Shown here piece by piece: positions 1-64,000 of a stretch of DNA of 64,000 bases (positions are counted from its first letter, which is position 1; each line of letters starts with the position of its first letter). The stretch is from NCBI GenBank assembly GCA_947479455.1, contig CANJZE010000014.1, forward strand, positions 45,235 to 109,234. Direction: 5' to 3'. Made by a program: the position numbers and the translations under genes. The stretch is from Bacteroidota bacterium. Lineage in GTDB: Bacteria; Bacteroidota; Bacteroidia; Chitinophagales; LD1. Under the pieces are notes generated by a model, which saw only the letters and a list, made by a program, of their open reading frames with translations, did not search any database and had not been told where the DNA came from.

Positions 1-1
1 G

Positions 2-427
2 AAGAGATTGAGCAGCATTATTCTTATTGACGATGATTCCATCACTAACTTTTTGAATGAAACCATCATTCGCGATGCAGAATGCTGTGAGCATATACAT
101 GTTTTTCAAACCGGAGTTAAGGCATTAGATTTTGTTTCGCAATCAATAGTTTATGAAGGACGCGAAAAGGGTTTTGAAAAAAACAGTTTAATCCTGCTTG
201 ACTTGCATATGCCTCCACCCGATGGGTGGACTTTTTTAAAAGAATATTTACTGCTTCCCGAAGTGAACCGAAAAAAATACACCATTGTAATGTTGAGTGC
301 ATCCATTGATCCTATTGATTTGGAACGAGCTAAAACAATTGCTGATGTAAGCGGATTTTACCACAAACCACTATCGCATGAAATGCTAATGGAAATTTTA
401 CACAAGCATTTAGCCGACCACTTTTAA
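2..427 (+). CDS. Response regulator receiver domain protein (5' end at window edge)
   Basis: A stand-alone CheY-like receiver domain. The N-terminal acidic cluster (LIDDDS), the phosphoacceptor Asp in LLDLHMPPPDGW, the conserved Ser in MLSAS and the late Lys in YHKPLS are all visible. No output domain follows, so it probably acts by protein contact in a phosphorelay. The ORF track starts it at a TTG at base 8, but the frame is open back to base 2 (codons for Lys-Arg). The true start is therefore likely just outside the window and the gene is slightly truncated here. The partner histidine kinase is not in the window. Confidence 0.85.
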   Translation, partial: KRLSSIILIDDDSITNFLNETIIRDAECCEHIHVFQTGVKALDFVSQSIVYEGREKGFEKNSLILLDLHMPPPDGWTFLKEYLLLPEVNRKKYTIVMLSASIDPIDLERAKTIADVSGFYHKPLSHEMLMEILHKHLADHF

Positions 428-488
428 TTTTCTCAAACATTAGTAAACGCGGTCAACATCTATAAATTCGCGCCTCAAAATCATTTTT

Positions 489-2213
489 ATGAGGCAGCTA
501 CTTTCTCTCGCAATTCTTTGTTCGCTCATTTTTATTTCGTGCGGCAGCAGCAATAAAAAAACCGATACGCAACACCGCGATGCAAAAGGCGGTGTGAAAT
601 ATGGAGGCACTATGCGATACAATGAAGTGGAATACCTCAAAAGCATTTATCCGCTTTCGGTAACAGAAGTAACAGGCCATAGAATTGTTACACAGATTTA
701 CGAAGGTTTGGTACACTTCAATACAAAGGATTTAAGCATTGAACCCTTGCTGGCAAAAAGTTGGGAAGTGAACAGTGATGCTACCGTCTACACCTTTCAT
801 TTAGAGCGCGGAGTTACTTTTCATGACGACCCGTGTTTTGCCAATGGCAAAGGGCGAACGGTAAACGCTCAGGACTTTGTTTACTGCTTTGATTTACTTT
901 GTACGCCTGACAGTAAAAATCAGGGGTACAGTTTTTTTCGTGATGTAATTAAGGGAGCTAAAGAGGTATACGCAGCTCGTGAAAAAAATAAAGATGATAA
1001 GTCTGTAGAACTTGGTGTGAAAGCGCTAAACGACTCTACTCTTCAACTTTCGTTAACCAAACCAACAACCGATTTACTCAGTCGCTTAGCGCTGCCATTT
1101 GTTTCTGTAATTCCAAAGGAAGCAGTAGAGAAATATAAAGGCGATATTCTTTTTCATACAGTTGGCACCGGACCATTTCTGCTGAAAGCATTGAAGCAGG
1201 ATGAAGCGGTGATTCTTACCCGTAACGAGAAATATTGGGGCAGCGATGAATACGGAAATCAATTGCCATATCTTGATGGGATTAAGATTAGTTTTATAAA
1301 AGAAGATAAAACCGAAATGCTGGAGTTGGTAAAAGGAAATTTAGAAATGAAATACCGTTTACCGTTTTCTATGATTGATGAAATTTTAGATAACAACAAA
1401 CAACTCAAAGGCGATTACAAAAAATTTGTGCTGCAAAACATTCCGGAATTCGCCACACAGTTTTATGGTTTTTTAGTTCCCGATAAAATTACCGGAAATA
1501 AAAATGTGCGTTTAGCCTTTAACTATGCCATCGACCGCAAAAAAATTGCTGACTATACCGCGAAGGGAGAAGGTGTTCCTGCATTAAATGGGTTTATTCC
1601 GCTCGGGATGCCGGGTTACGATAATTCCCTGGTAAAGGGTTACACGTTTGACGCGGCAAAGGCAAAAGAATATTTAGCCAAGGCGGGTTATCCGAACGGA
1701 AAAGGATTTCCCAAAATTACCTTAGAAACCAATAGCGGAGGAGGAAGAAATTTAGATGTGGCAGAAGCCATCAAAAAAATGCTTACCGAAAATTTGAACA
1801 TTGAAGTAGAACTTACACAAGTGGTTTGGGCACAGCATACCAACAATGTAGAAACCGGTAAAACAAATTTCTGGCGTTTTGGTTGGGTGGCTGATTATCC
1901 TGATCCGAATAATTTCTTAAATCTTTTTTACGGAAAGAATGTTCCGAAGACGATGGAAGAAGCGGCTTACACCAATCCTACACGTTACGTCAACAAAACT
2001 TTTGATGCGCTTTATGAGAAGGCATTGGTGACTGTAAATGCAGAAGAGCGAAATAAAATTTATGCGCAACTCGACCAGATGATTGTGGACGATGCACCTG
2101 TGTTGCTCATTTATTATTCCATGAACCGCAGATTGATTCAACCCTATGTAAAGAACTTCAGCAATAACGGAATGGAGTATCGCAGCTTTAGAGAAGTTTG
2201 GTTCGATAAATAA
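489..2213 (+). CDS. Peptide/oligopeptide-binding lipoprotein (ABC transporter SBP family 5)
   Basis: Extracytoplasmic solute-binding protein of the DppA/OppA type, 574 aa, which would capture peptides or similar ligands for an ABC importer. The N-terminus is a lipoprotein signal peptide with lipobox FISC, so it should be anchored to a membrane through Cys18. The body has the family features: an early NEVEYLKSIYPL strand, YTFHLERGVTFHDDP, and a C-terminal lobe with RLAFNYAIDRKKIADY and WVADYPDPNNFLNLFYG. No permease or ATPase genes lie next to it; it is followed at 20 bp by an alpha/beta hydrolase on the same strand. The ligand is not predictable from sequence. Confidence 0.88.
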   Translation: MRQLLSLAILCSLIFISCGSSNKKTDTQHRDAKGGVKYGGTMRYNEVEYLKSIYPLSVTEVTGHRIVTQIYEGLVHFNTKDLSIEPLLAKSWEVNSDATVYTFHLERGVTFHDDPCFANGKGRTVNAQDFVYCFDLLCTPDSKNQGYSFFRDVIKGAKEVYAAREKNKDDKSVELGVKALNDSTLQLSLTKPTTDLLSRLALPFVSVIPKEAVEKYKGDILFHTVGTGPFLLKALKQDEAVILTRNEKYWGSDEYGNQLPYLDGIKISFIKEDKTEMLELVKGNLEMKYRLPFSMIDEILDNNKQLKGDYKKFVLQNIPEFATQFYGFLVPDKITGNKNVRLAFNYAIDRKKIADYTAKGEGVPALNGFIPLGMPGYDNSLVKGYTFDAAKAKEYLAKAGYPNGKGFPKITLETNSGGGRNLDVAEAIKKMLTENLNIEVELTQVVWAQHTNNVETGKTNFWRFGWVADYPDPNNFLNLFYGKNVPKTMEEAAYTNPTRYVNKTFDALYEKALVTVNAEERNKIYAQLDQMIVDDAPVLLIYYSMNRRLIQPYVKNFSNNGMEYRSFREVWFDK

Positions 2214-2233
2214 TTTCCTCATAAAATAATTAC

Positions 2234-3169
2234 ATGAAAAAAATTTTCCGCGTTCTTCTTATTGCCATTCTCATTTTACTGCTGATTCCTGTGGGCGTTG
2301 TTTTTCTGCGTCCAAACAAAATTATAGGTAAGGATAAAGCAAAGACGGAACTATCGAAACCCGATTCGCATTTTATTCAATGGCGCGATGCGGAGATTCA
2401 TTACACTGATGAAGGCGGTGGTTTCCCGGTGCTCATGATTCACGGCTTTGGTGGCTCGTATGCTAATTTTCAAAAGCTGGCAGATTTAATGAAAAACGAC
2501 TATCGCGTTATTCGCGTTGACTTACCCGGCTTTGGTCTTTCGGATTTTCCAACAACAACGGAAAACGAAAACTATGTAGCTGATTACAAAGAGTATCTCG
2601 GTTACATTCTCGATACACTTCATCTCGATTCGGTTTATGTAATAGGTAATTCAATGGGTGGCGGAATGACATGGCTCATGGCTGCTGACCATCCGGAGAA
2701 AGTGAAGAAGATTGTTTTGCTTGATCCTGCAGGTTACGATACTAAAGATGTAGCCGCTAAACTTGCCATGTTCAAGTACAAATCGGTAGCTACAATGTTT
2801 GACCGTGGCATGCCTTTATTTATGAGTGAGAGCGGTGCAGCAAAAAGTTATTACCGCGATGAAAAAATTGAATCCGAAGTAGTTGAACTCAATAATCATT
2901 TCACCAATCGCGAGGGAAATATCAAGCACATGCTCAACATGGCGCGTTCACAACAGTTTGCAGATAGTGCATGGATTCAAAATGTGCATTGCCCTACATT
3001 AATTGTTTGGGGAAAGCAGGACGAAATAATTCCGCTGGAACATGCTTATCGTTTTCAGCGCGATATAAAAGGAAGCGAACTCGTTTTGTTTGACAGTTGC
3101 GGTCATTGCCCTATGATGGAAATGCCTTTGGAAACTAGAGAGACGATTGTGAAATTCTTTAAGGAATAA
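2234..3169 (+). CDS. Membrane-anchored alpha/beta hydrolase
   Basis: Alpha/beta hydrolase-fold protein of 311 aa. One N-terminal hydrophobic segment (residues 4-25) acts as a signal anchor. The oxyanion motif HGFGG lies at about residue 70, the nucleophile elbow GNSMGGG puts the catalytic Ser at 140, Asp263 lies in GKQDEIIP and His291 in GHCPMME, so the triad is complete. The closest recognisable type is the C-C hydrolase/haloperoxidase-like branch, but the substrate cannot be assigned. It lies 20 bp after the peptide-binding lipoprotein and may be co-transcribed with it. Confidence 0.85.
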   Translation: MKKIFRVLLIAILILLLIPVGVVFLRPNKIIGKDKAKTELSKPDSHFIQWRDAEIHYTDEGGGFPVLMIHGFGGSYANFQKLADLMKNDYRVIRVDLPGFGLSDFPTTTENENYVADYKEYLGYILDTLHLDSVYVIGNSMGGGMTWLMAADHPEKVKKIVLLDPAGYDTKDVAAKLAMFKYKSVATMFDRGMPLFMSESGAAKSYYRDEKIESEVVELNNHFTNREGNIKHMLNMARSQQFADSAWIQNVHCPTLIVWGKQDEIIPLEHAYRFQRDIKGSELVLFDSCGHCPMMEMPLETRETIVKFFKE

Positions 3170-3176
3170 AAAGCAC

Positions 3177-3261
3177 GTCACGCTGAGCCTGTCGACCTTT
3201 AGACAGGCTCAAGGTGACAGACTACTTTGTCATGCTGAGCTTGTCGAAGCATTAGGATGAC
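3177..3261. repeat. REP-like palindromic element, two related copies
   Basis: Between convergent genes lie two copies of one unit. Copy 1 (3177-3218) is a 17-bp imperfect palindrome: GTCACGCTGAGCCTGTC pairs with GACAGGCTCAAGGTGAC with two mismatches over an 8-nt loop. Copy 2 (3229-3261) opens with GTCATGCTGAGCTTGTC and closes with GGATGAC, but keeps only a short inner GCTT/AAGC stem. The GTCAT...ATGAC ends recur at 52048-52169, and the closing half recurs at 57768-57806. There is no T-run, so a terminator role is not supported. Confidence 0.75.
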
Positions 3262-3273
3262 ATTTTTCTCTAT

Positions 3274-3966
3274 TTAGTTTAAGTAGTCTCTAAACGAATT
3301 CCAGATTTCATCATCAGGAACTTCTGCAATAATTCTCATTGCTTCATTCGCAATTGGATGAGTTAAGTCCAAACTCCTTGCGTGAAGACAAACTGCATTC
3401 TCTGCATAAGTTTTTGTTGAACCATAATGAGCATCACCAATAATCGGACAACCGATATTCGATAGCTGTGCGCGTATCTGATGAAATTTTCCGGTGATGA
3501 GTTTTACCTGAAGCAACGAACCCAATTCATTTTGCGCTATGAATTTATAACGAAGCACTGCACGCACCGAATCTCTTACTTGCGTTGGATGCAGAATTGC
3601 TTTTCGCAGAATGGTATCTTTCACTAACCAGTTCACTAAATCATCTTCGTCTTTTGGCGGACGATTTTCTACAATGGCTAAATAGGTTTTATACAATTGC
3701 CGTTTCGAAAACGTTTCGACCAGCATTTTTAAAACACTTTTCTTTTTTGCAAACAGAACAACTCCACTCACAGGTCTATCTAAACGATGTGGTACTCCTA
3801 TAAAACATTTCTGCGGATACTTCTCTCTGGCGCGTATGAATTGCAACGCAAGCGACTCTACCGAATATTTTAAATGCGGCTCATGCTCCGTTACAATTCC
3901 ATGCGGTTTATTGACAGCAATAAGCTGTTTATCTTCATACAAAATTTTCAGTTCAGTAAAATTCAT
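3274..3966 (-). CDS. RluA-family RNA pseudouridine synthase
   Basis: Isomerises uridine to pseudouridine in rRNA or tRNA. The catalytic signature HRLDRPVSGVVLFAKK with its Asp is intact, followed by LITGKFHQIRAQL and the ending LHARSLDLTHP typical of RluA/TruC proteins. There is no S4 domain, so it is the short type. The ORF track starts at 3993, but the ATG at 3966 (MNFTELKILYEDKQ, about 230 aa) fits the family better and leaves the divergent tRNA promoter (3986-4017) free. Which base is modified cannot be told; the size is closest to TruC/RluA. Confidence 0.87.
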   Translation of the reverse strand: MNFTELKILYEDKQLIAVNKPHGIVTEHEPHLKYSVESLALQFIRAREKYPQKCFIGVPHRLDRPVSGVVLFAKKKSVLKMLVETFSKRQLYKTYLAIVENRPPKDEDDLVNWLVKDTILRKAILHPTQVRDSVRAVLRYKFIAQNELGSLLQVKLITGKFHQIRAQLSNIGCPIIGDAHYGSTKTYAENAVCLHARSLDLTHPIANEAMRIIAEVPDDEIWNSFRDYLN

Positions 3967-3985
3967 CGAAAAAACTTTGGGTGAT

Positions 3986-4017
3986 ATTGGCAAAATTTCG
4001 AAAGAAATTTACATTTG
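3986..4017 (+). promoter_or_regulatory. Putative Bacteroidetes-type promoter of tRNA-Asn
   Basis: TACATTTG at 4010-4017 matches the Bacteroidetes -7 consensus TAnnTTTG exactly. A weaker -33 element (ATTG, 3986-3989) lies 20 bp upstream. The box is followed by GCC, as at several other promoters in this window. The promoter assignment is inferred from the published consensus. Confidence 0.55.
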
Positions 4018-4127
4018 CCGTCCCTTAAAGTAAGGTTACAACTCCAAACGCAGGTGTTATAGTCAACATGAGTGAGAAGAAAGGAAGTTTTCCGGCTGGT
4101 TGCCGAAAACAAACAGATGGAAAACAT

Positions 4128-4201
4128 TCCTCCTTAGCTCAGCTGGTTAGAGCACAAGACTGTTAATCTTGGGGTCCCTGGTTCGAGCCCAGGAGGGGGA
4201 G
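4128..4201 (+). tRNA. tRNA-Asn (anticodon GTT)
   Basis: The cloverleaf folds fully. The acceptor stem pairs TCCTCCT with AGGGGGA (one T-G wobble), the D stem GCTC with GAGC, and the anticodon stem CAAGA with TCTTG around loop CTGTTAA. The variable loop is 5 nt, and the T stem CCTGG/CCAGG encloses TTCGAGC. The anticodon GTT (4162-4164) reads Asn codons. The discriminator base is G4201 and CCA is not encoded. A terminator follows directly. Confidence 0.97.
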
Positions 4202-4204
4202 CAG

Positions 4205-4240
4205 GAGCCGAAGTAATTTACTTCGGCTCTTCTTATTTTT
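4205..4240 (+). terminator. Rho-independent terminator after tRNA-Asn
   Basis: Perfect 11-bp stem GAGCCGAAGTA/TACTTCGGCTC with a 3-nt loop, followed by the T-rich tail TTCTTATTTTT. It begins 4 nt after the tRNA discriminator base. Confidence 0.85.
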
Positions 4241-4360
4241 GATTTAAGAACACCGATTAACGCCCGGCTAAGAAAAACGGGATGAAACAATTTTAAATTT
4301 CAGAATTAAATTCACTCCGTAATCTGTCAACAATTAACTAATCAATAATCAACCAATCAC

Positions 4361-5290
4361 ATGTCTCTTCTCACAGTAGGAACCGTTGCCTTTGATGCTA
4401 TTGAAACTCCTTTTGGTAAAACCGATAAAATTGTAGGCGGTGCTGCTACGTATATTGCGTGGAGTGCTTCGTACTTTAGCAAGAAGGTGAATATTGTTTC
4501 GGTGATTGGTGATGATTTTGATATGCCTGAACTGGAAGCCCTGCGCAAACGCGGAGTAGATACTACCGGTATTGAAATTAAAGAAGGCAAGAAAAGTTTT
4601 TTCTGGAGCGGCAAATATCATTTGGATATGAACAGCCGAGATACACTCGTTACTGATTTAAATGTGCTGTTAGAATTCAATCCTGTTATTCCTGAAAGCT
4701 ATTACGACAGCGATATTCTTTTGCTGGGCAACATTGACCCTAATTTGCAAATGAAAGTTATTGAGCAATTGCCTAAGCGCCCGAAATTAGTAGTGTTGGA
4801 TACCATGAACTTTTGGATGACTCCTGCATTCATTGGTAAACTACGCGAGGTAATGCTGAAGATAGATGTGCTCGCTATTAACGATGCTGAGGCGCGTGAA
4901 CTTTCGGGCGAATATTCTTTAGTAAAAGCAGCCAAGAAAATTTTGAAGTGGGGACCTAAATATCTCATCATTAAAAAAGGCGAACATGGAGCTTTGTTGT
5001 TTCATGAAAACCAAGTGTTTTTTGCTCCGGCTCTTCCGCTCGAAGAAGTGTTTGACCCAACCGGTGCAGGCGATACGTTTGCGGGTGGTTTCTGCGGTTA
5101 CATTGACAAGAGCCGCGACATTAGTTTCGAAAACATGAAGCGTGCAATTATTTATGGCAGTGCTATGGCAAGTTTCTGTGTAGAAAAATTTGGTGCCGAA
5201 AGAATTCGCACGCTTACTCACCACGATATTGAAGAGCGCGTGAAAGACTTTATTGATTTGGTTCAGTTTGATATAGTGTTGGAAGATTAG
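4361..5290 (+). CDS. PfkB-family sugar/nucleoside kinase
   Basis: Ribokinase-fold kinase of 309 aa that would phosphorylate a sugar or nucleoside with ATP. The N-terminal signature GGAATYIAWSASYF lies at residues 26-39. The second PfkB signature, DPTGAGDTFAGGF, lies at residues 232-244 with the catalytic base Asp238 and the anion-hole GAGD. The length is standard. Family knowledge limits substrates to ribose, adenosine, fructose derivatives and the like; the sequence alone does not decide. It stands alone after the tRNA terminator. Confidence 0.88.
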   Translation: MSLLTVGTVAFDAIETPFGKTDKIVGGAATYIAWSASYFSKKVNIVSVIGDDFDMPELEALRKRGVDTTGIEIKEGKKSFFWSGKYHLDMNSRDTLVTDLNVLLEFNPVIPESYYDSDILLLGNIDPNLQMKVIEQLPKRPKLVVLDTMNFWMTPAFIGKLREVMLKIDVLAINDAEARELSGEYSLVKAAKKILKWGPKYLIIKKGEHGALLFHENQVFFAPALPLEEVFDPTGAGDTFAGGFCGYIDKSRDISFENMKRAIIYGSAMASFCVEKFGAERIRTLTHHDIEERVKDFIDLVQFDIVLED

Positions 5291-5294
5291 AAAA

Positions 5295-6203
5295 TTACCG
5301 ACTAATCACAAATCCCTTCGTAGTATTGTTGTTGTGTTCGTCTGTAAGTTTAAGGTAGTAGTAACCTTGGGGAAGATGATTAACTTTTATGTGAACCAAG
5401 TTAGTAGAAAAGTTTTTAGGGGCGGCTACACAATTTCCCGTTACATCATAAATCGAAACGCTGTAAACGCCTTCTGCATCGGTAGTAACAGTTAACTCAT
5501 CGTTGGTAGGGTTGGGGAAGAGGTGGAAAGAAAGAGAAGTGGTTGGTTCGGAAATGCCGGTGTAGAAATACCTTGCTGAATCAATCCAAGTTGTAGAATC
5601 GGATTTGTAAAAAATTAATTGGGCCCCATGTCCACCTGGCGTGCCGGGAAAACCATCAGCCCAACCAATAATTTCATAACTGAACAAACCTATCTTCTCT
5701 ATATAAGTAATGGTTTCATCTGCTTCAAAATATGCAAAATGTCGAGTATTGCTTTTTAATGAGTCCATTTTAAATCCCGAAGAAAACTCAACCGGATAGA
5801 CAGCGAAAGAATCAAGTCCATAAATTCCGAAAAAGGAACAGCTTTCATAAACGTTTTTTATGGGACCTTGATAAAGTGTTATTGAAGAATCAATATTTTC
5901 GATGGAGGAGGAATCCTCATGAACTACATTTAATGACAAACATCTAAAATTTAAGTTCATTGTATCTCCTGAAATTACTTTGGATATAATAGTAAATCCC
6001 ACACGCGACTCAGTATAAATTCTTACAACACCAAATCCTGATGAGTAAAAGTCTACAAATTCATAAACTCTATAAACAAGCGTATCTCCAACTTTCAAAT
6101 CAAACGTCTGCCTAATGGTAAGCGTATCATTCACCGCCTTTGCATTAAAAGCAAAAAACAAAAACACAAACGCAGCAAGAAATTTTCGGTAAAAGAATTT
6201 CAT
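5295..6203 (-). CDS. Secreted protein with T9SS type A sorting domain
   Basis: 302 aa with an N-terminal signal peptide (FLAAFVFLFFAFNAKA) and a C-terminal T9SS sorting domain that starts near FHLFPNPTNDELTV and ends KLTDEHNNNTTKGFVISR. It should be exported by Sec, moved across the outer membrane by the type IX machinery and attached to the surface or released. The central region is unfamiliar and beta-rich, with no catalytic motif I recognise. It lies 24 bp downstream of a GNAT gene on the same strand and may share its transcript. Confidence 0.82.
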   Translation of the reverse strand: MKFFYRKFLAAFVFLFFAFNAKAVNDTLTIRQTFDLKVGDTLVYRVYEFVDFYSSGFGVVRIYTESRVGFTIISKVISGDTMNLNFRCLSLNVVHEDSSSIENIDSSITLYQGPIKNVYESCSFFGIYGLDSFAVYPVEFSSGFKMDSLKSNTRHFAYFEADETITYIEKIGLFSYEIIGWADGFPGTPGGHGAQLIFYKSDSTTWIDSARYFYTGISEPTTSLSFHLFPNPTNDELTVTTDAEGVYSVSIYDVTGNCVAAPKNFSTNLVHIKVNHLPQGYYYLKLTDEHNNNTTKGFVISR

Positions 6204-6227
6204 TTAATAAATGTAGGAATTAAAATC

Positions 6228-6779
6228 TCACTCCTCCATTTTTTCATTCAGCACAGCATAATGCAAGTGGTTTTCCCATTCGCCATTTATTTTCAAATAC
6301 TTTTTTGCCAAACCTTCTTCTTCAAAACCTACAGCGGGAATCAGTTTAACGCTGCGCACATTGTGCGGCATTATGTTGGCTTCTATGCGGTGCAGTTTCA
6401 TTTCATCAAAAGCATATTGCACCACGCGCTGCAAAGCCTCGCGCATATAACCCTTGCCCTGCGCCTGTTCATCTAAGCGGTAACCCATATTGCACGATTG
6501 AAAAACACCTCGCACTACATTCGAAAGATTCACATCGCCAATAATTTTTTCACGATTATTTTTTTCAAACAGAAACAACGCCAATCCCGTTCCTTCATCG
6601 CTGTGTTTTTGATAGCGCGTAATTTGCTGTGTGTAATAATTTTCCAAATCCGTAGCATCAACCACTGGCGACCAAGGTGCAAAGTGCGCAGGGTTTCGCT
6701 GGTGGTAATCGAGCAGCATGGGCAGCAAATCAATATGTGGCGATTGAAGAAGGAGGCGCGCGGTTTCTATTTGAATCAT
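6228..6779 (-). CDS. GNAT N-acetyltransferase, RimJ/RimL type
   Basis: Acetyl-CoA-dependent N-acetyltransferase, 183 aa. It has the RimJ/RimL pattern: IETARLLLQSPHIDLLPML at the start, GYRLDEQAQGKGYMREAL with the acetyl-CoA-binding Q/R-x-x-G-x-G/A loop at mid-length, then RIEANIMPHNVRSVKLIPAVGF and a final EEGLAKKYLKINGEW. Family members acetylate ribosomal protein N-termini or small amines; the substrate is not inferable here. It is divergent from the next gene with a 56-bp gap. Confidence 0.85.
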   Translation of the reverse strand: MIQIETARLLLQSPHIDLLPMLLDYHQRNPAHFAPWSPVVDATDLENYYTQQITRYQKHSDEGTGLALFLFEKNNREKIIGDVNLSNVVRGVFQSCNMGYRLDEQAQGKGYMREALQRVVQYAFDEMKLHRIEANIMPHNVRSVKLIPAVGFEEEGLAKKYLKINGEWENHLHYAVLNEKMEE

Positions 6780-6835
6780 GGTTTGAAAATACGAGAAGCG
6801 GGTAAATGTCTTTGCAAAAATTTTACCTTAGCCGC

Positions 6836-7147
6836 ATGGCAGATACACCAAAACCATTCGACAACCCCCGCATTTTTTGGGATGTTGACTATACTAAAAT
6901 GGACTACCATGCCAAAGCCAATTTTATTATTGAGCGCGTGTTTGAGCGGGGCGATGTGCAGGATATTCGCAACTGCCGCAGATATTATGGCGATGAGAAA
7001 GTGACTGCAGCTTTGCTTAAGGCAAAGTTCCTGTCTTTCGAAACAATTTCACTTGTAGCTGCGTGTTTAGATAAAAAAATGAGCGACTTCAAATCTTTTG
7101 GAATTGCAAAACCCAACCGCGCAAATCTGTTTCGGTATAAAATGTAA
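6836..7147 (+). CDS. DUF6922-like small conserved protein
   Basis: A 103-aa soluble protein with the pattern NPRIFWDVDYTKMDYHAKANF, then a helical body ending SLVAACLDKKMSDFKSF. This resembles small Bacteroidota proteins annotated as DUF6922, some of which sit beside nucleotidyltransferase-type toxins. I recognise the family only from memory. The track gives a start at 6806; the ATG at 6836 (MADTPKPFDNPRIFW) is preferred because the extra residues look unrelated to the family. No partner toxin is adjacent. The function is unknown. Confidence 0.65.
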   Translation: MADTPKPFDNPRIFWDVDYTKMDYHAKANFIIERVFERGDVQDIRNCRRYYGDEKVTAALLKAKFLSFETISLVAACLDKKMSDFKSFGIAKPNRANLFRYKM

Positions 7148-7201
7148 GAGAGAGTAAAAAGGAAATTTCAAAAAAGGTTGCCGCCTATCTGAAATAAATC
7201 A

Positions 7202-7232
7202 TTTCTCAAATTACTGTCAACCATTACATTCG
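7202..7232 (+). promoter_or_regulatory. Putative promoter of fumC
   Basis: TTTC at 7202-7205, a 19-bp spacer, then TACATTCG at 7225-7232. This differs from TTTG-N19-TAnnTTTG by one base in each box. The predicted transcript start leaves a leader of about 20 nt before the ATG at 7256. The same pair of boxes with identical spacing occurs at 62240-62270. Confidence 0.6.
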
Positions 7233-7255
7233 CCCTCGCAAAAAAACAAAACACA

Positions 7256-8656
7256 ATGTCGGCAACCAGAAAAGAAAAAGACACCATGGGAATAGTAGAA
7301 GTTCCCGCTAATGTTTATTGGGGCGCACAAACCCAGCGCTCTATTGACAACTTTAAAATAGCAGAAGACATCAACAAAATGCCGAAAGAAATTATTCGCG
7401 CATTTGCTTATTTGAAAAAAGCGGCAGCACTCACCAATCTCGATGCGGGCATATTAGATAAAGACAAAGCCGAAATCATTGGCAAAGTATGCGATGAAAT
7501 TTTAGAGGGCAAATTAGATGACCAGTTTCCATTGGTAGTTTGGCAAACAGGCAGCGGCACACAAAGCAATATGAACGTGAACGAAGTAATTGCCTATCGC
7601 GCGCATGTGTTGTTGGGTGGTTCTTTGCTCGATGAAAAAAAATTATTGAATCCGAATGACGATGTAAACAAATCGCAAAGCAGTAACGATACCTTTCCTA
7701 CCGCTATGCACATTGCGGCATTCAAAATTTTAGTAGAAGTTACTTTGCCCGGCATAAAAAAACTGCGCGATACACTCAACGAAAAATCGAAAGAGTTTAT
7801 GGGCATTGTAAAAATTGGCAGAACGCATTTAATGGATGCCACACCGCTCACTCTGGGGCAAGAAATTTCGGGATACGTTTCGCAACTCAGCCACGGAATA
7901 AAAGCTATTGAGCACACGCTTTCGCATTTGAGCGAGCTGGCACTTGGCGGAACGGCAGTGGGCACAGGCATTAACACACCACCCGGTTACGATGCAAACG
8001 TAGCCGAGCATATTGCAAAACTTACCGGCTTACGGTTTGTTACGGCTGCAAATAAGTTTGAAGCATTGGCTGCACACGATGCTATAGTAGAAACACATGG
8101 TGCACTTAAAACAGTTGCTTGTTCATTGATGAAAATTGCGAATGACATTCGTTTGCTTTCATCGGGTCCTCGTTGTGGCATTGGTGAAATTTTTATTCCT
8201 GATAACGAACCGGGTTCATCGATTATGCCGGGCAAAGTTAACCCAACTCAATGCGAAGCTATGACCATGGTGGCTGCACAAGTGTTGGGTAATGATGTGG
8301 CCATAAACATTGGTGGCGCAAGCGGGCATTTTGAATTGAATGTTTTTAAACCCATGATGATTTACAACTTTATTCACAGCGCGCGTTTGATTGGCGATGT
8401 ATGCGTTTCGTTCAACGATAAATGTGCGGTGGGTATAAAACCTATTGAAGAAAACATCAAAAATAATTTAAACAATTCATTGATGCTGGTGACTGCACTC
8501 AATACAAAAATAGGTTATTACAAAGCAGCCGAAATTGCACAAACTGCACACAAAACTGGCAAAACTTTAAAGCAAACCGCTATTGATTTAAACTATGTAA
8601 CAGCCGAACAATTTGACGAATGGGTTGACCCAAAAACCATGGTGGGTAAAATTTAA
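7256..8656 (+). CDS. fumC: Fumarate hydratase class II (fumarase C)
   Basis: Interconverts fumarate and L-malate in the TCA cycle; iron-independent, homotetrameric and cytosolic. 466 aa is the normal length. Family motifs are present: [17 protein letters not shown] near residue 100, [16 protein letters not shown] near residue 185, and the superfamily signature [16 protein letters not shown] near residue 320 with the flexible catalytic Ser loop. The C-terminal small domain ([27 protein letters not shown]) separates it from aspartase/argininosuccinate lyase. It has its own predicted promoter and is monocistronic as far as can be seen. Confidence 0.96.
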
Positions 8657-8735
8657 ACCTGTTGTTATCTTCCGTCTTCCGTCTTTAAACATCATGCTTT
8701 ATAATATCTTCACCGCCTTTAAAACAAAAAATTAT

Positions 8736-9551
8736 ATGAACAAAATTTACGCCTTACTAACCGTTTTTTCCCTTAGCATTAGTGTTACCTGTTCGGGCAT
8801 AGGTTGCACAATTGACTTATCCAATACTTTATTTTTTTCACCGGCACCCGATAGCTTACCCTGCATTGAGCGTAGTGTGGCGTTTCAACAAGTAGTGCAA
8901 ATTCACGTACCCCAAACATTTGATGTTGGTCCTTTCATTGGTTTTCCTGCAGGCTTGGTCATTCTTACTGTTGATTCAATGCGCATTAATTCGTTAAGCG
9001 GTTTGCCTACAGGTTTAGTGTATGATCTCACTCCTCCTAACGGTTTTTTTCTAGGAGGCGACAATGGTTGTGCTATAGTTACTGGTACCACCACTGATCC
9101 AACTGGTCACTATCCGTTAACCACTAACGGTACAATTTCGCTAAGTGGCATACCGGGAGGTTTCGGATTTCCTTCTGATACTACTTTTGATTTAGCAACG
9201 GTGCAAGCGCAATCAGGCATGTTTCAGTTGGCGGTAGATGTAATCAATCAAGGCGATCCTTGCCGTCCGCAAACTTCCATTAATGGTTTTAGCAAGCAGC
9301 TCAATTCACTCTTGCAGGTTTATCCAAATCCAAGCCAAGGCGTGTTTGAATTGAAATTGAATGCAGGAGGCAGAATAACTGGCGAAATGGTGATAATGGA
9401 TATGACGGGAAGGAAAATTTTAGGTCATTCACTCGATATAATGGGAACCTACAACACCACGATTAATCTTAGCAACCAACCCAAAGGTCTTTATACATTA
9501 CAACTTCGAACAACAGAGGGATTCGTTTCAAAAAATATTTCCATAGAATAG
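8736..9551 (+). CDS. Secreted protein with T9SS sorting domain (tandem paralogue 1)
   Basis: About 271 aa. The ATG at 8736 (MNKIYALLTVFSLSISV) gives a clean signal peptide; the track's earlier start at 8613 overlaps fumC and adds non-signal sequence. The N-terminal half carries PCIERSVAFQQ, the middle is beta-rich with a Gly-Cys-Ala turn, and the C-terminus is a T9SS type A domain from VYPNPSQGVFELKLNAGG to the final SKNISIE. The next gene shares the same plan and many identical residues, so the two are a tandem duplication. The function is unknown; probably a surface or secreted structural protein. Confidence 0.8.
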   Translation: MNKIYALLTVFSLSISVTCSGIGCTIDLSNTLFFSPAPDSLPCIERSVAFQQVVQIHVPQTFDVGPFIGFPAGLVILTVDSMRINSLSGLPTGLVYDLTPPNGFFLGGDNGCAIVTGTTTDPTGHYPLTTNGTISLSGIPGGFGFPSDTTFDLATVQAQSGMFQLAVDVINQGDPCRPQTSINGFSKQLNSLLQVYPNPSQGVFELKLNAGGRITGEMVIMDMTGRKILGHSLDIMGTYNTTINLSNQPKGLYTLQLRTTEGFVSKNISIE

Positions 9552-9606
9552 AACATCCTTATTATTTTTACCCCATTATTATTTAAACTAAAACATAAAA
9601 CCTAAA

Positions 9607-10413
9607 ATGAAAAAAATTTACTCTCTCGTTTTCGCCTTAGTAACTACTATCGGATTTACTAATGCACAATGTACCATTAACCCGGGTGCACAACCTACCC
9701 CGGGAGTTAGCCCTACAGCGCCTAATTTACCTTGTGTAGAAAGAACAGTTGCTTATAGTCAAGATTTGCAAGTGAAAATTCAAGACGCAGGTGATACCAC
9801 GCTTACTATCGTTATTCCAATAGCTGTTCATATTGTGGTTGATTCAGTAAGAATTGATTCTGTGAGTGGCTTACCTGCGGGATTAACTTTTAGCAGAAAT
9901 CCAGCGGTCTTACTTGGTGGTGGAAACGGATGTGCAACTATTTCAGGAACTACTTCTGCACCAGCCGGACGATATAACCTTACCGCTTGGGGAACAGCTT
10001 GGCTTCGTGGACAAGTTACTACACCTATCATGCTTGATACGGCTATCGCAATGAATGGTAACCTAAATCAATACTCTCCATTTGGAGGTTATTATGTGGA
10101 TGTGGTAGAGCAAGGTGCTCCTTGTGTTCATAGTTCAGGAATAAACAATTTCAACGCTGAATTAAATGCAGCACTTTCAGTTCTTCCAAATCCTAACAAT
10201 GGTCAATTCACTGTAAATGTGAATGCAGGTAACCGTGTTAATGGCGAAATGGTTGTGGTTGATATTACAGGAAGAATTGTTTACTCACAAAAATTAGATG
10301 TAGTTGGTTTATACAACACTTCGCTTGACATTACTAAATTTTCAAAAGGACTTTATACTGTTCAATTAAGAACTGCTGAAGGTGTTGCTTCGAAAAAGAT
10401 TTCGATTCAATAA
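9607..10413 (+). CDS. Secreted protein with T9SS sorting domain (tandem paralogue 2)
   Basis: 268 aa; signal peptide MKKIYSLVFALVTTIGFTNA, then a Pro-rich stretch. PCVERTVAYSQDLQVKI matches the same position in the preceding gene, and the C-terminal T9SS domain runs from VLPNPNNGQFTVNVNAGNR to SKKISIQ. Shared blocks with paralogue 1 include SVSGLPAGL-type turns, GGGNGCATISGTT and KGLYTVQLRTAEG. A strong terminator follows, so the pair probably ends one transcription unit. There is no enzyme motif; the role is unknown. Confidence 0.82.
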   Translation: MKKIYSLVFALVTTIGFTNAQCTINPGAQPTPGVSPTAPNLPCVERTVAYSQDLQVKIQDAGDTTLTIVIPIAVHIVVDSVRIDSVSGLPAGLTFSRNPAVLLGGGNGCATISGTTSAPAGRYNLTAWGTAWLRGQVTTPIMLDTAIAMNGNLNQYSPFGGYYVDVVEQGAPCVHSSGINNFNAELNAALSVLPNPNNGQFTVNVNAGNRVNGEMVVVDITGRIVYSQKLDVVGLYNTSLDITKFSKGLYTVQLRTAEGVASKKISIQ

Positions 10414-10435
10414 TTCGTACTGACTTGAATTAAAA

Positions 10436-10472
10436 AATGCCTTTCGGTTTACCGAGAGGCATTTTTGTTTTT
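10436..10472. terminator. Bidirectional rho-independent terminator
   Basis: AATGCCTTTCGGT pairs with ACCGAGAGGCATT (13 bp, one wobble) over a 2-nt loop, with TTTTTGTTTTT on the plus side and a T-run on the minus strand as well. It separates the T9SS paralogue (plus) from the convergent glycosyltransferase gene (minus). Confidence 0.88.
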
Positions 10473-10488
10473 GACAAGTAAAGATTGA

Positions 10489-11964
10489 TTAATCCGCTGA
10501 AACAGATTTAGACTTCAGTTGGTAAATAAGTAACGAGCCGTGCTTCCCAATTTCTTGGGTAAAAAATTTCGCAATGGCAAATTGATGGAGGTAGATGCTA
10601 TCGGTAAGCACGGCATAATCACAATTATTCAAAGCTTCCACTTTATAAGAATCCCGAACTTTATCGGGGCAGTTCCATCCAGGTTGATTCATGCAGTACA
10701 AGGAAACATTGTAACTGGCATCTGTTGCTGAAAAGATGCGATCGGTGGGTTTTATCCCAGCTTTTCGCAATACGGGTTCCAGTGTATACCAATCTTTATT
10801 CACAAAATCTTTTACTGTTGAAATTTTTACAAGCGTACGGGAGAATAATACAAACGAAAACAAAAATGTAAACCCTACATAAAACGGGGCAGCCTTCATG
10901 CGCCATTTTCTTTCTTCCACTATTTTGACCGTAGCAGCAAAAAGTACAAACACAGAAAACTGAAAAGGAAGATGATAATAGCCGTGGTAGCATGCATTTC
11001 GCATCATTAAAACGAAAAAGATTAACCACATGGTAAAAGCAGTAATCGTAAACAGCTGAAAAAAATCAGCTGCTTTAAAATTTCGAAGAACAAGCAAAAG
11101 CGAAAACAAAATCAGGAACAAAATCGGCAGCGGATAAATTTTCGAAAGGTTAAGAATCATTTTGTAACCGTAACCAATTGCCAACGAAAAACTTTGCGGA
11201 TTTGTAGTACTCATTTTGAAAATATTGGAGTGGTAAATTTCCTGACTATGCCGCGCAAACATTATCCAAACAATACAAAAAGTAAATGGAATCAACAACC
11301 AAAGCACTTGAACCATAGCGCCTTTTAATTCCTTTTTTTTATACGCGCAAACTAAAAGCGAAACAAAAACTGCCGCTACCAAAAACAATACAGATGATTT
11401 AAGTAGCACGGCTATGCTCGACAAAATGCTAAATGCGAATAAGTTTTTGTTGTTCAATTTTTCTAGCGGCAACAAAAAATAAAACGCGAAAATGAAAAAC
11501 GTCAGAGCTACATTATCGGGCAAAAAACCAGTAGAGTAATAAATGAGGTTTGGCGAAATCAACCAAGCAAGTGAAGCAATGAGCTGGCTACTCACCAATT
11601 TCAATTGTTTTTTGGCAATCATAAACGCTACCACAAAACCTAGTAATGAAAAGGTAAGAGTAAAGAGCCGAAAAATAAATTCATGGAATCCGAAACAGGC
11701 ATACATTTTTGAAACCAAAAACGGCACTAACGGAAACTCACCAGCGGCTATACCTGAAGAGTTGTAAGCCAGGTTATGTGTATGAGGAGCAAAAAACGAA
11801 TATTGAAATTGAAAATAGTTCAATGCCACGGAAGCCCGATCGCATTGCGCCCAGGCATGATCACCATGCGGTCGCGAAAAAAAATAGTTAAAAGGGTGAA
11901 GCGGAAAGTAGAGTAATAAAAGTGCAACAGTAAAAACCAAAAGAGGTAAAAGATAGTTTCTCAT
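10489..11964 (-). CDS. GT-C type membrane glycosyltransferase (GT39/ArnT-like)
   Basis: 491-aa polytopic membrane protein with roughly 11-12 hydrophobic segments. The first periplasmic loop contains RPHGDHAWAQCDRAS, a position where GT-C enzymes carry acidic catalytic or donor-binding residues, and a soluble C-terminal segment of about 100 aa follows the membrane part. Such enzymes transfer a sugar from a polyprenyl-phosphate donor to a lipid or protein on the periplasmic side. Its ATG overlaps the stop of the HAD gene (ATGA), so the two are translationally coupled. Together with the UbiA gene this suggests a dedicated polyprenyl-phospho-sugar route. Donor and acceptor are not known. Confidence 0.75.
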   Translation of the reverse strand: MRNYLLPLLVFTVALLLLYFPLHPFNYFFSRPHGDHAWAQCDRASVALNYFQFQYSFFAPHTHNLAYNSSGIAAGEFPLVPFLVSKMYACFGFHEFIFRLFTLTFSLLGFVVAFMIAKKQLKLVSSQLIASLAWLISPNLIYYSTGFLPDNVALTFFIFAFYFLLPLEKLNNKNLFAFSILSSIAVLLKSSVLFLVAAVFVSLLVCAYKKKELKGAMVQVLWLLIPFTFCIVWIMFARHSQEIYHSNIFKMSTTNPQSFSLAIGYGYKMILNLSKIYPLPILFLILFSLLLVLRNFKAADFFQLFTITAFTMWLIFFVLMMRNACYHGYYHLPFQFSVFVLFAATVKIVEERKWRMKAAPFYVGFTFLFSFVLFSRTLVKISTVKDFVNKDWYTLEPVLRKAGIKPTDRIFSATDASYNVSLYCMNQPGWNCPDKVRDSYKVEALNNCDYAVLTDSIYLHQFAIAKFFTQEIGKHGSLLIYQLKSKSVSAD

Positions 11965-12581
11965 AGCACCTTCACTTTTTTGTTCTGTACCATAAATGCC
12001 TGACCTGCTAATTTCATGTAATGTAAATCGGAAGGATGGTTGCCATAAGCAACTACTTCGTTGATTTTGTCCAGTTCATAAGCTTTATTAAGACGCATCA
12101 CCTTTTCTTTGCCATAACAATTTTTCCCTTTCAGTTTACCAGTAAAACAACCATTTGAAATTTCTAGTTCGCTGCAAATTAATTGCACCTTTTCTTTTTC
12201 GCACCAGCGCTTGAGCCAAACACTACACGATGCCGAAAGAATTAAAATTTCAAAACCTTGCGACTGTAATTTTTTCATTTCGGCATAAACTGCCGGATGG
12301 AGTATTTTGGGAATTTCATTTGCCGCAAAATCATCTCCACGTTTTTGTAAGTCAGAAACTGAACAACCACCAAAAATAATTTCGAAAAATTTTTCTTTTA
12401 CTGCTTGCATTTTTAATTGCCCAGTAATTGCCAAAAGAAAATAAGGTATTATAGAAAGTAAGGAAGCAAAAGCTTTTGTATATCCTGCGTAATAAAATAC
12501 AAAACCAAAAGTAGTATCGCGCAATGTCAACGTGCCATCAAAATCAAAAATGGCGAGTTTGGCAGGATGGCGTTTTTTCAT
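11961..12581 (-). CDS. HAD-IB family phosphatase, coupled to UbiA
   Basis: HAD-superfamily phosphatase of about 206 aa. Motif I is IFDFDGTLT with both Asp residues, motif II is ILSAS, the motif III Lys is in GKEK, and motif IV is AYGNHPSDLHYM. This arrangement is that of subfamily IB (SerB/PSP-like). The track begins at 12626, inside the UbiA gene; the ATG at 12581 (MKKRHPAKLAIFDFDGTL) is only 5 bp past the UbiA stop and is preferred. The stop overlaps the glycosyltransferase start by 4 bp. In other bacteria HAD and UbiA domains are fused in one protein; here they are separate. It probably dephosphorylates the UbiA product (inference). Confidence 0.8.
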   Translation of the reverse strand: MKKRHPAKLAIFDFDGTLTLRDTTFGFVFYYAGYTKAFASLLSIIPYFLLAITGQLKMQAVKEKFFEIIFGGCSVSDLQKRGDDFAANEIPKILHPAVYAEMKKLQSQGFEILILSASCSVWLKRWCEKEKVQLICSELEISNGCFTGKLKGKNCYGKEKVMRLNKAYELDKINEVVAYGNHPSDLHYMKLAGQAFMVQNKKVKVL

Positions 12582-12586
12582 AGGTA

Positions 12587-13462
12587 TCAATGGTAAATGA
12601 AATAAGCCATCATGGTTACCCAGCAAAGTAGCGATAATTGAATGCGTCTATTTTCTTGTAGCACTTTTTGCGGGGCAATACTTTTTATGCCCTCTTGAAT
12701 CAAACAAACATAATTATAGGCTCCATACCATACGGGAAGGCAGGTTATAAAAACAAATGGTGAACCTAATCGGGAAATGGTGTAAGGGGTTAATGTATAG
12801 AAAGAATAACAAGCTACCGCTATTAAAATAATAAGGACTATGCCTTGTTGCAAATTAACTGTAGAATAAAATTTTAATGATGGACGAACTTCTGAAAACT
12901 TTACCTGGTGTATTTCGAGCAGATTGATTTCTTCTAACCTTTTTGCTAAACCAAAGCCAAAGGCAAACAAAACAATCATTGCATACAACCACCAAGAAAT
13001 TGGGGTTTGGCTCACCACTGCCCCCGCTTGTAGGCGAAAAAGAAAACCCATAGTAATTAGCAATAGATCAAGAAACGGAACGTGTTTGCCGTATGCTGAG
13101 TAAATTAAATTGATAGCTAGATACGATAAACAATAGTAGAAGAACTCGATGGAAATTAAATGCGCTCCTGCGAACGCTGCTAACAGCAGCGAGGCGGTGA
13201 TGGCAGCGCTGGTAACGACCGAAATTTTTTCAGCTGCCAAAAGTTTTTGCATTTTTTGCGGATGCTGCCTATCATACTTGAGATCAAACAAATCGTTGAT
13301 AATATACACCGCACTAGCGAGAAGTGAAAAAATACAAAACGAAGCAGATAACAGATACAAATGATTACTCATGATTAAGCTGCCGCCAAAAAATGCAGGA
13401 AAGAAAAGCAGAACGTTTTTTACGTAATCTTTTGTTCTAAAAAATTGTAACCAGTGCTTCAT
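12587..13462 (-). CDS. UbiA-family prenyltransferase, polyprenyl-phosphate phosphoribosyltransferase-like
   Basis: 291-aa integral membrane prenyltransferase with about eight or nine hydrophobic segments. The Mg-pyrophosphate motif reads NDLFDLKYDRQHPQK; the His-Pro after the second Asp box is characteristic of the branch that includes mycobacterial decaprenyl-phosphate 5-phosphoribosyltransferase (Rv3806c), rather than menaquinone or heme UbiA enzymes. The start at 13462 (MKHWLQFFRTKDYVKN) is preferred over 13561 because the extra 33 residues are not membrane- or family-like. It is the first gene of a tight UbiA-HAD-GT-C operon and is transcribed away from the divergent TonB receptor. The exact donor and acceptor are inference. 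Confidence 0.78.
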   Translation of the reverse strand: MKHWLQFFRTKDYVKNVLLFFPAFFGGSLIMSNHLYLLSASFCIFSLLASAVYIINDLFDLKYDRQHPQKMQKLLAAEKISVVTSAAITASLLLAAFAGAHLISIEFFYYCLSYLAINLIYSAYGKHVPFLDLLLITMGFLFRLQAGAVVSQTPISWWLYAMIVLFAFGFGLAKRLEEINLLEIHQVKFSEVRPSLKFYSTVNLQQGIVLIILIAVACYSFYTLTPYTISRLGSPFVFITCLPVWYGAYNYVCLIQEGIKSIAPQKVLQENRRIQLSLLCWVTMMAYFIYH

Positions 13463-13838
13463 TAAAAGTATTGCAAAATTATTTTTTTGAAATGGCTGGG
13501 GTAGTGCAGAAAATGACCATGAGCTTAAATACTTTTTTGAAAACCTGAATCGGGAACGCAACCAAGAATTTCGGGTTGCCTTTTTTAGTGCAAATTATGC
13601 CAGCTATCATCAGTAGTGGTTTTCAAAAAAAAAATGACAATTCTATGACATCACTAAGTTGATTTTGTACAACTCTGGAACTCATTTCTCATAGGAGAAA
13701 TGAGCATTCAATTATTCAATTGTCATAATTCTGTCATTTTTTTTCAAAAGCATTACACCGCATCCGTATGCTCTTAACTTTGTTTCACAAAAAAAATTAC
13801 TTTTGACCGCTTTTTGATAAACGCAATACATTTCGTGT
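13463..13838. promoter_or_regulatory. Divergent control region with nested inverted sites
   Basis: A 376-bp gap between divergent transcription units. It holds ATGACA-ATTCT-ATGACA at 13634-13650 and the inverted arrangement TGTCAT-AATTC-TGTCAT at 13721-13737, each flanked on its outer side by an A- or T-tract. Between them is a perfect palindrome, CTCATTTCTC-atag-GAGAAATGAG, at 13681-13704. A consensus -7 box TAACTTTG (13775-13782) lies about 57 bp before the TonB receptor ATG; no clear -33 TTTG precedes it. The palindrome lacks a T-tail, so it reads as an operator rather than a terminator. That the sites bind a regulator is inference. Confidence 0.6.
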
Positions 13839-16800
13839 ATGAAAAAAATACTTACTCTCTTCAGTTTAGTAGCAGGTCTATTTGTAGCTCACGCGCAAAA
13901 CGGTGAAATTTCAGGAAAGGTCGTAGATGAAAACGGGGAAGGTGTTCCCGTAGCCAATGTCGTTTTGGTAGACAACAAAGGTGTTTCTACAGGTCGTGGC
14001 ACCAATACCGATTTTGATGGGAATTATTCTATTAAACCCCTTACTCCCGGCAAATACAATTTGCAAGTTTCATATCTGGGATATGCTGCACAAATTCAAC
14101 AAGGTGTGGTCGTTAGTTCCGATAAAGCGACCTTTATTGATGTGAAACTTCGACCCTCTTCAAAGGAATTGAACGCGGTAGAAATTATTTCATACAAAGT
14201 GCCTTTGATTGATCCGGGCAAAACGTCTTCACAAAATACCGTTACTGCCGAGGAAATCGCAAACATGTCAAGTAAAAACGTAACCGATATTGCAGCGACC
14301 ACAGCGGGAGCTTTTCAAAATGATCAAGGCGGAGGCATTAATATAAAAGGAGGCAGATCGGAAGGAACCCAGTATTATATAGATGGAGTAAAAGTTACAG
14401 GTGTACCTACTTTACCAGCTTCATCTATTGAACAGTTACAAGTTATCACCGGAGGCGTGCCAGCAAAATATGGTGACTTGACGGGTGGAATCGTAAACAT
14501 TACTACTAAGGGACCATCAGGAGAATTTAGAGGAGGTTTAGAGTATCAAACTACCCAAGGCTTGGACGCTTACGGATATAATCTTGTCAATGCAAATCTT
14601 ACTGGTCCAATCTGGAAGCAAAAAAGCACCCACAAAACTATCCTAGGGTTTTTCTTGGCATTTGAGTATCTGCGTCAACAAGAACCCGATCCATCGGCTA
14701 TAGGTATTTGGCAGGTGAAAAAGGATATGTTGGATTCAATTCGTCAGTTTCCATTAATTAGAAATCTGGTGAACAATGGATTTTCTTTACGAGCCGATAA
14801 CCTGACTTATAAAGACATGTATAACACCAAGATTCGTCCAAACGTGGTAGAGAGCAATTTTCGCGGAAACGGACGATTCGATATTCGCCCGGCCGATAAT
14901 TTTACTTTGTCTTTTGGAGGTTCTGTTTCGTACGAAAAAGCGCATAATTCAATTGACCAATACACTTTATTAAACTTCGATAACTTTCCTGAGCGCAGCG
15001 TATTGAACTGGAGAGTATTTGGACGCTTTACGCACAGTATTCAGTCGAAACAGGCCGAGGAAGATGAGAAGGCCGGCAAGAAGAAAAAGTCTTCTGCTTT
15101 CCAAAACGCTTTTTACTCGGTTCAATTTGACTATGAGAAATTGGTTGCAAAAACCCAAGATGATACACACGGTGCAAACTTGTTTAATTACGGATACATC
15201 GGCAAGTTTGATGTGCTAGAAGCACCGTCATTTGTTTCGGGAAGCAATTTCCAAAAAGGAAGCGATCCTATCCTCAACGGCTGGTTGCAAAAAGCATATC
15301 AGGATACCGCTGTGTTATTTACTCCAGGCAATTTAAATCCCTACGCAACCAGTTACACACGTCAGTATTATGAGCTTCTAGATGCCACTGTTGACGGTAA
15401 TGGAAGATATCAGGCATTTGGCGAAAACAATGCAAATTTCACAAGAACACTTCGCGACATTGACGGGAATAAAGGATTGATTAATGGACAACGCAGTTCT
15501 GACTTTGCCAATAATATCTGGTACACTACTGGTCGGCAATACCCGCGTTTTGGCTATAGCTATTTCGATATTAATGATGCAAGTAATCCGCAAAACGGTG
15601 GAGGTAATAATGACCAATATCACGTAAGACTAGAGGGCGCATTTGATATTTTGAAACCAGGTGCACCTAGTCGCAATAAACATTCTATAGAATTTGGAAT
15701 TGAATTTGAACAACGTATACAGCGCGAATACTTGGCGTTTCCTGTAGGCTTATGGGAAGGAGCACGTAACTTGGCTAATATGCAACTGGCAGAATTGGAT
15801 ACATTCAATCCAATTATAAGAATAGGCGGTCAGGACTACACCTATGCAGAATTTCAATCGCAACATTTGACTTTTCATACTTACGACACAGTAAGATTCG
15901 AAAGATATTACAAAGGCTCAGAACAATCTTTCTTTGATAAACAATTACGTAAATCTCTAGGACTTGCCGAAAATGGGATTGAAAAAATAAATATTGATGC
16001 ACTTACTCCTGATCAATTGAGCTTAAACATGTTTTCTCCGGAAGAACTCTTGAATAATGGAACATCTTATGTTAGTTACAGAGGATACGACCCTTATGGC
16101 AATGTGCTTTCTAAGCAACCGTCATTCAACGATTTCTTTACTAAAAAACGCGAAGATGGTGAATTGGAAAGAGCCATACCTGCTTTCCGACCAATTTATA
16201 CGGCTGCGTATATTTCAGATAGATTCTACTTTAAAGATCTCACATTTAACGTGGGTGTTCGTATTGATCGTTTTGATGCTAACCAAAAAGTATTGAAAGA
16301 TGAATACTCGCTTTATCCAATAAAAACAACTGCCGAAGTCACCGAAATAAACGGAGTTCCAATTTCGCACCCTAGTAATATGGGGGGTGATTATGCGGTT
16401 TATGTAGATGACGTAAAAAGTCCTACCGCAATTACGGGCTATAGAAGTGGTGATACATGGTATGATCGCTACGGCAATGAACTATCAAGCGGAAACACAG
16501 TGGCAACGGCTGCAGGCATTCAGCCTTATTTAAAAGATCCGGAAGCCAATGTGAAATTGCCCGAGAAGTTTGATCCTAACGGAAGTTTTACCGATTACAA
16601 AGCCAAAATAATTGTAATGCCGCGTCTTCAGTTTTCATTCAACTTAACCGACCGTGCTTTATTCTTTGCTCACTATGACATCCTTTCGCAGCGCCCTAAC
16701 TCGCGCGTGATTATGGACCCTACTCAGTATTTGTATTTTGGAGCTAACCGAATGAATAATCCAAACCTTAAACCAGAGCGAACCATTGACTTCGAGTTAG

Positions 16801-17675
16801 GATTTAAACAAAGAGTTAGTAATACAGCGGCAGTTACTATTTCGGCATTTTATCGTGAGTTCCGCGACCAGATTCAGTTGAAAAAATATTACAACGCCTA
16901 TCCTAGAACGTATACGACCTACGGCAATGTTGACTTTGGAACCACCAAAGGATTTGCTCTGGACTTTGATATGAGAAGAACTGCCAACTTTACCTTGAAG
17001 GCTAATTATACTATGACTTTTGCCGAAGGAACCGGTTCAGATGACCGTTCACAGTTAAACATAGTGAATGCTAACCAACCTAATTTTAGAACTATTAGCC
17101 CATTGAATTACGATTCTCGTCATGCAATTAATGTAAACGTAACATATAGCTATGGGGTAGGAAAAGACTATAACGGACCAACGGTTAAGAACAGTCAAAT
17201 TTTATCAGATGCAGGAATTTCTCTAGAACTCAAAGCAAGGTCAGGAACCCCGTATACGGCCGCAGCATTTTCATCTGCCGAAGGTTTGATTACCGGAAGC
17301 ACACGCGCCATTACCACCGGAGATTTGAATGGTTCGCGTAAGCCTTGGTATTTCAGAATGAACATGCGCGTTTGGAAAAACTTCAACTTCTTAGTAGGCA
17401 AAAAAGATAAGAAGAACGATGACAAACATGCTATGTCGGTTGAAATATACTTGCAAATTCAAAATTTATTGAACACTAAAAATGTGATAGGTGTTTACCG
17501 CTATACCGGAACAGCCAACGATAACGGCTACCTCTCGGATCCGGCTAATACTGTAGCTATCGAGTCGTACCTTAATCCGCAAGCATTCCGCGATCAGTAC
17601 TCCGCCTATATCAACTCACCAAATAATTACAGCGTACCCCGCAGAATTTATTTGGGACTGGTAGTTGGATTTTAA
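13839..17675 (+). CDS. TonB-dependent outer-membrane receptor with carboxypeptidase-like N-terminal domain
   Basis: 1278 aa. Signal peptide (MKKILTLFSLVAGLFVAHA), then a carboxypeptidase-regulatory-like beta-sandwich at about 22-110 (GKVVDENGEGVPVANVVLVD through LQVSYLGYAAQ). The TonB plug follows at about 120-240 (SSKNVTDIAATTAGAFQ, INIKGGRSEGTQYYIDGVKV, VPAKYGDLTGGIVNITTKG), then a long beta-barrel ending in YLGLVVGF with a terminal aromatic. It belongs to the oligomatrix/SusC-like group but has no SusD partner downstream. A T9SS protein and a PorV-like barrel follow it instead. It would import a large nutrient or take part in surface protein export; the ligand is unknown. Confidence 0.9.
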   Translation: MKKILTLFSLVAGLFVAHAQNGEISGKVVDENGEGVPVANVVLVDNKGVSTGRGTNTDFDGNYSIKPLTPGKYNLQVSYLGYAAQIQQGVVVSSDKATFIDVKLRPSSKELNAVEIISYKVPLIDPGKTSSQNTVTAEEIANMSSKNVTDIAATTAGAFQNDQGGGINIKGGRSEGTQYYIDGVKVTGVPTLPASSIEQLQVITGGVPAKYGDLTGGIVNITTKGPSGEFRGGLEYQTTQGLDAYGYNLVNANLTGPIWKQKSTHKTILGFFLAFEYLRQQEPDPSAIGIWQVKKDMLDSIRQFPLIRNLVNNGFSLRADNLTYKDMYNTKIRPNVVESNFRGNGRFDIRPADNFTLSFGGSVSYEKAHNSIDQYTLLNFDNFPERSVLNWRVFGRFTHSIQSKQAEEDEKAGKKKKSSAFQNAFYSVQFDYEKLVAKTQDDTHGANLFNYGYIGKFDVLEAPSFVSGSNFQKGSDPILNGWLQKAYQDTAVLFTPGNLNPYATSYTRQYYELLDATVDGNGRYQAFGENNANFTRTLRDIDGNKGLINGQRSSDFANNIWYTTGRQYPRFGYSYFDINDASNPQNGGGNNDQYHVRLEGAFDILKPGAPSRNKHSIEFGIEFEQRIQREYLAFPVGLWEGARNLANMQLAELDTFNPIIRIGGQDYTYAEFQSQHLTFHTYDTVRFERYYKGSEQSFFDKQLRKSLGLAENGIEKINIDALTPDQLSLNMFSPEELLNNGTSYVSYRGYDPYGNVLSKQPSFNDFFTKKREDGELERAIPAFRPIYTAAYISDRFYFKDLTFNVGVRIDRFDANQKVLKDEYSLYPIKTTAEVTEINGVPISHPSNMGGDYAVYVDDVKSPTAITGYRSGDTWYDRYGNELSSGNTVATAAGIQPYLKDPEANVKLPEKFDPNGSFTDYKAKIIVMPRLQFSFNLTDRALFFAHYDILSQRPNSRVIMDPTQYLYFGANRMNNPNLKPERTIDFELGFKQRVSNTAAVTISAFYREFRDQIQLKKYYNAYPRTYTTYGNVDFGTTKGFALDFDMRRTANFTLKANYTMTFAEGTGSDDRSQLNIVNANQPNFRTISPLNYDSRHAINVNVTYSYGVGKDYNGPTVKNSQILSDAGISLELKARSGTPYTAAAFSSAEGLITGSTRAITTGDLNGSRKPWYFRMNMRVWKNFNFLVGKKDKKNDDKHAMSVEIYLQIQNLLNTKNVIGVYRYTGTANDNGYLSDPANTVAIESYLNPQAFRDQYSAYINSPNNYSVPRRIYLGLVVGF

Positions 17676-17738
17676 TTGAACCTATTAATTTATAAAAGAA
17701 CCTAACCGACAAACATTAATTAACCAAAACTTAAAACC

Positions 17739-20700
17739 ATGAAAAGGATTTTTTTAAGCTTCACTCTCTGTGCATTCATGATGCTGTCGGGTGTTTTGGC
17801 AAACGCAAAAGAATTGGTGCATCGCGAGCACCGCAGTACTACAGGAGCGCACAAAACCGAAGCCGGTGATTGTGTTTCTCCAACCGCTCAATTTGATTTG
17901 GATATCAACAATGTTAGAGCAAAGCTCCTAACGGGTGGTGATATGTGGTGGAATTTTAATGACCCTAAGTACGAGGTGCCAAAGGGTGATGGAACAGCAC
18001 CACCGGTTTGTGCAATTTTTGCAGGCGCAATTTGGATTTCGGGTTTAGATGCCGGAGGAAATTTGAAATTAGCGGGACAACTTTATCGAGAAGGCGGAGA
18101 TGACTTTTGGCCGGGCCCGCTTACAGGAGGAACGGTAGATAAATCTACGTGTAACAAGTATGACAGATTCTTTAATGTGCTTGGTGCTGATATTAGCAAA
18201 GCACAAACTGCCTTCATTACCAAGGGTGCAGGAACTACTGTTTTAGATATTCCTAAAGGTTTGCTTTCATGGCCAGCAAAAGGCAATCAGTATTTGGCGG
18301 CAGATGCTTCTATATTAGGTGAAACGTTCAACATAACCGAAAACCTTGCTCCATTTTATGATGCTGATGGTGATGGCAGTTATGATCCGGTAAACGGAGA
18401 TTTTCCAATTATACCTTGTATTAACGGAGACACAAAAGCTTATGCTGACCAAATGACTTTTTGGGTGTTTAATGACCAGGGCAATTTGCACACGCAAACC
18501 AGCGGCACAGCTTTAGGAGTACAGGTTAATGCTTTGGCGTTTGCTTTTCAAACGACCGATGACATCAACAATATGACTTTTTACAAGTATGAAATCACGA
18601 ATAAATCGGCTACGAATTACAAGGACGCTTATATCTCGCAATGGATTGACCCTGATTTGGGATGCTATAAAAATGACCGTGTAGGTTGCGATACGTCTCG
18701 TTCATTGGTGGTTTGTTACAACGGAACAACACCTGACCCGCTTTCTAATTGCAATGGGGAGTACGGATATGGGTCAGAACTTCCATTAGTGGGTATTGAT
18801 TTTTTTGAAGGACCATTGAGTGATAGTGGCAAACAACTGGGTCTTTCCTCGTTTGTGTATTTCACAGGTATTGGAGCTGCTCAATGTTACAGCGATCCGG
18901 GTTCAGCAAGAGAGTACAGAAACTATCAGGAAGGTAAATGGGCTTGTGGTGAAGCGATTACCGAAGGGGGAACAGGGCATGGTGGTAGTACGCCAACAAA
19001 ATTTTGTTTCCCAGGCGAGCCATGTGATCCAAACTCTTGGAGCGATTATAATAGCGGTCAGCCAGAGGGTGATAGAAGAACGGTGCAAACATCGGGTCCT
19101 TTCAATCTAAAGTCTGGGCAACCACAGTACGTAACAATAGGGGTTGTGTTTGTACAACCCCAGGGTGGGGTGGCAGTTAATCCGTGTTTTTCTACCACTA
19201 TAGGACCAGCTGATGATAAAGCTCAGAGTTTATTCAACACTTGTTTCAAAATTTTGGACGGGCCAGATGCACCTACACTTTCTCTACGAGAAATGAATAA
19301 TCAAATCATTATCAATTTGGTCAACTTAAAAGGCTCTAATAATTTTGGAGAAGGATACGACCAATTAGATGGTAATGCGAAAGATGCGGTAGAACATTTA
19401 CCCGGAACAAACGGTGATTCTACTTTTACGTTTGAGGGATATAGATTGTATCAAGTTGCCAGCCCAACTGTTTCGGCTACTGATTTAAACAATCTAGAAA
19501 AGGCACAACCTATTGCCATTGTAGATTTGAAAAATGGTATAAAGCAAGTAATCAACTTTAAGAAAGATGGTGCTTTGGGAGGTTTGCTGGTTCCTTATGT
19601 GGCTGTAGAGTCACAAGATGCGGGAATTTCTAATTCTTTTTTGATTACAAAAGACCTTTTTGCTACAGGAAATTCGACAGATTTAGTCAATCATAAAACG
19701 TATTATTTTACAGCAATAGCCTATGCTTACAATAACTACTTGCCTTACGATCCTTCTAATCCTTCAGGAGGAGCGCAGTTGACACCATACATTCAAGGCC
19801 GTGGGAATTTTGCGATTTACTCAGCTATTCCACACAATCCTGATCCACGCAATGAAGGAACTATTCTTAATGCTAAGTTTGGAGAAGGAACAGATGTTTT
19901 CAGAATAGAAGGTAGAGCTAATGCTGGTAACAACCTTCGTCTTACTCCCGAAACAATTGAAAGAATTCTTGCTTCATCTAATTGGTTTACCGATACCTTA
20001 CAATACGAAAAAGGATTTGACCCAATTGGCTTTAGAGTAACGGACCCTGTAAGTTTAAAAGAAGCAGATTTTGAAGTTCAGTTTGTAGATACACTTACTA
20101 ATCGTGTTGGAAAAACAACACGTTGGTTTTTACATGATCTAACTAATAATGACACCATTTGGGGAGAAAGAAACATTGACCGTCCTTTTGAGCAAAATAT
20201 GGTTTTGACTAGAGGCAGTGAGTTAATTAATTATGGTTTTTCTATTAAGATTGGTTTGCCTACTCCAATTTACAACATTGATAAAACGTATTTACCTACT
20301 TCAGTAGATTCACCTACTAGATATGTGTATGATGTGGTTAGCTCGTATGATGCTGCTAACAATACAAACAGTCCGGTTTCGGCTATTGAATTTCAAAACC
20401 CTACCGAACAGTGGCTGAGTTTTGTAAAAGATGAAGGCGTAAATGCAGTTACGAACTGGATTCGTTCAGGCACTAATGACAATGACCCGGCTAGTCAAAC
20501 ACTTACGGTAAAAGCTGCAGCCGATGTTTTTGATGATAACGGTTGGTATACAGGTCCAACTCCATCTACATTTCCTCATGGACCATGGAGCGACCCTGCT
20601 GAGTATTTTGAGAAGATTTGCAATGGCGCTTGGGCACCTTATTGTTTAACGTGTAACTATGCTAAAAGAGCTTTAACCACTACTGATTTGAATAACGGCA

Positions 20701-21956
20701 AACCGCCATTTATTTTCCAACCAGGATTTAAGTGGAGAAATTACGCCACATCAATCCCTCCTCAAAATACGTTGGATAGATTGCAGAGTGTAGATATTAT
20801 TCTTACACCGGATAAAAGCAAGTGGACAAGAGCTGTAGTTTTTGAAACTGGTGAGGATGAAACCATCAACTATGGCGAGGACATTTCGCCTAACCACAAA
20901 AAACCACGCAAAGGACAAATCAGAATGGCTATTTCAAAAGTTTGGAATAACCCAAGTGTAAGAGATTACCTGGTAACTGATCCAAGCCGTTCCGATACCG
21001 GTCGTTCATGGTTCCCGGGTTATGCTATTAATGTAGAAACCGGAGAGCGTTTAAATATTGCCTTTGGTGAGGCCACAGATTTCAGCAGCCCGAATGATCT
21101 GAACAGCCAAAATGGAAATGATATGCTTTGGAATCCTACCGATAAGGTTTTCAGCCCTCAATATTTCCCTGGTTTAATGGTTGAGAACCCACCTTATTTT
21201 GGAGGTAAACATTTTGTGTATGTAATGGAAACGAAGTACGATGAAGGTGAGGTGGCGCAAAAAACTTTGTTGGCTAACTATACAAACCTTGGTGGTCTAC
21301 CACTTTTCAATATTCCTGCTGCTTTGCCACCGTTGTATCGTCAATTGATGTGGTGTGCAATGCCTTACTTAACACCGGGCTATAGTTTTCAAGATGACGG
21401 AGGTGGAAACAAAATTGTACCACCATCTGAAGTTAAAGTTCGCTTGCGTGTAGAAAAACCTATTGACCGATTAGCTACTAACGCCAGCAATGGAGCTGAT
21501 TCATTGCCGCGTTATAGATTTAGTACAAAAGGATTGGGTGCAACCGAAAAAAATGCTGAAGTAGCTAAAAATGCTCTTGACCTAATTCGCATTGTTCCTA
21601 ATCCATACTTGGCGTATTCATCATACGAAGTTGATCAAAATAGTAACCGCGTTAAGGTGACCAACTTACCCAACAAATGCAACATCACCATTTTTGCACT
21701 TGATGGAACTATTATTCGCAAGTTAAGCAGAGCCATAGATATTGATCCGGCTACTAGTCGCAAAGTTGAAATTAGCAATGGCGAAACAGTTAGCAATGTA
21801 AATATTGAAAACTCTATTGATTGGGATTTAAAAAACGATAAAGGCATCATCATTGCCAGCGGGGTTTATCTTTTCCATGTAGAAGCACCGGGCATTGGTC
21901 AAAAAACATTGAAATGGTTTGGTGCAGTTCGTCCGGCAGACGCATCGAATTTCTAA
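17739..21956 (+). CDS. Giant secreted protein with FlgD/T9SS-like C-terminal domain
   Basis: 1405 aa with a clear signal peptide (FTLCAFMMLSGVLANAKE). The N-terminal part has a conserved-looking block around AKLLTGGDMWWNFNDPKY and AIFAGAIWISGLDAGGNL. The middle is long, beta-rich and has scattered Cys residues. The C-terminus (RIVPNPYLAYSSYEV, VKVTNLPNKCNITIFALDG, VYLFHVEAPGIGQKTLKWFG) resembles a FlgD-like Ig/T9SS sorting domain with a short tail. It lies 63 bp after the TonB receptor and 104 bp before a PorV-like gene on the same strand. No catalytic motif is recognised; a surface-exposed cargo of the T9SS is the best reading. Confidence 0.78.
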   Translation: MKRIFLSFTLCAFMMLSGVLANAKELVHREHRSTTGAHKTEAGDCVSPTAQFDLDINNVRAKLLTGGDMWWNFNDPKYEVPKGDGTAPPVCAIFAGAIWISGLDAGGNLKLAGQLYREGGDDFWPGPLTGGTVDKSTCNKYDRFFNVLGADISKAQTAFITKGAGTTVLDIPKGLLSWPAKGNQYLAADASILGETFNITENLAPFYDADGDGSYDPVNGDFPIIPCINGDTKAYADQMTFWVFNDQGNLHTQTSGTALGVQVNALAFAFQTTDDINNMTFYKYEITNKSATNYKDAYISQWIDPDLGCYKNDRVGCDTSRSLVVCYNGTTPDPLSNCNGEYGYGSELPLVGIDFFEGPLSDSGKQLGLSSFVYFTGIGAAQCYSDPGSAREYRNYQEGKWACGEAITEGGTGHGGSTPTKFCFPGEPCDPNSWSDYNSGQPEGDRRTVQTSGPFNLKSGQPQYVTIGVVFVQPQGGVAVNPCFSTTIGPADDKAQSLFNTCFKILDGPDAPTLSLREMNNQIIINLVNLKGSNNFGEGYDQLDGNAKDAVEHLPGTNGDSTFTFEGYRLYQVASPTVSATDLNNLEKAQPIAIVDLKNGIKQVINFKKDGALGGLLVPYVAVESQDAGISNSFLITKDLFATGNSTDLVNHKTYYFTAIAYAYNNYLPYDPSNPSGGAQLTPYIQGRGNFAIYSAIPHNPDPRNEGTILNAKFGEGTDVFRIEGRANAGNNLRLTPETIERILASSNWFTDTLQYEKGFDPIGFRVTDPVSLKEADFEVQFVDTLTNRVGKTTRWFLHDLTNNDTIWGERNIDRPFEQNMVLTRGSELINYGFSIKIGLPTPIYNIDKTYLPTSVDSPTRYVYDVVSSYDAANNTNSPVSAIEFQNPTEQWLSFVKDEGVNAVTNWIRSGTNDNDPASQTLTVKAAADVFDDNGWYTGPTPSTFPHGPWSDPAEYFEKICNGAWAPYCLTCNYAKRALTTTDLNNGKPPFIFQPGFKWRNYATSIPPQNTLDRLQSVDIILTPDKSKWTRAVVFETGEDETINYGEDISPNHKKPRKGQIRMAISKVWNNPSVRDYLVTDPSRSDTGRSWFPGYAINVETGERLNIAFGEATDFSSPNDLNSQNGNDMLWNPTDKVFSPQYFPGLMVENPPYFGGKHFVYVMETKYDEGEVAQKTLLANYTNLGGLPLFNIPAALPPLYRQLMWCAMPYLTPGYSFQDDGGGNKIVPPSEVKVRLRVEKPIDRLATNASNGADSLPRYRFSTKGLGATEKNAEVAKNALDLIRIVPNPYLAYSSYEVDQNSNRVKVTNLPNKCNITIFALDGTIIRKLSRAIDIDPATSRKVEISNGETVSNVNIENSIDWDLKNDKGIIIASGVYLFHVEAPGIGQKTLKWFGAVRPADASNF

Positions 21957-22060
21957 AAGAAAAATGGAGCGAGTGAAGAGCAGGCAACTGTTCTTCATTC
22001 ATTCACTTTAAAAAGGGTTGGTAAAAATTAGAAACGGTTTTTAAGTATAAAGCAAACGAT

Positions 22061-23134
22061 ATGAAGAAAATTCTAACAATAACTTTAGCAGTACTCACCT
22101 TTAGCAGTTCTACTTTTGCAGGTAACCCTGATAGAAGAGGCGAAGCAGGGGCTTATGAATTACTTATGAATGGATGGGCGCGCTCATCGGGTTTTTGGAG
22201 TATGAACTCTGCTAATATAAAAGGATTAGAAAGTGAGCGCATTAATGTGGCAGGTTTGGCCTTTACAAAGAAAACCGAAATTGCTGCGGCTTATACATTA
22301 TGGATGCAAGGCTCAGGAGTGGGAATTGCTCATGCTGGAGTGGCTCAGGCATTCAAGGAAACTAATGTTGTTGCTTTAACCATTCAGGCACTTAATTTGG
22401 GAACGGTTGAAAGAACGACTACACAAAATCCTGAAGGTGGAATTGGAACTTATCGCCCCACGTTTTTGAATATCGGAATTTCTTACTCCAAATTATTTTC
22501 AAACAGTATAGCTGGCGGTGTTACGTTTAGAATGGTAAATGAAAGTTTAGGAAACCTGAATGCTTTTGGTTTTGCTATTGATGCAGGTTTGCAATATGTT
22601 ACAGGACCAAAAGACAATGTTCACTTTGGCGTGTCACTTCGTAATGTGGGAACGCCTATGAAATTTAAAGGAGATGCTTTGTCAAATTCGGTAGAAGTAA
22701 TATCCACCAGCACGTATCAGTTAACTACATCAAACCGTTCAAACAAATTTGAATTACCTACGCAATTAAACATTGGTATAGCTTACGATTTTTGGGCGGG
22801 TAAGAAAAAAGAAGTTCAACCAAAAGTTTTTAAACAGGATTATCGCGTAACTGCTTTGGCTAATTTTACCTCCAACGCGTTTGGCTACGATCATTATGGT
22901 GTAGGTTTAGAGTTTAGCTGGAAAGAAATGCTTATGCTGCGCGCTGCATACCGCTTCGAGACAGGACAGTTCAAAAAAGACACCCGTTTAAACGCGTTCA
23001 CTGGTTTGTCTGCCGGTCTTACTTTCGATGCTCCATTGAAGAAAGATGGACCGCGTTTGGGTATTGATTATTCTTTCCGCGCTACACAACCATTTGCTGG
23101 CACACACAGTATAGGTTTGCACTTTAGCCTGTAA
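22061..23134 (+). CDS. PorV/PorQ-like outer-membrane beta-barrel protein
   Basis: 357 aa; signal peptide MKKILTITLAVLTFSSSTFA, then GNPDRRGEAGAYELLMNGWA and long amphipathic strands with repeated aromatic-Gly turns, ending in GLHFSL with a terminal hydrophobic residue, as in FadL-like barrels. The layout matches the PorV/PorQ family, whose PorV member shuttles T9SS cargo to the cell surface. Lying directly after a giant secreted protein, it could be a dedicated partner of that cargo (inference). It ends with a strong terminator, which closes the three-gene unit that begins with the TonB receptor. Confidence 0.75.
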   Translation: MKKILTITLAVLTFSSSTFAGNPDRRGEAGAYELLMNGWARSSGFWSMNSANIKGLESERINVAGLAFTKKTEIAAAYTLWMQGSGVGIAHAGVAQAFKETNVVALTIQALNLGTVERTTTQNPEGGIGTYRPTFLNIGISYSKLFSNSIAGGVTFRMVNESLGNLNAFGFAIDAGLQYVTGPKDNVHFGVSLRNVGTPMKFKGDALSNSVEVISTSTYQLTTSNRSNKFELPTQLNIGIAYDFWAGKKKEVQPKVFKQDYRVTALANFTSNAFGYDHYGVGLEFSWKEMLMLRAAYRFETGQFKKDTRLNAFTGLSAGLTFDAPLKKDGPRLGIDYSFRATQPFAGTHSIGLHFSL

Positions 23135-23159
23135 TTCATACTTTTGTTTCTAAATTATT

Positions 23160-23194
23160 AAGACGCCTCTCACAGAGGGGCGTCTTTCATTTTT
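23160..23194 (+). terminator. Rho-independent terminator after the PorV-like gene
   Basis: AAGACGCCTCTC pairs with GAGGGGCGTCTT (12 bp with one wobble) over a 3-nt loop, followed by TCATTTTT. It closes the TonB receptor-giant protein-PorV unit before greA. Confidence 0.9.
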
Positions 23195-23233
23195 AATCCT
23201 TGCACAAAGGATAATCACCATCAATCAAAATTT

Positions 23234-23707
23234 ATGTCGAGCATATTTTACATGAGCAAAGAAGGTTTAGAAAAACTTCAAGAAGAAATAAAATATTTAA
23301 GAACAGTTAGAAGACCTGAAGTAGCTAAGGCTATTGCAGAAGCACGTGAAAAAGGTGACTTGAGTGAAAATGCCGAGTATCATGCGGCTAAAGAGGAGCA
23401 AGGACATTTAGAGGCGAAGCTTTCTGAAATGGAAACTAAACTTGCCAATGCAAGATTGTTGGACGAAAGCCAACAAGATATTTCTAAAGCCAATATTCTT
23501 TCTACTGTTGAAGTGTTCAACAAAAAGATGAACAAGAAAATGAAGTTCATTTTGGTAAGTGAAGCAGAAGCAAATTTGAAAGAAAGTAAACTCTCGGTTT
23601 CGTCACCCATAGGAAAGGCGCTTCTGGGTAAAGCAATTGGCGATAAAGTAAAAGCACATACGCCCGGAGGAGAAATTGAGTTCGAAATTTTGAAAATAAG
23701 TTTATAA
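23234..23707 (+). CDS. greA: Transcription elongation factor GreA
   Basis: 157 aa. It rescues backtracked RNA polymerase by stimulating cleavage of the nascent transcript. The N-terminal coiled coil (MSKEGLEKLQEEIKYLR through SENAEYHAAKEEQ) carries the acidic tip GDLSENAEY, and the C-terminal FKBP-like domain ends with SPIGKALLGKAIGDKVK. The start at 23234 keeps the usual short lead before the EG motif. It begins 40 bp after a terminator and is followed at 18 bp by a HIT gene and then a GNAT gene, so it probably heads a small operon. Confidence 0.95.
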   Translation: MSSIFYMSKEGLEKLQEEIKYLRTVRRPEVAKAIAEAREKGDLSENAEYHAAKEEQGHLEAKLSEMETKLANARLLDESQQDISKANILSTVEVFNKKMNKKMKFILVSEAEANLKESKLSVSSPIGKALLGKAIGDKVKAHTPGGEIEFEILKISL

Positions 23708-23725
23708 CCTCCCGTTCAGTTTCAG

Positions 23726-24121
23726 ATGGCCTCCATTTTTACACGAATCATTAATGGCGAAATTCCTTGCTACAAAGTAGCGGAGGATGAAAACTATTTT
23801 GCTTTTCTCGATATTTCTCCGCTGGCAAAAGGACATACACTCGTAGTTCCAAAACAGGAAACTGATTATATTTTCGACCTCGACAACCAAACGCTTTCGG
23901 GCATGATGCTGTTTGCTAAGAGAGTAGCACGCGGCATAGACAAAGCCGTTCCCTGCAAACGGGTTGGTGTTGCAGTTATTGGTTTAGAAGTTCCTCATGC
24001 ACACATTCATTTGATTCCTCTCCGTTCAGATACTATCAATTTCAGTAACCCGAAATTGACTTTGCCAAAAGAAGAACTCGAAGAAATTGCCAGCGCCATA
24101 GCTGCTGCTTTGGAAGATTAA
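23726..24121 (+). CDS. HIT family (histidine triad) protein
   Basis: 131-aa nucleotide-binding hydrolase of the HINT/Fhit superfamily. The catalytic triad motif HAHIHLIPL is intact near residue 92, and the N-terminus reads FTRIINGEIPCYKVAEDENYFAFLDISP, typical of HINT-like proteins. The family cleaves adenosine phosphoramidates or dinucleoside polyphosphates; the exact substrate is unknown. It sits 18 bp after greA, an arrangement I recall from other Bacteroidota, and 10 bp before a GNAT gene. Confidence 0.9.
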   Translation: MASIFTRIINGEIPCYKVAEDENYFAFLDISPLAKGHTLVVPKQETDYIFDLDNQTLSGMMLFAKRVARGIDKAVPCKRVGVAVIGLEVPHAHIHLIPLRSDTINFSNPKLTLPKEELEEIASAIAAALED

Positions 24122-24131
24122 ATTTCTGGTT

Positions 24132-24656
24132 ATGCAAAACTTCAATATTCGCGATGCAACCATTGATGATGCAAATGCTATTGCGTGGGTTCGTTACAAT
24201 AGCTGGCAGGAAACTTACCGCGGTATTGTGAGCGATGTATACTTAGATGCTATGACTTTGGCAGAAGGAGAGGAGCGATGGAAGTTTATTCTTTCACATC
24301 CAAGCTCGCAAAAATTTATTACAGTTGTTACTAACGAAAATGAAGAAGTTGTTGGATTTGTTTCGGGAGGAAAAGCGCGTGATAATGAAACCAAAACCGA
24401 GGGAGAAATTTATGCGCTTTATCTTTTGAGGAAATATCACGGCCTTGGTTTAGGCAAAAAACTTTTTTTGTATGGAATAGATGAACTGCGTAAACTGGGC
24501 TTGCAATCTTTTGCTGTTTTTGTGCTTACAAAAAATCCAACACTTGATTTCTACCGAAAGTTTAAACCCGATTTTGAAATAAACGAAATGGTGGAGCTAG
24601 GCGATGAAGATTATGATGAAATTGGTTTGGCTTGGAAAAGGATGAGTATTGATTAG
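24132..24656 (+). CDS. GNAT family N-acetyltransferase
   Basis: 174 aa. The acetyl-CoA loop LLRKYHGLGLGKKLFLYGI gives the R/Q-x-x-G-x-G/A motif near residue 105, preceded by VVGFVSGG and a EIYALYL strand and followed by VLTKNPTLDFYRKF. The N-terminus (IRDATIDDANAIAWVRYNSWQETYRGIV) resembles the spermine/aminoglycoside-type GNATs. The substrate is unknown. Its stop overlaps the stop of the convergent nucleotidase gene by 4 bp. Confidence 0.87.
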   Translation: MQNFNIRDATIDDANAIAWVRYNSWQETYRGIVSDVYLDAMTLAEGEERWKFILSHPSSQKFITVVTNENEEVVGFVSGGKARDNETKTEGEIYALYLLRKYHGLGLGKKLFLYGIDELRKLGLQSFAVFVLTKNPTLDFYRKFKPDFEINEMVELGDEDYDEIGLAWKRMSID

Positions 24657-25351
24657 AGAATTTCTTTCAATTCCAGTAACGAATTTATTTCGTGCGTAAC
24701 GTCAAGCCTGCGGCTACGTTTTTTTTTCGGATTGAAAAATATTTGATCCATGCCCACGCCTTTTGCGCCTGCAATATCGGTGTTGTAGTTATCGCCAATC
24801 ATTACACATTCCGCAGCATTGGTTTTTGCGCGCTCCATCGCAATTTCAAAAATCGCCTTGTCGGGTTTTTGCGTACCTACTTCTTCGCTAATGATGATGT
24901 GTTCAAAAAATGGTTTCAGCCCGCTATGCTCCAGTTTAATCCATTGCACCTCTGCAAAACCATTGGTAATTAAATGCAGCGCATATTTTTTTTGTAGGTA
25001 ACCAAGCACTTCAATGGCATCGGGAAACAAAGCAGTTTTTCGTGGACTGAGGTCAAGATAGTTTTGAGCCATGGTTTCTGCCAAAGCAGCATCATCAATT
25101 CCGAATTCTTTAAGCGCATCGTAAAATCTTCCGTGGCGCAACTTTTCTTTGGTCACCATGTTATTATGATAGCGTGCCCAGTAACGGTCGTTGATAGTTT
25201 TGTAACGTGCTAAAAAATTATCGAACACAGGAATTCCCCGCTCATTCAGTTTCTGTTCAGTAAAAATTTGTTGAAGGGCTAGTTTGGAATTGGTTTCAAA
25301 ATCCCAAAGCGTGTGGTCAAGGTCGAAGAAGATGTGTTTGTATGTATTCAA
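24653..25351 (-). CDS. YjjG-type noncanonical pyrimidine nucleotidase (HAD)
   Basis: HAD phosphatase of about 232 aa. Motif I FFDLDHTLWDFE, motif II LITNGF, the Lys in GTQKPDKAIF and motif IV CVMIGDNYNTDIAGA are all present, and the N-terminal phrase HTLWDF is characteristic of the YjjG family, which dephosphorylates non-canonical nucleotides such as 5-halogenated dUMP. The track start at 25375 is a TTG. A second TTG at 25351 yields MNTYKHIFFDLDHT, closer to the family's usual N-terminus; no suitable ATG exists. The start is therefore uncertain. Confidence 0.83.
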   Translation of the reverse strand: MNTYKHIFFDLDHTLWDFETNSKLALQQIFTEQKLNERGIPVFDNFLARYKTINDRYWARYHNNMVTKEKLRHGRFYDALKEFGIDDAALAETMAQNYLDLSPRKTALFPDAIEVLGYLQKKYALHLITNGFAEVQWIKLEHSGLKPFFEHIIISEEVGTQKPDKAIFEIAMERAKTNAAECVMIGDNYNTDIAGAKGVGMDQIFFNPKKKRSRRLDVTHEINSLLELKEIL

Positions 25352-25392
25352 AAGTGTGAAGATGTTAAGGTGCAAAACATGAAGACGTTTGT

Positions 25393-25430
25393 ATTGTCTA
25401 TCGTCTGTTGTCTATTGTCTATCGTCTGTT
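25393..25430. repeat. 17-bp direct repeat overlapping the end of mce
   Basis: ATTGTCTATCGTCTGTT occurs at 25393-25409 and again at 25414-25430, a period of 21 bp. The second copy contains the stop and last codons of the minus-strand methylmalonyl-CoA epimerase gene. Similar words (GTCTGTTG, TCTATTGTCTAT) recur at 34088-34115. Confidence 0.8.
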
Positions 25431-25831
25431 TTTATTTCCTGACAAAGCTCAATTAAAACTCCGTTGGTTGTTTTCGGGTGAAAGAAAATCACAAGTTTAT
25501 TATCGGCTCCGCGAAAAGGTTTGCCCGAACCTGTAGGAACAAAACCTTCGGCTTTCAGGCGTTCAGTTTCTTTTTCAATATCGTCTACATCAAAAGCAAT
25601 GTGGTGCATTCCTTCTCCGTGCTTCTCTATAAACAAGGCGATTGCACTTTCCGGATTGCTAGCTTCAACTAATTCAATTTTACTATCTCCGGTTTTGAAG
25701 AACGAAGTCCGCACCTTTTCGCTTTCTACTTCCTCAATTTTATAATGTGGAGTGCCGAGGAGTTTTGCAAATAGCGCGTTCGATTTTTCTAAATCCTTAA
25801 CCGCAATTCCTATGTGGTCTATTTTATTCAT
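25412..25831 (-). CDS. mce: Methylmalonyl-CoA epimerase
   Basis: 139 aa. It interconverts the (S) and (R) forms of methylmalonyl-CoA using a metal in a vicinal-oxygen-chelate fold. The start at 25831 (MNKIDHIGIAVKDLEKS) is the family's normal N-terminus; the longer track ORF (to 25963) runs under the divergent IscA-like gene and is rejected. Metal-ligand His and Glu positions are seen in KIDHIG, GMHHIAFDVDD and LIELCQE. The final residues after EIK are encoded by a short repeat. It acts with the acyl-CoA mutase (55643) and MeaB (40806), both in this window but not adjacent. Confidence 0.92.
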   Translation of the reverse strand: MNKIDHIGIAVKDLEKSNALFAKLLGTPHYKIEEVESEKVRTSFFKTGDSKIELVEASNPESAIALFIEKHGEGMHHIAFDVDDIEKETERLKAEGFVPTGSGKPFRGADNKLVIFFHPKTTNGVLIELCQEIKTDDRQ

Positions 25832-25901
25832 GTGCCAAAATTTCTGATTCGCAGCAAAGGAATGATTATTGACTAAATTCGCATCATCAAAATATACAGC
25901 T

Positions 25902-26225
25902 ATGCTATTTGTATCGGAAACAGCCAAAAAGAAAATTGCAGAAATAATTTCAAGCGAAAACAAAGAAGGGTATTTCGTCCGTGTTACCGTAAATGGTGGC
26001 GGATGCTCCGGACTTTCTTACAAAATGGATTTCGACAATAAACTAAATGCCGATGACCAGGAGTTTGAAGACAAGGGTGTGAAGTTAGTGACCGACCTTC
26101 GTTCTTTTCTCTATGTGTGCAACACAACACTCGATTTTTCTGACGGACTAAACGGAAAAGGATTTGAGTTTATTAATCCGAATGCCACGCGCACCTGCGC
26201 TTGTGGAGAAAGTTTTGCGGTATAA
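25902..26225 (+). CDS. Iron-sulfur cluster assembly accessory protein (IscA/SufA type)
   Basis: 107-aa A-type Fe-S carrier. It has the three conserved Cys: one in NGGGCSGLSYKM and the pair in TCACGESF near the C-terminus. The ATG at 25902 (MLFVSETAKKKIAEI) is preferred over the track start at 25869 because the family begins at this point. It receives clusters from scaffold proteins and passes them to apo-proteins. It is divergent from mce with a 70-bp gap and has no other suf/isc gene nearby. Confidence 0.92.
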   Translation: MLFVSETAKKKIAEIISSENKEGYFVRVTVNGGGCSGLSYKMDFDNKLNADDQEFEDKGVKLVTDLRSFLYVCNTTLDFSDGLNGKGFEFINPNATRTCACGESFAV

Positions 26226-26286
26226 TATCTTTCTACTACTCAACAAACGGGAGCAATTTTCGTAAACTGAAAGTAAATTATTGGCC

Positions 26287-26490
26287 ATGCTCAAAAACAT
26301 TTTAGCGCTTGCGTTTGCTGTTTCTATAGTTGTATCAATGCCATCGTGCAATTCAAACAAAATTGCTTGTCCTACTTATGCTGATAGTTTCCCAGATAAA
26401 AAAGCGAAAGGCGGTAAGCAAAAACCTGATATGCCTAAAGCGACCAAACCCAAGAGCGGAGTTTTGCCTCCGGGGTATAAAGGGAAATAG
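26287..26490 (+). CDS. Small Lys/Pro-rich lipoprotein
   Basis: 67 aa from the ATG at 26287; the track start at 26281 is a TTG. A hydrophobic N-terminal segment ends in the lipobox-like SMPSC, followed by a basic, Pro/Lys/Gly-rich tail (KKAKGGKQKPDMPKATKPK, then SGVLPPGYKGK). It is probably lipidated and envelope-bound. Short lipoproteins of this style are common in Bacteroidota but I do not recognise a named family. The function is unknown. Confidence 0.6.
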   Translation: MLKNILALAFAVSIVVSMPSCNSNKIACPTYADSFPDKKAKGGKQKPDMPKATKPKSGVLPPGYKGK

Positions 26491-26550
26491 GAATCTTTTT
26501 TCTGAGATAAGTTTTTTACGAGTAATCTGTTTCTTGTTCTAATTATCTAA

Positions 26551-26625
26551 AATGGAATAATGGATAACTGGAATGGTGGAATGAAAATTCAAGCCCATCC
26601 ATTCTTCTATCATTCCAATATTCTG
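26551..26625. repeat. Intergenic inverted word array (GGAAT type)
   Basis: Left side AATGGAATAATGGATAAC followed by TGGAATGGTGGAATG; right side CCATCCATTCTTCTATCATT followed by CCAATATTC. The right side on the minus strand is again built of GGAATATTGGAATGATAG-like words. This is an imperfect inverted array of 6-9 nt words rather than a clean hairpin. It fills the gap between the small lipoprotein and recG. Confidence 0.6.
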
Positions 26626-26631
26626 TTGTCT

Positions 26632-28734
26632 TCAACTAATCTTTCCCCAAATTTTTTCTTTCGTTTCTTCTTTTAAAAATTGCAAAAGCAATTGATGCTC
26701 GGGTTTTGAAAGCGAAGGGTCGCTCGCTAATAAATTTTGTGCAGTAGTACGCGCAGCTTCTAACACATTAGCATCGTGAACTAAATCGGCTAAGCGAAGA
26801 TTGACCACACCGCTTTGTTGCGTGCCCTGAATATCTCCGGGACCACGTAGTTTTAAATCTTCTTCGGCAATAAGAAAGCCATCATTGGTTTTACACATAA
26901 TAGAAATGCGCTGCTTACTATCGTTCGATAATTTTTTCCCTGTCATTAAAATACAGAATGATTGTTCGGCTCCGCGACCAACTCTTCCGCGCAACTGATG
27001 CAGTTGTGATAAACCAAAGCGCTCGGCATTTTCAATAATCATCACACTCGCGTTGGGCACGTTCACACCTACTTCAATTACTGTAGTGGCAACCATAATT
27101 TGTGTTTCGCCTTTTACAAAACGCTGCATTTCATAATCTTTATCGGCACTACGCATTCTGCCATGCACAATACTTATTTGAAATTGCGGTTTAGGAAATG
27201 CGCGCGAAATACTTTCGTAGCCATCCATTAAATGTTTTAAATCCATGGCTTCGCTTTCTTCAATCAGCGGATACACGATATAAATTTGCCTGCCTTTATT
27301 TATTTCCTCTTGCATAAAACCAAACACACGCAGCCGCTCGGCATCGCTACGGTGAACGGTACGAATAGGTTTGCGCCCCGGAGGTAATTCGTCTATCACA
27401 CTCAAATCAAGGTCGCCATAAATAGTCATAGCGAGGGTGCGGGGTATAGGGGTAGCGGTCATCACTAAAATATGTGGCGGCTTTTCGTTTTTGGTCCAAA
27501 GGGCTGCACGCTGCGCCACACCAAAACGATGTTGTTCATCTATTACCACCATGCCTATGTTTTTAAAAACAACGCTTTCTTCAATGAGCGCATGTGTACC
27601 TATGAGAATATGGATTTTTCCCTCGGCTAAGTTTTCGAGAATAATTTTTCGCGCTTTGCCTTTTATGTTTCCAGTTAGCAATGCAACTTCTACATTCATA
27701 CCACGCAGTGCTTCGGTAATACTTTCGTAGTGTTGATTGGCAAGAATTTCTGTTGGTGCCATTAAGCACGCCTGAAAATTATTATCAATAGCCATGAGCA
27801 TGGCGAGCAATGCCACTACTGTTTTTCCGCTGCCTACATCGCCTTGTAGGAGGCGATTCATTTGTTTGCCCGTGAGCGAATCGCGTCTAATTTCTTTGAG
27901 CACTCTTTTTTGCGCGCCAGTTAATTCAAATTTTAACTGCTGATGATAGAAGCGGTCGAAGAGGGTATCAATTTTTTCAAAAACAAAACCTTTCGAAATT
28001 TCGTTGCGGTTACTTTTTACTTTGAGCACTTGCAACTGAATAAGAAACAGTTCTTCAAATTTTAACCTGCGCTGTGCTTCATGCAGCAGAGCTTCGCTTT
28101 TTGGAAAATGAATTTGCACCATGGCCTCAAAGCGCGAACACAAACGGTATTGCTGCACAATGGCTTTGGGTAAAAATTCGGGAACATCTTTTTCTTTCAG
28201 TTGAGCTACTAGCACGTGCGTTAACCGCGCAATGCCTTTGGAGTCGAGATATTTTTTCTTTGCTTTTTCGGAGGAGGAATAAACGGGCTGTAAACCCTTG
28301 CCACTCACTTTTAGTTCATCGGTAAAAACTTCTACTTCGGGGTGGGCAATGTTGAACTCGCCATTAAAAATGTTTGGTTTGCCAAACACGAGTATCTCCA
28401 CATTTGGCTTGAGTGTTTTTAAAATAAAGTCAATGCTTTGAAACCAGATTAATTCAACGGTGCCGCTTTCGTCTTTGAAAGTAGCAAGCAATCGTTTTTG
28501 TTTGCCGGTACTTAACTGGCGGAAGCCAGTAATTTTTCCTTTGAGTTGAATGTATTGGGTGAACGGATTGAGTTCTTTTATTTGATGAACGATGCTGCGG
28601 TCAACATACCTAAACGGATAATAACGCAGCAGTTCACCGAAGGTATGCACCTGCAACTCGTTGCGCATAAGTTCGCCCTTGGGAGGACCAACTCCTTTTA
28701 AATATTCGATGGGTGATTGAAGAAGCGTAGACAT
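26632..28734 (-). CDS. recG: ATP-dependent DNA helicase RecG
   Basis: 700 aa. It remodels stalled replication forks and Holliday junctions. The N-terminal wedge/OB domain (about 1-230) is followed by the helicase core: Walker A LLQGDVGSGKTVVALLAML, the DEQH box VVIDEQHRFGVAQRAALW, MTATPIPRT, then the second RecA domain with VATTVIEVGVNVPNAS, ERFGLSQLHQLRGRVGRG and the C-terminal TRG region (GPGDIQGTQQSGV). The length is normal. It stands alone on the minus strand between intergenic repeats. Confidence 0.97.
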   Translation of the reverse strand: MSTLLQSPIEYLKGVGPPKGELMRNELQVHTFGELLRYYPFRYVDRSIVHQIKELNPFTQYIQLKGKITGFRQLSTGKQKRLLATFKDESGTVELIWFQSIDFILKTLKPNVEILVFGKPNIFNGEFNIAHPEVEVFTDELKVSGKGLQPVYSSSEKAKKKYLDSKGIARLTHVLVAQLKEKDVPEFLPKAIVQQYRLCSRFEAMVQIHFPKSEALLHEAQRRLKFEELFLIQLQVLKVKSNRNEISKGFVFEKIDTLFDRFYHQQLKFELTGAQKRVLKEIRRDSLTGKQMNRLLQGDVGSGKTVVALLAMLMAIDNNFQACLMAPTEILANQHYESITEALRGMNVEVALLTGNIKGKARKIILENLAEGKIHILIGTHALIEESVVFKNIGMVVIDEQHRFGVAQRAALWTKNEKPPHILVMTATPIPRTLAMTIYGDLDLSVIDELPPGRKPIRTVHRSDAERLRVFGFMQEEINKGRQIYIVYPLIEESEAMDLKHLMDGYESISRAFPKPQFQISIVHGRMRSADKDYEMQRFVKGETQIMVATTVIEVGVNVPNASVMIIENAERFGLSQLHQLRGRVGRGAEQSFCILMTGKKLSNDSKQRISIMCKTNDGFLIAEEDLKLRGPGDIQGTQQSGVVNLRLADLVHDANVLEAARTTAQNLLASDPSLSKPEHQLLLQFLKEETKEKIWGKIS

Positions 28735-28794
28735 TTTCGAAACCGAAATAAAACTTTCGTTTTGAAACTTCAGAAAAGAGTTTTTAGAATTGAG

Positions 28795-28825
28795 TTACTG
28801 AGGTTAACAGAGGCAAATAAATTTG
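28795..28825 (+). promoter_or_regulatory. Putative promoter of the toxin-antitoxin operon
   Basis: A perfect -7 box TAAATTTG (28818-28825), with TTAC 19 bp upstream as a degenerate -33 element. The antitoxin ATG is 12 bp after the box, so the leader would be very short. Confidence 0.45.
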
Positions 28826-28837
28826 TAAATTCACCTT

Positions 28838-29050
28838 ATGGAAACATTGGTAAAAATTAAGAACACGAACGAAGGGAAAAAACTTTTAGGCCTATTAAAA
28901 ACCATGAACTACGTAGAAGTGCTCAATGGAAATCAACAACTAATAGATGTGGCTGATCTAAAAGCGCGCATTAAACGTGCACAGAAAGGGAAATTTTATT
29001 CGGTAGAAGAATCAATGCAACGTACGAATAGATGGAAGGTTGGCAAATAG
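28838..29050 (+). CDS. Putative antitoxin (upstream partner of RelE/ParE toxin)
   Basis: 70 aa, charged and helical (METLVKIKNTNEGKKLLGLL; LKARIKRAQKGKFYSVEES). It resembles small Bacteroidota antitoxins that precede RelE/ParE toxins; the DNA-binding part is not obvious and it may be of the short type that binds only the toxin. It overlaps the downstream toxin gene by 19 bp, which supports coupled expression. The role is inferred from size and position. Confidence 0.72.
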   Translation: METLVKIKNTNEGKKLLGLLKTMNYVEVLNGNQQLIDVADLKARIKRAQKGKFYSVEESMQRTNRWKVGK

Positions 29051-29352
29051 AAATAAGCGAATTTGTAGAAAATGACTTAAGAGAGGAATGCGAATATTTC
29101 GAACAGCATCACTCTGAAAAATACGCTCAACAATTTTGGAAAGAATTTTATAAGCAGGTAGATACCATTCTTCCTAATCCGCTCAAATATTCTGAATGTC
29201 GATTTTTACCTACTAAAAAGAAAGGTTACAGAAATATTATTTGGGGCAACTACTTGATTATTTATCGTATAAAATCTAAGGTGGTTCAGGTATTGACTTT
29301 GTTTCATACCAAACAACATCCTAACAAAATTAAGCAGACAAGAAGGAGATAG
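29032..29352 (+). CDS. RelE/ParE-superfamily toxin
   Basis: 106 aa. The RelE/ParE fold pattern is visible: IEISEFVENDLREECEYFEQ (N-terminal strand and helical hairpin), a helix up to PNPLKYSECRFLPTKKKGYR, then the sheet NIIWGNYLIIYRIKSKVVQV and LTLFHTKQHPNKI. Such toxins either cleave ribosome-bound mRNA (RelE) or poison gyrase (ParE); the LFHTKQHP ending is closer to ParE-like proteins. The toxin lies second in a two-gene operon with a 19-bp overlap. Confidence 0.85.
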   Translation: MEGWQIEISEFVENDLREECEYFEQHHSEKYAQQFWKEFYKQVDTILPNPLKYSECRFLPTKKKGYRNIIWGNYLIIYRIKSKVVQVLTLFHTKQHPNKIKQTRRR

Positions 29353-29368
29353 AAAAACTGAAATTAAA

Positions 29369-31126
29369 TTACGTTAGAATTTTTATCCCAACTTCCTTTA
29401 ATGCTTTTTCATCTACCGGTGTAGGTGCGTCCATCATTAAATCTCTGCCGCCCGAAGTTTTAGGATAAGCAATTACATCGCGAATAGTTTCTCCGCCTGT
29501 CATGAGCATTACAATTCTGTCCAAGCCAAAAGCGCAACCACCGTGCGGTGGCGCACCGTATTTAAATGCATTGAGCATAAAGCCGAAACGATTATCGCGC
29601 TCTACTGGATCGAAACCTAAGTTATTGAACACCTTCTCTTGAATATCTTTTTGGTGAATACGAATAGAACCAGAAAGAATTTCGTTGCCGTTCATTACCA
29701 TGTCATACGTTTGCGCACGAACACGCGTAGGGTCGGTGTCGAAATATTGCATATCCTCGGGATGTGGCGAACAGAAAGGATGATGCGCAAAAGTAATGTC
29801 GCCAGTCTCTTCATCTTTTTCAAAAAGAGGGAAGTCAATAATCCACAACACACTCCAGTCGCCTTCTTTAATCCAGTTGTTTTTCTTCGCCAGTTCCAAA
29901 CGCAAATCGCCTAACGATTTACGAACCTTCGAAGTTTTATCAGCAGCAATCAAAAGCAAATCGCCTTTCTTAGCATCGAATGCTTTGCCTATTTCGCGCA
30001 GTTGCTCTTCGGTAAAAAATTTATCAATAGAAGATTTTACGGTGCCGTCTTCGTTGAATTTCACAGTAACCAAACCGTTTAATCCGCGGTGCGAAGCTTT
30101 TACAAACTCGGTGTATTCATCGGTCTGCTTCCGCGAATGAGCGGCACAACCTTTCGCATTTAATCCCGCAACAATTCCTCCGGCTGCAATAGCATTATTG
30201 AAAATCGCAAATTCATTTTTTGGCAAAACGGAATTGAGTTCAACAATCTTGCAGTCGAAACGCAAATCGGGCTTATCGCTGCCGTATAATTTCAACGCAT
30301 CGTCATAACGCAAACGCTTAAGCGCAGGCAAATCATAACTCAATACTTTTTTAAACACATGCTGAATCAATCCACCAAAGGTTTCAAAAATATCTTCCTG
30401 ATGTACGAAACTCATTTCGCAGTCCACTTGCGTAAACTCGGGTTGACGGTCACCACGAAAATCTTCATCTCTAAAACAACGCACAATCTGATAGTATCTA
30501 TCCATACCCGCTACCATCAACAACTGTTTCAAAATCTGTGGCGATTGCGGAAGCGCATAAAAACTTCCATGCTGCAAACGCGAAGGCACTAAAAAATCAC
30601 GTGCACCTTCTGGTGTTGATTTTATCAAGCAAGGAGTTTCTATTTCTACAAACTCTTTCGAATCTAAATACTCACGTACAGCTTTATTGATTGCAGCACG
30701 TGTCATTAGCGTGTCTCGCATTTTAGGTCTGCGAATATCTAAGTAACGATATTTTAAACGCAATTCTTCATTGCCGTCTGTATCGTTTTCTATAAGGAAA
30801 GGAGGTGTTTCACTTTCGCTAATTACATTCATTTCGCTCACAGTAATTTCAATTTCACCGGTAGGTATGTTCAGGTTCTTGCTACTGCGCCCAGTCACTT
30901 TTCCTTTCACTTGAATCACAAACTCGCGGCCCAATTTATTTGCACGGTCGCAGAGCTGTGCATCTAAATCGTTATTGAAAACCAATTGCGTTAAACCATA
31001 ACGGTCGCGCAAATCTACAAAGGTCATTCCGCCAAGTGCACGGCTTTTTTGCACCCAGCCACTTAGCGTTACTTCATTACCAACGTTTTTCAAATTCAAT
31101 TCACCACAGGTGTGTGTTCTGTACAT
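29369..31126 (-). CDS. aspS: Aspartyl-tRNA synthetase
   Basis: 585 aa class II synthetase that charges tRNA-Asp. The N-terminal OB anticodon-binding domain (LSGWVQKSRALGGMTFVDLR) comes first. Motif 2 is FRDEDFRGDRQPEFTQVDCE, a bacterial-type GAD insertion occupies the middle, and motif 3 is GAPPHGGCAFGLDRIVMLM. The length fits the bacterial-type enzyme. Whether it is discriminating or also charges tRNA-Asn cannot be decided from the motifs read here. It is separated from the upstream gene by a 153-bp gap that contains a repeat array. Confidence 0.96.
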   Translation of the reverse strand: MYRTHTCGELNLKNVGNEVTLSGWVQKSRALGGMTFVDLRDRYGLTQLVFNNDLDAQLCDRANKLGREFVIQVKGKVTGRSSKNLNIPTGEIEITVSEMNVISESETPPFLIENDTDGNEELRLKYRYLDIRRPKMRDTLMTRAAINKAVREYLDSKEFVEIETPCLIKSTPEGARDFLVPSRLQHGSFYALPQSPQILKQLLMVAGMDRYYQIVRCFRDEDFRGDRQPEFTQVDCEMSFVHQEDIFETFGGLIQHVFKKVLSYDLPALKRLRYDDALKLYGSDKPDLRFDCKIVELNSVLPKNEFAIFNNAIAAGGIVAGLNAKGCAAHSRKQTDEYTEFVKASHRGLNGLVTVKFNEDGTVKSSIDKFFTEEQLREIGKAFDAKKGDLLLIAADKTSKVRKSLGDLRLELAKKNNWIKEGDWSVLWIIDFPLFEKDEETGDITFAHHPFCSPHPEDMQYFDTDPTRVRAQTYDMVMNGNEILSGSIRIHQKDIQEKVFNNLGFDPVERDNRFGFMLNAFKYGAPPHGGCAFGLDRIVMLMTGGETIRDVIAYPKTSGGRDLMMDAPTPVDEKALKEVGIKILT

Positions 31127-31182
31127 AATTCAAAATTTAGGCGGTGAAAATAATAAAGTCAATTTATGGAGAATGACGGATG

Positions 31183-31282
31183 AAATTAGAAATACGAAAC
31201 TTGAAATACGAAATGAAAACCAAAGACAAGATCTGAACTGTGTTCCAAATTTCGTATTTCGTAATTCGAACTTCGTAATTTA
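31183..31282. repeat. Intergenic inverted word array (GAAATACGAA type)
   Basis: GAAATACGAAAT at 31203-31214 has its exact inverse ATTTCGTATTTC at 31249-31260. Both arms extend outward in further ACGAA/TTCGT words (GAAATACGAAACTTGAAATA on the left, TTCGTAATTCGAACTTCGTA on the right). The spacer is about 34 bp. It occupies most of the gap upstream of aspS. Confidence 0.8.
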
Positions 31283-31822
31283 CTTCTCTCCTCCTGCTCC
31301 TTTAAACTGGTCGATGGTGTTCTTGAAAAGAATATTGAACGTAGTGAGTGAGCCGTAGATACGCGTGATGTATTGTTGCAAGTCAACCTTTTCTTCGTCA
31401 GTTAAAACTTTGTGCGAGTTGATGTTCTGCTCGAGTACCCGAAGGCGGTCGCGTAGCATTATAATTTTGTGAAAGAAAGTTTCAATAGGAATTTCTTTGG
31501 GTTGAATACTTGCATCGCCCGATTTAATAATCAGCGTTCCGCTGTTCCATCTATTTGCGAGCGGAACAATTTCCTGCAAATCACTTTTCTCATCTACCAC
31601 TTCACGAATAGCTCGTTTGATATCGTCAATGGTAATAGGAACTACATCGGCAGTAGATTTTTCCAACACTGTTATGCCATTATAATCACGCGCAATGCCA
31701 CGAGTGTCTCCACCATCTTTAAACCAAACAGAATAAAATTCGGTGTCCATATCCACTACCACTCCCCTTCCGTATTTCGGATGTTCAATGCGTGAACCAA
31801 TGCCTAAGTTATAATCGCCCAT
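31280..31822 (-). CDS. Conserved Bacteroidota protein with CarD-like N-terminal motif
   Basis: 180 aa. The N-terminus (IGSRIEHPKYGRGVVVDMDT) looks like the small SH3/Tudor-like fold seen at the start of CarD/TRCF-type or UvrD C-terminal modules, with V-x-H-P-x-Y-G-x-G. The rest is helical and charged (FFHKIIMLRDRLRVLEQNIN; DLQQYITRIYGSLTTF). I recognise it as a recurrent uncharacterised Bacteroidota protein. Nucleic-acid or polymerase binding is possible but only inferred. Confidence 0.62.
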   Translation of the reverse strand: MGDYNLGIGSRIEHPKYGRGVVVDMDTEFYSVWFKDGGDTRGIARDYNGITVLEKSTADVVPITIDDIKRAIREVVDEKSDLQEIVPLANRWNSGTLIIKSGDASIQPKEIPIETFFHKIIMLRDRLRVLEQNINSHKVLTDEEKVDLQQYITRIYGSLTTFNILFKNTIDQFKGAGGEK

Positions 31823-31865
31823 AGTTTTTTGATTTTAGATGATGAACAAATTAGCCGATTGAATT

Positions 31866-32849
31866 TTACTTTTTCAAAAATGCCGCAATCCGTTTTCTCA
31901 CATTCTCGCGTATATCGTACCAAAACAAATTGTAATCGGCAATGTGCAGGTTTCCCCAACCGTTTACAATCGGTAAACTGTTTTCTACCCACAAATAGTT
32001 ATCGTGAATTTCGGTACATACATTATTCAAATACTTTTTATTGAAATCAAGAAGAATAGCTCCCTTACTGCAAACTTTGGCTGCCGGTTCAAGCGAACTA
32101 GTCCAAGTAAGTGGATTAACGCAAACGTTTCCATATAATGCAATGCCGTCAGGTACATACCCCTTCTTGAATGATGCCCAGGTGATATAGCAACCCGTTT
32201 CGGTTTCATTGCGACAAGGTTCAAGCACTTTATACATAGCAGTATCAATCGCGTAACCAATCACATAAGCTGCCACCATTCTGTTTTGTAGATTCGTAGA
32301 GTCGATCATTTCTTTCAATAATCTTCTTGCATGATAAGTTCCCTGACTGTGCGAAGCAATAATGAAAGGTCGTTCGTGATTATAGTTATCGAGATAATAT
32401 TGAAAAGCACGCTTCACATCATCATATGCAAATGCCAAAGATTTTGGACCATTCTCTTTATCGTAGAATGCTTTGATGATGGATTGACGATATCGTGGTG
32501 CATAAACCTGACAACTTGCATTAAATACGCTCGCCTGATATTGCACGGGCTTTGAATCAATTTTTTTGTTGAGCGTTTTGTCGCTTAAGTCAGCATTCCA
32601 GGTTGTCCCGCTTTCGTAAATTGTAGGATAGATGTAAAACACATCCACCGATTTTAGCGAATCGTTCACCCACTTTTCCTCATTCGGAATTTTATCAGCC
32701 GCATCGTGTCGAAATGGAAGTGCGCTCCAGTTTTTTAACAATGAATAATCAGGCGCAGCAGGCTGGTCATTAGCATTAAAAACCGCTGGAAGTTGTGCGG
32801 GCAAAAAGTAGGAGGATGAGCAAAGAAAAAAGAGCAATAGATTTTTCAT
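31866..32849 (-). CDS. DUF3089 alpha/beta hydrolase, exported
   Basis: 327 aa with an N-terminal signal-like segment (LLLFFLCSSSYFLPAQ). The DUF3089 pattern is evident: VDVFYIYPTIYESGTTWNAD, VFNASCQVYAPRYRQS, the nucleophile elbow IASHSQGTYHARRLLKEM, and AAYVIGYAID. The fold predicts a lipase/esterase-like serine hydrolase in the periplasm or envelope. The physiological substrate is unknown. It is divergent from the EGF-like lipoprotein gene. Confidence 0.83.
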   Translation of the reverse strand: MKNLLLFFLCSSSYFLPAQLPAVFNANDQPAAPDYSLLKNWSALPFRHDAADKIPNEEKWVNDSLKSVDVFYIYPTIYESGTTWNADLSDKTLNKKIDSKPVQYQASVFNASCQVYAPRYRQSIIKAFYDKENGPKSLAFAYDDVKRAFQYYLDNYNHERPFIIASHSQGTYHARRLLKEMIDSTNLQNRMVAAYVIGYAIDTAMYKVLEPCRNETETGCYITWASFKKGYVPDGIALYGNVCVNPLTWTSSLEPAAKVCSKGAILLDFNKKYLNNVCTEIHDNYLWVENSLPIVNGWGNLHIADYNLFWYDIRENVRKRIAAFLKK

Positions 32850-32897
32850 GTTGTTTGAATGCTTGTTTTATTTTCGTTTTTGATAAATGTTTTAAAA

Positions 32898-33425
32898 ATG
32901 AAAAAAGAGATGACAAAAATATTTTTAGTTATGGTATTACTGGTAACTATTTCGGCTTGCGAAAGACAAAGTTGTAATAATGTGACTTGCCCGGTTGGTC
33001 AGGCCTGTAATAGTGGCAAATGTTTTTGTGCCGATGGTTATGAGGGCACTAATTGCGATGTTGAAAGCAATTCCAAGTACGTGTCGGGTTCCTTGGGTGG
33101 CTCTGGGTACAAAGATTGGCAGGTTTATGAAACATGTAATAGTTCGGCCTCCAATTTCCCCGCTTATTTTTCTACCATCACTCATAATTCAACCAACCCG
33201 AGTGAAATTGAAATCAATAATTTTTTTGGTCGAGGAACGGTGTATGCCAATATTAGGACTGACCAAAGCAACCAAGGCAATATTGTAGAAATAAACACGC
33301 AAGATTGCGGAGGTGTTACGGTGAGTGGTCAGGGAACTTATAATGTTGCTAACAGCCGAATTGTTTTCCAAATCAATTATACGTTGTTTGGCGCAAGCTA
33401 CAACTGTACCCATACTTTTTATTGA
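32898..33425 (+). CDS. Lipoprotein with EGF-like cysteine motif
   Basis: 175 aa from the ATG at 32898; the track start at 32859 adds a non-signal stretch. Signal peptide with lipobox TISAC. After the lipidated Cys there is a compact Cys-rich segment, CNNVTCPVGQACNSGKCFC followed by ADGYEGTNC, an EGF-like pattern with the terminal C-x-C-x(2)-GYxGxxC. A beta-rich C-terminal domain of about 110 aa with a few Cys follows. It is probably outer-membrane or surface anchored. I recall EGF-like lipoproteins of this type in Bacteroidota with no known function. Confidence 0.72.
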   Translation: MKKEMTKIFLVMVLLVTISACERQSCNNVTCPVGQACNSGKCFCADGYEGTNCDVESNSKYVSGSLGGSGYKDWQVYETCNSSASNFPAYFSTITHNSTNPSEIEINNFFGRGTVYANIRTDQSNQGNIVEINTQDCGGVTVSGQGTYNVANSRIVFQINYTLFGASYNCTHTFY

Positions 33426-33426
33426 A

Positions 33427-33464
33427 ATAAAAAAACGCTGCACTTTTTCAATCACAGCATTTTT
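33427..33464. terminator. Putative bidirectional terminator
   Basis: AAAAAACGCTG and CAGCATTTTT pair around a 13-nt interior with one mismatch, leaving A- and T-runs on both sides. It lies between two convergent genes. The stem core is short, so confidence is moderate. Confidence 0.55.
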
Positions 33465-33484
33465 ACAATCTGTTTTTCAATAAA

Positions 33485-34027
33485 TTATTTTTCTAAAAAC
33501 CCTCCCAGTATATCGTCCAATCTTCCTTTGTTGCTACTAAGAAACCGGCCGGTTAATCCTGCTATATCAACACCATCACCTCTTCGCATTTGCGAAACAA
33601 TATTTCCGAAATCAACTCCCCTAGTTCCACCGCCCCCGGCAAGGTGACTCATGATATCGTTCATACTAAAACTTGAATCTGTCGGGTCGTTAGTTTTGCT
33701 TGAAAATTTTTCAAGCACCTGAGGTATCAATGAGCTGGCAATGTTTTGTGCTTGTGCTCCATCTACTCCGAATTTACTACTCAAACTGCCGGCTAGTTGC
33801 GAAACAATGTTTTCTACCAGCGGATTGCTTGTAAGATTTTGTGCGTTACCAAACAAACCCAATATCTCTTGCAAATTGCCTTGGCTCACTGCTTGCGAAA
33901 GATGGTCGTGAATAGCGTTGGTAGCTTCGCCCACAGCGGCTTCGTTATGTTGATTTGGAATGGCGTTGTTGTTTACGATTGCATCTTGGGCATTTTCTTT
34001 TACCAAGTTAAAGAGTTGTTCGAGCAT
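33485..34027 (-). CDS. DUF937/YidB-like helical protein
   Basis: 180 aa from the ATG at 34027 (MLEQLFNLVKENAQDAI); the track start at 34081 adds residues not typical of the family. It is helical and Gln/Asn/Ser-rich, with a flexible GGGGTRG loop and a repeated pattern of short helices (VENIVSQLAGSLSSKFGV; IASSLIPQVLEKF; DDILGGFLEK). This resembles bacterial DUF937/YidB proteins of unknown function. There is no signal peptide. Confidence 0.65.
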   Translation of the reverse strand: MLEQLFNLVKENAQDAIVNNNAIPNQHNEAAVGEATNAIHDHLSQAVSQGNLQEILGLFGNAQNLTSNPLVENIVSQLAGSLSSKFGVDGAQAQNIASSLIPQVLEKFSSKTNDPTDSSFSMNDIMSHLAGGGGTRGVDFGNIVSQMRRGDGVDIAGLTGRFLSSNKGRLDDILGGFLEK

Positions 34028-34137
34028 GATTAGAATTTTAGATGTTGTTCTGTAATCCAAGAATACAAATTCAACACACACATTTCAGTCTGTTGTTTAA
34101 AATCTATTGTCTATTTATCTTATTCTCATTTCAATTT

Positions 34138-34145
34138 TATATTTG
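34138..34145 (+). promoter_or_regulatory. Putative -7 promoter element for the ACMSD-kynU operon
   Basis: TATATTTG matches TAnnTTTG exactly and lies 7 bp before the ATG at 34152. A TTTA lies 20 bp upstream. If it is used, the leader would be almost absent. Weak support on its own. Confidence 0.35.
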
Positions 34146-34151
34146 GCGAAG

Positions 34152-35156
34152 ATGAAGATTGACATACACACCCACATTATTCCTGAGCATCTTCCGCGAT
34201 GGAGCGAAAAATTTGGCTATGGTGGCTTCATTCATCTCGATCATCACAAACCATGTTGCGCGCGCATGATGAAGGACGATGAGTTCTTCCGCGAGATTGA
34301 AAATAATTGTTGGGATGCCGAGGCGCGATTGAAAGATTGCAAACACACAAAAGTAGATGTTCAGGTGCTTTCTACTATTCCAATCCTTTTTAATTATTGG
34401 GCAAAGCCCAAACACTGCCACGAAGTTTCTCGCTTTCTGAACGACCACATTGCAGAAGTAGTGGAACGCTATCCAAAAAAATTTATCGGTTTGGGAACTA
34501 TTCCCATGCAGAATGCGGACATCGCCATTAAGGAATTAGAGCGTTGCAAAAAAATAGGATTAGTAGGAATTGAAATTGGAAGCAACATCAACGACATCAA
34601 TTTAAATGAGCCACAATTTTTTCCAATTTATGAAGCCGCGCAGGAGCTAGATTTAGCCGTTTTTGTTCACCCGTGGAATATGATGGGCACCAAACAAATG
34701 AGCAAGTATTGGTTGCCGTGGTTGGTAGGAATGCCGGCTGAAACTTCGCGCGCCATTTGTTCTATGATTTTTGGTGGTGTGTTTGAAAAATTTCCAAAAC
34801 TGCGAATTGCATTTGCGCATGGCGGTGGTTCTTTTCCTTCAACTATAGGAAGAGTTGAGCAAGGTTTTAAAGTGCGCCCTGATTTAACTGCGCTCGACAA
34901 CAACGTAAACCCACGCGATTACCTCGGACATTTTTATGTGGACTCGCTGATTCACGACACAAAGTTTTTGCAGTATGTAATTGATTTAATTGGCGAAGAC
35001 AAAATCTGTTGCGGCAGCGATTATCCATTTCCATTGGGTGAAGCCATACCGGGAGAAGAAATTGAAGCGCTTGATGCTCCGAAAAAAGTGAAAGACAAAT
35101 TGCTTTTTAAGAATGCTTTGAATTGGTTGCAATTGGATAAGAAAAAATTTGTGTGA
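34152..35156 (+). CDS. 2-amino-3-carboxymuconate-6-semialdehyde decarboxylase (ACMSD)-like amidohydrolase
   Basis: 334 aa from the ATG at 34152. Zn-dependent amidohydrolase-fold decarboxylase. The N-terminal metal motif KIDIHTHIIPEHLP, then the His of FVHPWNMMGT, HGGGSFPSTIGR and the late Asp of CCGSDYPFPLG match ACMSD. In the kynurenine pathway ACMSD removes CO2 from ACMS and diverts it from quinolinate/NAD synthesis toward catabolism. Assignment is strengthened by the kynureninase gene, whose ATG overlaps this stop by one base (TGATG). The track start at 34107 has no family support. Confidence 0.88.
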   Translation: MKIDIHTHIIPEHLPRWSEKFGYGGFIHLDHHKPCCARMMKDDEFFREIENNCWDAEARLKDCKHTKVDVQVLSTIPILFNYWAKPKHCHEVSRFLNDHIAEVVERYPKKFIGLGTIPMQNADIAIKELERCKKIGLVGIEIGSNINDINLNEPQFFPIYEAAQELDLAVFVHPWNMMGTKQMSKYWLPWLVGMPAETSRAICSMIFGGVFEKFPKLRIAFAHGGGSFPSTIGRVEQGFKVRPDLTALDNNVNPRDYLGHFYVDSLIHDTKFLQYVIDLIGEDKICCGSDYPFPLGEAIPGEEIEALDAPKKVKDKLLFKNALNWLQLDKKKFV

Positions 35157-36424
35157 TGAAATTTGAAAACTCTCTCGCATTTGCACGCTTACTTGATAGG
35201 CAAGATCCGCTAAAAGATTACCGCAAACTGTTTCACATTCCTAAGGTTAATGGAAAGGAAGCGATTTACCTCTGCGGAAACTCTTTAGGGCTTCAACCAA
35301 AATCGGTTGAACAACATTTAAAAGTAGAATTAGAAGATTGGAGAAATCTTGGTGTAGAAGGACATCTTCATGGAAAAAATCCTTGGTTGTATTACCATCA
35401 TTTCTTTTCTAAATCAATTTCAAAATTAGTAGGAGCGAAGGAAAGTGAAGTGGTCGTGATGAATCAACTAACGGTAAACTTGAACCTGATGTTGATTTCA
35501 TTTTATAGGCCGAAAGGAAAGCGAAATAAAATTTTGATTCAGGCAAATGAATTTCCGAGCGACTATTATGCTTTTGAACAGCAAGTGAAATTGCATGGAC
35601 TAAATCCGAAAGAATGTATTATAGAAGTAATGCCTCGCGATGGAGAAGTAGCTTTGCGAACAGAAGATATTGTTGCAAAAATTGAAGATCACAAAGATGA
35701 ACTAGCACTTGTAATGTTTAGTGCGGTGAATTACTACACTGGACAATTTTTTGAAATCAAAAAAATTGGAACTGCCTGTTGCAATCACAAAATAATTTTT
35801 GGCGTGGACTTGGCCCATGCTATTGGCAACGTAGAATTGAAACTACACGAATGGAATATTGACTTTGCCACTTGGTGCTCTTATAAATATTTAAACAGCG
35901 GACCTGGTGGAGTAAGTGGCGTTTTTGTGAATGAGTATCACGCCAAAAACTTTTCTCTTCCGCGTTTAGCAGGTTGGTGGGGCAATGAAGAGAAAACAAG
36001 ATTTGAAATGCGCAAACATTTTATTCCGCAACAAGGAGCAGCAGGTTGGCAAATTTCCAATGCCCCAGTTTTATCTATGGCAGCGCATAAAGCATCGCTT
36101 GAAATTTTTGATAAAGCAGGAATGAAAACGCTGAGAAAGAAAAGCGAATTGCTGACCGGATATTTGGAGTGGCTTCTAAAATCAGAAATCAGAAATCAGA
36201 AATCGAAAATCAATTTCAAGATAATTACTCCTGAAAATTCTAAACACCGCGGAGCGCAACTCTCGATTCAAACAAAAAAGAACGGCAAAAAATTATTCGA
36301 AAAAATTACCAAAGCCGGAGTAATTGCCGACTGGCGCGAACCCGATGTGATTCGTGTTGCTCCTGTGCCGCTTTACAATAAGTTTGAAGAAGTTTGGAAG
36401 TTTGCGAATCTGCTTAAGGATTAA
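35156..36424 (+). CDS. kynU: Kynureninase
   Basis: 422-aa PLP enzyme that cleaves (3-hydroxy)kynurenine to (3-hydroxy)anthranilate and alanine. Visible features: YLCGNSLGLQPKSVEQHL near the start, GVDLAHAIGNVEL with the PLP-binding Asp, the Schiff-base Lys in WCSYKYLNSGPGGV, and VIADWREPDVIRVAPVPLYN near the end. ATG at 35156 overlaps the ACMSD stop (TGATG); the GTG at 35153 is unnecessary. A 7-nt tandem repeat, (ATCAGAA)3 plus two decayed copies, lies in frame at 36181-36215 and encodes the segment SEIRNQKSKIN. Confidence 0.95.
   Translation: MKFENSLAFARLLDRQDPLKDYRKLFHIPKVNGKEAIYLCGNSLGLQPKSVEQHLKVELEDWRNLGVEGHLHGKNPWLYYHHFFSKSISKLVGAKESEVVVMNQLTVNLNLMLISFYRPKGKRNKILIQANEFPSDYYAFEQQVKLHGLNPKECIIEVMPRDGEVALRTEDIVAKIEDHKDELALVMFSAVNYYTGQFFEIKKIGTACCNHKIIFGVDLAHAIGNVELKLHEWNIDFATWCSYKYLNSGPGGVSGVFVNEYHAKNFSLPRLAGWWGNEEKTRFEMRKHFIPQQGAAGWQISNAPVLSMAAHKASLEIFDKAGMKTLRKKSELLTGYLEWLLKSEIRNQKSKINFKIITPENSKHRGAQLSIQTKKNGKKLFEKITKAGVIADWREPDVIRVAPVPLYNKFEEVWKFANLLKD
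36181..36215 (+). repeat. Heptanucleotide tandem repeat inside kynU
   Basis: Three perfect copies of ATCAGAA (36181-36201), then ATCGAAA and ATCAATT, all in register at period 7. The array is in the coding sequence just before the conserved KIITPENSKHRGAQLS block. Since 7 is not a multiple of 3, gain or loss of one unit would shift the frame. Confidence 0.9.
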
Positions 36425-37740
36425 ATCTTCTCTCTGCTCAAAAAAACTTTTACTCCATAAGCAATACATCCTGTTGCAATTACACCCAAAGCTCCTGCTA
36501 TATAAATTGGTTCTGCACTAAAGAAAATAAATAGCCAGACTGAAATTCCAATTACCACAGGCAGCGGGTACAACTTCATCCGAAAAGGAAATTTTTCAGC
36601 TTTATTTTTTTGATGGTAAAGTAACAGACCAACACTTTGACCAATAAACTGAATGATAATTCGCATAACGATAATGGCTGTGATTACTTCTTTCATTTTA
36701 AACAGCAAACTGAAAACAAAAGCAAGCGAAGCCAGTATCAACAACGAAGCGTGCGGAAAGTTTTTGGTGGGATGAAGTTTTGCAAACACAGAAAAGAAAT
36801 TTCCATCTACCGCTGCAGCGTAAGGAACACGCGAATAACCGAGCAAAACAGCGAAGAGAGAAGTAATAGCAATAAACAAAACCAAAGCGGTAGCCACTTG
36901 CGCGGCAACGCTTCCGTAAATTCTTTCAAAATACAAGCTCACTATAACCGGAGAATCTTTTGCTTCCTGCCACGGAATAATTCCGAGAATGGAAATTTGC
37001 ATCAGCAAATACAACACCGCAATGATGGCAATGGAAATAAAAATACTGCGAGGAATATTTTTTTCAGGTGAGGTGATTTCACCACCGAGGTGACACACAT
37101 TGTAGTAACCCAGAAAAGAATAAACGGTTTTAATACTCGCCTGCCCTAAGCCAAAAAAGAAAATAGAGGAAAGATTAAAATCATGTTCACCAAAACTAAA
37201 CGCCAGCGATGAATCAAATTTAGGAACAGCACTTGCAATCAGCCATAGAATAGTTCCGCCAACAATGATTCCCATTGCCACTGAAATTTTTCCGATGTCG
37301 CCAATCTTACGGTACAACAAAAAAGTAATGAGCACGACTAAACTTCCCGAAACAATTTTTTGTTCAATGGTTGAAAGCGGAATTAAATAAGTGAGATATA
37401 GCGAAAAACCAATCGCTCCCGATGCCACCACCAATGGCGCCTGAATCATGGTTTGCCACACGTAAAGAAACGACATGAGCCTTCCGTATTTTTTGCCGTA
37501 AAGTTTTTGTAAAAACTGATAGCTGCCACCGGCCTCGCTCCATTTTGCACCAAGTTCTGACCACACACATCCATCGGCAAAAGATAGCACAGCACCCAAC
37601 ATCCAAGCGAAGATGCACGAGGGACCGTTCATAGCACCGATGATGAAAGGAATAGTAATGAAAGGACCGATGCCGACCATGTCGATGGTATTGATGGCAA
37701 CTGCCTGAGGTAGACTTAAAGCGCGCGTGAGCTTGTTCAT
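36421..37740 (-). CDS. APC-superfamily amino acid permease
   Basis: 439 aa with about 12 hydrophobic segments. The start is typical: ALSLPQAVAINTIDMVGIGP then a GxG-containing first helix, and WSELGAKWSEAGGSYQFLQKLYG between TM2 and TM3 is characteristic of the APC/YfnA-LAT branch. It would transport amino acids across the inner membrane. The gene is convergent with kynU, with stops overlapping by 4 bp; an aromatic amino acid is therefore a possible substrate, by location only. Confidence 0.87.
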   Translation of the reverse strand: MNKLTRALSLPQAVAINTIDMVGIGPFITIPFIIGAMNGPSCIFAWMLGAVLSFADGCVWSELGAKWSEAGGSYQFLQKLYGKKYGRLMSFLYVWQTMIQAPLVVASGAIGFSLYLTYLIPLSTIEQKIVSGSLVVLITFLLYRKIGDIGKISVAMGIIVGGTILWLIASAVPKFDSSLAFSFGEHDFNLSSIFFFGLGQASIKTVYSFLGYYNVCHLGGEITSPEKNIPRSIFISIAIIAVLYLLMQISILGIIPWQEAKDSPVIVSLYFERIYGSVAAQVATALVLFIAITSLFAVLLGYSRVPYAAAVDGNFFSVFAKLHPTKNFPHASLLILASLAFVFSLLFKMKEVITAIIVMRIIIQFIGQSVGLLLYHQKNKAEKFPFRMKLYPLPVVIGISVWLFIFFSAEPIYIAGALGVIATGCIAYGVKVFLSREKI

Positions 37741-37751
37741 GACGAAAATAA

Positions 37752-37836
37752 TTTACCACTAAGGTCATTAAAAAAACGAAGATATAAGAACAGGAAATTT
37801 GTATTTCTCAATAAACTAAATGTCCTTAGTGGTAAA
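37752..37836. repeat. 18-bp inverted repeat between divergent genes
   Basis: TTTACCACTAAGGTCATT (37752-37769) and AATGTCCTTAGTGGTAAA (37819-37836) are inverse with one mismatch; the spacer is 49 bp. It lies in the gap between the divergent permease and PIG-L genes, close to both starts. Confidence 0.85.
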
Positions 37837-37859
37837 ACTATTCCTATTAAGTTCGCGCC

Positions 37860-38753
37860 ATGAAAAACTTTTTTCTACTTCTATTCATAGCTGTTTGCTT
37901 TCAAACGCAAGCGCAAAAAACGGGACCTAAAATTTTAGTAGTTACGGCACATCCTGATGATGAAACGGCAATGGCCGCTACCATTTACAAAGTAACGCAT
38001 GAGTTAAATGGCGTGGTTGACCAATGTGTTATTACCAATGGGGAAGGAGGTTACAAATATTCGACATTGGCTGAAGCGTATTACAATCTTGAACTGACCG
38101 ATGAAAAAGTAGGCAGAGAAAATTTGCCACGCATTCGCAAACAGGAACTCATCAATGCTGGAAAAATAATAGGTACGAACAATATTTTTTTTCTCGACCA
38201 AAAAGATACGCATTACGGTTTAGATGAACACGAACCACTCGACACAACTTGGAATGTAAATTGGGTGACCACACGTTTGAAAGAAATTATGACGAACACT
38301 AAATACGATTTCGTTTTTTGTCTTCTACCCGTTCCAGAAACACATGCGCACCACAAAGCGGCTACAATGCTCGCGCTTCGAACAGTTCAGTCTCTTCCGC
38401 AAAATCAACGACCGATTGTACTCGGATCTACAGGCTCTAATTTGAAAGACACCACGAGTATTTCATTCGAGCAATTGAAAAATTATTCAGAAACAAAAGT
38501 GGAAACAAAATCTGCATCCTACTTTTTTGATAAGACCATACCGTTTGGGTACAGAAACAAATTGAGCTATAAAATTATTGTGAACTGGGAAATTGCCGAA
38601 CACAAATCGCAAGGCACTATGCAATTAGCTATGAACGGTGGTGACCTTGAAAATTATTGGTACTTCGCCATCAACCCTGCCGAAGGAAAAGAAAAATGCA
38701 AAGCGTTTTTTGAATCGCTAAAGAAGATTCCTTACATGCAGAAGGAATATTAA
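37860..38753 (+). CDS. PIG-L family N-deacetylase, exported
   Basis: 297 aa with a short signal peptide (FFLLLFIAVCFQTQAQ). The Zn-binding motif VVTAHPDDETAM near residue 37 and the later HAHHKAA supply the metal ligands of PIG-L/LmbE deacetylases, which remove acetyl groups from GlcNAc-containing lipids, mycothiol or bacillithiol precursors. An exported version suggests an envelope glycan or antibiotic-like substrate (inference). Its stop overlaps the convergent glycosyltransferase stop by 4 bp. A TAAGTTCG box (37848-37855) immediately upstream resembles a promoter -7 element. Confidence 0.85.
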   Translation: MKNFFLLLFIAVCFQTQAQKTGPKILVVTAHPDDETAMAATIYKVTHELNGVVDQCVITNGEGGYKYSTLAEAYYNLELTDEKVGRENLPRIRKQELINAGKIIGTNNIFFLDQKDTHYGLDEHEPLDTTWNVNWVTTRLKEIMTNTKYDFVFCLLPVPETHAHHKAATMLALRTVQSLPQNQRPIVLGSTGSNLKDTTSISFEQLKNYSETKVETKSASYFFDKTIPFGYRNKLSYKIIVNWEIAEHKSQGTMQLAMNGGDLENYWYFAINPAEGKEKCKAFFESLKKIPYMQKEY

Positions 38754-39514
38754 GCGTATTTCAGTTCTATGGCGTAATAATATTTCAAAAAAACTTCCAC
38801 GCTTTGGTAATAGCAAATAGTGAACCCAAGTTCTCCTTCTGTAAAACCTAGTTTGAAAAAATAATTACGAATGAATTTAAACGGAGCACTAGAAATCATT
38901 TTTGCTAATAAGAAAAAGACATTTTTCTCTTTCAATGTTTTAGCGGCAAGCCCTGCAAACCTTTCTGACTGTCGAACCAAATCTTCCTTCGTTTGGTAGG
39001 TATAATGCAACAAATCTCCGTGTAGCTTTTCAATTACTCTATCATTCTTTGAATGGAGAAAACTCCATGCTTCATGAACAAGTCCGCCTTTCCATTCAGC
39101 TAAATTTTTATTCCACAATCTTACTTTCGTATCGGGATACCACCCACAGGTTTTTATTGCACGCGGGCCGAAAAAATTTAATCGGTTCATTTCATAAGCA
39201 TCTGCGGGAAAATCTTTTTGCTTTTGTATTTGAATGCTGTGCAACAATTCTTCACTAACCACTTCATCTGCATCTATCGAAAAAATGTATTGATGGCTGC
39301 TGTGGCTGATGACTAAATTTTTTTGTGCGGTAAACCCCTGAAACTTTTCCTGAATAATTTTTGCTCCTTTCTCTTTCGCAATGGCAACGGTTTTGTCAGT
39401 TGAAAAGGAATCGAGCACAATAATTTCATCGGCAATAGCACGAACCGAATCAATGCACCGAGCAATGGTTACTTCTTCGTTATAAGTAATGATAACAATA
39501 GATAGCTGACTCAT
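38750..39514 (-). CDS. Family 2 glycosyltransferase (LPS core type)
   Basis: 254 aa GT-A enzyme. It has LSIVIITYNEEVTIARCIDS at the start, the nucleotide-sugar region EIIVLDSFSTDKTVAIAKEK, and the metal-binding DxD as SIDADEVVS. The pattern GFTAQKNLVI and GGLVHEAWSF is typical of WaaE/KdtX-like transferases that add glucose to LPS core. Its ATG overlaps the stop of the upstream O-antigen ligase-like gene (ATGA), so they form an operon. Confidence 0.9.
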   Translation of the reverse strand: MSQLSIVIITYNEEVTIARCIDSVRAIADEIIVLDSFSTDKTVAIAKEKGAKIIQEKFQGFTAQKNLVISHSSHQYIFSIDADEVVSEELLHSIQIQKQKDFPADAYEMNRLNFFGPRAIKTCGWYPDTKVRLWNKNLAEWKGGLVHEAWSFLHSKNDRVIEKLHGDLLHYTYQTKEDLVRQSERFAGLAAKTLKEKNVFFLLAKMISSAPFKFIRNYFFKLGFTEGELGFTICYYQSVEVFLKYYYAIELKYA

Positions 39515-40755
39515 TCCTTTTGTGATTGGTTAATGAATAGCAAAAGAAATGTGAGGAAAAATCCAGTGCCCATTTGTTCTTCGAGAGTTGCTTCGGTTAA
39601 GAACGAAGAAAAAATGATGAGGTATAAAATTACTGCTAACGAGTTTTTGAAAATTCCGCTTTTGAAAAACGGAAAGAAAAATGCGAAGAGAAAAGCTACC
39701 AACCCAATTACACCGAATGAAGCTAAAACCCAAACCAACTGACTATGCGGTAGTTTGAAATCGTTTATTTCGAGTGTCGGATATTGCTCTTTATAAAAAT
39801 TCTCCATTTCATTTCTTATGTCACCCGCGCCAACACCAAACCAAAAATTTTTCTTCGCTATTTCTAAGCCAACTTTTATAGAAGTGAGCCGCATGCCGTC
39901 AGAAAGATTATTGACACGACCGTTTTTAAATTCCCAACTATCGTAACGCATGTATTCGAGTTTATGTTTTAAACTAGGAACGGTTCGTTGTGCTGTGTAA
40001 GGAATTAAAAAGAGGAGAATCAAAAGCAAAACACCCTTTACAAAATTTCTTTTCCGAAAAATATAACGACATAGCAGAAAAAACAAACCAAGATAAAGTG
40101 CCAGTAAACTGCTGCGGACGGAGAGAATATGAAGGGCGACAAAAGTAAACACCAGTAGAAAAATCTGAATCCACTTTTCGTTTTTACTGAATAATTGTTT
40201 TCCATTTTCGTATAAGTATGCCGTACAGAAAAAAGAAAACGCCAGCATAAGCGTGAACCGAATACGACTATATGGCATGGGAATTCCACCACCTAGGCTA
40301 AATGACTGGGTGATGATTTCGTAATTGAGGAAATACCGGGTAAGCACAGCTATTGCGGCAAGGAACAGAATGACGATGAAGCCATAAAGAATAAGTAGAA
40401 AACAATTCTCCTTTAATTTCTTGAGTGCAGCAAAGGCAATAGGCATAACGAGGTAAGGAAGTTTTATGCGTACCCAGTTTGTCCAGCCAGCTTTATCTTC
40501 GCTGTAAAAACCCGAAACGAAAACGAGCCAAAAGAACAGTGAAATGGCGAGCAAGTCTTTTCTGTGAAAATAATTTTTGAGGGTGCTCCACGGATTTGAA
40601 AAAAGCAATGCGGCAATGAGCATACTTATCATACCTATGCTGACGAGTGCGCGTGAGCAAACAAAGCCTATGAAAAGAGGGAGGCTGCAAATGACTATGA
40701 GCCATTGTAGATTTTCCTCAGTAAAAAATTTTCTCCTCAAAAATTCTTTGCTCAC
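39511..40755 (-). CDS. O-antigen ligase/polymerase-like membrane protein
   Basis: 414 aa with about 10-12 transmembrane segments and one long periplasmic loop that carries GVGAGDIRNEMENFYKEQYP and LPHSQLVWVLASFGVIGLVA, the hallmark of the Wzy_C/WaaL superfamily. WaaL joins O-antigen to lipid A core; Wzy polymerises it, and the two cannot be separated by this reading. The start is GTG at 40755. It is coupled (ATGA) to a family 2 glycosyltransferase, which supports a role in LPS or surface polysaccharide. Confidence 0.85.
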   Translation of the reverse strand: MSKEFLRRKFFTEENLQWLIVICSLPLFIGFVCSRALVSIGMISMLIAALLFSNPWSTLKNYFHRKDLLAISLFFWLVFVSGFYSEDKAGWTNWVRIKLPYLVMPIAFAALKKLKENCFLLILYGFIVILFLAAIAVLTRYFLNYEIITQSFSLGGGIPMPYSRIRFTLMLAFSFFCTAYLYENGKQLFSKNEKWIQIFLLVFTFVALHILSVRSSLLALYLGLFFLLCRYIFRKRNFVKGVLLLILLFLIPYTAQRTVPSLKHKLEYMRYDSWEFKNGRVNNLSDGMRLTSIKVGLEIAKKNFWFGVGAGDIRNEMENFYKEQYPTLEINDFKLPHSQLVWVLASFGVIGLVAFLFAFFFPFFKSGIFKNSLAVILYLIIFSSFLTEATLEEQMGTGFFLTFLLLFINQSQKE

Positions 40756-40805
40756 AATAGGGCTTTGAAAAAGGATTTTAATTTTAAATCGTAAACATAA
40801 AACTC

Positions 40806-41678
40806 TTGCCTAACAAAAATTCCATTACTGATTTTAAAACTTTAGCCCGAACCATTTCATTAGTAGAAAACGAGGCGGACGGTTTTGAGTCAATCTTAGA
40901 GCAACTTCAACCGAACAATATTCCGGTGATTGGCTTCACAGGTCCACCGGGCGCGGGCAAAAGCACGCTCTTAAACGCAGTGATAGGAATTTTATTGGGT
41001 GAAGGAAAAAAAATTGGATTGGTGTTGATTGACCCTTCTTCACCATTTAATCTCGGAGCTTTATTGGGTGACCGCTTGCGCATGAGTGCTCATTTTACCA
41101 ACGAAAATTTGTTTATCCGCTCCTTGGCAACGCGCGGTTCGCTTGGCGGACTGAGCGATAAAATAATTGAAGTGATTGAAGTGATGCGCGCGTTTGCGTT
41201 CGATTATATTTTTATTGAAACGGTAGGTGTGGGTCAAAGCGAAGTGGAAATTGCGGGGTTGGCAGATACCACGGTGGTGGTTTTGGTGCCTGAAGCAGGC
41301 GACAGTGTGCAGGCGATGAAGGCCGGACTGATGGAAATAGCCGATGTGTTTGTGATTAATAAAGCTGACCGTGCCGATGCCGAAGCATTAGCCAATTCGC
41401 TTTTGCATCAATTGCAGATTAACGGCAGAGAAAATATTCCGGTGCTGAAAACAGTAGCTGTAGAATCGAAAGGCGTGAAAGAGTTACTTGAAAAAATTTC
41501 TTCGACAGAAAAAACGGAAGAGAACGCAAAGCGAAGAAAAATACTGCTTGCTGAAAAAGCTCTGCGTGTAATTTCTAAAAACCGAATGAAGAATTTTGAT
41601 GTAGAGAAAATGAAAGCTGAATTAAATGAACAGAAAGACAACTTCAATCTCTATTGCTTCGTGAAAAAATTTCTTTAA
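40806..41678 (+). CDS. meaB: Methylmalonyl-CoA mutase-associated GTPase MeaB
   Basis: 290 aa G3E P-loop GTPase. It protects and reloads B12-dependent acyl-CoA mutases. Walker A is GFTGPPGAGKSTLLNAV near residue 40, the G3-like motif is FIETVGVGQSEVEIAG, and the base-specificity motif is VINKADRADAE. The start is TTG at 40806; no ATG precedes the conserved N-terminus. The mutase large subunit is 15 kb away in this window. mnmH follows at 8 bp on the same strand, probably in one transcript. Confidence 0.92.
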   Translation: MPNKNSITDFKTLARTISLVENEADGFESILEQLQPNNIPVIGFTGPPGAGKSTLLNAVIGILLGEGKKIGLVLIDPSSPFNLGALLGDRLRMSAHFTNENLFIRSLATRGSLGGLSDKIIEVIEVMRAFAFDYIFIETVGVGQSEVEIAGLADTTVVVLVPEAGDSVQAMKAGLMEIADVFVINKADRADAEALANSLLHQLQINGRENIPVLKTVAVESKGVKELLEKISSTEKTEENAKRRKILLAEKALRVISKNRMKNFDVEKMKAELNEQKDNFNLYCFVKKFL

Positions 41679-41686
41679 TCACGAAA

Positions 41687-42715
41687 ATGATTCATCAGTT
41701 ATCTATAGACGAATTCCTCAATCAATCCAAAGAACACCTCACTCTCGATGTTCGCAGCGAAGGCGAGTATCAATACGGACATATACTACACGCCACGAAT
41801 TTGTCTTTGTTTAATAATGAAGAACGAAAAATTGTGGGCACTGCTTATAAGCAACAAGGCAGAAACGAAGCCATACTCATTGGACTTGATTTGGTTGGCA
41901 AAAAAATGGCAGACTTTATTCGATTCGTTCAACCTCTCGTTAAAGAGAATAAAGTGTTTGTGCATTGCTGGAGAGGTGGTATGCGAAGCGGCAGCATGGC
42001 ATGGCTTCTGAATCTTTTTGGTTACGAAGTTTTTGTGTTGAATGGCGGATACAAAGCCTACCGCCATCATGTGCTGAATGTTATCAGCACAAAATTTTCG
42101 TACATCATTATCGGAGGCAAAACCGGAAGTGGAAAAACCTCTGTGTTGCACGAGTTGAAAAAAAATGATGAACAGGTGATTGACCTTGAAGGCTTAGCCA
42201 ACCATAAAGGTTCCGCCTTTGGTGCTTTGGGGCAAGCCCCACAACCTTCTACCGAGCATTTCGAAAATTTGCTGGCAGAAGAATTGAAGTCCTTCGACAA
42301 TAGGAAAAGAGTTTGGTTGGAAGATGAAAGCCGAAGTGTTGGAAAAGTTTTTCTCGATTTAAATTTCTGGAACAACCTTACACAAGCACCTGTGCTGGTG
42401 ATTGATTTACCCCTCCCACTTCGAGTAAAAAAATTAGTGGGTGACTATGGAATCTTTTCACCCGATGATTTAAAAAAATCTTTCGAACAAATTGTTCGAA
42501 GGTTGGGAACCGAGCAATACAAAAATGCTTTGGTGGCTTTGGAGCAAAAGGATTTTGAAACGGCTGCAAGCATTGCCCTTTATTATTACGATAGAGCTTA
42601 CGAAAAAGGAATTGCAATGAAAGAAACAAAGGAGGTGAAACGAATGGCTTTTGAAAATGATGATTACGGTGCAATTGCAAAGAGCCTGATTAATGATGCA
42701 ATTGCGAAACCCTGA
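41687..42715 (+). CDS. mnmH: tRNA 2-selenouridine synthase
   Basis: 342 aa. It converts 2-thiouridine at the tRNA wobble position to 2-selenouridine by way of a geranylated intermediate. The N-terminal rhodanese domain has LDVRSEGEYQYGHILHATNL and the active Cys in VHCWRGGMRSGSMAWLL. A P-loop domain with IIGGKTGSGKTSVLHEL follows near residue 145, with WLEDESRSVGKVFLD downstream. The start at 41687 (MIHQLSIDEFLNQ) fits the family. No selD (selenophosphate synthetase) is in this window. Confidence 0.93.
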   Translation: MIHQLSIDEFLNQSKEHLTLDVRSEGEYQYGHILHATNLSLFNNEERKIVGTAYKQQGRNEAILIGLDLVGKKMADFIRFVQPLVKENKVFVHCWRGGMRSGSMAWLLNLFGYEVFVLNGGYKAYRHHVLNVISTKFSYIIIGGKTGSGKTSVLHELKKNDEQVIDLEGLANHKGSAFGALGQAPQPSTEHFENLLAEELKSFDNRKRVWLEDESRSVGKVFLDLNFWNNLTQAPVLVIDLPLPLRVKKLVGDYGIFSPDDLKKSFEQIVRRLGTEQYKNALVALEQKDFETAASIALYYYDRAYEKGIAMKETKEVKRMAFENDDYGAIAKSLINDAIAKP

Positions 42716-42722
42716 TTCTTTT

Positions 42723-42790
42723 TGCTGATATAAAACCCGCACCATTACAATCACAATGCACGCATTGTAAGTAAAGACCCGTTATCAGCA
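42723..42790 (+). other. Nested inverted repeats in the gap before a secreted-protein gene
   Basis: Outer arms TGCTGATA (42723-42730) and TATCAGCA (42783-42790) enclose a perfect small hairpin, ACAATGC-ac-GCATTGT (42753-42768). As RNA it could fold as a long-range stem with an inner hairpin. There is no T-tail. The role is unknown; an mRNA leader structure or binding site is possible. Confidence 0.45.
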
Positions 42791-42834
42791 ACAGCGTTTT
42801 CACATGTGGCGTAAAAGAATGAAAACGCACAAAC

Positions 42835-43218
42835 ATGAAAAACATCATTACAACTATCGCTACCTTACTTACTGCCGGATTCAGCTTTGCTCACGCACCT
42901 TTTATAACTACTAACAGCACTTATCAGTCGCCAGACGACAAAGTGGCTATGGATATTCAACGAGGAAAAGGCAATGTGCAATTGCATATTCAATTGGCAG
43001 AAGCAAGCCAGTACGATCAACTAATCATTGAAAGAAGTACCGATGCGCTGAATTATTTTGCCAGTTGCAAACAACTTTCCGCTTCGCAAATCAAGGGCGA
43101 TAATGTTCAGGTAGACAAATATTCTACTTCGAAAGATGTTTACTATCGTGTAAAAACAATAAGTAAAGACGGTGTAGTTCGCGCTTACCCGGCTATATTA
43201 CTTTCTGCCATAAAATGA
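42835..43218 (+). CDS. Small exported protein with Fn3-like region
   Basis: 127 aa. The signal peptide is MKNIITTIATLLTAGFSFAHA. The remainder (LHIQLAEASQYDQLIIERST, YYRVKTISKDGVVRAYPAIL) resembles the single Fn3-like beta-sandwich often found in front of T9SS domains in larger Bacteroidota proteins, but no sorting domain follows. It is therefore probably periplasmic. No specific function can be named. A terminator follows. Confidence 0.68.
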   Translation: MKNIITTIATLLTAGFSFAHAPFITTNSTYQSPDDKVAMDIQRGKGNVQLHIQLAEASQYDQLIIERSTDALNYFASCKQLSASQIKGDNVQVDKYSTSKDVYYRVKTISKDGVVRAYPAILLSAIK

Positions 43219-43244
43219 GAAAATGTTTTTTGTATAAACCCAAA

Positions 43245-43274
43245 AGGCAGCCTTGTATGGCTGCTTGTTTTTTG
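43245..43274 (+). terminator. Rho-independent terminator
   Basis: GCAGCC (43247-43252) pairs with GGCTGC (43259-43264) over TTGTAT, extended by two outer pairs including a wobble, and is followed by TTGTTTTTTG. It ends the small exported protein's transcript. Confidence 0.8.
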
Positions 43275-43296
43275 TACTCTTTATACAAATGTGAGA

Positions 43297-43327
43297 TTTG
43301 TTAATCAATTCAATTCTTTTACTTTAG
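43297..43327 (+). promoter_or_regulatory. Promoter of the RsbW-like kinase gene
   Basis: TTTG (43297-43300), a spacer of exactly 19 bp, then TACTTTAG (43320-43327), which differs from TAnnTTTG at one position. It lies inside the ORF as drawn in the track and therefore argues for the later GTG start at 43345. Confidence 0.65.
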
Positions 43328-43344
43328 CCGCAATAACTACCACC

Positions 43345-43743
43345 GTGAAATCAATCAAATTCGCTTCCAAGCCCGAGAATATTTCTATTGTTGAAAAATT
43401 TATTGATGAACTTAAAAGCGAAGTCAATATAGGAGATGAAGTGTTTGGAAATATTCTTATCTCCCTAACCGAAGGCGCTAACAACGCTATGATTCACGGA
43501 AATAAATGCGATGAAAAGAAGGATGTAGAAATATCTTGGAGTGTTGATGATCGTGGAAAAAACTTGACGTTTATTATCAAAGACCAAGGTCCAGGTTTTG
43601 ATTATAGCCATTTGCCAGACCCTACTGCTCCTGAAAATTTGGAGAAAACTCACGGTCGTGGAGTGTTCTTAATGATGCAACTTGCCGACATGATTGTGTT
43701 CAGCGACAAAGGCGCTACCGTTGAAATGAGTTTCAAAATTTAA
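43345..43743 (+). CDS. RsbW-like anti-sigma factor/serine kinase (HATPase)
   Basis: About 132 aa. GHKL ATPase of the RsbW/SpoIIAB type, which phosphorylates an anti-anti-sigma factor or binds a sigma factor. The N-box is ISLTEGANNAMIHGN, the G1 box DQGPGFDYSHLPDP and the G2 box KTHGRGVFLMMQLAD. The track starts at a GTG at 43291, but a promoter sits at 43297-43327; the second GTG at 43345 gives MKSIKFASKPENISIVEKFI, which matches family N-termini. No sigma factor or STAS partner is adjacent. Confidence 0.87.
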   Translation: MKSIKFASKPENISIVEKFIDELKSEVNIGDEVFGNILISLTEGANNAMIHGNKCDEKKDVEISWSVDDRGKNLTFIIKDQGPGFDYSHLPDPTAPENLEKTHGRGVFLMMQLADMIVFSDKGATVEMSFKI

Positions 43744-43764
43744 TTTTTTAGTTCAAGTAAGAAT

Positions 43765-45423
43765 TTACTTGTGTGCTGTAAGTAGCTCTGAATATTCGGT
43801 GGGGTTACCTATGATTTCAATTGCCTTTGCTACTTCTGCATCGTTTTGATAGCTCTTCTTCACCTTACCATAAGCGTAATAATACCTACCGGCAATTTCA
43901 TTTTCAAGAACGGTAACTATTTCTTTTTTGTTCTTGATAATGTCCTGCTCTTTATCGTGGTCTAATTTTTTTGCAATGGCATCGTAGTGAATTTTCACGG
44001 CATCAAAATATTTTTCTTCGGTAGCTGCTTCTTTCAATGTAGCAAGTTTATCCTCGCTTTCTGTTTTGTAACTGCAATCTTTGGTTTTTACATACGCTAC
44101 AAAATTGTTGAAGTCTTCCTCAGTTAGTTTAAAAACTGCAGCATCGGGAATAGTGTCATGCGTAAGTCTGTAATCGGAACAAAAATCGAACATGTAGTGA
44201 CGCAGAAAAAGTGTCTCCGCTAGTTTGGTATGTTCTACTTTAGTAAGTTTTACATCGGGGTCAATTCCACCGCCATCCCAAACTTCTCTGCCGCCTTTTG
44301 TTTTAAAAGCCACTTTTAATGAATCAGGAATACGCTTCACACTTCCATCTGCATTTTTCTCGGCATAATTCAACGCCTGAATGCATCTTCCTGAAGGTAT
44401 ATAGTATTTAGCGGTAGTTACTTTGAGTACGGTGTTATACGAAAGTGGTTTTGTCACCTGCACCAATCCTTTTCCATACGTGCGCTGACCAACTACTACC
44501 GCACGGTCGTAATCCTGCATGGTTCCTGAAACAATTTCAGAAGCTGAGGCACTGGAAGAGTTGGTGATAATCACCAACGGAATCTTTGTATCGCTCGGGT
44601 CGTTGAGTGTTTTGAATGAATTGTTCCACTCATCTACCTTTCCTTTGGTAGTTACCACCAATTGATTTTTTTCTACAAACACGTTTACAATATTTACTGC
44701 TTCGTTGAGCAAACCACCCGGGTTGCCGCGCAAATCAAGCACTATACCTTTCATGTTTGGGTTGATGCGCTTTAAACTATCGAAAGCATCTTTTACATCC
44801 TTACCCGCATTCTCATTAAATATTTTGAGCTTTATGCAGCCTACTTCAGGAGTAATCATGCCGTAGAACGGAACGCTGTTCTCCTGAATTTCCTCACGGG
44901 CAATGTTGAACGAAAGCGGTTTTGAATCGAGCGATGAAGTTCTGCGCTCAACGGTTAATGCAATTCGCGATTTTGGCTCTCCAACTAAAATTTTGTCAAC
45001 GTCATCTTTCTTTTTGTCTTTGGTGGAAACTCCGCTGATAGTTTTAATAAGATCTCCTACTTTTAAACCACTTAAATCGGCAGGTTGATTTTGTGTGACC
45101 GAAATAATAACCGGATAGCCGTTCATCATTTCAATTTCAATTCCTAAACCTCCGAACTTTCCACCCTGTTGAATTTTGGCTGTTTCTACTTGTGAGCCGG
45201 AAAAATAATTAGTGAAAGGATCGAGGGTTTTGAGCATACCGTCTATGCAACTGCGCATGAGTTTCGATGGCTCTACATCATCTACGTAGTAAGTATTCAC
45301 CTCTTTATACAAAGCCGAAAAAACATCAATGTTTTTCGAAATCTCGAAATACTCATCGGCAAACGACATGGTGCCGATAGCGAGAACAACTACAACCAAA
45401 ATTTTTATGAGCTTGCTCTTCAT
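43765..45423 (-). CDS. S41 family C-terminal processing peptidase (paralogue A)
   Basis: 552 aa; N-terminal signal anchor (LIKILVVVVLAIGTMSFA), a PDZ domain around GGKFGGLGIEIEMMNGYPVI to LVGEPKSRIALTVERR, then the S41 protease core. The core has GIVLDLRGNPGGLLNEAV, the nucleophile in ITNSSSASASEIVSG and the catalytic Lys in GQRTYGKGLVQVT. A C-terminal helical tail of about 150 aa follows. Such CtpA-like enzymes degrade or trim periplasmic proteins. It lies 35 bp downstream of its paralogue B; the spacer is almost entirely a short C/G-run repeat. Confidence 0.9.
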   Translation of the reverse strand: MKSKLIKILVVVVLAIGTMSFADEYFEISKNIDVFSALYKEVNTYYVDDVEPSKLMRSCIDGMLKTLDPFTNYFSGSQVETAKIQQGGKFGGLGIEIEMMNGYPVIISVTQNQPADLSGLKVGDLIKTISGVSTKDKKKDDVDKILVGEPKSRIALTVERRTSSLDSKPLSFNIAREEIQENSVPFYGMITPEVGCIKLKIFNENAGKDVKDAFDSLKRINPNMKGIVLDLRGNPGGLLNEAVNIVNVFVEKNQLVVTTKGKVDEWNNSFKTLNDPSDTKIPLVIITNSSSASASEIVSGTMQDYDRAVVVGQRTYGKGLVQVTKPLSYNTVLKVTTAKYYIPSGRCIQALNYAEKNADGSVKRIPDSLKVAFKTKGGREVWDGGGIDPDVKLTKVEHTKLAETLFLRHYMFDFCSDYRLTHDTIPDAAVFKLTEEDFNNFVAYVKTKDCSYKTESEDKLATLKEAATEEKYFDAVKIHYDAIAKKLDHDKEQDIIKNKKEIVTVLENEIAGRYYYAYGKVKKSYQNDAEVAKAIEIIGNPTEYSELLTAHK

Positions 45424-45431
45424 TTGTATTC

Positions 45432-45458
45432 AAAGTCCCCTTTAGGGGATTTAGGGGT
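45432..45458. repeat. Short C/G-run repeat between the S41 genes
   Basis: AAAGTCCCCTTTAGGGGATT followed by TAGGGG. It fills the 35-bp gap between the two peptidase genes. The same pattern, with substitutions, lies within the lipoprotein gene at 55538-55561. From memory, sequences of this form are common between genes in Bacteroidota. Confidence 0.7.
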
Positions 45459-47126
45459 TTACTTCTTCGCTAAAATTTCTTTCATCTTCTTTTCATCCTT
45501 AATCACCTCAATGGCTTTTTTCAATTCGTTATCGCTTTTGAAAGATGCTTCGGTTCTACCGGTGTTCAGATAATAACGGTCGGTAATTTCTTCTTCGAGC
45601 ATACTTTTGATTTGTGGTTTTTCTTTTTGCAAATCAAGTTGCTTATCGTGCATCATCGTTTTCTTCATCGCCTCAAAATCATCTTTGATAGCATCGTAGT
45701 ATTTATCCTTTTCAGTTGCGAGTTTCAATTCTTCCAAAACTTTTTCGCTTTTGGTTGAATAGTCGTAATCTTTCTTCGTAACCCAGTTTACAAAGTCGGC
45801 ATAGTCAGCATCGGTTAATGTAAATGTGCGTGCATCACCAATTTTTTCATGCTTGGCGCGATACTCGTTGGCGTAATCAAACAGATAGCTTTTGGTAAGC
45901 AGACTGATAGTGATGTTCGACAGCTTTTCAGGCTCGGTGGGAATGTCGGGGTCAATACCTCCGCCATCATAAACAGTGCGCGCGCTGTACTTTGTTTTGA
46001 ATGCCACCTTCAACGAATCAGGAACACGCTTCACACTTCCGTCTTCATTACGCTCGGCATAATTGATTGCCTGAATACATCTTCCCGAAGGGATATAATA
46101 TTTTGCAGTAGTCACTTTCAGTTTAGCGTTGAACGGAAGCGAGCGCGTGCTTTGCACCAAACCTTTACCGAAAGTTTTTTGACCCACGATAACCGCGCGG
46201 TCTAAATCCTGTAACGAGCCCGAAACAATTTCAGCTGCAGAAGCAGAGCCGCCATCGGCTAAAACCACTACCGGAATTTTTAAATCAACGGGGTCGTTGA
46301 TGGTAGGGAACGATTTATTCCACTCTTCCATTTTGCCCTTGGTAGAAACTATTTCCAGATTCTTCTCTACAAAAACATTGGCTACGTTAATGGCTTCGTT
46401 GAGCAAGCCACCGGGGTTGCCTCTCAAATCAAAAATCAAACCTTTCAGTTTTCCTTTTGCTTCTAATGTTTGCAAAGCATTTTTTACTTCAGCACCAGCG
46501 CGCTCCGTAAAACTGCTAAGGCGTATAAAACCAATTTTATCATCCACCATTCCGAAATACGGAACGTTCTTCACTTTAATTTCTTCGCGCGTCATCTTCA
46601 CGCTCATGTCGGCTTCGCTTCCATCGGCCTGTAAGCGTTTGAACTTTACATTCACATCAGTTCCCGGTTTACCTTTTAGCATAGCACTTACCTGATCGGT
46701 TTTATAATTCTTCGCGCTCTTGCCATCTACTTCAATAATTTTATCGCCAGCGCGCAAACCTGCTTTTGCTGCAGGGAAACCTTCATACGGTTCGGTCACC
46801 ATTACCCATTCGCCACGAACGCCTATCACTGCACCAATGCCGCCATATTTGCCAGTGGTTTGCATGCGGTAGTCGTCCATGTCTTCTTCAGGAATATAAT
46901 CGGTGTAAGGGTCTAAGCCATCGAGCATTTGAGTAATGCCCGCGTGCATCAGCTTTTCGGGATTGAGCGTATCTACGTAATACGTGTTCAGCTCTTTGTA
47001 AAGCGTGGTGAAGATGTCGAGGTTCTTGGTTATTTCGAAGTAACTTGGGGTATTGGTGAATGCAATTCCTGCAAAGGCAACAAGCGCAATAATTGCGATA
47101 ACAAAATATTTTCTGATTGATTTCAT
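45459..47126 (-). CDS. S41 family C-terminal processing peptidase (paralogue B)
   Basis: 555 aa from the ATG at 47126 (MKSIRKYFVIAIIALVAFAG, a signal anchor); the track start at 47228 is not signal-like. The domain order is the same as paralogue A: PDZ (GKYGGIGAVIGVRGEWVMVT to LKGKPGTDVNVKFKRL), then the S41 core with LIFDLRGNPGGLLNEAI, the Ser in LADGGSASAAEIVSG and the Lys in GQKTFGKGLVQST. The two proteins align along nearly their whole length and share long identical stretches around the active site, so this is a tandem duplication. Probably periplasmic quality control. Confidence 0.9.
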   Translation of the reverse strand: MKSIRKYFVIAIIALVAFAGIAFTNTPSYFEITKNLDIFTTLYKELNTYYVDTLNPEKLMHAGITQMLDGLDPYTDYIPEEDMDDYRMQTTGKYGGIGAVIGVRGEWVMVTEPYEGFPAAKAGLRAGDKIIEVDGKSAKNYKTDQVSAMLKGKPGTDVNVKFKRLQADGSEADMSVKMTREEIKVKNVPYFGMVDDKIGFIRLSSFTERAGAEVKNALQTLEAKGKLKGLIFDLRGNPGGLLNEAINVANVFVEKNLEIVSTKGKMEEWNKSFPTINDPVDLKIPVVVLADGGSASAAEIVSGSLQDLDRAVIVGQKTFGKGLVQSTRSLPFNAKLKVTTAKYYIPSGRCIQAINYAERNEDGSVKRVPDSLKVAFKTKYSARTVYDGGGIDPDIPTEPEKLSNITISLLTKSYLFDYANEYRAKHEKIGDARTFTLTDADYADFVNWVTKKDYDYSTKSEKVLEELKLATEKDKYYDAIKDDFEAMKKTMMHDKQLDLQKEKPQIKSMLEEEITDRYYLNTGRTEASFKSDNELKKAIEVIKDEKKMKEILAKK

Positions 47127-47280
47127 CTGCATAAAATAAAAGGACGAGAGCGAGGGACGAGTAAATACATCCCGATATTTCGTTTCAGTTCTCTTCCGTG
47201 GTAAACATAAATTTAAACGCCAACACATTTAAATTGTTGCTGACGTTGAATTGTGATTTATAAACTTTTAAGACAGTGAG

Positions 47281-47313
47281 GAAATTTGAGAATTCGAGAA
47301 TTCGGAAATTTGA
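47281..47313. repeat. Intergenic word array (GAGAATTC/GAAATTTGA type)
   Basis: Two tandem GAGAATTC units (47288-47295 and 47296-47303), bracketed by GAAATTTGA on each side. GAATTC is self-complementary. It lies in the gap between the S41 peptidase and yidD. Confidence 0.6.
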
Positions 47314-47341
47314 AAATGTAGCAGCCAATACAAAAACAAAT

Positions 47342-47566
47342 TCACGGCACGGGGTCGTAGCCGTGACCGCCCCAGGGGTGGCAGCTCGAAATTCTTTTAA
47401 TGGTTAACCAGCCGCCTTTGAAAGGACCGTGTTTTTTTATTGCCTGCACACCATAGTCAGAACAGGTGGGTGAGTATCGACAACTGGGAGCGAGTAATGG
47501 CGAAATGAAAAACTTATATGCCTTAATGAGCAGAATGAAAACGAAGGAAAAGAATTTTGAAATCAT
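47342..47566 (-). CDS. yidD: Membrane protein insertion efficiency factor YidD
   Basis: 74 aa from the ATG at 47566 ([20 protein letters not shown]), which overlaps the rnpA stop as ATGA; the track start at 47590 is 8 codons earlier and less likely. One amphipathic/hydrophobic N-terminal helix, then the family block [40 protein letters not shown] and [10 protein letters not shown] with conserved Cys residues. It helps YidC-dependent membrane protein insertion. The rpmH-rnpA-yidD order is the classic arrangement. Confidence 0.95.
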
Positions 47567-48066
47567 GCGATGGAGATTCGGTTCATGCAATGAACAATAG
47601 CTTTGGTGGTAGCTTCATAAGTTGGCAGTGCCTTGCCTTTGTAGACGAACATAACCGCGAGTTGTTTTTGCCGCGCGGCTAATTTTTCGTAGAAAGGCAG
47701 TTTGTTCAAACGATAGGCTTCGCGCATTAAGCGCTTAACGCGGTTGCGGTCAACGGCATGTTTAAAGTTTCGTTTGGGTACCGAGAAACCCGCCTGCGCG
47801 GGGTAGAAGGTGCGCAGGGGCTGCACCAAATAAACAAGGGTAAATCCGTTAGTGGAAACAGATTTACCCTCTTTAAAAAGTTGTTCAATCAGTTTTTTGC
47901 TTTTGAGTTTTTCTTCTGCGGCAAAGGTGAATTTACCCTGCAGTTGAGCACTGTCAAAACCGGCAAACGATTTAGCAGCGGAAGTACTATTTAAGTCGCT
48001 TCTCGTCTGAAACCGTAAGTTTCTTTCTGCCTCTGGCTCTTCTGCGTGCAAGAACTTTTCTTCCAT
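47563..48066 (-). CDS. rnpA: Ribonuclease P protein component, overlapping rpmH
   Basis: The protein subunit of RNase P, which matures tRNA 5' ends. The conserved region starts at about residue 46 ([19 protein letters not shown]) and includes the RNR signature [20 protein letters not shown]. The ORF is 167 aa, about 40 residues longer than usual, because the only ATG in frame (48066) lies inside rpmH in another reading frame. In the region between the rpmH stop (47987) and the conserved part I find no ATG, GTG or TTG in frame, only a CTG. Translation therefore either starts inside rpmH, at 48066 or a TTG shortly after, or uses a rare codon. The N-terminal 45 residues are not family-conserved. 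Confidence 0.88.
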
Positions 48067-48142
48067 TTTTTGTGCTCATTCTTTCTCTAAAGCCGTGTTT
48101 GTTTGCTCTCTTTCTGCGGCTTGGCTGGAATGTCCGTTTCAT
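47987..48142 (-). CDS. rpmH: 50S ribosomal protein L34
   Basis: 51 aa, too short for the ORF track. The translation begins [20 protein letters not shown], continues [20 protein letters not shown] and ends [11 protein letters not shown], a full-length L34. The stop is TAG at 47987-47989. The last 80 bp overlap the rnpA ORF in a different frame on the same strand. A near-consensus promoter lies 45 bp upstream, and yidD follows rnpA, so this is the rpmH-rnpA-yidD operon. dnaA is about 4 kb away rather than adjacent. Confidence 0.96.
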
Positions 48143-48186
48143 ATTTTATTGGTATTTAAAATTATCCCTTTTCTACAAAAGGACGG

Positions 48187-48216
48187 CAAAAATAAAAACT
48201 CTTTCAACTTATCAAA
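48187..48216 (-). promoter_or_regulatory. Promoter of rpmH-rnpA-yidD
   Basis: On the minus strand TTTG (48213-48216), an 18-bp spacer, then TATTTTTG (48187-48194), a perfect TAnnTTTG box followed by GCCGTCC. The spacing to the rpmH ATG is about 45 bp. Confidence 0.65.
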
Positions 48217-48261
48217 GGAGATGGAGAGATTAGGCGAGAGAGAGGGGAGGAATTTGGAGCT

Positions 48262-48324
48262 AAACCGAAGTCACAGACTTCGGTTTATTTAAAGTTCCAA
48301 GTCATCCAGCGGAAGACTTGGAAC
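48262..48324. repeat. Two tandem perfect hairpins
   Basis: Hairpin 1: AAACCGAAGTC/GACTTCGGTTT with a 3-nt loop (48262-48286). Hairpin 2: GTTCCAAGTC/GACTTGGAAC with an 11-nt loop (48294-48324). Both centre on GAAGTC/GACTTC-like cores. They lie between the rpmH promoter and the end of the SBBP gene. No long T-tail is present. REP-like or a weak terminator pair. Confidence 0.75.
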
Positions 48325-48356
48325 AGCGGGGAGATTAAGGGAGAGAACTATGCTTT

Positions 48357-50054
48357 TTACTCTTTTACTATTCTCTGTGTTTTTTCCCAATCCTTGCCTT
48401 TTACTTTAAGAAGATAAACACCGCTTGGTAAAGCGGCTATGTTTAACTCTGCGTTCTTTGCCTCTATATTTTGTTGTAGCAATTGCTCACCAAGAAGATT
48501 ATAAATAGTAAGGGTTTGTATGGTTTGCTCTGAGATAATAGCTAAGCAACCAGTGGTTGGATTTGGATAAATTTTTATTAGTATCGATGCATCTATAGAG
48601 GAACTCACCGAGACTCCAATGTTGAAAGGAGCTAACTTCAAAACAAAAATATTACTTCTTAAAGTATCGGCAGTAAGGTATGCAGTGTCAGTACCCGGAT
48701 TAAAATCGACAGTGAAATTGAAAAGTCCCGTGCTATAAAGATTACCTGCACCATCTATGGTTATTGAGAAACCCTCATCATGTCCCACACTACCGATATC
48801 TTTAGCCCATATATAATGCCCTGAAGAATCTAATTTGGAAATAAAAATCTGGTGAGGTCCATTGGAATATAAATATGCGATGCCAGTATCAGGATTAAAA
48901 TCAGCAGTAACATCGAAACGTCCTATTGTATAAATATTATTTGCTGTATCGATAACTATTCCGGTACCATTTGTAAGACCAGTAGTTGCACCAATACTTT
49001 TCACCCATACATAATTACCCGAAGCATCTAATTTAGAAATGAACGCATCTTCATAGCCACTTGCTAGTATGTTTGCCGTGTTTGACCCCGGGTCAAAATC
49101 AACTGTGTCGCCAAAATAACCTGTTGTATACACATTACCGGATGCATCTATTGCTATAGCAGCACCGCCTTCACTACCAACCCCTCCCATGCCTTTTGCC
49201 CAAACATAGTTACCAGCGGAATCCAACTTGGAAACAAAAATATCCCAGTTACCATGCCCAGTCAGATTGGCTATACCAATACCCGGGTCAAAGTCAACAG
49301 TTCCCCCGAATTGCCCGCTTGTATAAATATTGCCTAAAGCATCCAAAGCTATGGCATAACCATAACTGCCGCTGTAGCCTATGGTTTGGGGCTTCATATA
49401 TTTTGCCCAAATAAAATTACCTGTTGAATCTAATTTAGAAACAAAAGTACCCTGACCATTGGTAATACCCAAGTTGGATATACCTGCACCGGGATCAAAA
49501 TCAACTATACCGGCAAAATATCCTGTGGAATAAATGTTGCCTACCCTATCTAATTTTATACCCTCCCCACCGTCTGCAAAATTACCACCAATTCTTTTAG
49601 CCCAAACAAAATTACCTGAAGCGTCTAGCTTTAGGATGAAAATGTCAAGGTTATGGGCTACAAGAGGTATTAACCCTATACCCGGATCAAAATCTACCGT
49701 ATCCCGAAATGAGCCCGTAACATAAACATTGCCTGATTCATCAACCGCAATACATGCACTTTCATCATGTTTTCCCCCACCTATACTTTTAGCCCATACA
49801 TAGTTGCCGTTGACATCTAATTTGGAAATAAAGATATCATCGCTCCCGTTCGAAATTAAGTTAGCTACACTTACACCAGGGTCAAAATCTACTGTATCGT
49901 TAAAATTTCCGGTGGTATAAACATTACCTGTGGCATCTACGGTTATAAAATTCCCTTCGCTAAAACCACCTGTCATCGCTTTCGCCCATGCATAATATTG
50001 AGCATTGACAAAAGCACACTGCAAACAAAGCACCGAAAAAATTATTCTTTTCAT
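48357..50054 (-). CDS. SBBP seven-repeat beta-propeller protein with T9SS domain
   Basis: 565 aa; signal peptide ending ...CAFVNA. Seven repeats of about 62 aa follow, each with the pattern GNVYTTGxFxDTVDFDPG, then DIFISKLDxxGNYVWAK. I count seven GN-x-Y blocks (the sixth reads NNIY), which suits a seven-bladed propeller of the SBBP type. The C-terminal T9SS domain runs from IYPNPTTGCLAIISEQTI to the final RIVKE. It should be exported and surface-attached. No catalytic residue is evident; ligand or matrix binding is possible. Confidence 0.88.
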   Translation of the reverse strand: MKRIIFSVLCLQCAFVNAQYYAWAKAMTGGFSEGNFITVDATGNVYTTGNFNDTVDFDPGVSVANLISNGSDDIFISKLDVNGNYVWAKSIGGGKHDESACIAVDESGNVYVTGSFRDTVDFDPGIGLIPLVAHNLDIFILKLDASGNFVWAKRIGGNFADGGEGIKLDRVGNIYSTGYFAGIVDFDPGAGISNLGITNGQGTFVSKLDSTGNFIWAKYMKPQTIGYSGSYGYAIALDALGNIYTSGQFGGTVDFDPGIGIANLTGHGNWDIFVSKLDSAGNYVWAKGMGGVGSEGGAAIAIDASGNVYTTGYFGDTVDFDPGSNTANILASGYEDAFISKLDASGNYVWVKSIGATTGLTNGTGIVIDTANNIYTIGRFDVTADFNPDTGIAYLYSNGPHQIFISKLDSSGHYIWAKDIGSVGHDEGFSITIDGAGNLYSTGLFNFTVDFNPGTDTAYLTADTLRSNIFVLKLAPFNIGVSVSSSIDASILIKIYPNPTTGCLAIISEQTIQTLTIYNLLGEQLLQQNIEAKNAELNIAALPSGVYLLKVKGKDWEKTQRIVKE

Positions 50055-50111
50055 GGTCGATTACTTCTTTGTTGATATTTCTCCAACAACAAAGACAACC
50101 CCAATATAAAC

Positions 50112-50143
50112 AAAAAAGGCGCGAATCTCTTCGCGCCTTTTTT
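50112..50143. terminator. Strong terminator after rho
   Basis: Perfect 14-bp stem AAAAAAGGCGCGAA/TTCGCGCCTTTTTT with a 4-nt loop. It works for minus-strand transcription out of rho and is symmetric enough to act in both directions. It separates rho from the SBBP gene. Confidence 0.93.
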
Positions 50144-50164
50144 AATTATAGTAGTTCTGTTCTC

Positions 50165-51748
50165 TTACGAATTCATCGCAATCAAAAACTCCTCGTTGGT
50201 TTTAGTGCCCTTCATCTGCTGCATTAAAAAGTTCATAGCTTCCTGCGAGTTCATTTCGGCAATATGGTTTCTCAAAATCCACATGCGCTGCAACACATCT
50301 TTATCGAGCAGCAAATCATCTCTGCGGGTTGAAGAAGAAACAATATCAATAGCAGGGTAAATTCTGCGGTTCGAAAGTTTGCGGTCGAGCTGCAACTCCA
50401 TATTACCCGTTCCTTTAAACTCTTCAAAAATTACTTCATCCATTTTAGAACCGGTATCAATCAAAGCGGTTGCAAGAATAGTCAGTGAACCACCGTTTTC
50501 AATTTTGCGTGCCGCACCAAAAAACTGTTTCGGCTTTTGCATGGCATTAGCTTCCACACCGCCCGAGAGCACCTTACCCGATGAAGGAGCCACCGTGTTA
50601 TACGCACGCGCCAAACGGGTAATGGAATCGAGCAATATCACCACATCGTGTCCGCACTCTACTAATCGTTTTGCTTTCTGCAACACAATGCTCGAAATCT
50701 TCACGTGCTTTTCAGCAGGCTCGTCAAACGTAGAAGCAATTACTTCGGCATTTACATTGCGCTCCATATCCGTTACTTCCTCGGGGCGTTCGTCAATCAG
50801 CAACACAATCAAATAAACCTCGGGGTGATTTTTGGCAATAGCGTTGGCAATTTCTTTTAAGATAGTAGTCTTACCTGTTTTCGGCTGACTCACAATCATT
50901 CCACGCTGTCCTTTTCCAATTGGAGTAAAAAGGTCAACAATTCGTGTAGTTAATTCCGTTGGTTTGGTAAACAGGTTCAGTTTTTCCTGCGGAAAAAGTG
51001 GAGTCAGGTAATCGAACGACACACGGTCACGCACTGCTTCAGGCGAACGACCATTGAGCAAATCAACTTTCAATAAGGCAAAATATTTTTCACCGCTCTT
51101 TGGAGGGCGAATGTATCCGCGCACGGTATCACCGGTTTTTAAACCAAACAATTTTATTTGCGAAGGCGATACATAAATATCATCGGGCGAAGAAAGATAA
51201 CTGTAATCCGAAGAGCGAAGGAAACCATAACCATCGGGCATCATTTCCAAAACGCCTTCTCCTTCTATAATAGCATCGGCTTCCACACTGAAAATATCGG
51301 CACCTTTGCGCTGCTGCTCACCGCCACTGCTGCGCTCGTAGTTCGAAGTGTTTTCGTACGTAGTATGTTCTTCGTGTTGGTTGTTAGCGCTGTTGTTGGT
51401 ATTACTGTTCTGTGTAGAAGTGGTTGTGTTTCCGTCCACTGCTTTTTCAACCGTATCTTCAATTGGTTTCTGCTCACTGGCGGGGCGAAACAAATTGTCT
51501 TCGTCTTTTTCTGTCTTCTCCTTTAAATCGGGGTCAATTGGTTTGCGCGCTCTTGGCGGACGTTTGGTTTTATCCTTTGCAGGCTCAACAGTTTCTGTTG
51601 TGGCTGCCGGAGCAAGCGCCTGTGCATCGAGCACTTTTAAAATAAGCTCTTGCTTTTCGAGCTTGTCAGTTCCTTTGATTTTTAATTTATCTGCAATTTC
51701 TTTTAGCTCGGGCAGAATCATGTCGTTCAACTGAAGAATGTCGTACAT
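50165..51748 (-). CDS. rho: Transcription termination factor Rho with long disordered insert
   Basis: 527 aa, about 100 longer than E. coli Rho. Residues 1-43 form the Rho N-terminal helical domain ([15 protein letters not shown]). Residues about 44-155 are low-complexity and charged/Asn/Thr-rich ([20 protein letters not shown]). The RNA-binding cold-shock-like domain ([20 protein letters not shown]) and the RecA-type ATPase core follow, with Walker [15 protein letters not shown] and [15 protein letters not shown]. The insert is of the kind known from Bacteroides Rho, where it drives condensate formation. It is followed by a strong terminator. Confidence 0.96.
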
Positions 51749-52047
51749 ACTATTTGGTTTAATGGTAAAATTTTTATTGGATTGATAAGAGCAGGGTAAA
51801 CATCACGAAAAACATTCGCAGCAAATCACGTGGTTAAAATACTTTTCGAGATTTTTTATTTAGAACGAAACTTTAGTTGGAATGAACTAAACGCTGCGAG
51901 AATTATTTCGGATAACAATGCAATGTTAGGCAAAGTTTCCGACTCACCAAATGTTTCTCTTCAAATAAGAACGAACCTTTTGCACAATGAAATCATACAG
52001 GTTTTGAGAATTACTATAGCCATTTATAACTATATACAAATCGGTAT

Positions 52048-52169
52048 GTCATGCTGAATGCAGGCTTTGTGAAATGAAGCATCTTGTATTGATGAACTCG
52101 AAATACAAGTTCTCCCGCAAAGCAGGAGCGGGACCGGCCCTCACTTCGGAAACCTTCGTTCGGGATGAC
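52048..52169. repeat. GTCAT...ATGAC palindromic element
   Basis: A 122-bp block that opens with GTCATGCTGAATGCAGGC and closes with CGTTCGGGATGAC. It has internal partial palindromes, such as TTGTATT and AATACAA around GATGAACTCGA. The ends match those of the elements at 3177-3261. It contains no ORF, so it is a miniature repeat rather than an insertion sequence. Confidence 0.65.
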
Positions 52170-52193
52170 AAACTTCTTTAAAGAGAATGTGAA

Positions 52194-52227
52194 ACAAAAA
52201 ATCCTTCCCGTTTTTTCGGGAAGGATT
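52194..52227 (-). terminator. Terminator after dnaA
   Basis: Perfect 11-bp stem AATCCTTCCCG/CGGGAAGGATT with a 6-nt loop. On the minus strand it is followed by TTTTTTG. It lies 50 bp past the dnaA stop. Confidence 0.88.
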
Positions 52228-52276
52228 CTGTATTTGTATTGTCTTAATACTCAATACTAATTACTCAATGCTGTTT

Positions 52277-53722
52277 TTAAGAAATACTCATTTGAATTTT
52301 CTTCTGAATATCGGCTACTGCTTCTCTGAACTCCTGGTCAGTATCAATCAAATTTTGAACCGCCTGACAAGAGTGAATAACTGTAGAGTGGTCTCTTCCG
52401 CCAAAATGTTTTCCAATAACCTTAAGCGAATTCTTGGTGTAGTTTTTTGCTAAGAACATAGACAACTGACGCGCCTGAACAATCATACGCTTTCTTGTCT
52501 TCTCGCGAAGCATATCCACGTTTACACTAAAATAATCGCAAACAGTTTTTTGTATGTAGTCAATAGAAACCTCGCGCGAAATGCTCTTCACAAAGTTCTT
52601 GATAATCTTCTTCGCTAAATCCAAATCAACTTCTTTCTTATTTAAAGAAGCCTGTGCCAGCAATGAAATCAAAGCGGCTTCCAGTTCACGAACGTTGGTG
52701 TTGATGTTGTAAGCCACAAACTCAACTACCTCACGCGGCAACTCAATTCCATCGGCATACATTTTCTTTTCAAGAATAGCGATGCGGGTTTCAAAATCAG
52801 GAATTTGCAAATCTGCACTCAATCCCCATTTAAAACGGCTCAGCAATCTTTCTTCCATTCCTTCTAAATCTCTTGGAGGACGGTCAGTGGTCAACACTAA
52901 CTGTTTTCCGTTTTGATGTAAGTGATTAAAAATGTGGAAGAAAATATCCTGCGTCTTTTCTTTGTTACCGAAGAACTGAATATCGTCCATCAACAATACA
53001 TCAATCAATTGATAGAAGTGAACGAAGTCATTCACCGAGTTGTTTTTTACCGCATCAAAAAACTGATTGGTAAATTTTTCACTCGATACATATAATACTG
53101 TCTTGTTCGGAAAGTTTGCTTTCACTTCGTTACCTATAGCTTGTGCTAAGTGCGTTTTACCCAAACCAACTCCTCCGTAAATAACCAAAGGATTGAAGGC
53201 AGTGCCTCCGGGTTTTTGAGCAACTGCGTAACCCGCGCTGCGCGCTAAGCGATTGCAATCACCTTCCACATACGAATCGAAATTGTAGTTCGCATTCAAC
53301 TGCGGGTCAACATTAATTTTTTTCAAACCCGGAATAATAAAGGGGTTTTTAATTTGATTTCCATTTAGGAAATAAGGAAACCCAACTTCGGGATTCTGAT
53401 TGTTTCCTGAATTTTGGTTCGGATAATCAACTGTAGAAGGTGTGTTCGCGTTCGAAGAATTTTCTACTACTATTCGGTATTCCAACTGCGCGTTGTTGCC
53501 CAACTCGCGTTTAACTGTTTTGCGCAACAACGAAACATAATGCTCTTCCAGCCACTCGTAAAAAAACTGTGACGGTACCTGAATAGTGAGAACAGTTCCA
53601 TTTAATTCTACTGGTCTTATCGGTTCGAACCACGTTTTAAAACTTTGTGCACTTACGTTGTCTTTGATTATTTCGAGGCAGCTGTTCCAAACGCTGTTAG
53701 CCGATTTTTCTTTCATGCTCAC
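52277..53722 (-). CDS. dnaA: Chromosomal replication initiator DnaA
   Basis: 481 aa. Domain I (SVWNSCLEIIKDNVSAQSFK), a variable domain II (about 110-140, Asn/Pro-rich), then the AAA+ domain with Walker A VIYGGVGLGKTHLAQAIGNE, Walker B DVLLMDDIQFF and sensor I LTTDRPPRDLEG. The C-terminal DNA-binding domain carries the DnaA-box recognition helix GRDHSTVIHSC. It opens oriC and controls replication start. It is monocistronic with a strong terminator. No cluster of DnaA boxes was seen in the flanking gaps. Confidence 0.97.
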   Translation of the reverse strand: MSMKEKSANSVWNSCLEIIKDNVSAQSFKTWFEPIRPVELNGTVLTIQVPSQFFYEWLEEHYVSLLRKTVKRELGNNAQLEYRIVVENSSNANTPSTVDYPNQNSGNNQNPEVGFPYFLNGNQIKNPFIIPGLKKINVDPQLNANYNFDSYVEGDCNRLARSAGYAVAQKPGGTAFNPLVIYGGVGLGKTHLAQAIGNEVKANFPNKTVLYVSSEKFTNQFFDAVKNNSVNDFVHFYQLIDVLLMDDIQFFGNKEKTQDIFFHIFNHLHQNGKQLVLTTDRPPRDLEGMEERLLSRFKWGLSADLQIPDFETRIAILEKKMYADGIELPREVVEFVAYNINTNVRELEAALISLLAQASLNKKEVDLDLAKKIIKNFVKSISREVSIDYIQKTVCDYFSVNVDMLREKTRKRMIVQARQLSMFLAKNYTKNSLKVIGKHFGGRDHSTVIHSCQAVQNLIDTDQEFREAVADIQKKIQMSIS

Positions 53723-53790
53723 TAATTCTTTAAAGGGTGGACTAAATAATGTGTGTGTCGTAAGACAACGTGAAAATGAAGAAAAGAAAG

Positions 53791-53825
53791 TTTACAAAAA
53801 AATTTTTTGCGTTTGTTTTTGTAAA
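53791..53825. other. AT-rich inverted repeat upstream of dnaA
   Basis: TTTACAAAAA (53791-53800) and TTTTTGTAAA (53816-53825) are a perfect 10-bp inverted repeat in a very A/T-rich gap of 166 bp upstream of dnaA. It could be a duplex-unwinding or regulatory feature; there is no direct evidence for either. Confidence 0.4.
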
Positions 53826-53888
53826 TATTTTTTCGAAAAAAAGATTTTGTTATCCTTCTTTTTTCAATAAAATATTTTAGTTAGGCAC

Positions 53889-54806
53889 TCACTTCGAAAT
53901 CAATTGCGGTGCTCCAGGCAACAAAATTCCTTTCCGTTTTTTCTCGAAATAAAAATCTAAACGTCCGAGATAAATTCCTGCCCATCCCACTTGATTCACC
54001 AGAACCTTTGCTCCGTCTGCGTTTGCAAATTCATCGGGCTTCGTAAAAAAGGTGTGTGTGTGTCCTCCTAAAATCAAATCAATATTTTTTGATTGATACG
54101 CCAGGTCCATATCGCTCACTTTTTTCTCATCGTATTTATAACCGATATGCGAAAGACAAATTACTAAATCGCAATCTTGTTCATACTTTAAATGTTTCGC
54201 CATTTTATTCGCATTCACAATTGGGTCGTTGTATCGAACCCCACCGAAAGATTCTTTCGGCACTAATCCTTGTAATTCTATTCCAATTCCAAACACGCCC
54301 ACTTTAACATCATCATACTTGAAAATTTTGTGTGTTTGAATTTTTCCTTCCATTACCGTATCCGTAAAATCGTAGTTGCAATTCAAAAACGGAAATGATG
54401 CATGCGTCAACTGTTTTACAAATCCATCGAGACCTGCATCAAAATCATGATTGCCGAGTGTTGAAGCATCATACTTCATTTCGCTCATCAACTTAAATTC
54501 CAATTCACCACCATATTTATTGAAGTAAGGAGTGCCCTGCCAAATATCACCAACATCTAAAAGCAAAACATTTTTTTCTTGCTTACGAATTTCATTGAGC
54601 AAAACTGCGCGCTGTGCAAAACCTCCAAGCCCCTGATATTTTCCGCCATCCATGGGGAAAGGTTCAATGCGGCTGTGCTGATCGTTAGTATGAAGAATCG
54701 TGATTTTCCGTGCATCCCCTTTTGCAAATGCTTCGAGCGGAAAACTTCCTGCACCAATCAATACGCCTGCTGCTATCGAATTTTGTATGAACTCTCTGCG
54801 TTTCAT
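53889..54806 (-). CDS. 5'-nucleotidase-type metallophosphoesterase, N-terminal catalytic half
   Basis: 305 aa. The twin-arginine-like start (MKRREFIQNSIAAGVLIG) suggests Tat export. The dinuclear metal centre is intact: ITILHTNDQHSRIEPF, LLLDVGDIWQGTPYF, TLGNHDFDAGLDG, VICLSHIGYKYDEK and LILGGHTHTF. The C-terminal substrate-binding domain that UshA-type nucleotidases carry in the same chain is missing. It is encoded by the adjacent upstream gene (54835-55602), so the enzyme appears split in two. Confidence 0.9.
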   Translation of the reverse strand: MKRREFIQNSIAAGVLIGAGSFPLEAFAKGDARKITILHTNDQHSRIEPFPMDGGKYQGLGGFAQRAVLLNEIRKQEKNVLLLDVGDIWQGTPYFNKYGGELEFKLMSEMKYDASTLGNHDFDAGLDGFVKQLTHASFPFLNCNYDFTDTVMEGKIQTHKIFKYDDVKVGVFGIGIELQGLVPKESFGGVRYNDPIVNANKMAKHLKYEQDCDLVICLSHIGYKYDEKKVSDMDLAYQSKNIDLILGGHTHTFFTKPDEFANADGAKVLVNQVGWAGIYLGRLDFYFEKKRKGILLPGAPQLISK

Positions 54807-54834
54807 TTTCTCATTTACTAATTTCCGAATTTAC

Positions 54835-55602
54835 TCATTCTGTTTTCTGTACTCTTCCGTCAATTATACTTTTAATATGTTCTCCTTTTGTATTCATTTC
54901 TTTCAATCCATCAATAAGAGCATCGCGCAAACTTTTTTTCAGAATTGCCTTTGGCAAATACGAAAGCATAATGCAGTTATCACCGCCTTGCGCCAAATAA
55001 TCTGAAACTGCAATGGTGTAATTTTTATTCAAGTCGAGTGGTTCGCCATTTATAAAAACATCAAACGCTTTTTCCTTGTTGAATTTGTATCGGGCTCCGC
55101 TAATCTGCCAGCCGCCTTTAAACGCCATGTAATTAAAAAGAGTGTCGAGTGTTTTTCCGTTCACGGTCATTATATCAATCAGGTTTTCAAAAGGCATCAA
55201 CTCAATTATTTTTCCCAGAGTAATATTTCCTTTGGGTAAATTTGGTAAGCGAATTCCTCCATTGTTTAGAAAAGTAAAATCAACCTTGCAGTTGCAGTAA
55301 TCCTGACTCTTTTTCAAAACCAGGTCGCACATCAAATTTCCTAAATCACTTTCAGGAACTGATTTCGTAAGGATGGTATCTGAAATACAAAGCACCACAT
55401 TCATCTCCTTGTCAAGCGAATCTTTGTAAGGGCGAATGATGGCAGCAATCTTTTCATCGCTGGGCGAATTCGGATTGAGCCGTTCTTCTTTGAATTTGTA
55501 TTCAGTAACAATGTAGTGCTTGGTGCATGAAGACAACGCCCCCAACCCCCCGAAGGGGGCTATAAAGACAAGCAGCCGTAAAAATTTAAACACAGTTTTC
55601 AT
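54835..55602 (-). CDS. 5'-nucleotidase C-terminal domain lipoprotein
   Basis: 255 aa from the ATG at 55602 (MKTVFKFLRLLVFI); the track start at 55704 lies within the mutase gene. The lipoprotein signal ends in LSSC. The body is the UshA C-terminal domain: GNLMCDLVLKKSQ, FTFLNNGGIRLPNLPKGNIT, IMTVNGKTLDTLFNYMAFKG and YTIAVSDYLAQGGDNC, with the FNNGGIR-like substrate loop. It is expected to pair with the metallophosphatase encoded 28 bp downstream. The hydrophobic core of its signal peptide (APFGGLGA) is encoded by a C/G-run repeat. Confidence 0.85.
   Translation of the reverse strand: MKTVFKFLRLLVFIAPFGGLGALSSCTKHYIVTEYKFKEERLNPNSPSDEKIAAIIRPYKDSLDKEMNVVLCISDTILTKSVPESDLGNLMCDLVLKKSQDYCNCKVDFTFLNNGGIRLPNLPKGNITLGKIIELMPFENLIDIMTVNGKTLDTLFNYMAFKGGWQISGARYKFNKEKAFDVFINGEPLDLNKNYTIAVSDYLAQGGDNCIMLSYLPKAILKKSLRDALIDGLKEMNTKGEHIKSIIDGRVQKTE
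55538..55561. repeat. C/G-run repeat within a signal peptide
   Basis: GCCCCCAACCCCCCGAAGGG then GGCT; on the minus strand this reads AGCCCCCTTCGGGGGGTTGG then GGGC. It matches the form of the intergenic repeat at 45432-45458, with run lengths changed. It is in frame in the lipoprotein gene. Confidence 0.75.
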
Positions 55603-55642
55603 AATAGAAAAATGGTCTGATCTTCGGTGCAGACCCGAGAGA

Positions 55643-57190
55643 TTATCCTTGATACTCTCCGTAAATCTCTCTGAGCGAATCTGCAATTTCTCCAAGCGTT
55701 GCATAATTTTCTACCGCTTCAATTACAAACGGAATTATATTTTTTTCTTCGCGGCTTGCCTCTTTAATACTTTTCAAACTCAGCTTTACTTTTTCATTAT
55801 TTCTTCTCGCTCGAAGCTTCGCTAACTTATCAGATTGAATTTTGCGGATTGAATCATCTATACGAAGAAGTCCCGTTGGTATTCCTTCTTTTTCCGCAAA
55901 TTGATTTACGCCTACAATTATTTTTCCTTTCGACTCAACTGCCTGCTGATAAGTATAGGATGCGCGCGCAATTTCATTTTGCATAAATCCTTGTTCAATC
56001 GCTGCAACGCTTCCACCCATTTCATCAATGCGCTGAATGTATTTCCAAGCGGCTTCTTCAATTTGATCGGTAAGTGTTTCAATAAAATAAGAACCCGCAA
56101 GCGGGTCAACGGTTTCTGTTACACCGCTTTCGTAACCAATAATCTGTTGTGTGCGCAATGCAACTTTTGCTGCTTCTTCGGTTGGGAGAGAAAGCGCTTC
56201 ATCATATCCGTTGGTATGTAATGATTGTGTGCCTCCTAAAACTGCCGCCAATGCCTGAAGTGTAACTCGTGAAATATTATTCTTCGGTTGTTGTGCAGTT
56301 AGCGTGCTTCCACCGGTTTGTGTATGAAAGCGCAACATTTGCGCTTTTGCATCATTAGCACCTAAGTCTGTTGTAATCTTTGCCCACATTCTTCGCGCAG
56401 CGCGGAACTTAGCCACTTCTTCAAAAAAATTATTGTGTGCATTGAAGAAGAAAGAAAGCCGCTGACCAAACTGATTGATGTCTAATCCTTTTTTCTGTGC
56501 GGCAATACAATATGCTTTTCCGTTGCTCAAGGTAAACGCAATTTCCTGCACAGCAGTTGAACCGGCTTCACGAATGTGATAACCTGAAATTGAAATCGTA
56601 TTCCACTTCGGTACTTCGGTGTTACAGTATTCAAAAATATCGGTAATAATTTTCATGCTCGGCTTTGGCGGATAGATATAAGTGCCGCGTGCCGCATATT
56701 CTTTCAGAATATCGTTTTGAATAGTGCCTGATATTTTTTTCAAATCGGCTCCCTGTTTTTTGGCGAGAGCTATATATAAGGAGAGCAAAATGTAAGCGGT
56801 AGAATTAATCGTCATTGAAGTGGAAACATCTTCCAATTTAATTCCCTGAAAGAGAACTTCCATATCTTCCAGTGAGTCAATCGCTACTCCTACTTTTCCA
56901 ACTTCGCCTTCGGCAAGTGCATGGTCACTATCGTAACCTATTTGTGTAGGCAAATCGAACGCCACACTTAAGCCATTTACTCCCTGACTCAACAAATAAT
57001 GATACCGCTTGTTACTTTCCTCTGCAGTAGAGAAGCCCGCATACTGACGCATGGTCCATAACTTGCTGCGATACATTTCAGAATGAACACCGCGCGTAAA
57101 AGGGAATTTGCCCGGCTCCCCAACTTCTCCTTTATATAAGGAGTAAACTCTCTGAATCTCTATTCCGCTATCGGTGGTAAATTTTTTCAT
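55643..57190 (-). CDS. Acyl-CoA mutase large subunit (methylmalonyl-CoA mutase-like)
   Basis: 515 aa TIM-barrel subunit of a B12-dependent acyl-CoA mutase. The C-terminal cobalamin-binding domain (DxHxxG) of full-length MutB is absent, so a separate small subunit must supply B12. Tyr50 ([17 protein letters not shown]) and Arg168 ([17 protein letters not shown]) match the methylmalonyl-specific Tyr89/Arg207 pair of Propionibacterium MCM. The region before ([14 protein letters not shown]) has Lys where MCM has Arg82 and His where it has Tyr75. [13 protein letters not shown] holds the conserved His. The epimerase and MeaB are elsewhere in the window. Confidence 0.88.
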
Positions 57191-57202
57191 GCTTTTGAAA
57201 TC

Positions 57203-57736
57203 TTAAAACAACTGTCTGCATTCGGCTTTCAAAAACTCAAGAGCATGTTCAGTGGGTAAAGGCATGTTAGCGTTTTGTATTCCGGTGAATAGCGCATTTA
57301 TAAATTGTCCCGCGCTTGCATCGGAAGGTAATTGTGTTCCGAAGAGATTCACGGTCTTTGTCATTTCTTCTTTTGCCTGCACAATTAAATTCCATGCGTT
57401 GCTAGAAACGTAAATTTGCTGAGAGAGGTTATGTTCAAACTCTTCACGAATGTTTTTTACCATGGCATATTGCAATTCGCTAGCCAGCATATCTGGTGTG
57501 CGCACTCTTGAAATAACCGAGAGAAAATTGATGCGCTCTAAAAAAAGTGATAAGCGTTCATACGCCTGCAAACGCAGTTGCACAATGTCTTTATCGCGAC
57601 TTAATTTCAGTTCAATGGCTTTGGCGGTTATTTCGCGCTGCATGTAACGCGTAAGCAAAAAGTAAGCAGTCACAAAAACAATGAGTGCAGGCAAAGTGTA
57701 TTTGAGAATTTCGAGAAGAGCGTTTGCGATTTCCAT
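57203..57736 (-). CDS. Membrane-anchored uncharacterised protein
   Basis: 177 aa from the ATG at 57736 (MEIANALLEILKYTLPALIV). One N-terminal transmembrane helix is followed by a charged helical, probably coiled-coil, region (KAIELKLSRDKDIVQLRLQA) and a helical C-terminal domain. I recall it as a Bacteroidota-specific family with a DUF number, but cannot name it with confidence. It lies just upstream of the mutase gene (12-bp gap) and may be co-transcribed with it. The function is unknown. Confidence 0.6.
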   Translation of the reverse strand: MEIANALLEILKYTLPALIVFVTAYFLLTRYMQREITAKAIELKLSRDKDIVQLRLQAYERLSLFLERINFLSVISRVRTPDMLASELQYAMVKNIREEFEHNLSQQIYVSSNAWNLIVQAKEEMTKTVNLFGTQLPSDASAGQFINALFTGIQNANMPLPTEHALEFLKAECRQLF

Positions 57737-57767
57737 AATGATGATTGCAATAATAAGGGAGAAATAC

Positions 57768-57806
57768 AAGATTCCTCATCCCGATGAAATCGGGACTCGG
57801 AATGAC
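57768..57806. repeat. Half-copy of a GTCAT/ATGAC-type element
   Basis: AGATTCCTCATCCCGATG then AAATCGGGACTCGGAATGAC. It contains a perfect CCCGAT-gaa-ATCGGG hairpin and ends in GGAATGAC, the same end as the elements at 3177-3261 and 52048-52169. It lies between the membrane protein gene and serA. Confidence 0.6.
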
Positions 57807-57813
57807 AAAAACA

Positions 57814-59046
57814 TCAATAAAGCATTCTGACCTTGATGGTACTCTTTACTTCTTTGAGCAAACCGAATGCTTCTTTCGATAATGCTGTGTCTACATCGAG
57901 AACCACGTAACCAATCTCATCGTTGGTTTTTAAATACTGACCGAGGATATTGATGTTGTGCGAAGAAAGCTTAGAGTTGATTTCGCCCAACACGCCCGGC
58001 ACATTTTTGTGAATGTGTAAGATGCGATGTGTTTTTGCTTGCAACTGCAAATTCAATTGCGGCACCGAATGCGAACCCGTAGTGCTTCCTCTTTCTAAAT
58101 AGTTCAGCAGTTTTGAAGTTACATCTAAACCAATATTCAACTGCGCTTCTTCGGTAGAGCCGCCAATGTGTGGAGTGAGAATTACATTCGGAAGATTTTG
58201 CAACACAGTCGAAAATTTTGCTCCGTTCTTTTCTGGCTCTTCAGGAAAAACATCAATGGCTGCCCCTGAAAGTTGTCCGCTTTGCAGCGCATTTTTCAAT
58301 GCCTCTAAATCTACCACATCACCACGACTATAATTAATGAGTATGCTTCCGCGTTTCATGAAAGCAAGCGTTTCTGTATTGAATAAATTGCGTGTAGATA
58401 CTTCGCTTGGAATATGCAGCGTTACAATATTCGAACGTTTCAATAAATCTTTTAGCGAACGAACCTGCTTTGCGTTTCCGTGAGGAAGTTTCGATTCCAC
58501 ATCGAAATAAACTACGTCCATGCCCAGCGCTTCTGCCATTACACTTACCTGCGAACCAATATTTCCGTAACCAACAATGCCCAGCGTTTTTCCGCGCAAC
58601 TCAAAACTTCCTTTCGCATCTTTCTGCCAAATGCCTTCGTGAGCCGCTTTATTTTTATCGGTGATTCTGCGAATGAGCATTACTGAAAGTCCGATTACTA
58701 ATTCGGCAACGCTACGTGTGTTTGCATGAGGCGCATTGAAAACTGCAATTCCTTTTTCGGTGGCGGCTTTCATATTTACTTGATTCACTCCAATGCAGTA
58801 GCAACCTATGGCAAGCAACTTGTTTGCTTTGGCTAAAACTTTTTCAGTCACCAAAGTTTTGCTGCGGATGCCGAGCAGATGCACATCTTTTATTTCGCGC
58901 ATTAAATCGGTTTCGCTTAAAGCACCGCTCAGTTTGCGCACGGTTACATAGCCCGCTTCTTTAAATTCTTCAACCGAAACATCGCTGATGTTTTCGAGTA
59001 GGAGGATATTGATTTTATCTTTTGGGTAAGAAGTATGCTTGGACAT
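57814..59046 (-). CDS. serA: D-3-phosphoglycerate dehydrogenase
   Basis: 410 aa. It catalyses the first step of serine synthesis, from 3-phosphoglycerate to phosphohydroxypyruvate, with NAD. The dinucleotide motif GIVGYGNIGSQV, catalytic Arg in INYSRGDVVD, Glu in the DVFPEEP region and His in ILTPHIGGSTEEAQ are present. The C-terminal ACT domain (ILHIHKNVPGVLGEINSKLS) gives serine feedback regulation, and the length matches the E. coli-type enzyme. It is flanked by repeats on both sides. Confidence 0.95.
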   Translation of the reverse strand: MSKHTSYPKDKINILLLENISDVSVEEFKEAGYVTVRKLSGALSETDLMREIKDVHLLGIRSKTLVTEKVLAKANKLLAIGCYCIGVNQVNMKAATEKGIAVFNAPHANTRSVAELVIGLSVMLIRRITDKNKAAHEGIWQKDAKGSFELRGKTLGIVGYGNIGSQVSVMAEALGMDVVYFDVESKLPHGNAKQVRSLKDLLKRSNIVTLHIPSEVSTRNLFNTETLAFMKRGSILINYSRGDVVDLEALKNALQSGQLSGAAIDVFPEEPEKNGAKFSTVLQNLPNVILTPHIGGSTEEAQLNIGLDVTSKLLNYLERGSTTGSHSVPQLNLQLQAKTHRILHIHKNVPGVLGEINSKLSSHNINILGQYLKTNDEIGYVVLDVDTALSKEAFGLLKEVKSTIKVRMLY

Positions 59047-59052
59047 GTTTAT

Positions 59053-59157
59053 GTGTTACTGGTTACGGGTTGGCAGTTGCGTGTTAATACAAAATACAAA
59101 GTTGTTTTCTCTTATGACAAATACCAACTCGTAACCATCAACTCGCAACCCGCAACT
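59053..59157. repeat. Intergenic inverted word array (GGTTACG/GTTGCG type)
   Basis: TGGTTACG at 59060-59067 has an exact inverse CGTAACCA at 59130-59137. The flanks continue as GGGTTGGCAGTTGCG on the left and CAACTCGCAACCCGCAAC on the right, again built of related words. It fills the gap between serA and the sod gene. Confidence 0.7.
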
Positions 59158-59158
59158 A

Positions 59159-59764
59159 TTATTTCGCTTCAGCAAAACGTTTTGCTACTTGGGCCCAATT
59201 AACTACGTTGAAGAATGCAGTGATATAATCGGGTCTGCGGTTTTGGTAGTTGAGATAGTAAGCGTGTTCCCAAACATCTAAACCGAGAATTGGTGTGCCT
59301 TTGCATTCTGCGATATCCATTAAAGGATTGTCCTGATTTGGAGTAGAACAAACCGCCAACTTGCCACCGCTTACACATAACCAAGCCCAGCCCGAACCGA
59401 AACGCGTAGTAGCGGCTTTGGTAAATTCTGCTTTAAAATTATCGAACGATACAAACGAATTGTTGATGGCTTCTGCCAGTGCGCCCGATGGAGCACCACC
59501 AGCGTTTGGTGCCATAATTTGCCAGAAGAAAGAGTGGTTCCAATGTCCGCCACCATTGTTGCGAACCGGTGCAGGAAGTTTAGAAATGTTCGCGAGAATT
59601 TCTTCAAGCGATTTGGTTTCCCATTCGGTGCCAGCAAGCGCAGCATTTAAATTAGTTACATAAGCATTGTGGTGTTTGCCATGGTGAATTTCCATGGTGC
59701 GCGCATCTACATGCGGTTCGAGTGCATCGAACGAATAAGGCAAAGCCGGTAGTGTAAAAGCCAT
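59159..59764 (-). CDS. Superoxide dismutase, Mn/Fe family (Mn-like)
   Basis: 201 aa. It dismutates superoxide to O2 and H2O2. Metal ligands are in [10 protein letters not shown] (His), [13 protein letters not shown] (His), [12 protein letters not shown] (Asp, His). The Gly at the NNGGGHWNH position together with Gln in STPNQDNP follows the Mn-type pattern, not the AAQVWNH of iron enzymes; some Bacteroidota enzymes are cambialistic, so metal preference is not settled. Repeats lie upstream and downstream. Confidence 0.94.
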
Positions 59765-59855
59765 TGTATTTTGTTTTTAGTTTTTAGAAAATGATTGTTG
59801 AGGGTGCGAAAGTAAAATGTTTTGAGATTTTTTGGTTGATGATTCAATGGCATAA

Positions 59856-59891
59856 AAAAGCGCGTCCCGCAATTCTGCGGTACGCGCTTTT
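59856..59891. terminator. Terminator between the small-protein pair and sod
   Basis: AAAAGCGCGTCCCGCA pairs with TGCGGTACGCGCTTTT (16 bp, one mismatch) with a 4-nt loop. T-runs exist on both strands. On the minus strand it ends the small membrane protein operon. Confidence 0.88.
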
Positions 59892-59939
59892 GGGTTGAGT
59901 TTTTGCGTTGATGATATCGCCAACGCAAAACAAAATTTC

Positions 59940-60035
59940 TTAAGAATGCGATTTCTTATAATCTTGGTATTGAATGATGCTAAATGTTACAATCGCTGCA
60001 CCCAAAAGTATTCCGCAAAGAAGTATGAATTCCAT
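59940..60035 (-). CDS. Very small membrane protein (31 aa)
   Basis: Not in the ORF track. ATG at 60035; translation MEFILLCGILLGAAIVTFSI then IQYQDYKKSHS. One transmembrane helix (residues 3-21) and a basic tail. The ATG lies one base after the stop of the 66-aa gene (TAA-t-ATG), a coupled arrangement. A strong terminator follows 48 bp downstream. Standard gene context and signal-anchor composition support it, but the size makes the call uncertain. The function is unknown. Confidence 0.6.
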   Translation of the reverse strand: MEFILLCGILLGAAIVTFSIIQYQDYKKSHS

Positions 60036-60036
60036 A

Positions 60037-60237
60037 TTAGTTTGTTTTAGTTTTATTTCTCATTAGCAGGAAACCAAGTATAGCTAACACCACCGCCACA
60101 CTTGCCCCAACAATTATCACAATTACGTTTGATAATCCCTGAATTTTAAGAACCGAAGAAAGAACAACACCACCAATCAACAATTTGGAAACATCTACAA
60201 AATATTTTCCAACTTCTTTCTTCAACTCTTTATCCAT
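60037..60237 (-). CDS. Small two-helix membrane protein (DUF6722-like)
   Basis: 66 aa: MDKELKKEVGKYFVDVSKLL, then two transmembrane helices (about residues 18-33 and 38-59) and a basic C-terminus RNKTKTN. The pattern KYFVDVSKLLIGGVVL resembles small Bacteroidota proteins annotated DUF6722; this is from memory. It precedes the 31-aa ORF by one base. No function is known. Confidence 0.65.
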   Translation of the reverse strand: MDKELKKEVGKYFVDVSKLLIGGVVLSSVLKIQGLSNVIVIIVGASVAVVLAILGFLLMRNKTKTN

Positions 60238-60267
60238 ACTTCAAATTTACAACTAATGATTCAAATC

Positions 60268-60302
60268 AAAAAGCGCGAGGGTTTTTCTTCGCGCTTTTTT
60301 TG
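60268..60302 (-). terminator. Terminator after the small exported protein gene
   Basis: AAAAAGCGCGA pairs with TCGCGCTTTTT (11 bp) with a 10-nt loop; the minus strand continues in T residues. It lies between the genes at 60312 and 60237. Confidence 0.85.
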
Positions 60303-60311
60303 TATTTGTAT

Positions 60312-60563
60312 TTACTGCTGCTGACTACTGCTACTACTCACATCTTCACCCATCTCTTTCATAAAAGTATGCGCACTATCACCTTTGCAAATAGTTATTG
60401 CGGAGTGTGCTTGTGTGGTTTCTTTGAAGAACAAATTTGCCCTGTCAAATTTTAGTTGCTCTATCTCACTTTGATGTTGTAGCAACTGATGGTTCTCTTT
60501 AGGTATCGCAATTGCAAAAAATAAAAGCAATCCAGAAGTAATCGGGAGTAAAATTTTTTTCAT
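60312..60563 (-). CDS. Small exported protein with Ser/Gln tail
   Basis: About 83 aa from the ATG at 60563 (MKKILLPITSGLLLFFAIAI); the track start at 60578 is a GTG. A signal peptide or single anchor is followed by a charged helical segment (QLLQHQSEIEQLKFDRANLF) and an SSSSSQQQ end. There is no lipobox. I do not recognise a family. The gene lies between a terminator and tadA. Confidence 0.5.
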   Translation of the reverse strand: MKKILLPITSGLLLFFAIAIPKENHQLLQHQSEIEQLKFDRANLFFKETTQAHSAITICKGDSAHTFMKEMGEDVSSSSSQQQ

Positions 60564-60606
60564 CGAATTTGTTTTCACTCCCTAAAAATAACCTTCTTTC
60601 TAAAAA

Positions 60607-61050
60607 CTACTTCTCTCTCTTCTGCTTAAAAAACTCCGTCAACAAAAGTCCGCATTCATCCTTCAATATGCCGTGAGTTACTTCTGTTTTAGGATGAAGC
60701 ACTCTGCCTTGCGTTAAGGTATATCCCGCCTTGGCATCGTAAGCACCAAAAACCAAACGACTCACGCGCGCCCACATAATAGCGCTGGCGCACATGAGGC
60801 AGGGCTCGAGGGTAACATAGATGGTACAGTCTTCTAAAAATTTACTGCCGAGGTAATTGGCGGCAGCGGTAATGGCTATCATTTCGGCATGTGCCGTTAC
60901 ATCTTTCAGTTTTTCGGTTTGGTTATAACCCTTACCTATAATGCGATTGCCCGCTACCACTATAGCGCCTACGGGTATTTCATCTTCTTCAAAAGCGTAA
61001 GTTGCTTCCTTCAAAGCCAGCTTCATAAAATATTCGTCACTAAAATTCAT
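60607..61050 (-). CDS. tadA: tRNA(adenine-34) deaminase TadA-like nucleoside deaminase
   Basis: 147 aa zinc deaminase. The HAEMIA motif (Zn His plus catalytic Glu) is at about residue 54, and TLEPCLMCASAIMWARV supplies the two Zn Cys. The continuation RLVFGAYDAKAGYTLTQ is typical of TadA, which converts A34 to inosine in tRNA-Arg; guanine deaminases share the fold. The pattern MKLALKEATYAFEEDEIPVG matches TadA N-termini. It is divergent from no close neighbour; gaps on both sides are short. Confidence 0.9.
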   Translation of the reverse strand: MNFSDEYFMKLALKEATYAFEEDEIPVGAIVVAGNRIIGKGYNQTEKLKDVTAHAEMIAITAAANYLGSKFLEDCTIYVTLEPCLMCASAIMWARVSRLVFGAYDAKAGYTLTQGRVLHPKTEVTHGILKDECGLLLTEFFKQKREK

Positions 61051-61076
61051 GTTACGTATTGTGATTTTTAAAAACA

Positions 61077-61146
61077 GACACTAATTGCACTAATTACACG
61101 GAAATAAAAAAGCAAAAAACAATTCGTGTCAATTCGTGAAATCCGA
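61077..61146. repeat. Intergenic inverted word array (CACTAATTG/CAATTCGTG type)
   Basis: GACACTAATTG (61077-61087) and CAATTCGTGTC (61120-61130) are inverse with one mismatch. Each side has a second tandem word (CACTAATT; CAATTCGTG). It runs into the 3' end of the flippase-like gene: the final codons of that ORF (stop at 61129) lie within the repeat. Confidence 0.7.
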
Positions 61147-62082
61147 GTCTTTTGTATAGAATGTTTTCTTTTTCAAAATAAAGAAATAACCAATCACTGC
61201 CGGCAAAACCAAATTGAGCATCCATATAAAAGTAACAGCGCTCAAAATGCCAATTATGTTGTTTGAAAAATTACTGAAAACAAAAATCGCCAGACTTCCT
61301 CTGTAACTGAAATCAAGAAAAGGTAACAGGGGCGAAAACGTAAGTGCCACTAAAAAAACTCCGGTGTGAACCACCAGCGCAAAAAAATTGTCGCTCACGC
61401 CAAAGAACATCAGCAACAAAACATACTGCAACAGATAAACTGCGAGGCGAACGAACGAAAACAACAATACCTTGAGTTGCACGCCAATTTCGGGTAGCGC
61501 ATCATTATCAATAACCAAATTATATTTTTGAAGAAACGGGATAGTTGAAATAAATCGATTGAAAAAATCGAAGCGAAAATAAACGAGCATAAAAGCAACA
61601 CCCACACCAACGGTCAAACCAATCAGCAGCGCATCTGTTCGCCAAAGTGCTACAAAAAAAACTCCTGCCATCAACGTAGCCACACTCTGCGCAATGCCGC
61701 CAATAGAACTCAGGTAAAAAACTTTCGCTTTATCGTCTTCATCTAAATACATTACTCTACCTATAAACTCTCCGCTGCGCGCAGGGGTAACAAAACCAAG
61801 CGTAACGCCCGCAATAATTCCTTTCAATAAATTTCCGAAGCTTGATTTCGACCGAATCAGGATTTTCCATTTCCATGTTTCTAAAGTCCAGTTCAAAGGC
61901 ATAAGCAAAACGGCAAGCAACAGCAGATAAAAGTTTTGCGGCTTTACATTTTGAAGAAAAAAAATCCACTGTGTTTTAAAATCGTTTCGTAAAAAAAGCC
62001 GGTCGGCAATAAACCAGCACAGCAGAATAAAAATCAAGGCTTTTAAAAATGAAAGGAAAGTAGGATGGCGGAAAAAATTCAC
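61129..62082 (-). CDS. Flippase-like integral membrane protein (UPF0104/LPG synthase TM family)
   Basis: 317 aa, about 8 hydrophobic segments, starting from GTG at 62082. The pattern LMPLNWTLETWKWKILIRSK, then ITLGF-like GFVTPARSGEFIGRVMYLDE is diagnostic of the UPF0104 family, which includes the transmembrane half of lysylphosphatidylglycerol synthase (MprF). There is no C-terminal transferase domain, so it would be a lipid transporter/flippase only. The substrate is unknown. The last residues overlap an intergenic repeat. Confidence 0.82.
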   Translation of the reverse strand: MNFFRHPTFLSFLKALIFILLCWFIADRLFLRNDFKTQWIFFLQNVKPQNFYLLLLAVLLMPLNWTLETWKWKILIRSKSSFGNLLKGIIAGVTLGFVTPARSGEFIGRVMYLDEDDKAKVFYLSSIGGIAQSVATLMAGVFFVALWRTDALLIGLTVGVGVAFMLVYFRFDFFNRFISTIPFLQKYNLVIDNDALPEIGVQLKVLLFSFVRLAVYLLQYVLLLMFFGVSDNFFALVVHTGVFLVALTFSPLLPFLDFSYRGSLAIFVFSNFSNNIIGILSAVTFIWMLNLVLPAVIGYFFILKKKTFYTKDSDFTN

Positions 62083-62107
62083 GAGGCAAATCTATGTATT
62101 GACGGGA

Positions 62108-62197
62108 CATTGGGGCAGTAGGGTATTCGGTAATTGGGTAAGGACAATCACTGTATTTCCCAATGGCCTGATTTCCCAATATCCCAATTTCCTACTC
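62108..62197. repeat. Intergenic inverted word array (GGGAAATTGGG type)
   Basis: Left: GGGGCAGTAGGGTATTCGG then TAATTGGGTAAGG. Right: TTTCCCAATGGCCTGATTTC then CCAATATCCCAATTTCC. The right side on the minus strand is GGAAATTGGGATATTGGGAA, so both halves are made of the same kinds of words in inverse orientation. It fills the divergent gap before the sulfatase-like gene. Confidence 0.65.
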
Positions 62198-62239
62198 TGT
62201 TCTCACGTAATTTTCGCTATGCAAATTTGCTATTTCTGA

Positions 62240-62270
62240 TTTCGCTTTTCAGTTTATACGCCTACATTCG
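62240..62270 (+). promoter_or_regulatory. Putative promoter of the sulfatase-like gene
   Basis: TTTC (62240-62243), exactly 19 bp, then TACATTCG (62263-62270) followed by CC. The boxes and spacing equal those before fumC. The GTG start at 62290 follows by 20 bp. Confidence 0.6.
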
Positions 62271-62289
62271 CCACCCCAAACTTCAGTAA

Positions 62290-63651
62290 GTGGCAAAACC
62301 CCGCAATGTAATTTTAATAGTAGCCGACAGCTTACGCTACGATGCTGTCTACCGCGATGGTGGTCCTGGAGTTCCGTATTTAGAGAACAACGGTATTCAG
62401 TTTTCGAACGCGCGCTCTGCAGCTTGTTGGACTTTGCCGGCTACTACTAGTATGTTCACGGGCATGATGCCGCACGAGCATGGCACTACTTCGCAAAGCC
62501 GCTGGTTTAAAGATGATGTGCCTTCACTGGCTGGTAAACTCAAAACCGCGAACTACAAACCCATCATGGTTACTGCCAATAGCGTAACCACCGATATATT
62601 TAACGTGAGCAAAGATTTTGATGAGGTGCACAAAACCTGGCAGTTCACACCAACAAAACATCGTTGGCTTTTGCAAACCGTGTTGGCGCTTAACCGCCCG
62701 CGCGTTCGTAAATTAATTCTGAAACCCAAAGACCAGTTCTTCGATAAAGCAAGTGAAGATTTACGTCAGGGAATTATTTATGCGCAAAAAACTTCACACG
62801 ATTCCTTTTTTAAGGCGAAGCAATTGATTGAAGAAAACAACGCGAAAGGTCAGGGTGTTTTCATGTTTATCAATTTAATGGAAACGCATTATCCGTATCA
62901 CATTGCCGATACGTTTACGCTGATGAACAAAACTTTGCTCGGCAAAATTCATGAATGGAAAATTCTGTTTCATTTTCTGTCGCAAAGTTTTTTGAAGAAC
63001 GATAAAGGAGTAGTAAAGCAAGCCGATTTGGATTTACTGCGCACTAAACAACAACTTGCCTGGAAACTGATTCGCGATGATGTAAATAATTTCTGTCGCG
63101 AAATGCATGAGGATAAAGACAACTTGGTTGTTTTTTGCAGCGACCATGGCGATAACTTTGGTGACCAGGGCTGGCAATATCATTTCAGCAATGTAACCGA
63201 TGGAGGAAATAAAGTTCCGCTTTTCTGGCTCGACCACGAAAACAAGAAAGCTGCAACAAAAGATTACAACGTAAGTTCCCGTTTCATGCACCATGAAATT
63301 TTGAATAGCTGTGGTTTGGATAACGAAGGCGGCACATTACTTCGCGAAGCGGAAAATAATTTGCCCGTGCTGCAAAGCTTTTGGTATAACAACGAAGAGC
63401 AAACCATGCAGAAGTATAAATACAATCAAGTAGCGTTTATAGAAGGCGACAAACGATTTGTTCAACGCGCTGGCAACTGGATGTATGCACCCGTTACCAA
63501 AAACGGAAGCGAACCGACTTTTGAATTTGTAGACAAGAACTTCAACCCGCTCGAAGAACTGAATTTACCTGCCGATAGAAAGAAGTATTTAGAAAAATCG
63601 CTAAAAGATTTCTCGTCTTTTTCCGACAAAATAATGAGCAAAGGGAAATGA
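62290..63651 (+). CDS. Alkaline phosphatase-superfamily (sulfatase-fold) hydrolase
   Basis: 453 aa from a GTG start; cytosolic, with no signal peptide. Metal motifs are VILIVADSLRYDAV and VFCSDHGDNFGDQG. At the nucleophile position of sulfatases (C/S-x-P-S-R) the sequence is CWTLPATTSMFTG, so Thr48 replaces the Cys that would become formylglycine. It is more likely a phosphatase, phosphodiesterase or phosphotransferase than a sulfatase. It is followed by an overlapping MmcQ/YjbR gene (ATGA). Confidence 0.83.
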   Translation: MAKPRNVILIVADSLRYDAVYRDGGPGVPYLENNGIQFSNARSAACWTLPATTSMFTGMMPHEHGTTSQSRWFKDDVPSLAGKLKTANYKPIMVTANSVTTDIFNVSKDFDEVHKTWQFTPTKHRWLLQTVLALNRPRVRKLILKPKDQFFDKASEDLRQGIIYAQKTSHDSFFKAKQLIEENNAKGQGVFMFINLMETHYPYHIADTFTLMNKTLLGKIHEWKILFHFLSQSFLKNDKGVVKQADLDLLRTKQQLAWKLIRDDVNNFCREMHEDKDNLVVFCSDHGDNFGDQGWQYHFSNVTDGGNKVPLFWLDHENKKAATKDYNVSSRFMHHEILNSCGLDNEGGTLLREAENNLPVLQSFWYNNEEQTMQKYKYNQVAFIEGDKRFVQRAGNWMYAPVTKNGSEPTFEFVDKNFNPLEELNLPADRKKYLEKSLKDFSSFSDKIMSKGK

Positions 63652-64000
63652 ATGTTGAAGAAGTCCGTGAATACTGTATAGCTAAAAAAGGAGTAACCGA
63701 AGGTTTCCCGTTTGGTGAAGGTGTATTGGTGTTCAAGGTTATGGAGAAAATGTTTCTGCTCACAAGTTTGAACGAAACTCCCTTTCGCTGCAACTTAAAA
63801 ATGAACGTAGAACTGGTAGAAGAGTATCGCGAAAAGTACTTCGACATACAGCCCGGCTACCACATGAACAAAAAGATGTGGAATAGTGTTTACTTTGACA
63901 CCGGAAATATTCCCCGCAAAGAACTGCTTTGGATGATTGACCACAGTTACGATGAAGTAGTAAGCGGGTTGCCTAAAAAAATTCAACAGGAACTAAAACA
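63648..64000 (+). CDS. MmcQ/YjbR family protein (3' end beyond window)
   Basis: Not in the ORF track because it is open at the window end. The ATG at 63648 overlaps the upstream stop (ATGA). The translation begins MNVEEVREYCIAKKGVTEGF, continues PFGEGVLVFKVMEKMFLLTS and includes PGYHMNKKMWNSVYFDTG, which match the MmcQ/YjbR fold (a CyaY-like double-wing domain). 117 codons are seen; the family is about 115-125 aa, so nearly all of it is present. The role is unknown; some members bind DNA. Coupled with the sulfatase-fold hydrolase. Confidence 0.85.
   Translation, partial: MNVEEVREYCIAKKGVTEGFPFGEGVLVFKVMEKMFLLTSLNETPFRCNLKMNVELVEEYREKYFDIQPGYHMNKKMWNSVYFDTGNIPRKELLWMIDHSYDEVVSGLPKKIQQELK

Follow-up and report, generated by a model that had tools for sequence, protein, structure and literature searches.

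The window, a stretch of 64,000 nucleotides from an uncultured Bacteroidota bacterium, contains a gene for a TonB-dependent receptor of 1278 aa (13839–17675, + strand; CarboxypepD_reg, Plug and beta-barrel domains), followed by a gene for a 1405-aa protein without Pfam match (17739–21956, + strand), which is probably co-transcribed with the receptor, given the common strand and the 63-nt gap. A 357-aa protein, also without Pfam match, is encoded downstream at 22061–23134. On the opposite strand, a UbiA-family prenyltransferase gene (12587–13462, - strand) probably starts at 13462, as judged by alignment with locus L084, 171 bp from the nearer of two repeat boxes that lie between it and the receptor.

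Both boxes are copies, in opposite orientation, of a single 17-bp direct-repeat box (consensus AATTGTCATRGAATTGTCATTTTT), and the repeat period is 11 bp in each. Box 1 (13634–13650, - strand) reads TGTCATAGAATTGTCAT on its own strand and ATGACA-attct-ATGACA on the + strand, and forms one direct-repeat half of the inverted pair; box 2 (13721–13737, + strand; TGTCATAATTCTGTCAT) reads TGTCAT-aattc-TGTCAT and is a predicted direct-repeat operator. Box 1 is flanked by an A-tract (A10, 13625–13634), which in the orientation of the box is a T-tract following it, and box 2 by a T-tract (T8, 13737–13744). The original prediction, which had described ATGACA-N5-ATGACA and TGTCAT-N5-TGTCAT arrays with an 11-bp period, bordered on their outer sides by A- or T-tracts, was accurate in each of these respects. 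When ATGACA-N5-ATGACA was searched across the 64-kb window allowing up to one mismatch, 0.42 matches were expected and two were found, both exact and corresponding to boxes 1 and 2.

The -7 box noted earlier toward the receptor was located as TACTTTTG (TAnnTTTG) at 13798–13805 on the + strand, where its consensus and position follow those described for Bacteroidota (PMC9723704). If the -7 box covers -12 to -5 (PMC9723704), the receptor start site would lie near 13810, placing the centre of box 2 at about -81 and that of box 1 at about -168. A TTTG at 13779–13782 (+ strand), inside conserved CTTAACTTTGTTT, is a possible -33 element, separated from the -7 box by 15 nt. Because this spacer is shorter than is usual in Bacteroidota promoters, the assignment of the -33 element is uncertain.

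Receptor orthologues were compared in six species (the window, L084, L087 from genome G004, L085 from G017, L086 from G001, and L095), and all six carry both boxes in inverse orientation, at start-to-start distances of 86, 86, 86, 86, 86 and 85 bp. The TGTCA...TGTCA of box 2 is invariant in these species, and the distance from box 2 to TTTGACCG is 65–66 nt, whereas the stretch that separates the two boxes has diverged. The inverse orientation and the distance kept in all six make paired or cooperative use of the two boxes plausible. Among more distant receptor orthologues, L089 and L122 keep box 2 only, L105 has an upstream box only, and the others have none.

The same comparison separated the boxes from two further features of the original prediction. 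The palindrome between them (13681–13704; CTCATTTCTC-ATAG-GAGAAATGAG) does have a perfect 10-bp stem and a 4-nt loop, but it is perfect in the window only and absent from the receptor orthologues, in which a short core is kept around CATAGG (CATTGG or CATTGA elsewhere). A second perfect stem with the same stem and loop size occurs in the 64-kb window, so that the palindrome is unremarkable. The palindrome was ruled out as an operator on account of its lack of conservation, and is probably incidental. A shared site for divergent UbiA and TonB units had also been proposed, of which the receptor side was retained and the ubiA side was not: the window and L084 share ubiA as upstream neighbour, but that place is taken by a co-directional gene for a secreted protein in L085 and by a distant unrelated gene in L087. 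Since box 1 is retained even without ubiA, the box pair would serve the receptor; ubiA is probably not the target and was discarded as one.

Whole-genome motif statistics were obtained by pattern searches. In the 3.76-Mb genome, TTGTCA-N(0-25)-TTGTCA gave 26 matches, 11 of them with N5 and zero to two at each other spacing, and the 16-mer of box 1 (TGTCATAGAATTGTCA) was found at box 1 and seven other places. Across 61 genomes, TTGTCAT-N4-TTGTCA was found in all 30 from the same family, with a backwards control giving zero matches in 28 of them, and in 9 of 31 genomes from the other families of the order, at one or two copies each. The consensus over 75 boxes is AATTGTCAT(A/G)GAATTGTCA, with a T-rich run of about six positions behind it (18–23 after the box), so that the outer A- and T-tracts at the receptor belong to the predicted operator. 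Away from the receptor, the box is mostly single and has no hairpin partner. The array is, on this comparative evidence, a genuine and conserved predicted regulator operator with one-turn direct repeats; it both recurs in the genome and is kept in relatives, the two properties whose joint absence the original prediction had named as fatal to it. Separately, a 460-bp stretch (G000:C43:214-670) holds four TGTCATSCCWGTGTAA-type matches that are nearly identical to one another and appear to be a repeat array unrelated to the operator.

Within the genus, the box precedes orthologous genes in two to nine genomes, which gives about a dozen targets beyond the receptor of the window, comprising surface and transport genes. 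The most widespread, with up to nine genomes, is a divergent gene pair for a 167-aa protein and a T9SS-sorted protein; in the genome of the window, the 167-aa gene is followed by that for a CarboxypepD_reg/OMP_b-brl_3 barrel. A T9SS-sorted 298-aa protein and a TonB receptor have the box in six genomes each, a T9SS-sorted protein after thymidine kinase in four or five, selD, a 126-aa protein and a second tonB gene in four each, and exbB-exbD-exbD-tonB in three. In L045:5216-9489, this last cluster is preceded by the box and followed by a gene for a PstS-like PBP_like_2 protein. A large kinase and M43 peptidase pair has several tandem repeats in four genomes, and in three genomes (L039:4977-5015, L166:2487-2526 and L192:2505-2544) the interval between the large sensor kinase and M43 peptidase genes holds a tandem array of four half-sites that keeps the 11-bp register exactly. 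Since the 3.76-Mb genome G000 encodes at least 150 T9SS sorting domains, T9SS-sorted targets are weak evidence by themselves, and the joint presence of exbB, exbD, two tonB genes and receptors carries more weight.

Upstream of selD (L042:4960-5017; also L165, L185 and L190), two convergent boxes face each other about 41 bp apart in four genomes, an arrangement that is a second, differently built double operator as predicted from sequence. From the box to the start of the -7 box there are 60 nt at the 298-aa T9SS protein (four genomes) and, counted in the same way, 62 nt at the receptor, a near-constant distance that suits upstream activation. At other targets the box lies 28–200 nt from the start codon, often without a clear TAnnTTTG; with the place of the box and the core promoter differing from target to target, activation would not be uniform, and some targets may be repressed. 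In L041:11500-11600 and in L188, a REP-like palindromic repeat (TGAGCCTGTCGAAG...CTTCGACAGGCTCA) adjoins an MgsA-family gene beside one box.

Only three OmpR-type (PF00486) regulators were found in the genome: a PhoB-like protein, an RprY-like protein, and one unnamed member of the family (G000:C1:201368-202063), encoded directly 3' of its own histidine kinase gene. The gap between this kinase and regulator carries the box in most of 14 genomes of the genus, about 63–107 nt before the regulator, nearly always in the same orientation, and as an exact match in G003; outside the genus, genus g4 of the same family and several further families of the order have it there as well. In the genome of the window, the gap box is a weaker match (TTGTCATGAAATTGTAA). 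Autoregulation commonly leaves such a pattern, a box ahead of the regulator's own gene across a genus, which makes the unnamed protein the likeliest regulator. Its score is below the cut-offs of all NCBIfam models listed, with 178.7 bits against NF040534 (YycF/WalR, cut-off 340) and 178 bits against NF053854 (PhoB, cut-off 270), to which the PhoB-like protein scores 211 bits; both proteins are also below TIGR02154. The RprY-like protein (306 bits, RprY model cut-off 370) is a distinct third regulator. The structures nearest to the DNA-binding domain of the candidate are those of WalR/VicR/YycF. In PhoB, bases are contacted by T194, V197, R201 and R219 (PMC3264566). Fewer such residues are present in the recognition helix of the candidate than in the PhoB-like protein, which counts against the candidate. 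In comparison with PhoB, the candidate appears to keep only T194 of the four, and the PhoB-like regulator is nearer.

With moderate confidence, the favored reading is that this candidate regulator occupies the two boxes as dimers and switches on transcription of the receptor, and that the box defines a regulon. The operator would be the tandem TGTCA-N6-TGTCA box, occupied by an OmpR/PhoB-family dimer with one DNA-binding domain on each 11-bp repeat. Bound at box 2 (about -81), one dimer would probably act as activator of the receptor promoter, and another at box 1 (about -168) would assist it. The regulator would most likely be the product of G000:C1:201368-202063, with the box in its own kinase–regulator gap, and the predicted regulon would include TonB transport machinery, outer-membrane receptors, type IX-secreted proteins and selD. 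What was observed directly is the motif, its recurrence and conservation, the constant spacing and the box ahead of the regulator gene; the identity of the binder, activation, the signal, and cooperation or looping are inferences. A broader proposal is put forward tentatively, as somewhat doubtful in its full extent: that an undescribed kinase–regulator pair, conserved beyond the family, co-controls exbB-exbD-tonB, the second tonB, several receptors and T9SS proteins through one operator, and that at the receptor of the window this operator is doubled as a conserved inverted pair with 86-bp spacing, which may go with DNA bending or looping.

It is possible but unlikely that the PhoB-like regulator (G000:C10:113440-114117) is the binder, in which case the boxes would be genuine Pho boxes and the kinase–regulator operon just one of its targets. 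E. coli PhoB sites are nearly the same as the box, the PhoB-like protein is the nearest to the PhoB models and its DNA-binding domain fits PhoB structures better than that of the candidate, and a PstS-like PBP follows the exbB-tonB targets; however, this is the one PstS-like protein, it lies in the exbB cluster, and neither a pst operon nor a phosphatase is among the identified targets. No box was found upstream of any of 25 PhoB-like orthologues (nor of any of five RprY-like orthologues), the PhoB-like regulator is present across the order where the box is mostly absent, and G007, which lacks a PhoB-like regulator, keeps boxes at four orthologous positions. A simple Pho regulon was rejected, since PhoU was not found in genome G000, the targets are not phosphate genes and the PhoB-like regulator has no box. 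Operators of a different, non-OmpR regulator, with the kinase–regulator pair as a target, are considered improbable. Such a regulator would account for G016, in which three boxes are kept and neither the candidate kinase nor its regulator was found, an observation that counts against the candidate; this assembly is fragmented (560 contigs, 93% complete), and the RprY-like protein was also not found in it at the threshold used. Binding of the box by an OmpR-family protein is itself a prediction, but a tandem 11-bp direct repeat is the established site form of the OmpR/PhoB family (PMC4415409), and the gene for one of the three OmpR-type proteins in the genome is preceded by the box across the genus.

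Formation of an RNA or DNA hairpin, either as a bidirectional terminator or as a structured leader, is very improbable as an account of the region. Both strands of the boxed region do fold far better than shuffles (z about -6 on each), with T-runs on either side, but a strong hairpin on both strands is expected because the boxes are inverted, and the region lies upstream of the predicted start site. An Rfam scan of the region gave only matches far below gathering scores. The hairpin or terminator was dismissed because no pairing forms between the two box spacers, which change independently of each other, because orthologues have lost the central stem, and because boxes elsewhere are mostly singletons. 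Chance resemblance or a mobile repeat, for which nothing specific speaks beyond short AT-rich matches, has a negligible probability, and is contradicted by the 11 genome-wide copies at one spacing against zero to two at others and by occurrence at orthologous positions with diverged flanks.

A literature search for a Bacteroidota regulator acting on TGTCA direct repeats found no description. To our knowledge, operators have been paired with regulators for few Bacteroidota systems. The defined box, the specific candidate regulator and the dozen or so orthologous targets make control of TonB transport and T9SS surface proteins directly testable in this lineage.

Among known systems, the E. coli Pho box is likewise formed of two 11-nt direct repeats (PMC4415409) with TGTCAT half-sites, and PhoB sites such as those of phoA (TGTCATAAAGTTGTCACG) and pstS (TGTCATAAAACTGTCATA) (PMC10294691) include several that differ from the present box mainly in spacer and flank (PMC10294691, PMC4415409). 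Unlike in E. coli, the targets here are TonB, T9SS and selD genes, PhoU was not found, the gene for the PhoB-like regulator is not preceded by a box, and the receptor has an inverted pair at a fixed 86-bp spacing. The Firmicutes WalR/VicR box (TGTWAH-N5-TGTWAH, for example TGTTATagaacTGTAAT at gcrR) has the same half-site shape and 5-bp spacer and is likewise used on either strand (PMC4168254), and the WalR/VicR/YycF structures are those that the candidate DNA-binding domain most resembles, whereas half-sites here are mostly TGTCA (with TGTAA as the second half in most autoregulatory boxes), phylum and targets differ, and both the candidate regulator and its kinase score far below WalRK models. 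In Porphyromonas, PorXY/SigP is described as controlling type IX secretion (Kadowaki 2016, as cited in PMC9723704), and it resembles the system predicted here in bringing a two-component input to T9SS-related genes in Bacteroidota, but acts via an ECF sigma factor, whereas the box found at cargo and TonB genes in the present case is of OmpR type. Set beside these systems, the box and its targets are a new predicted regulon of a known kind.
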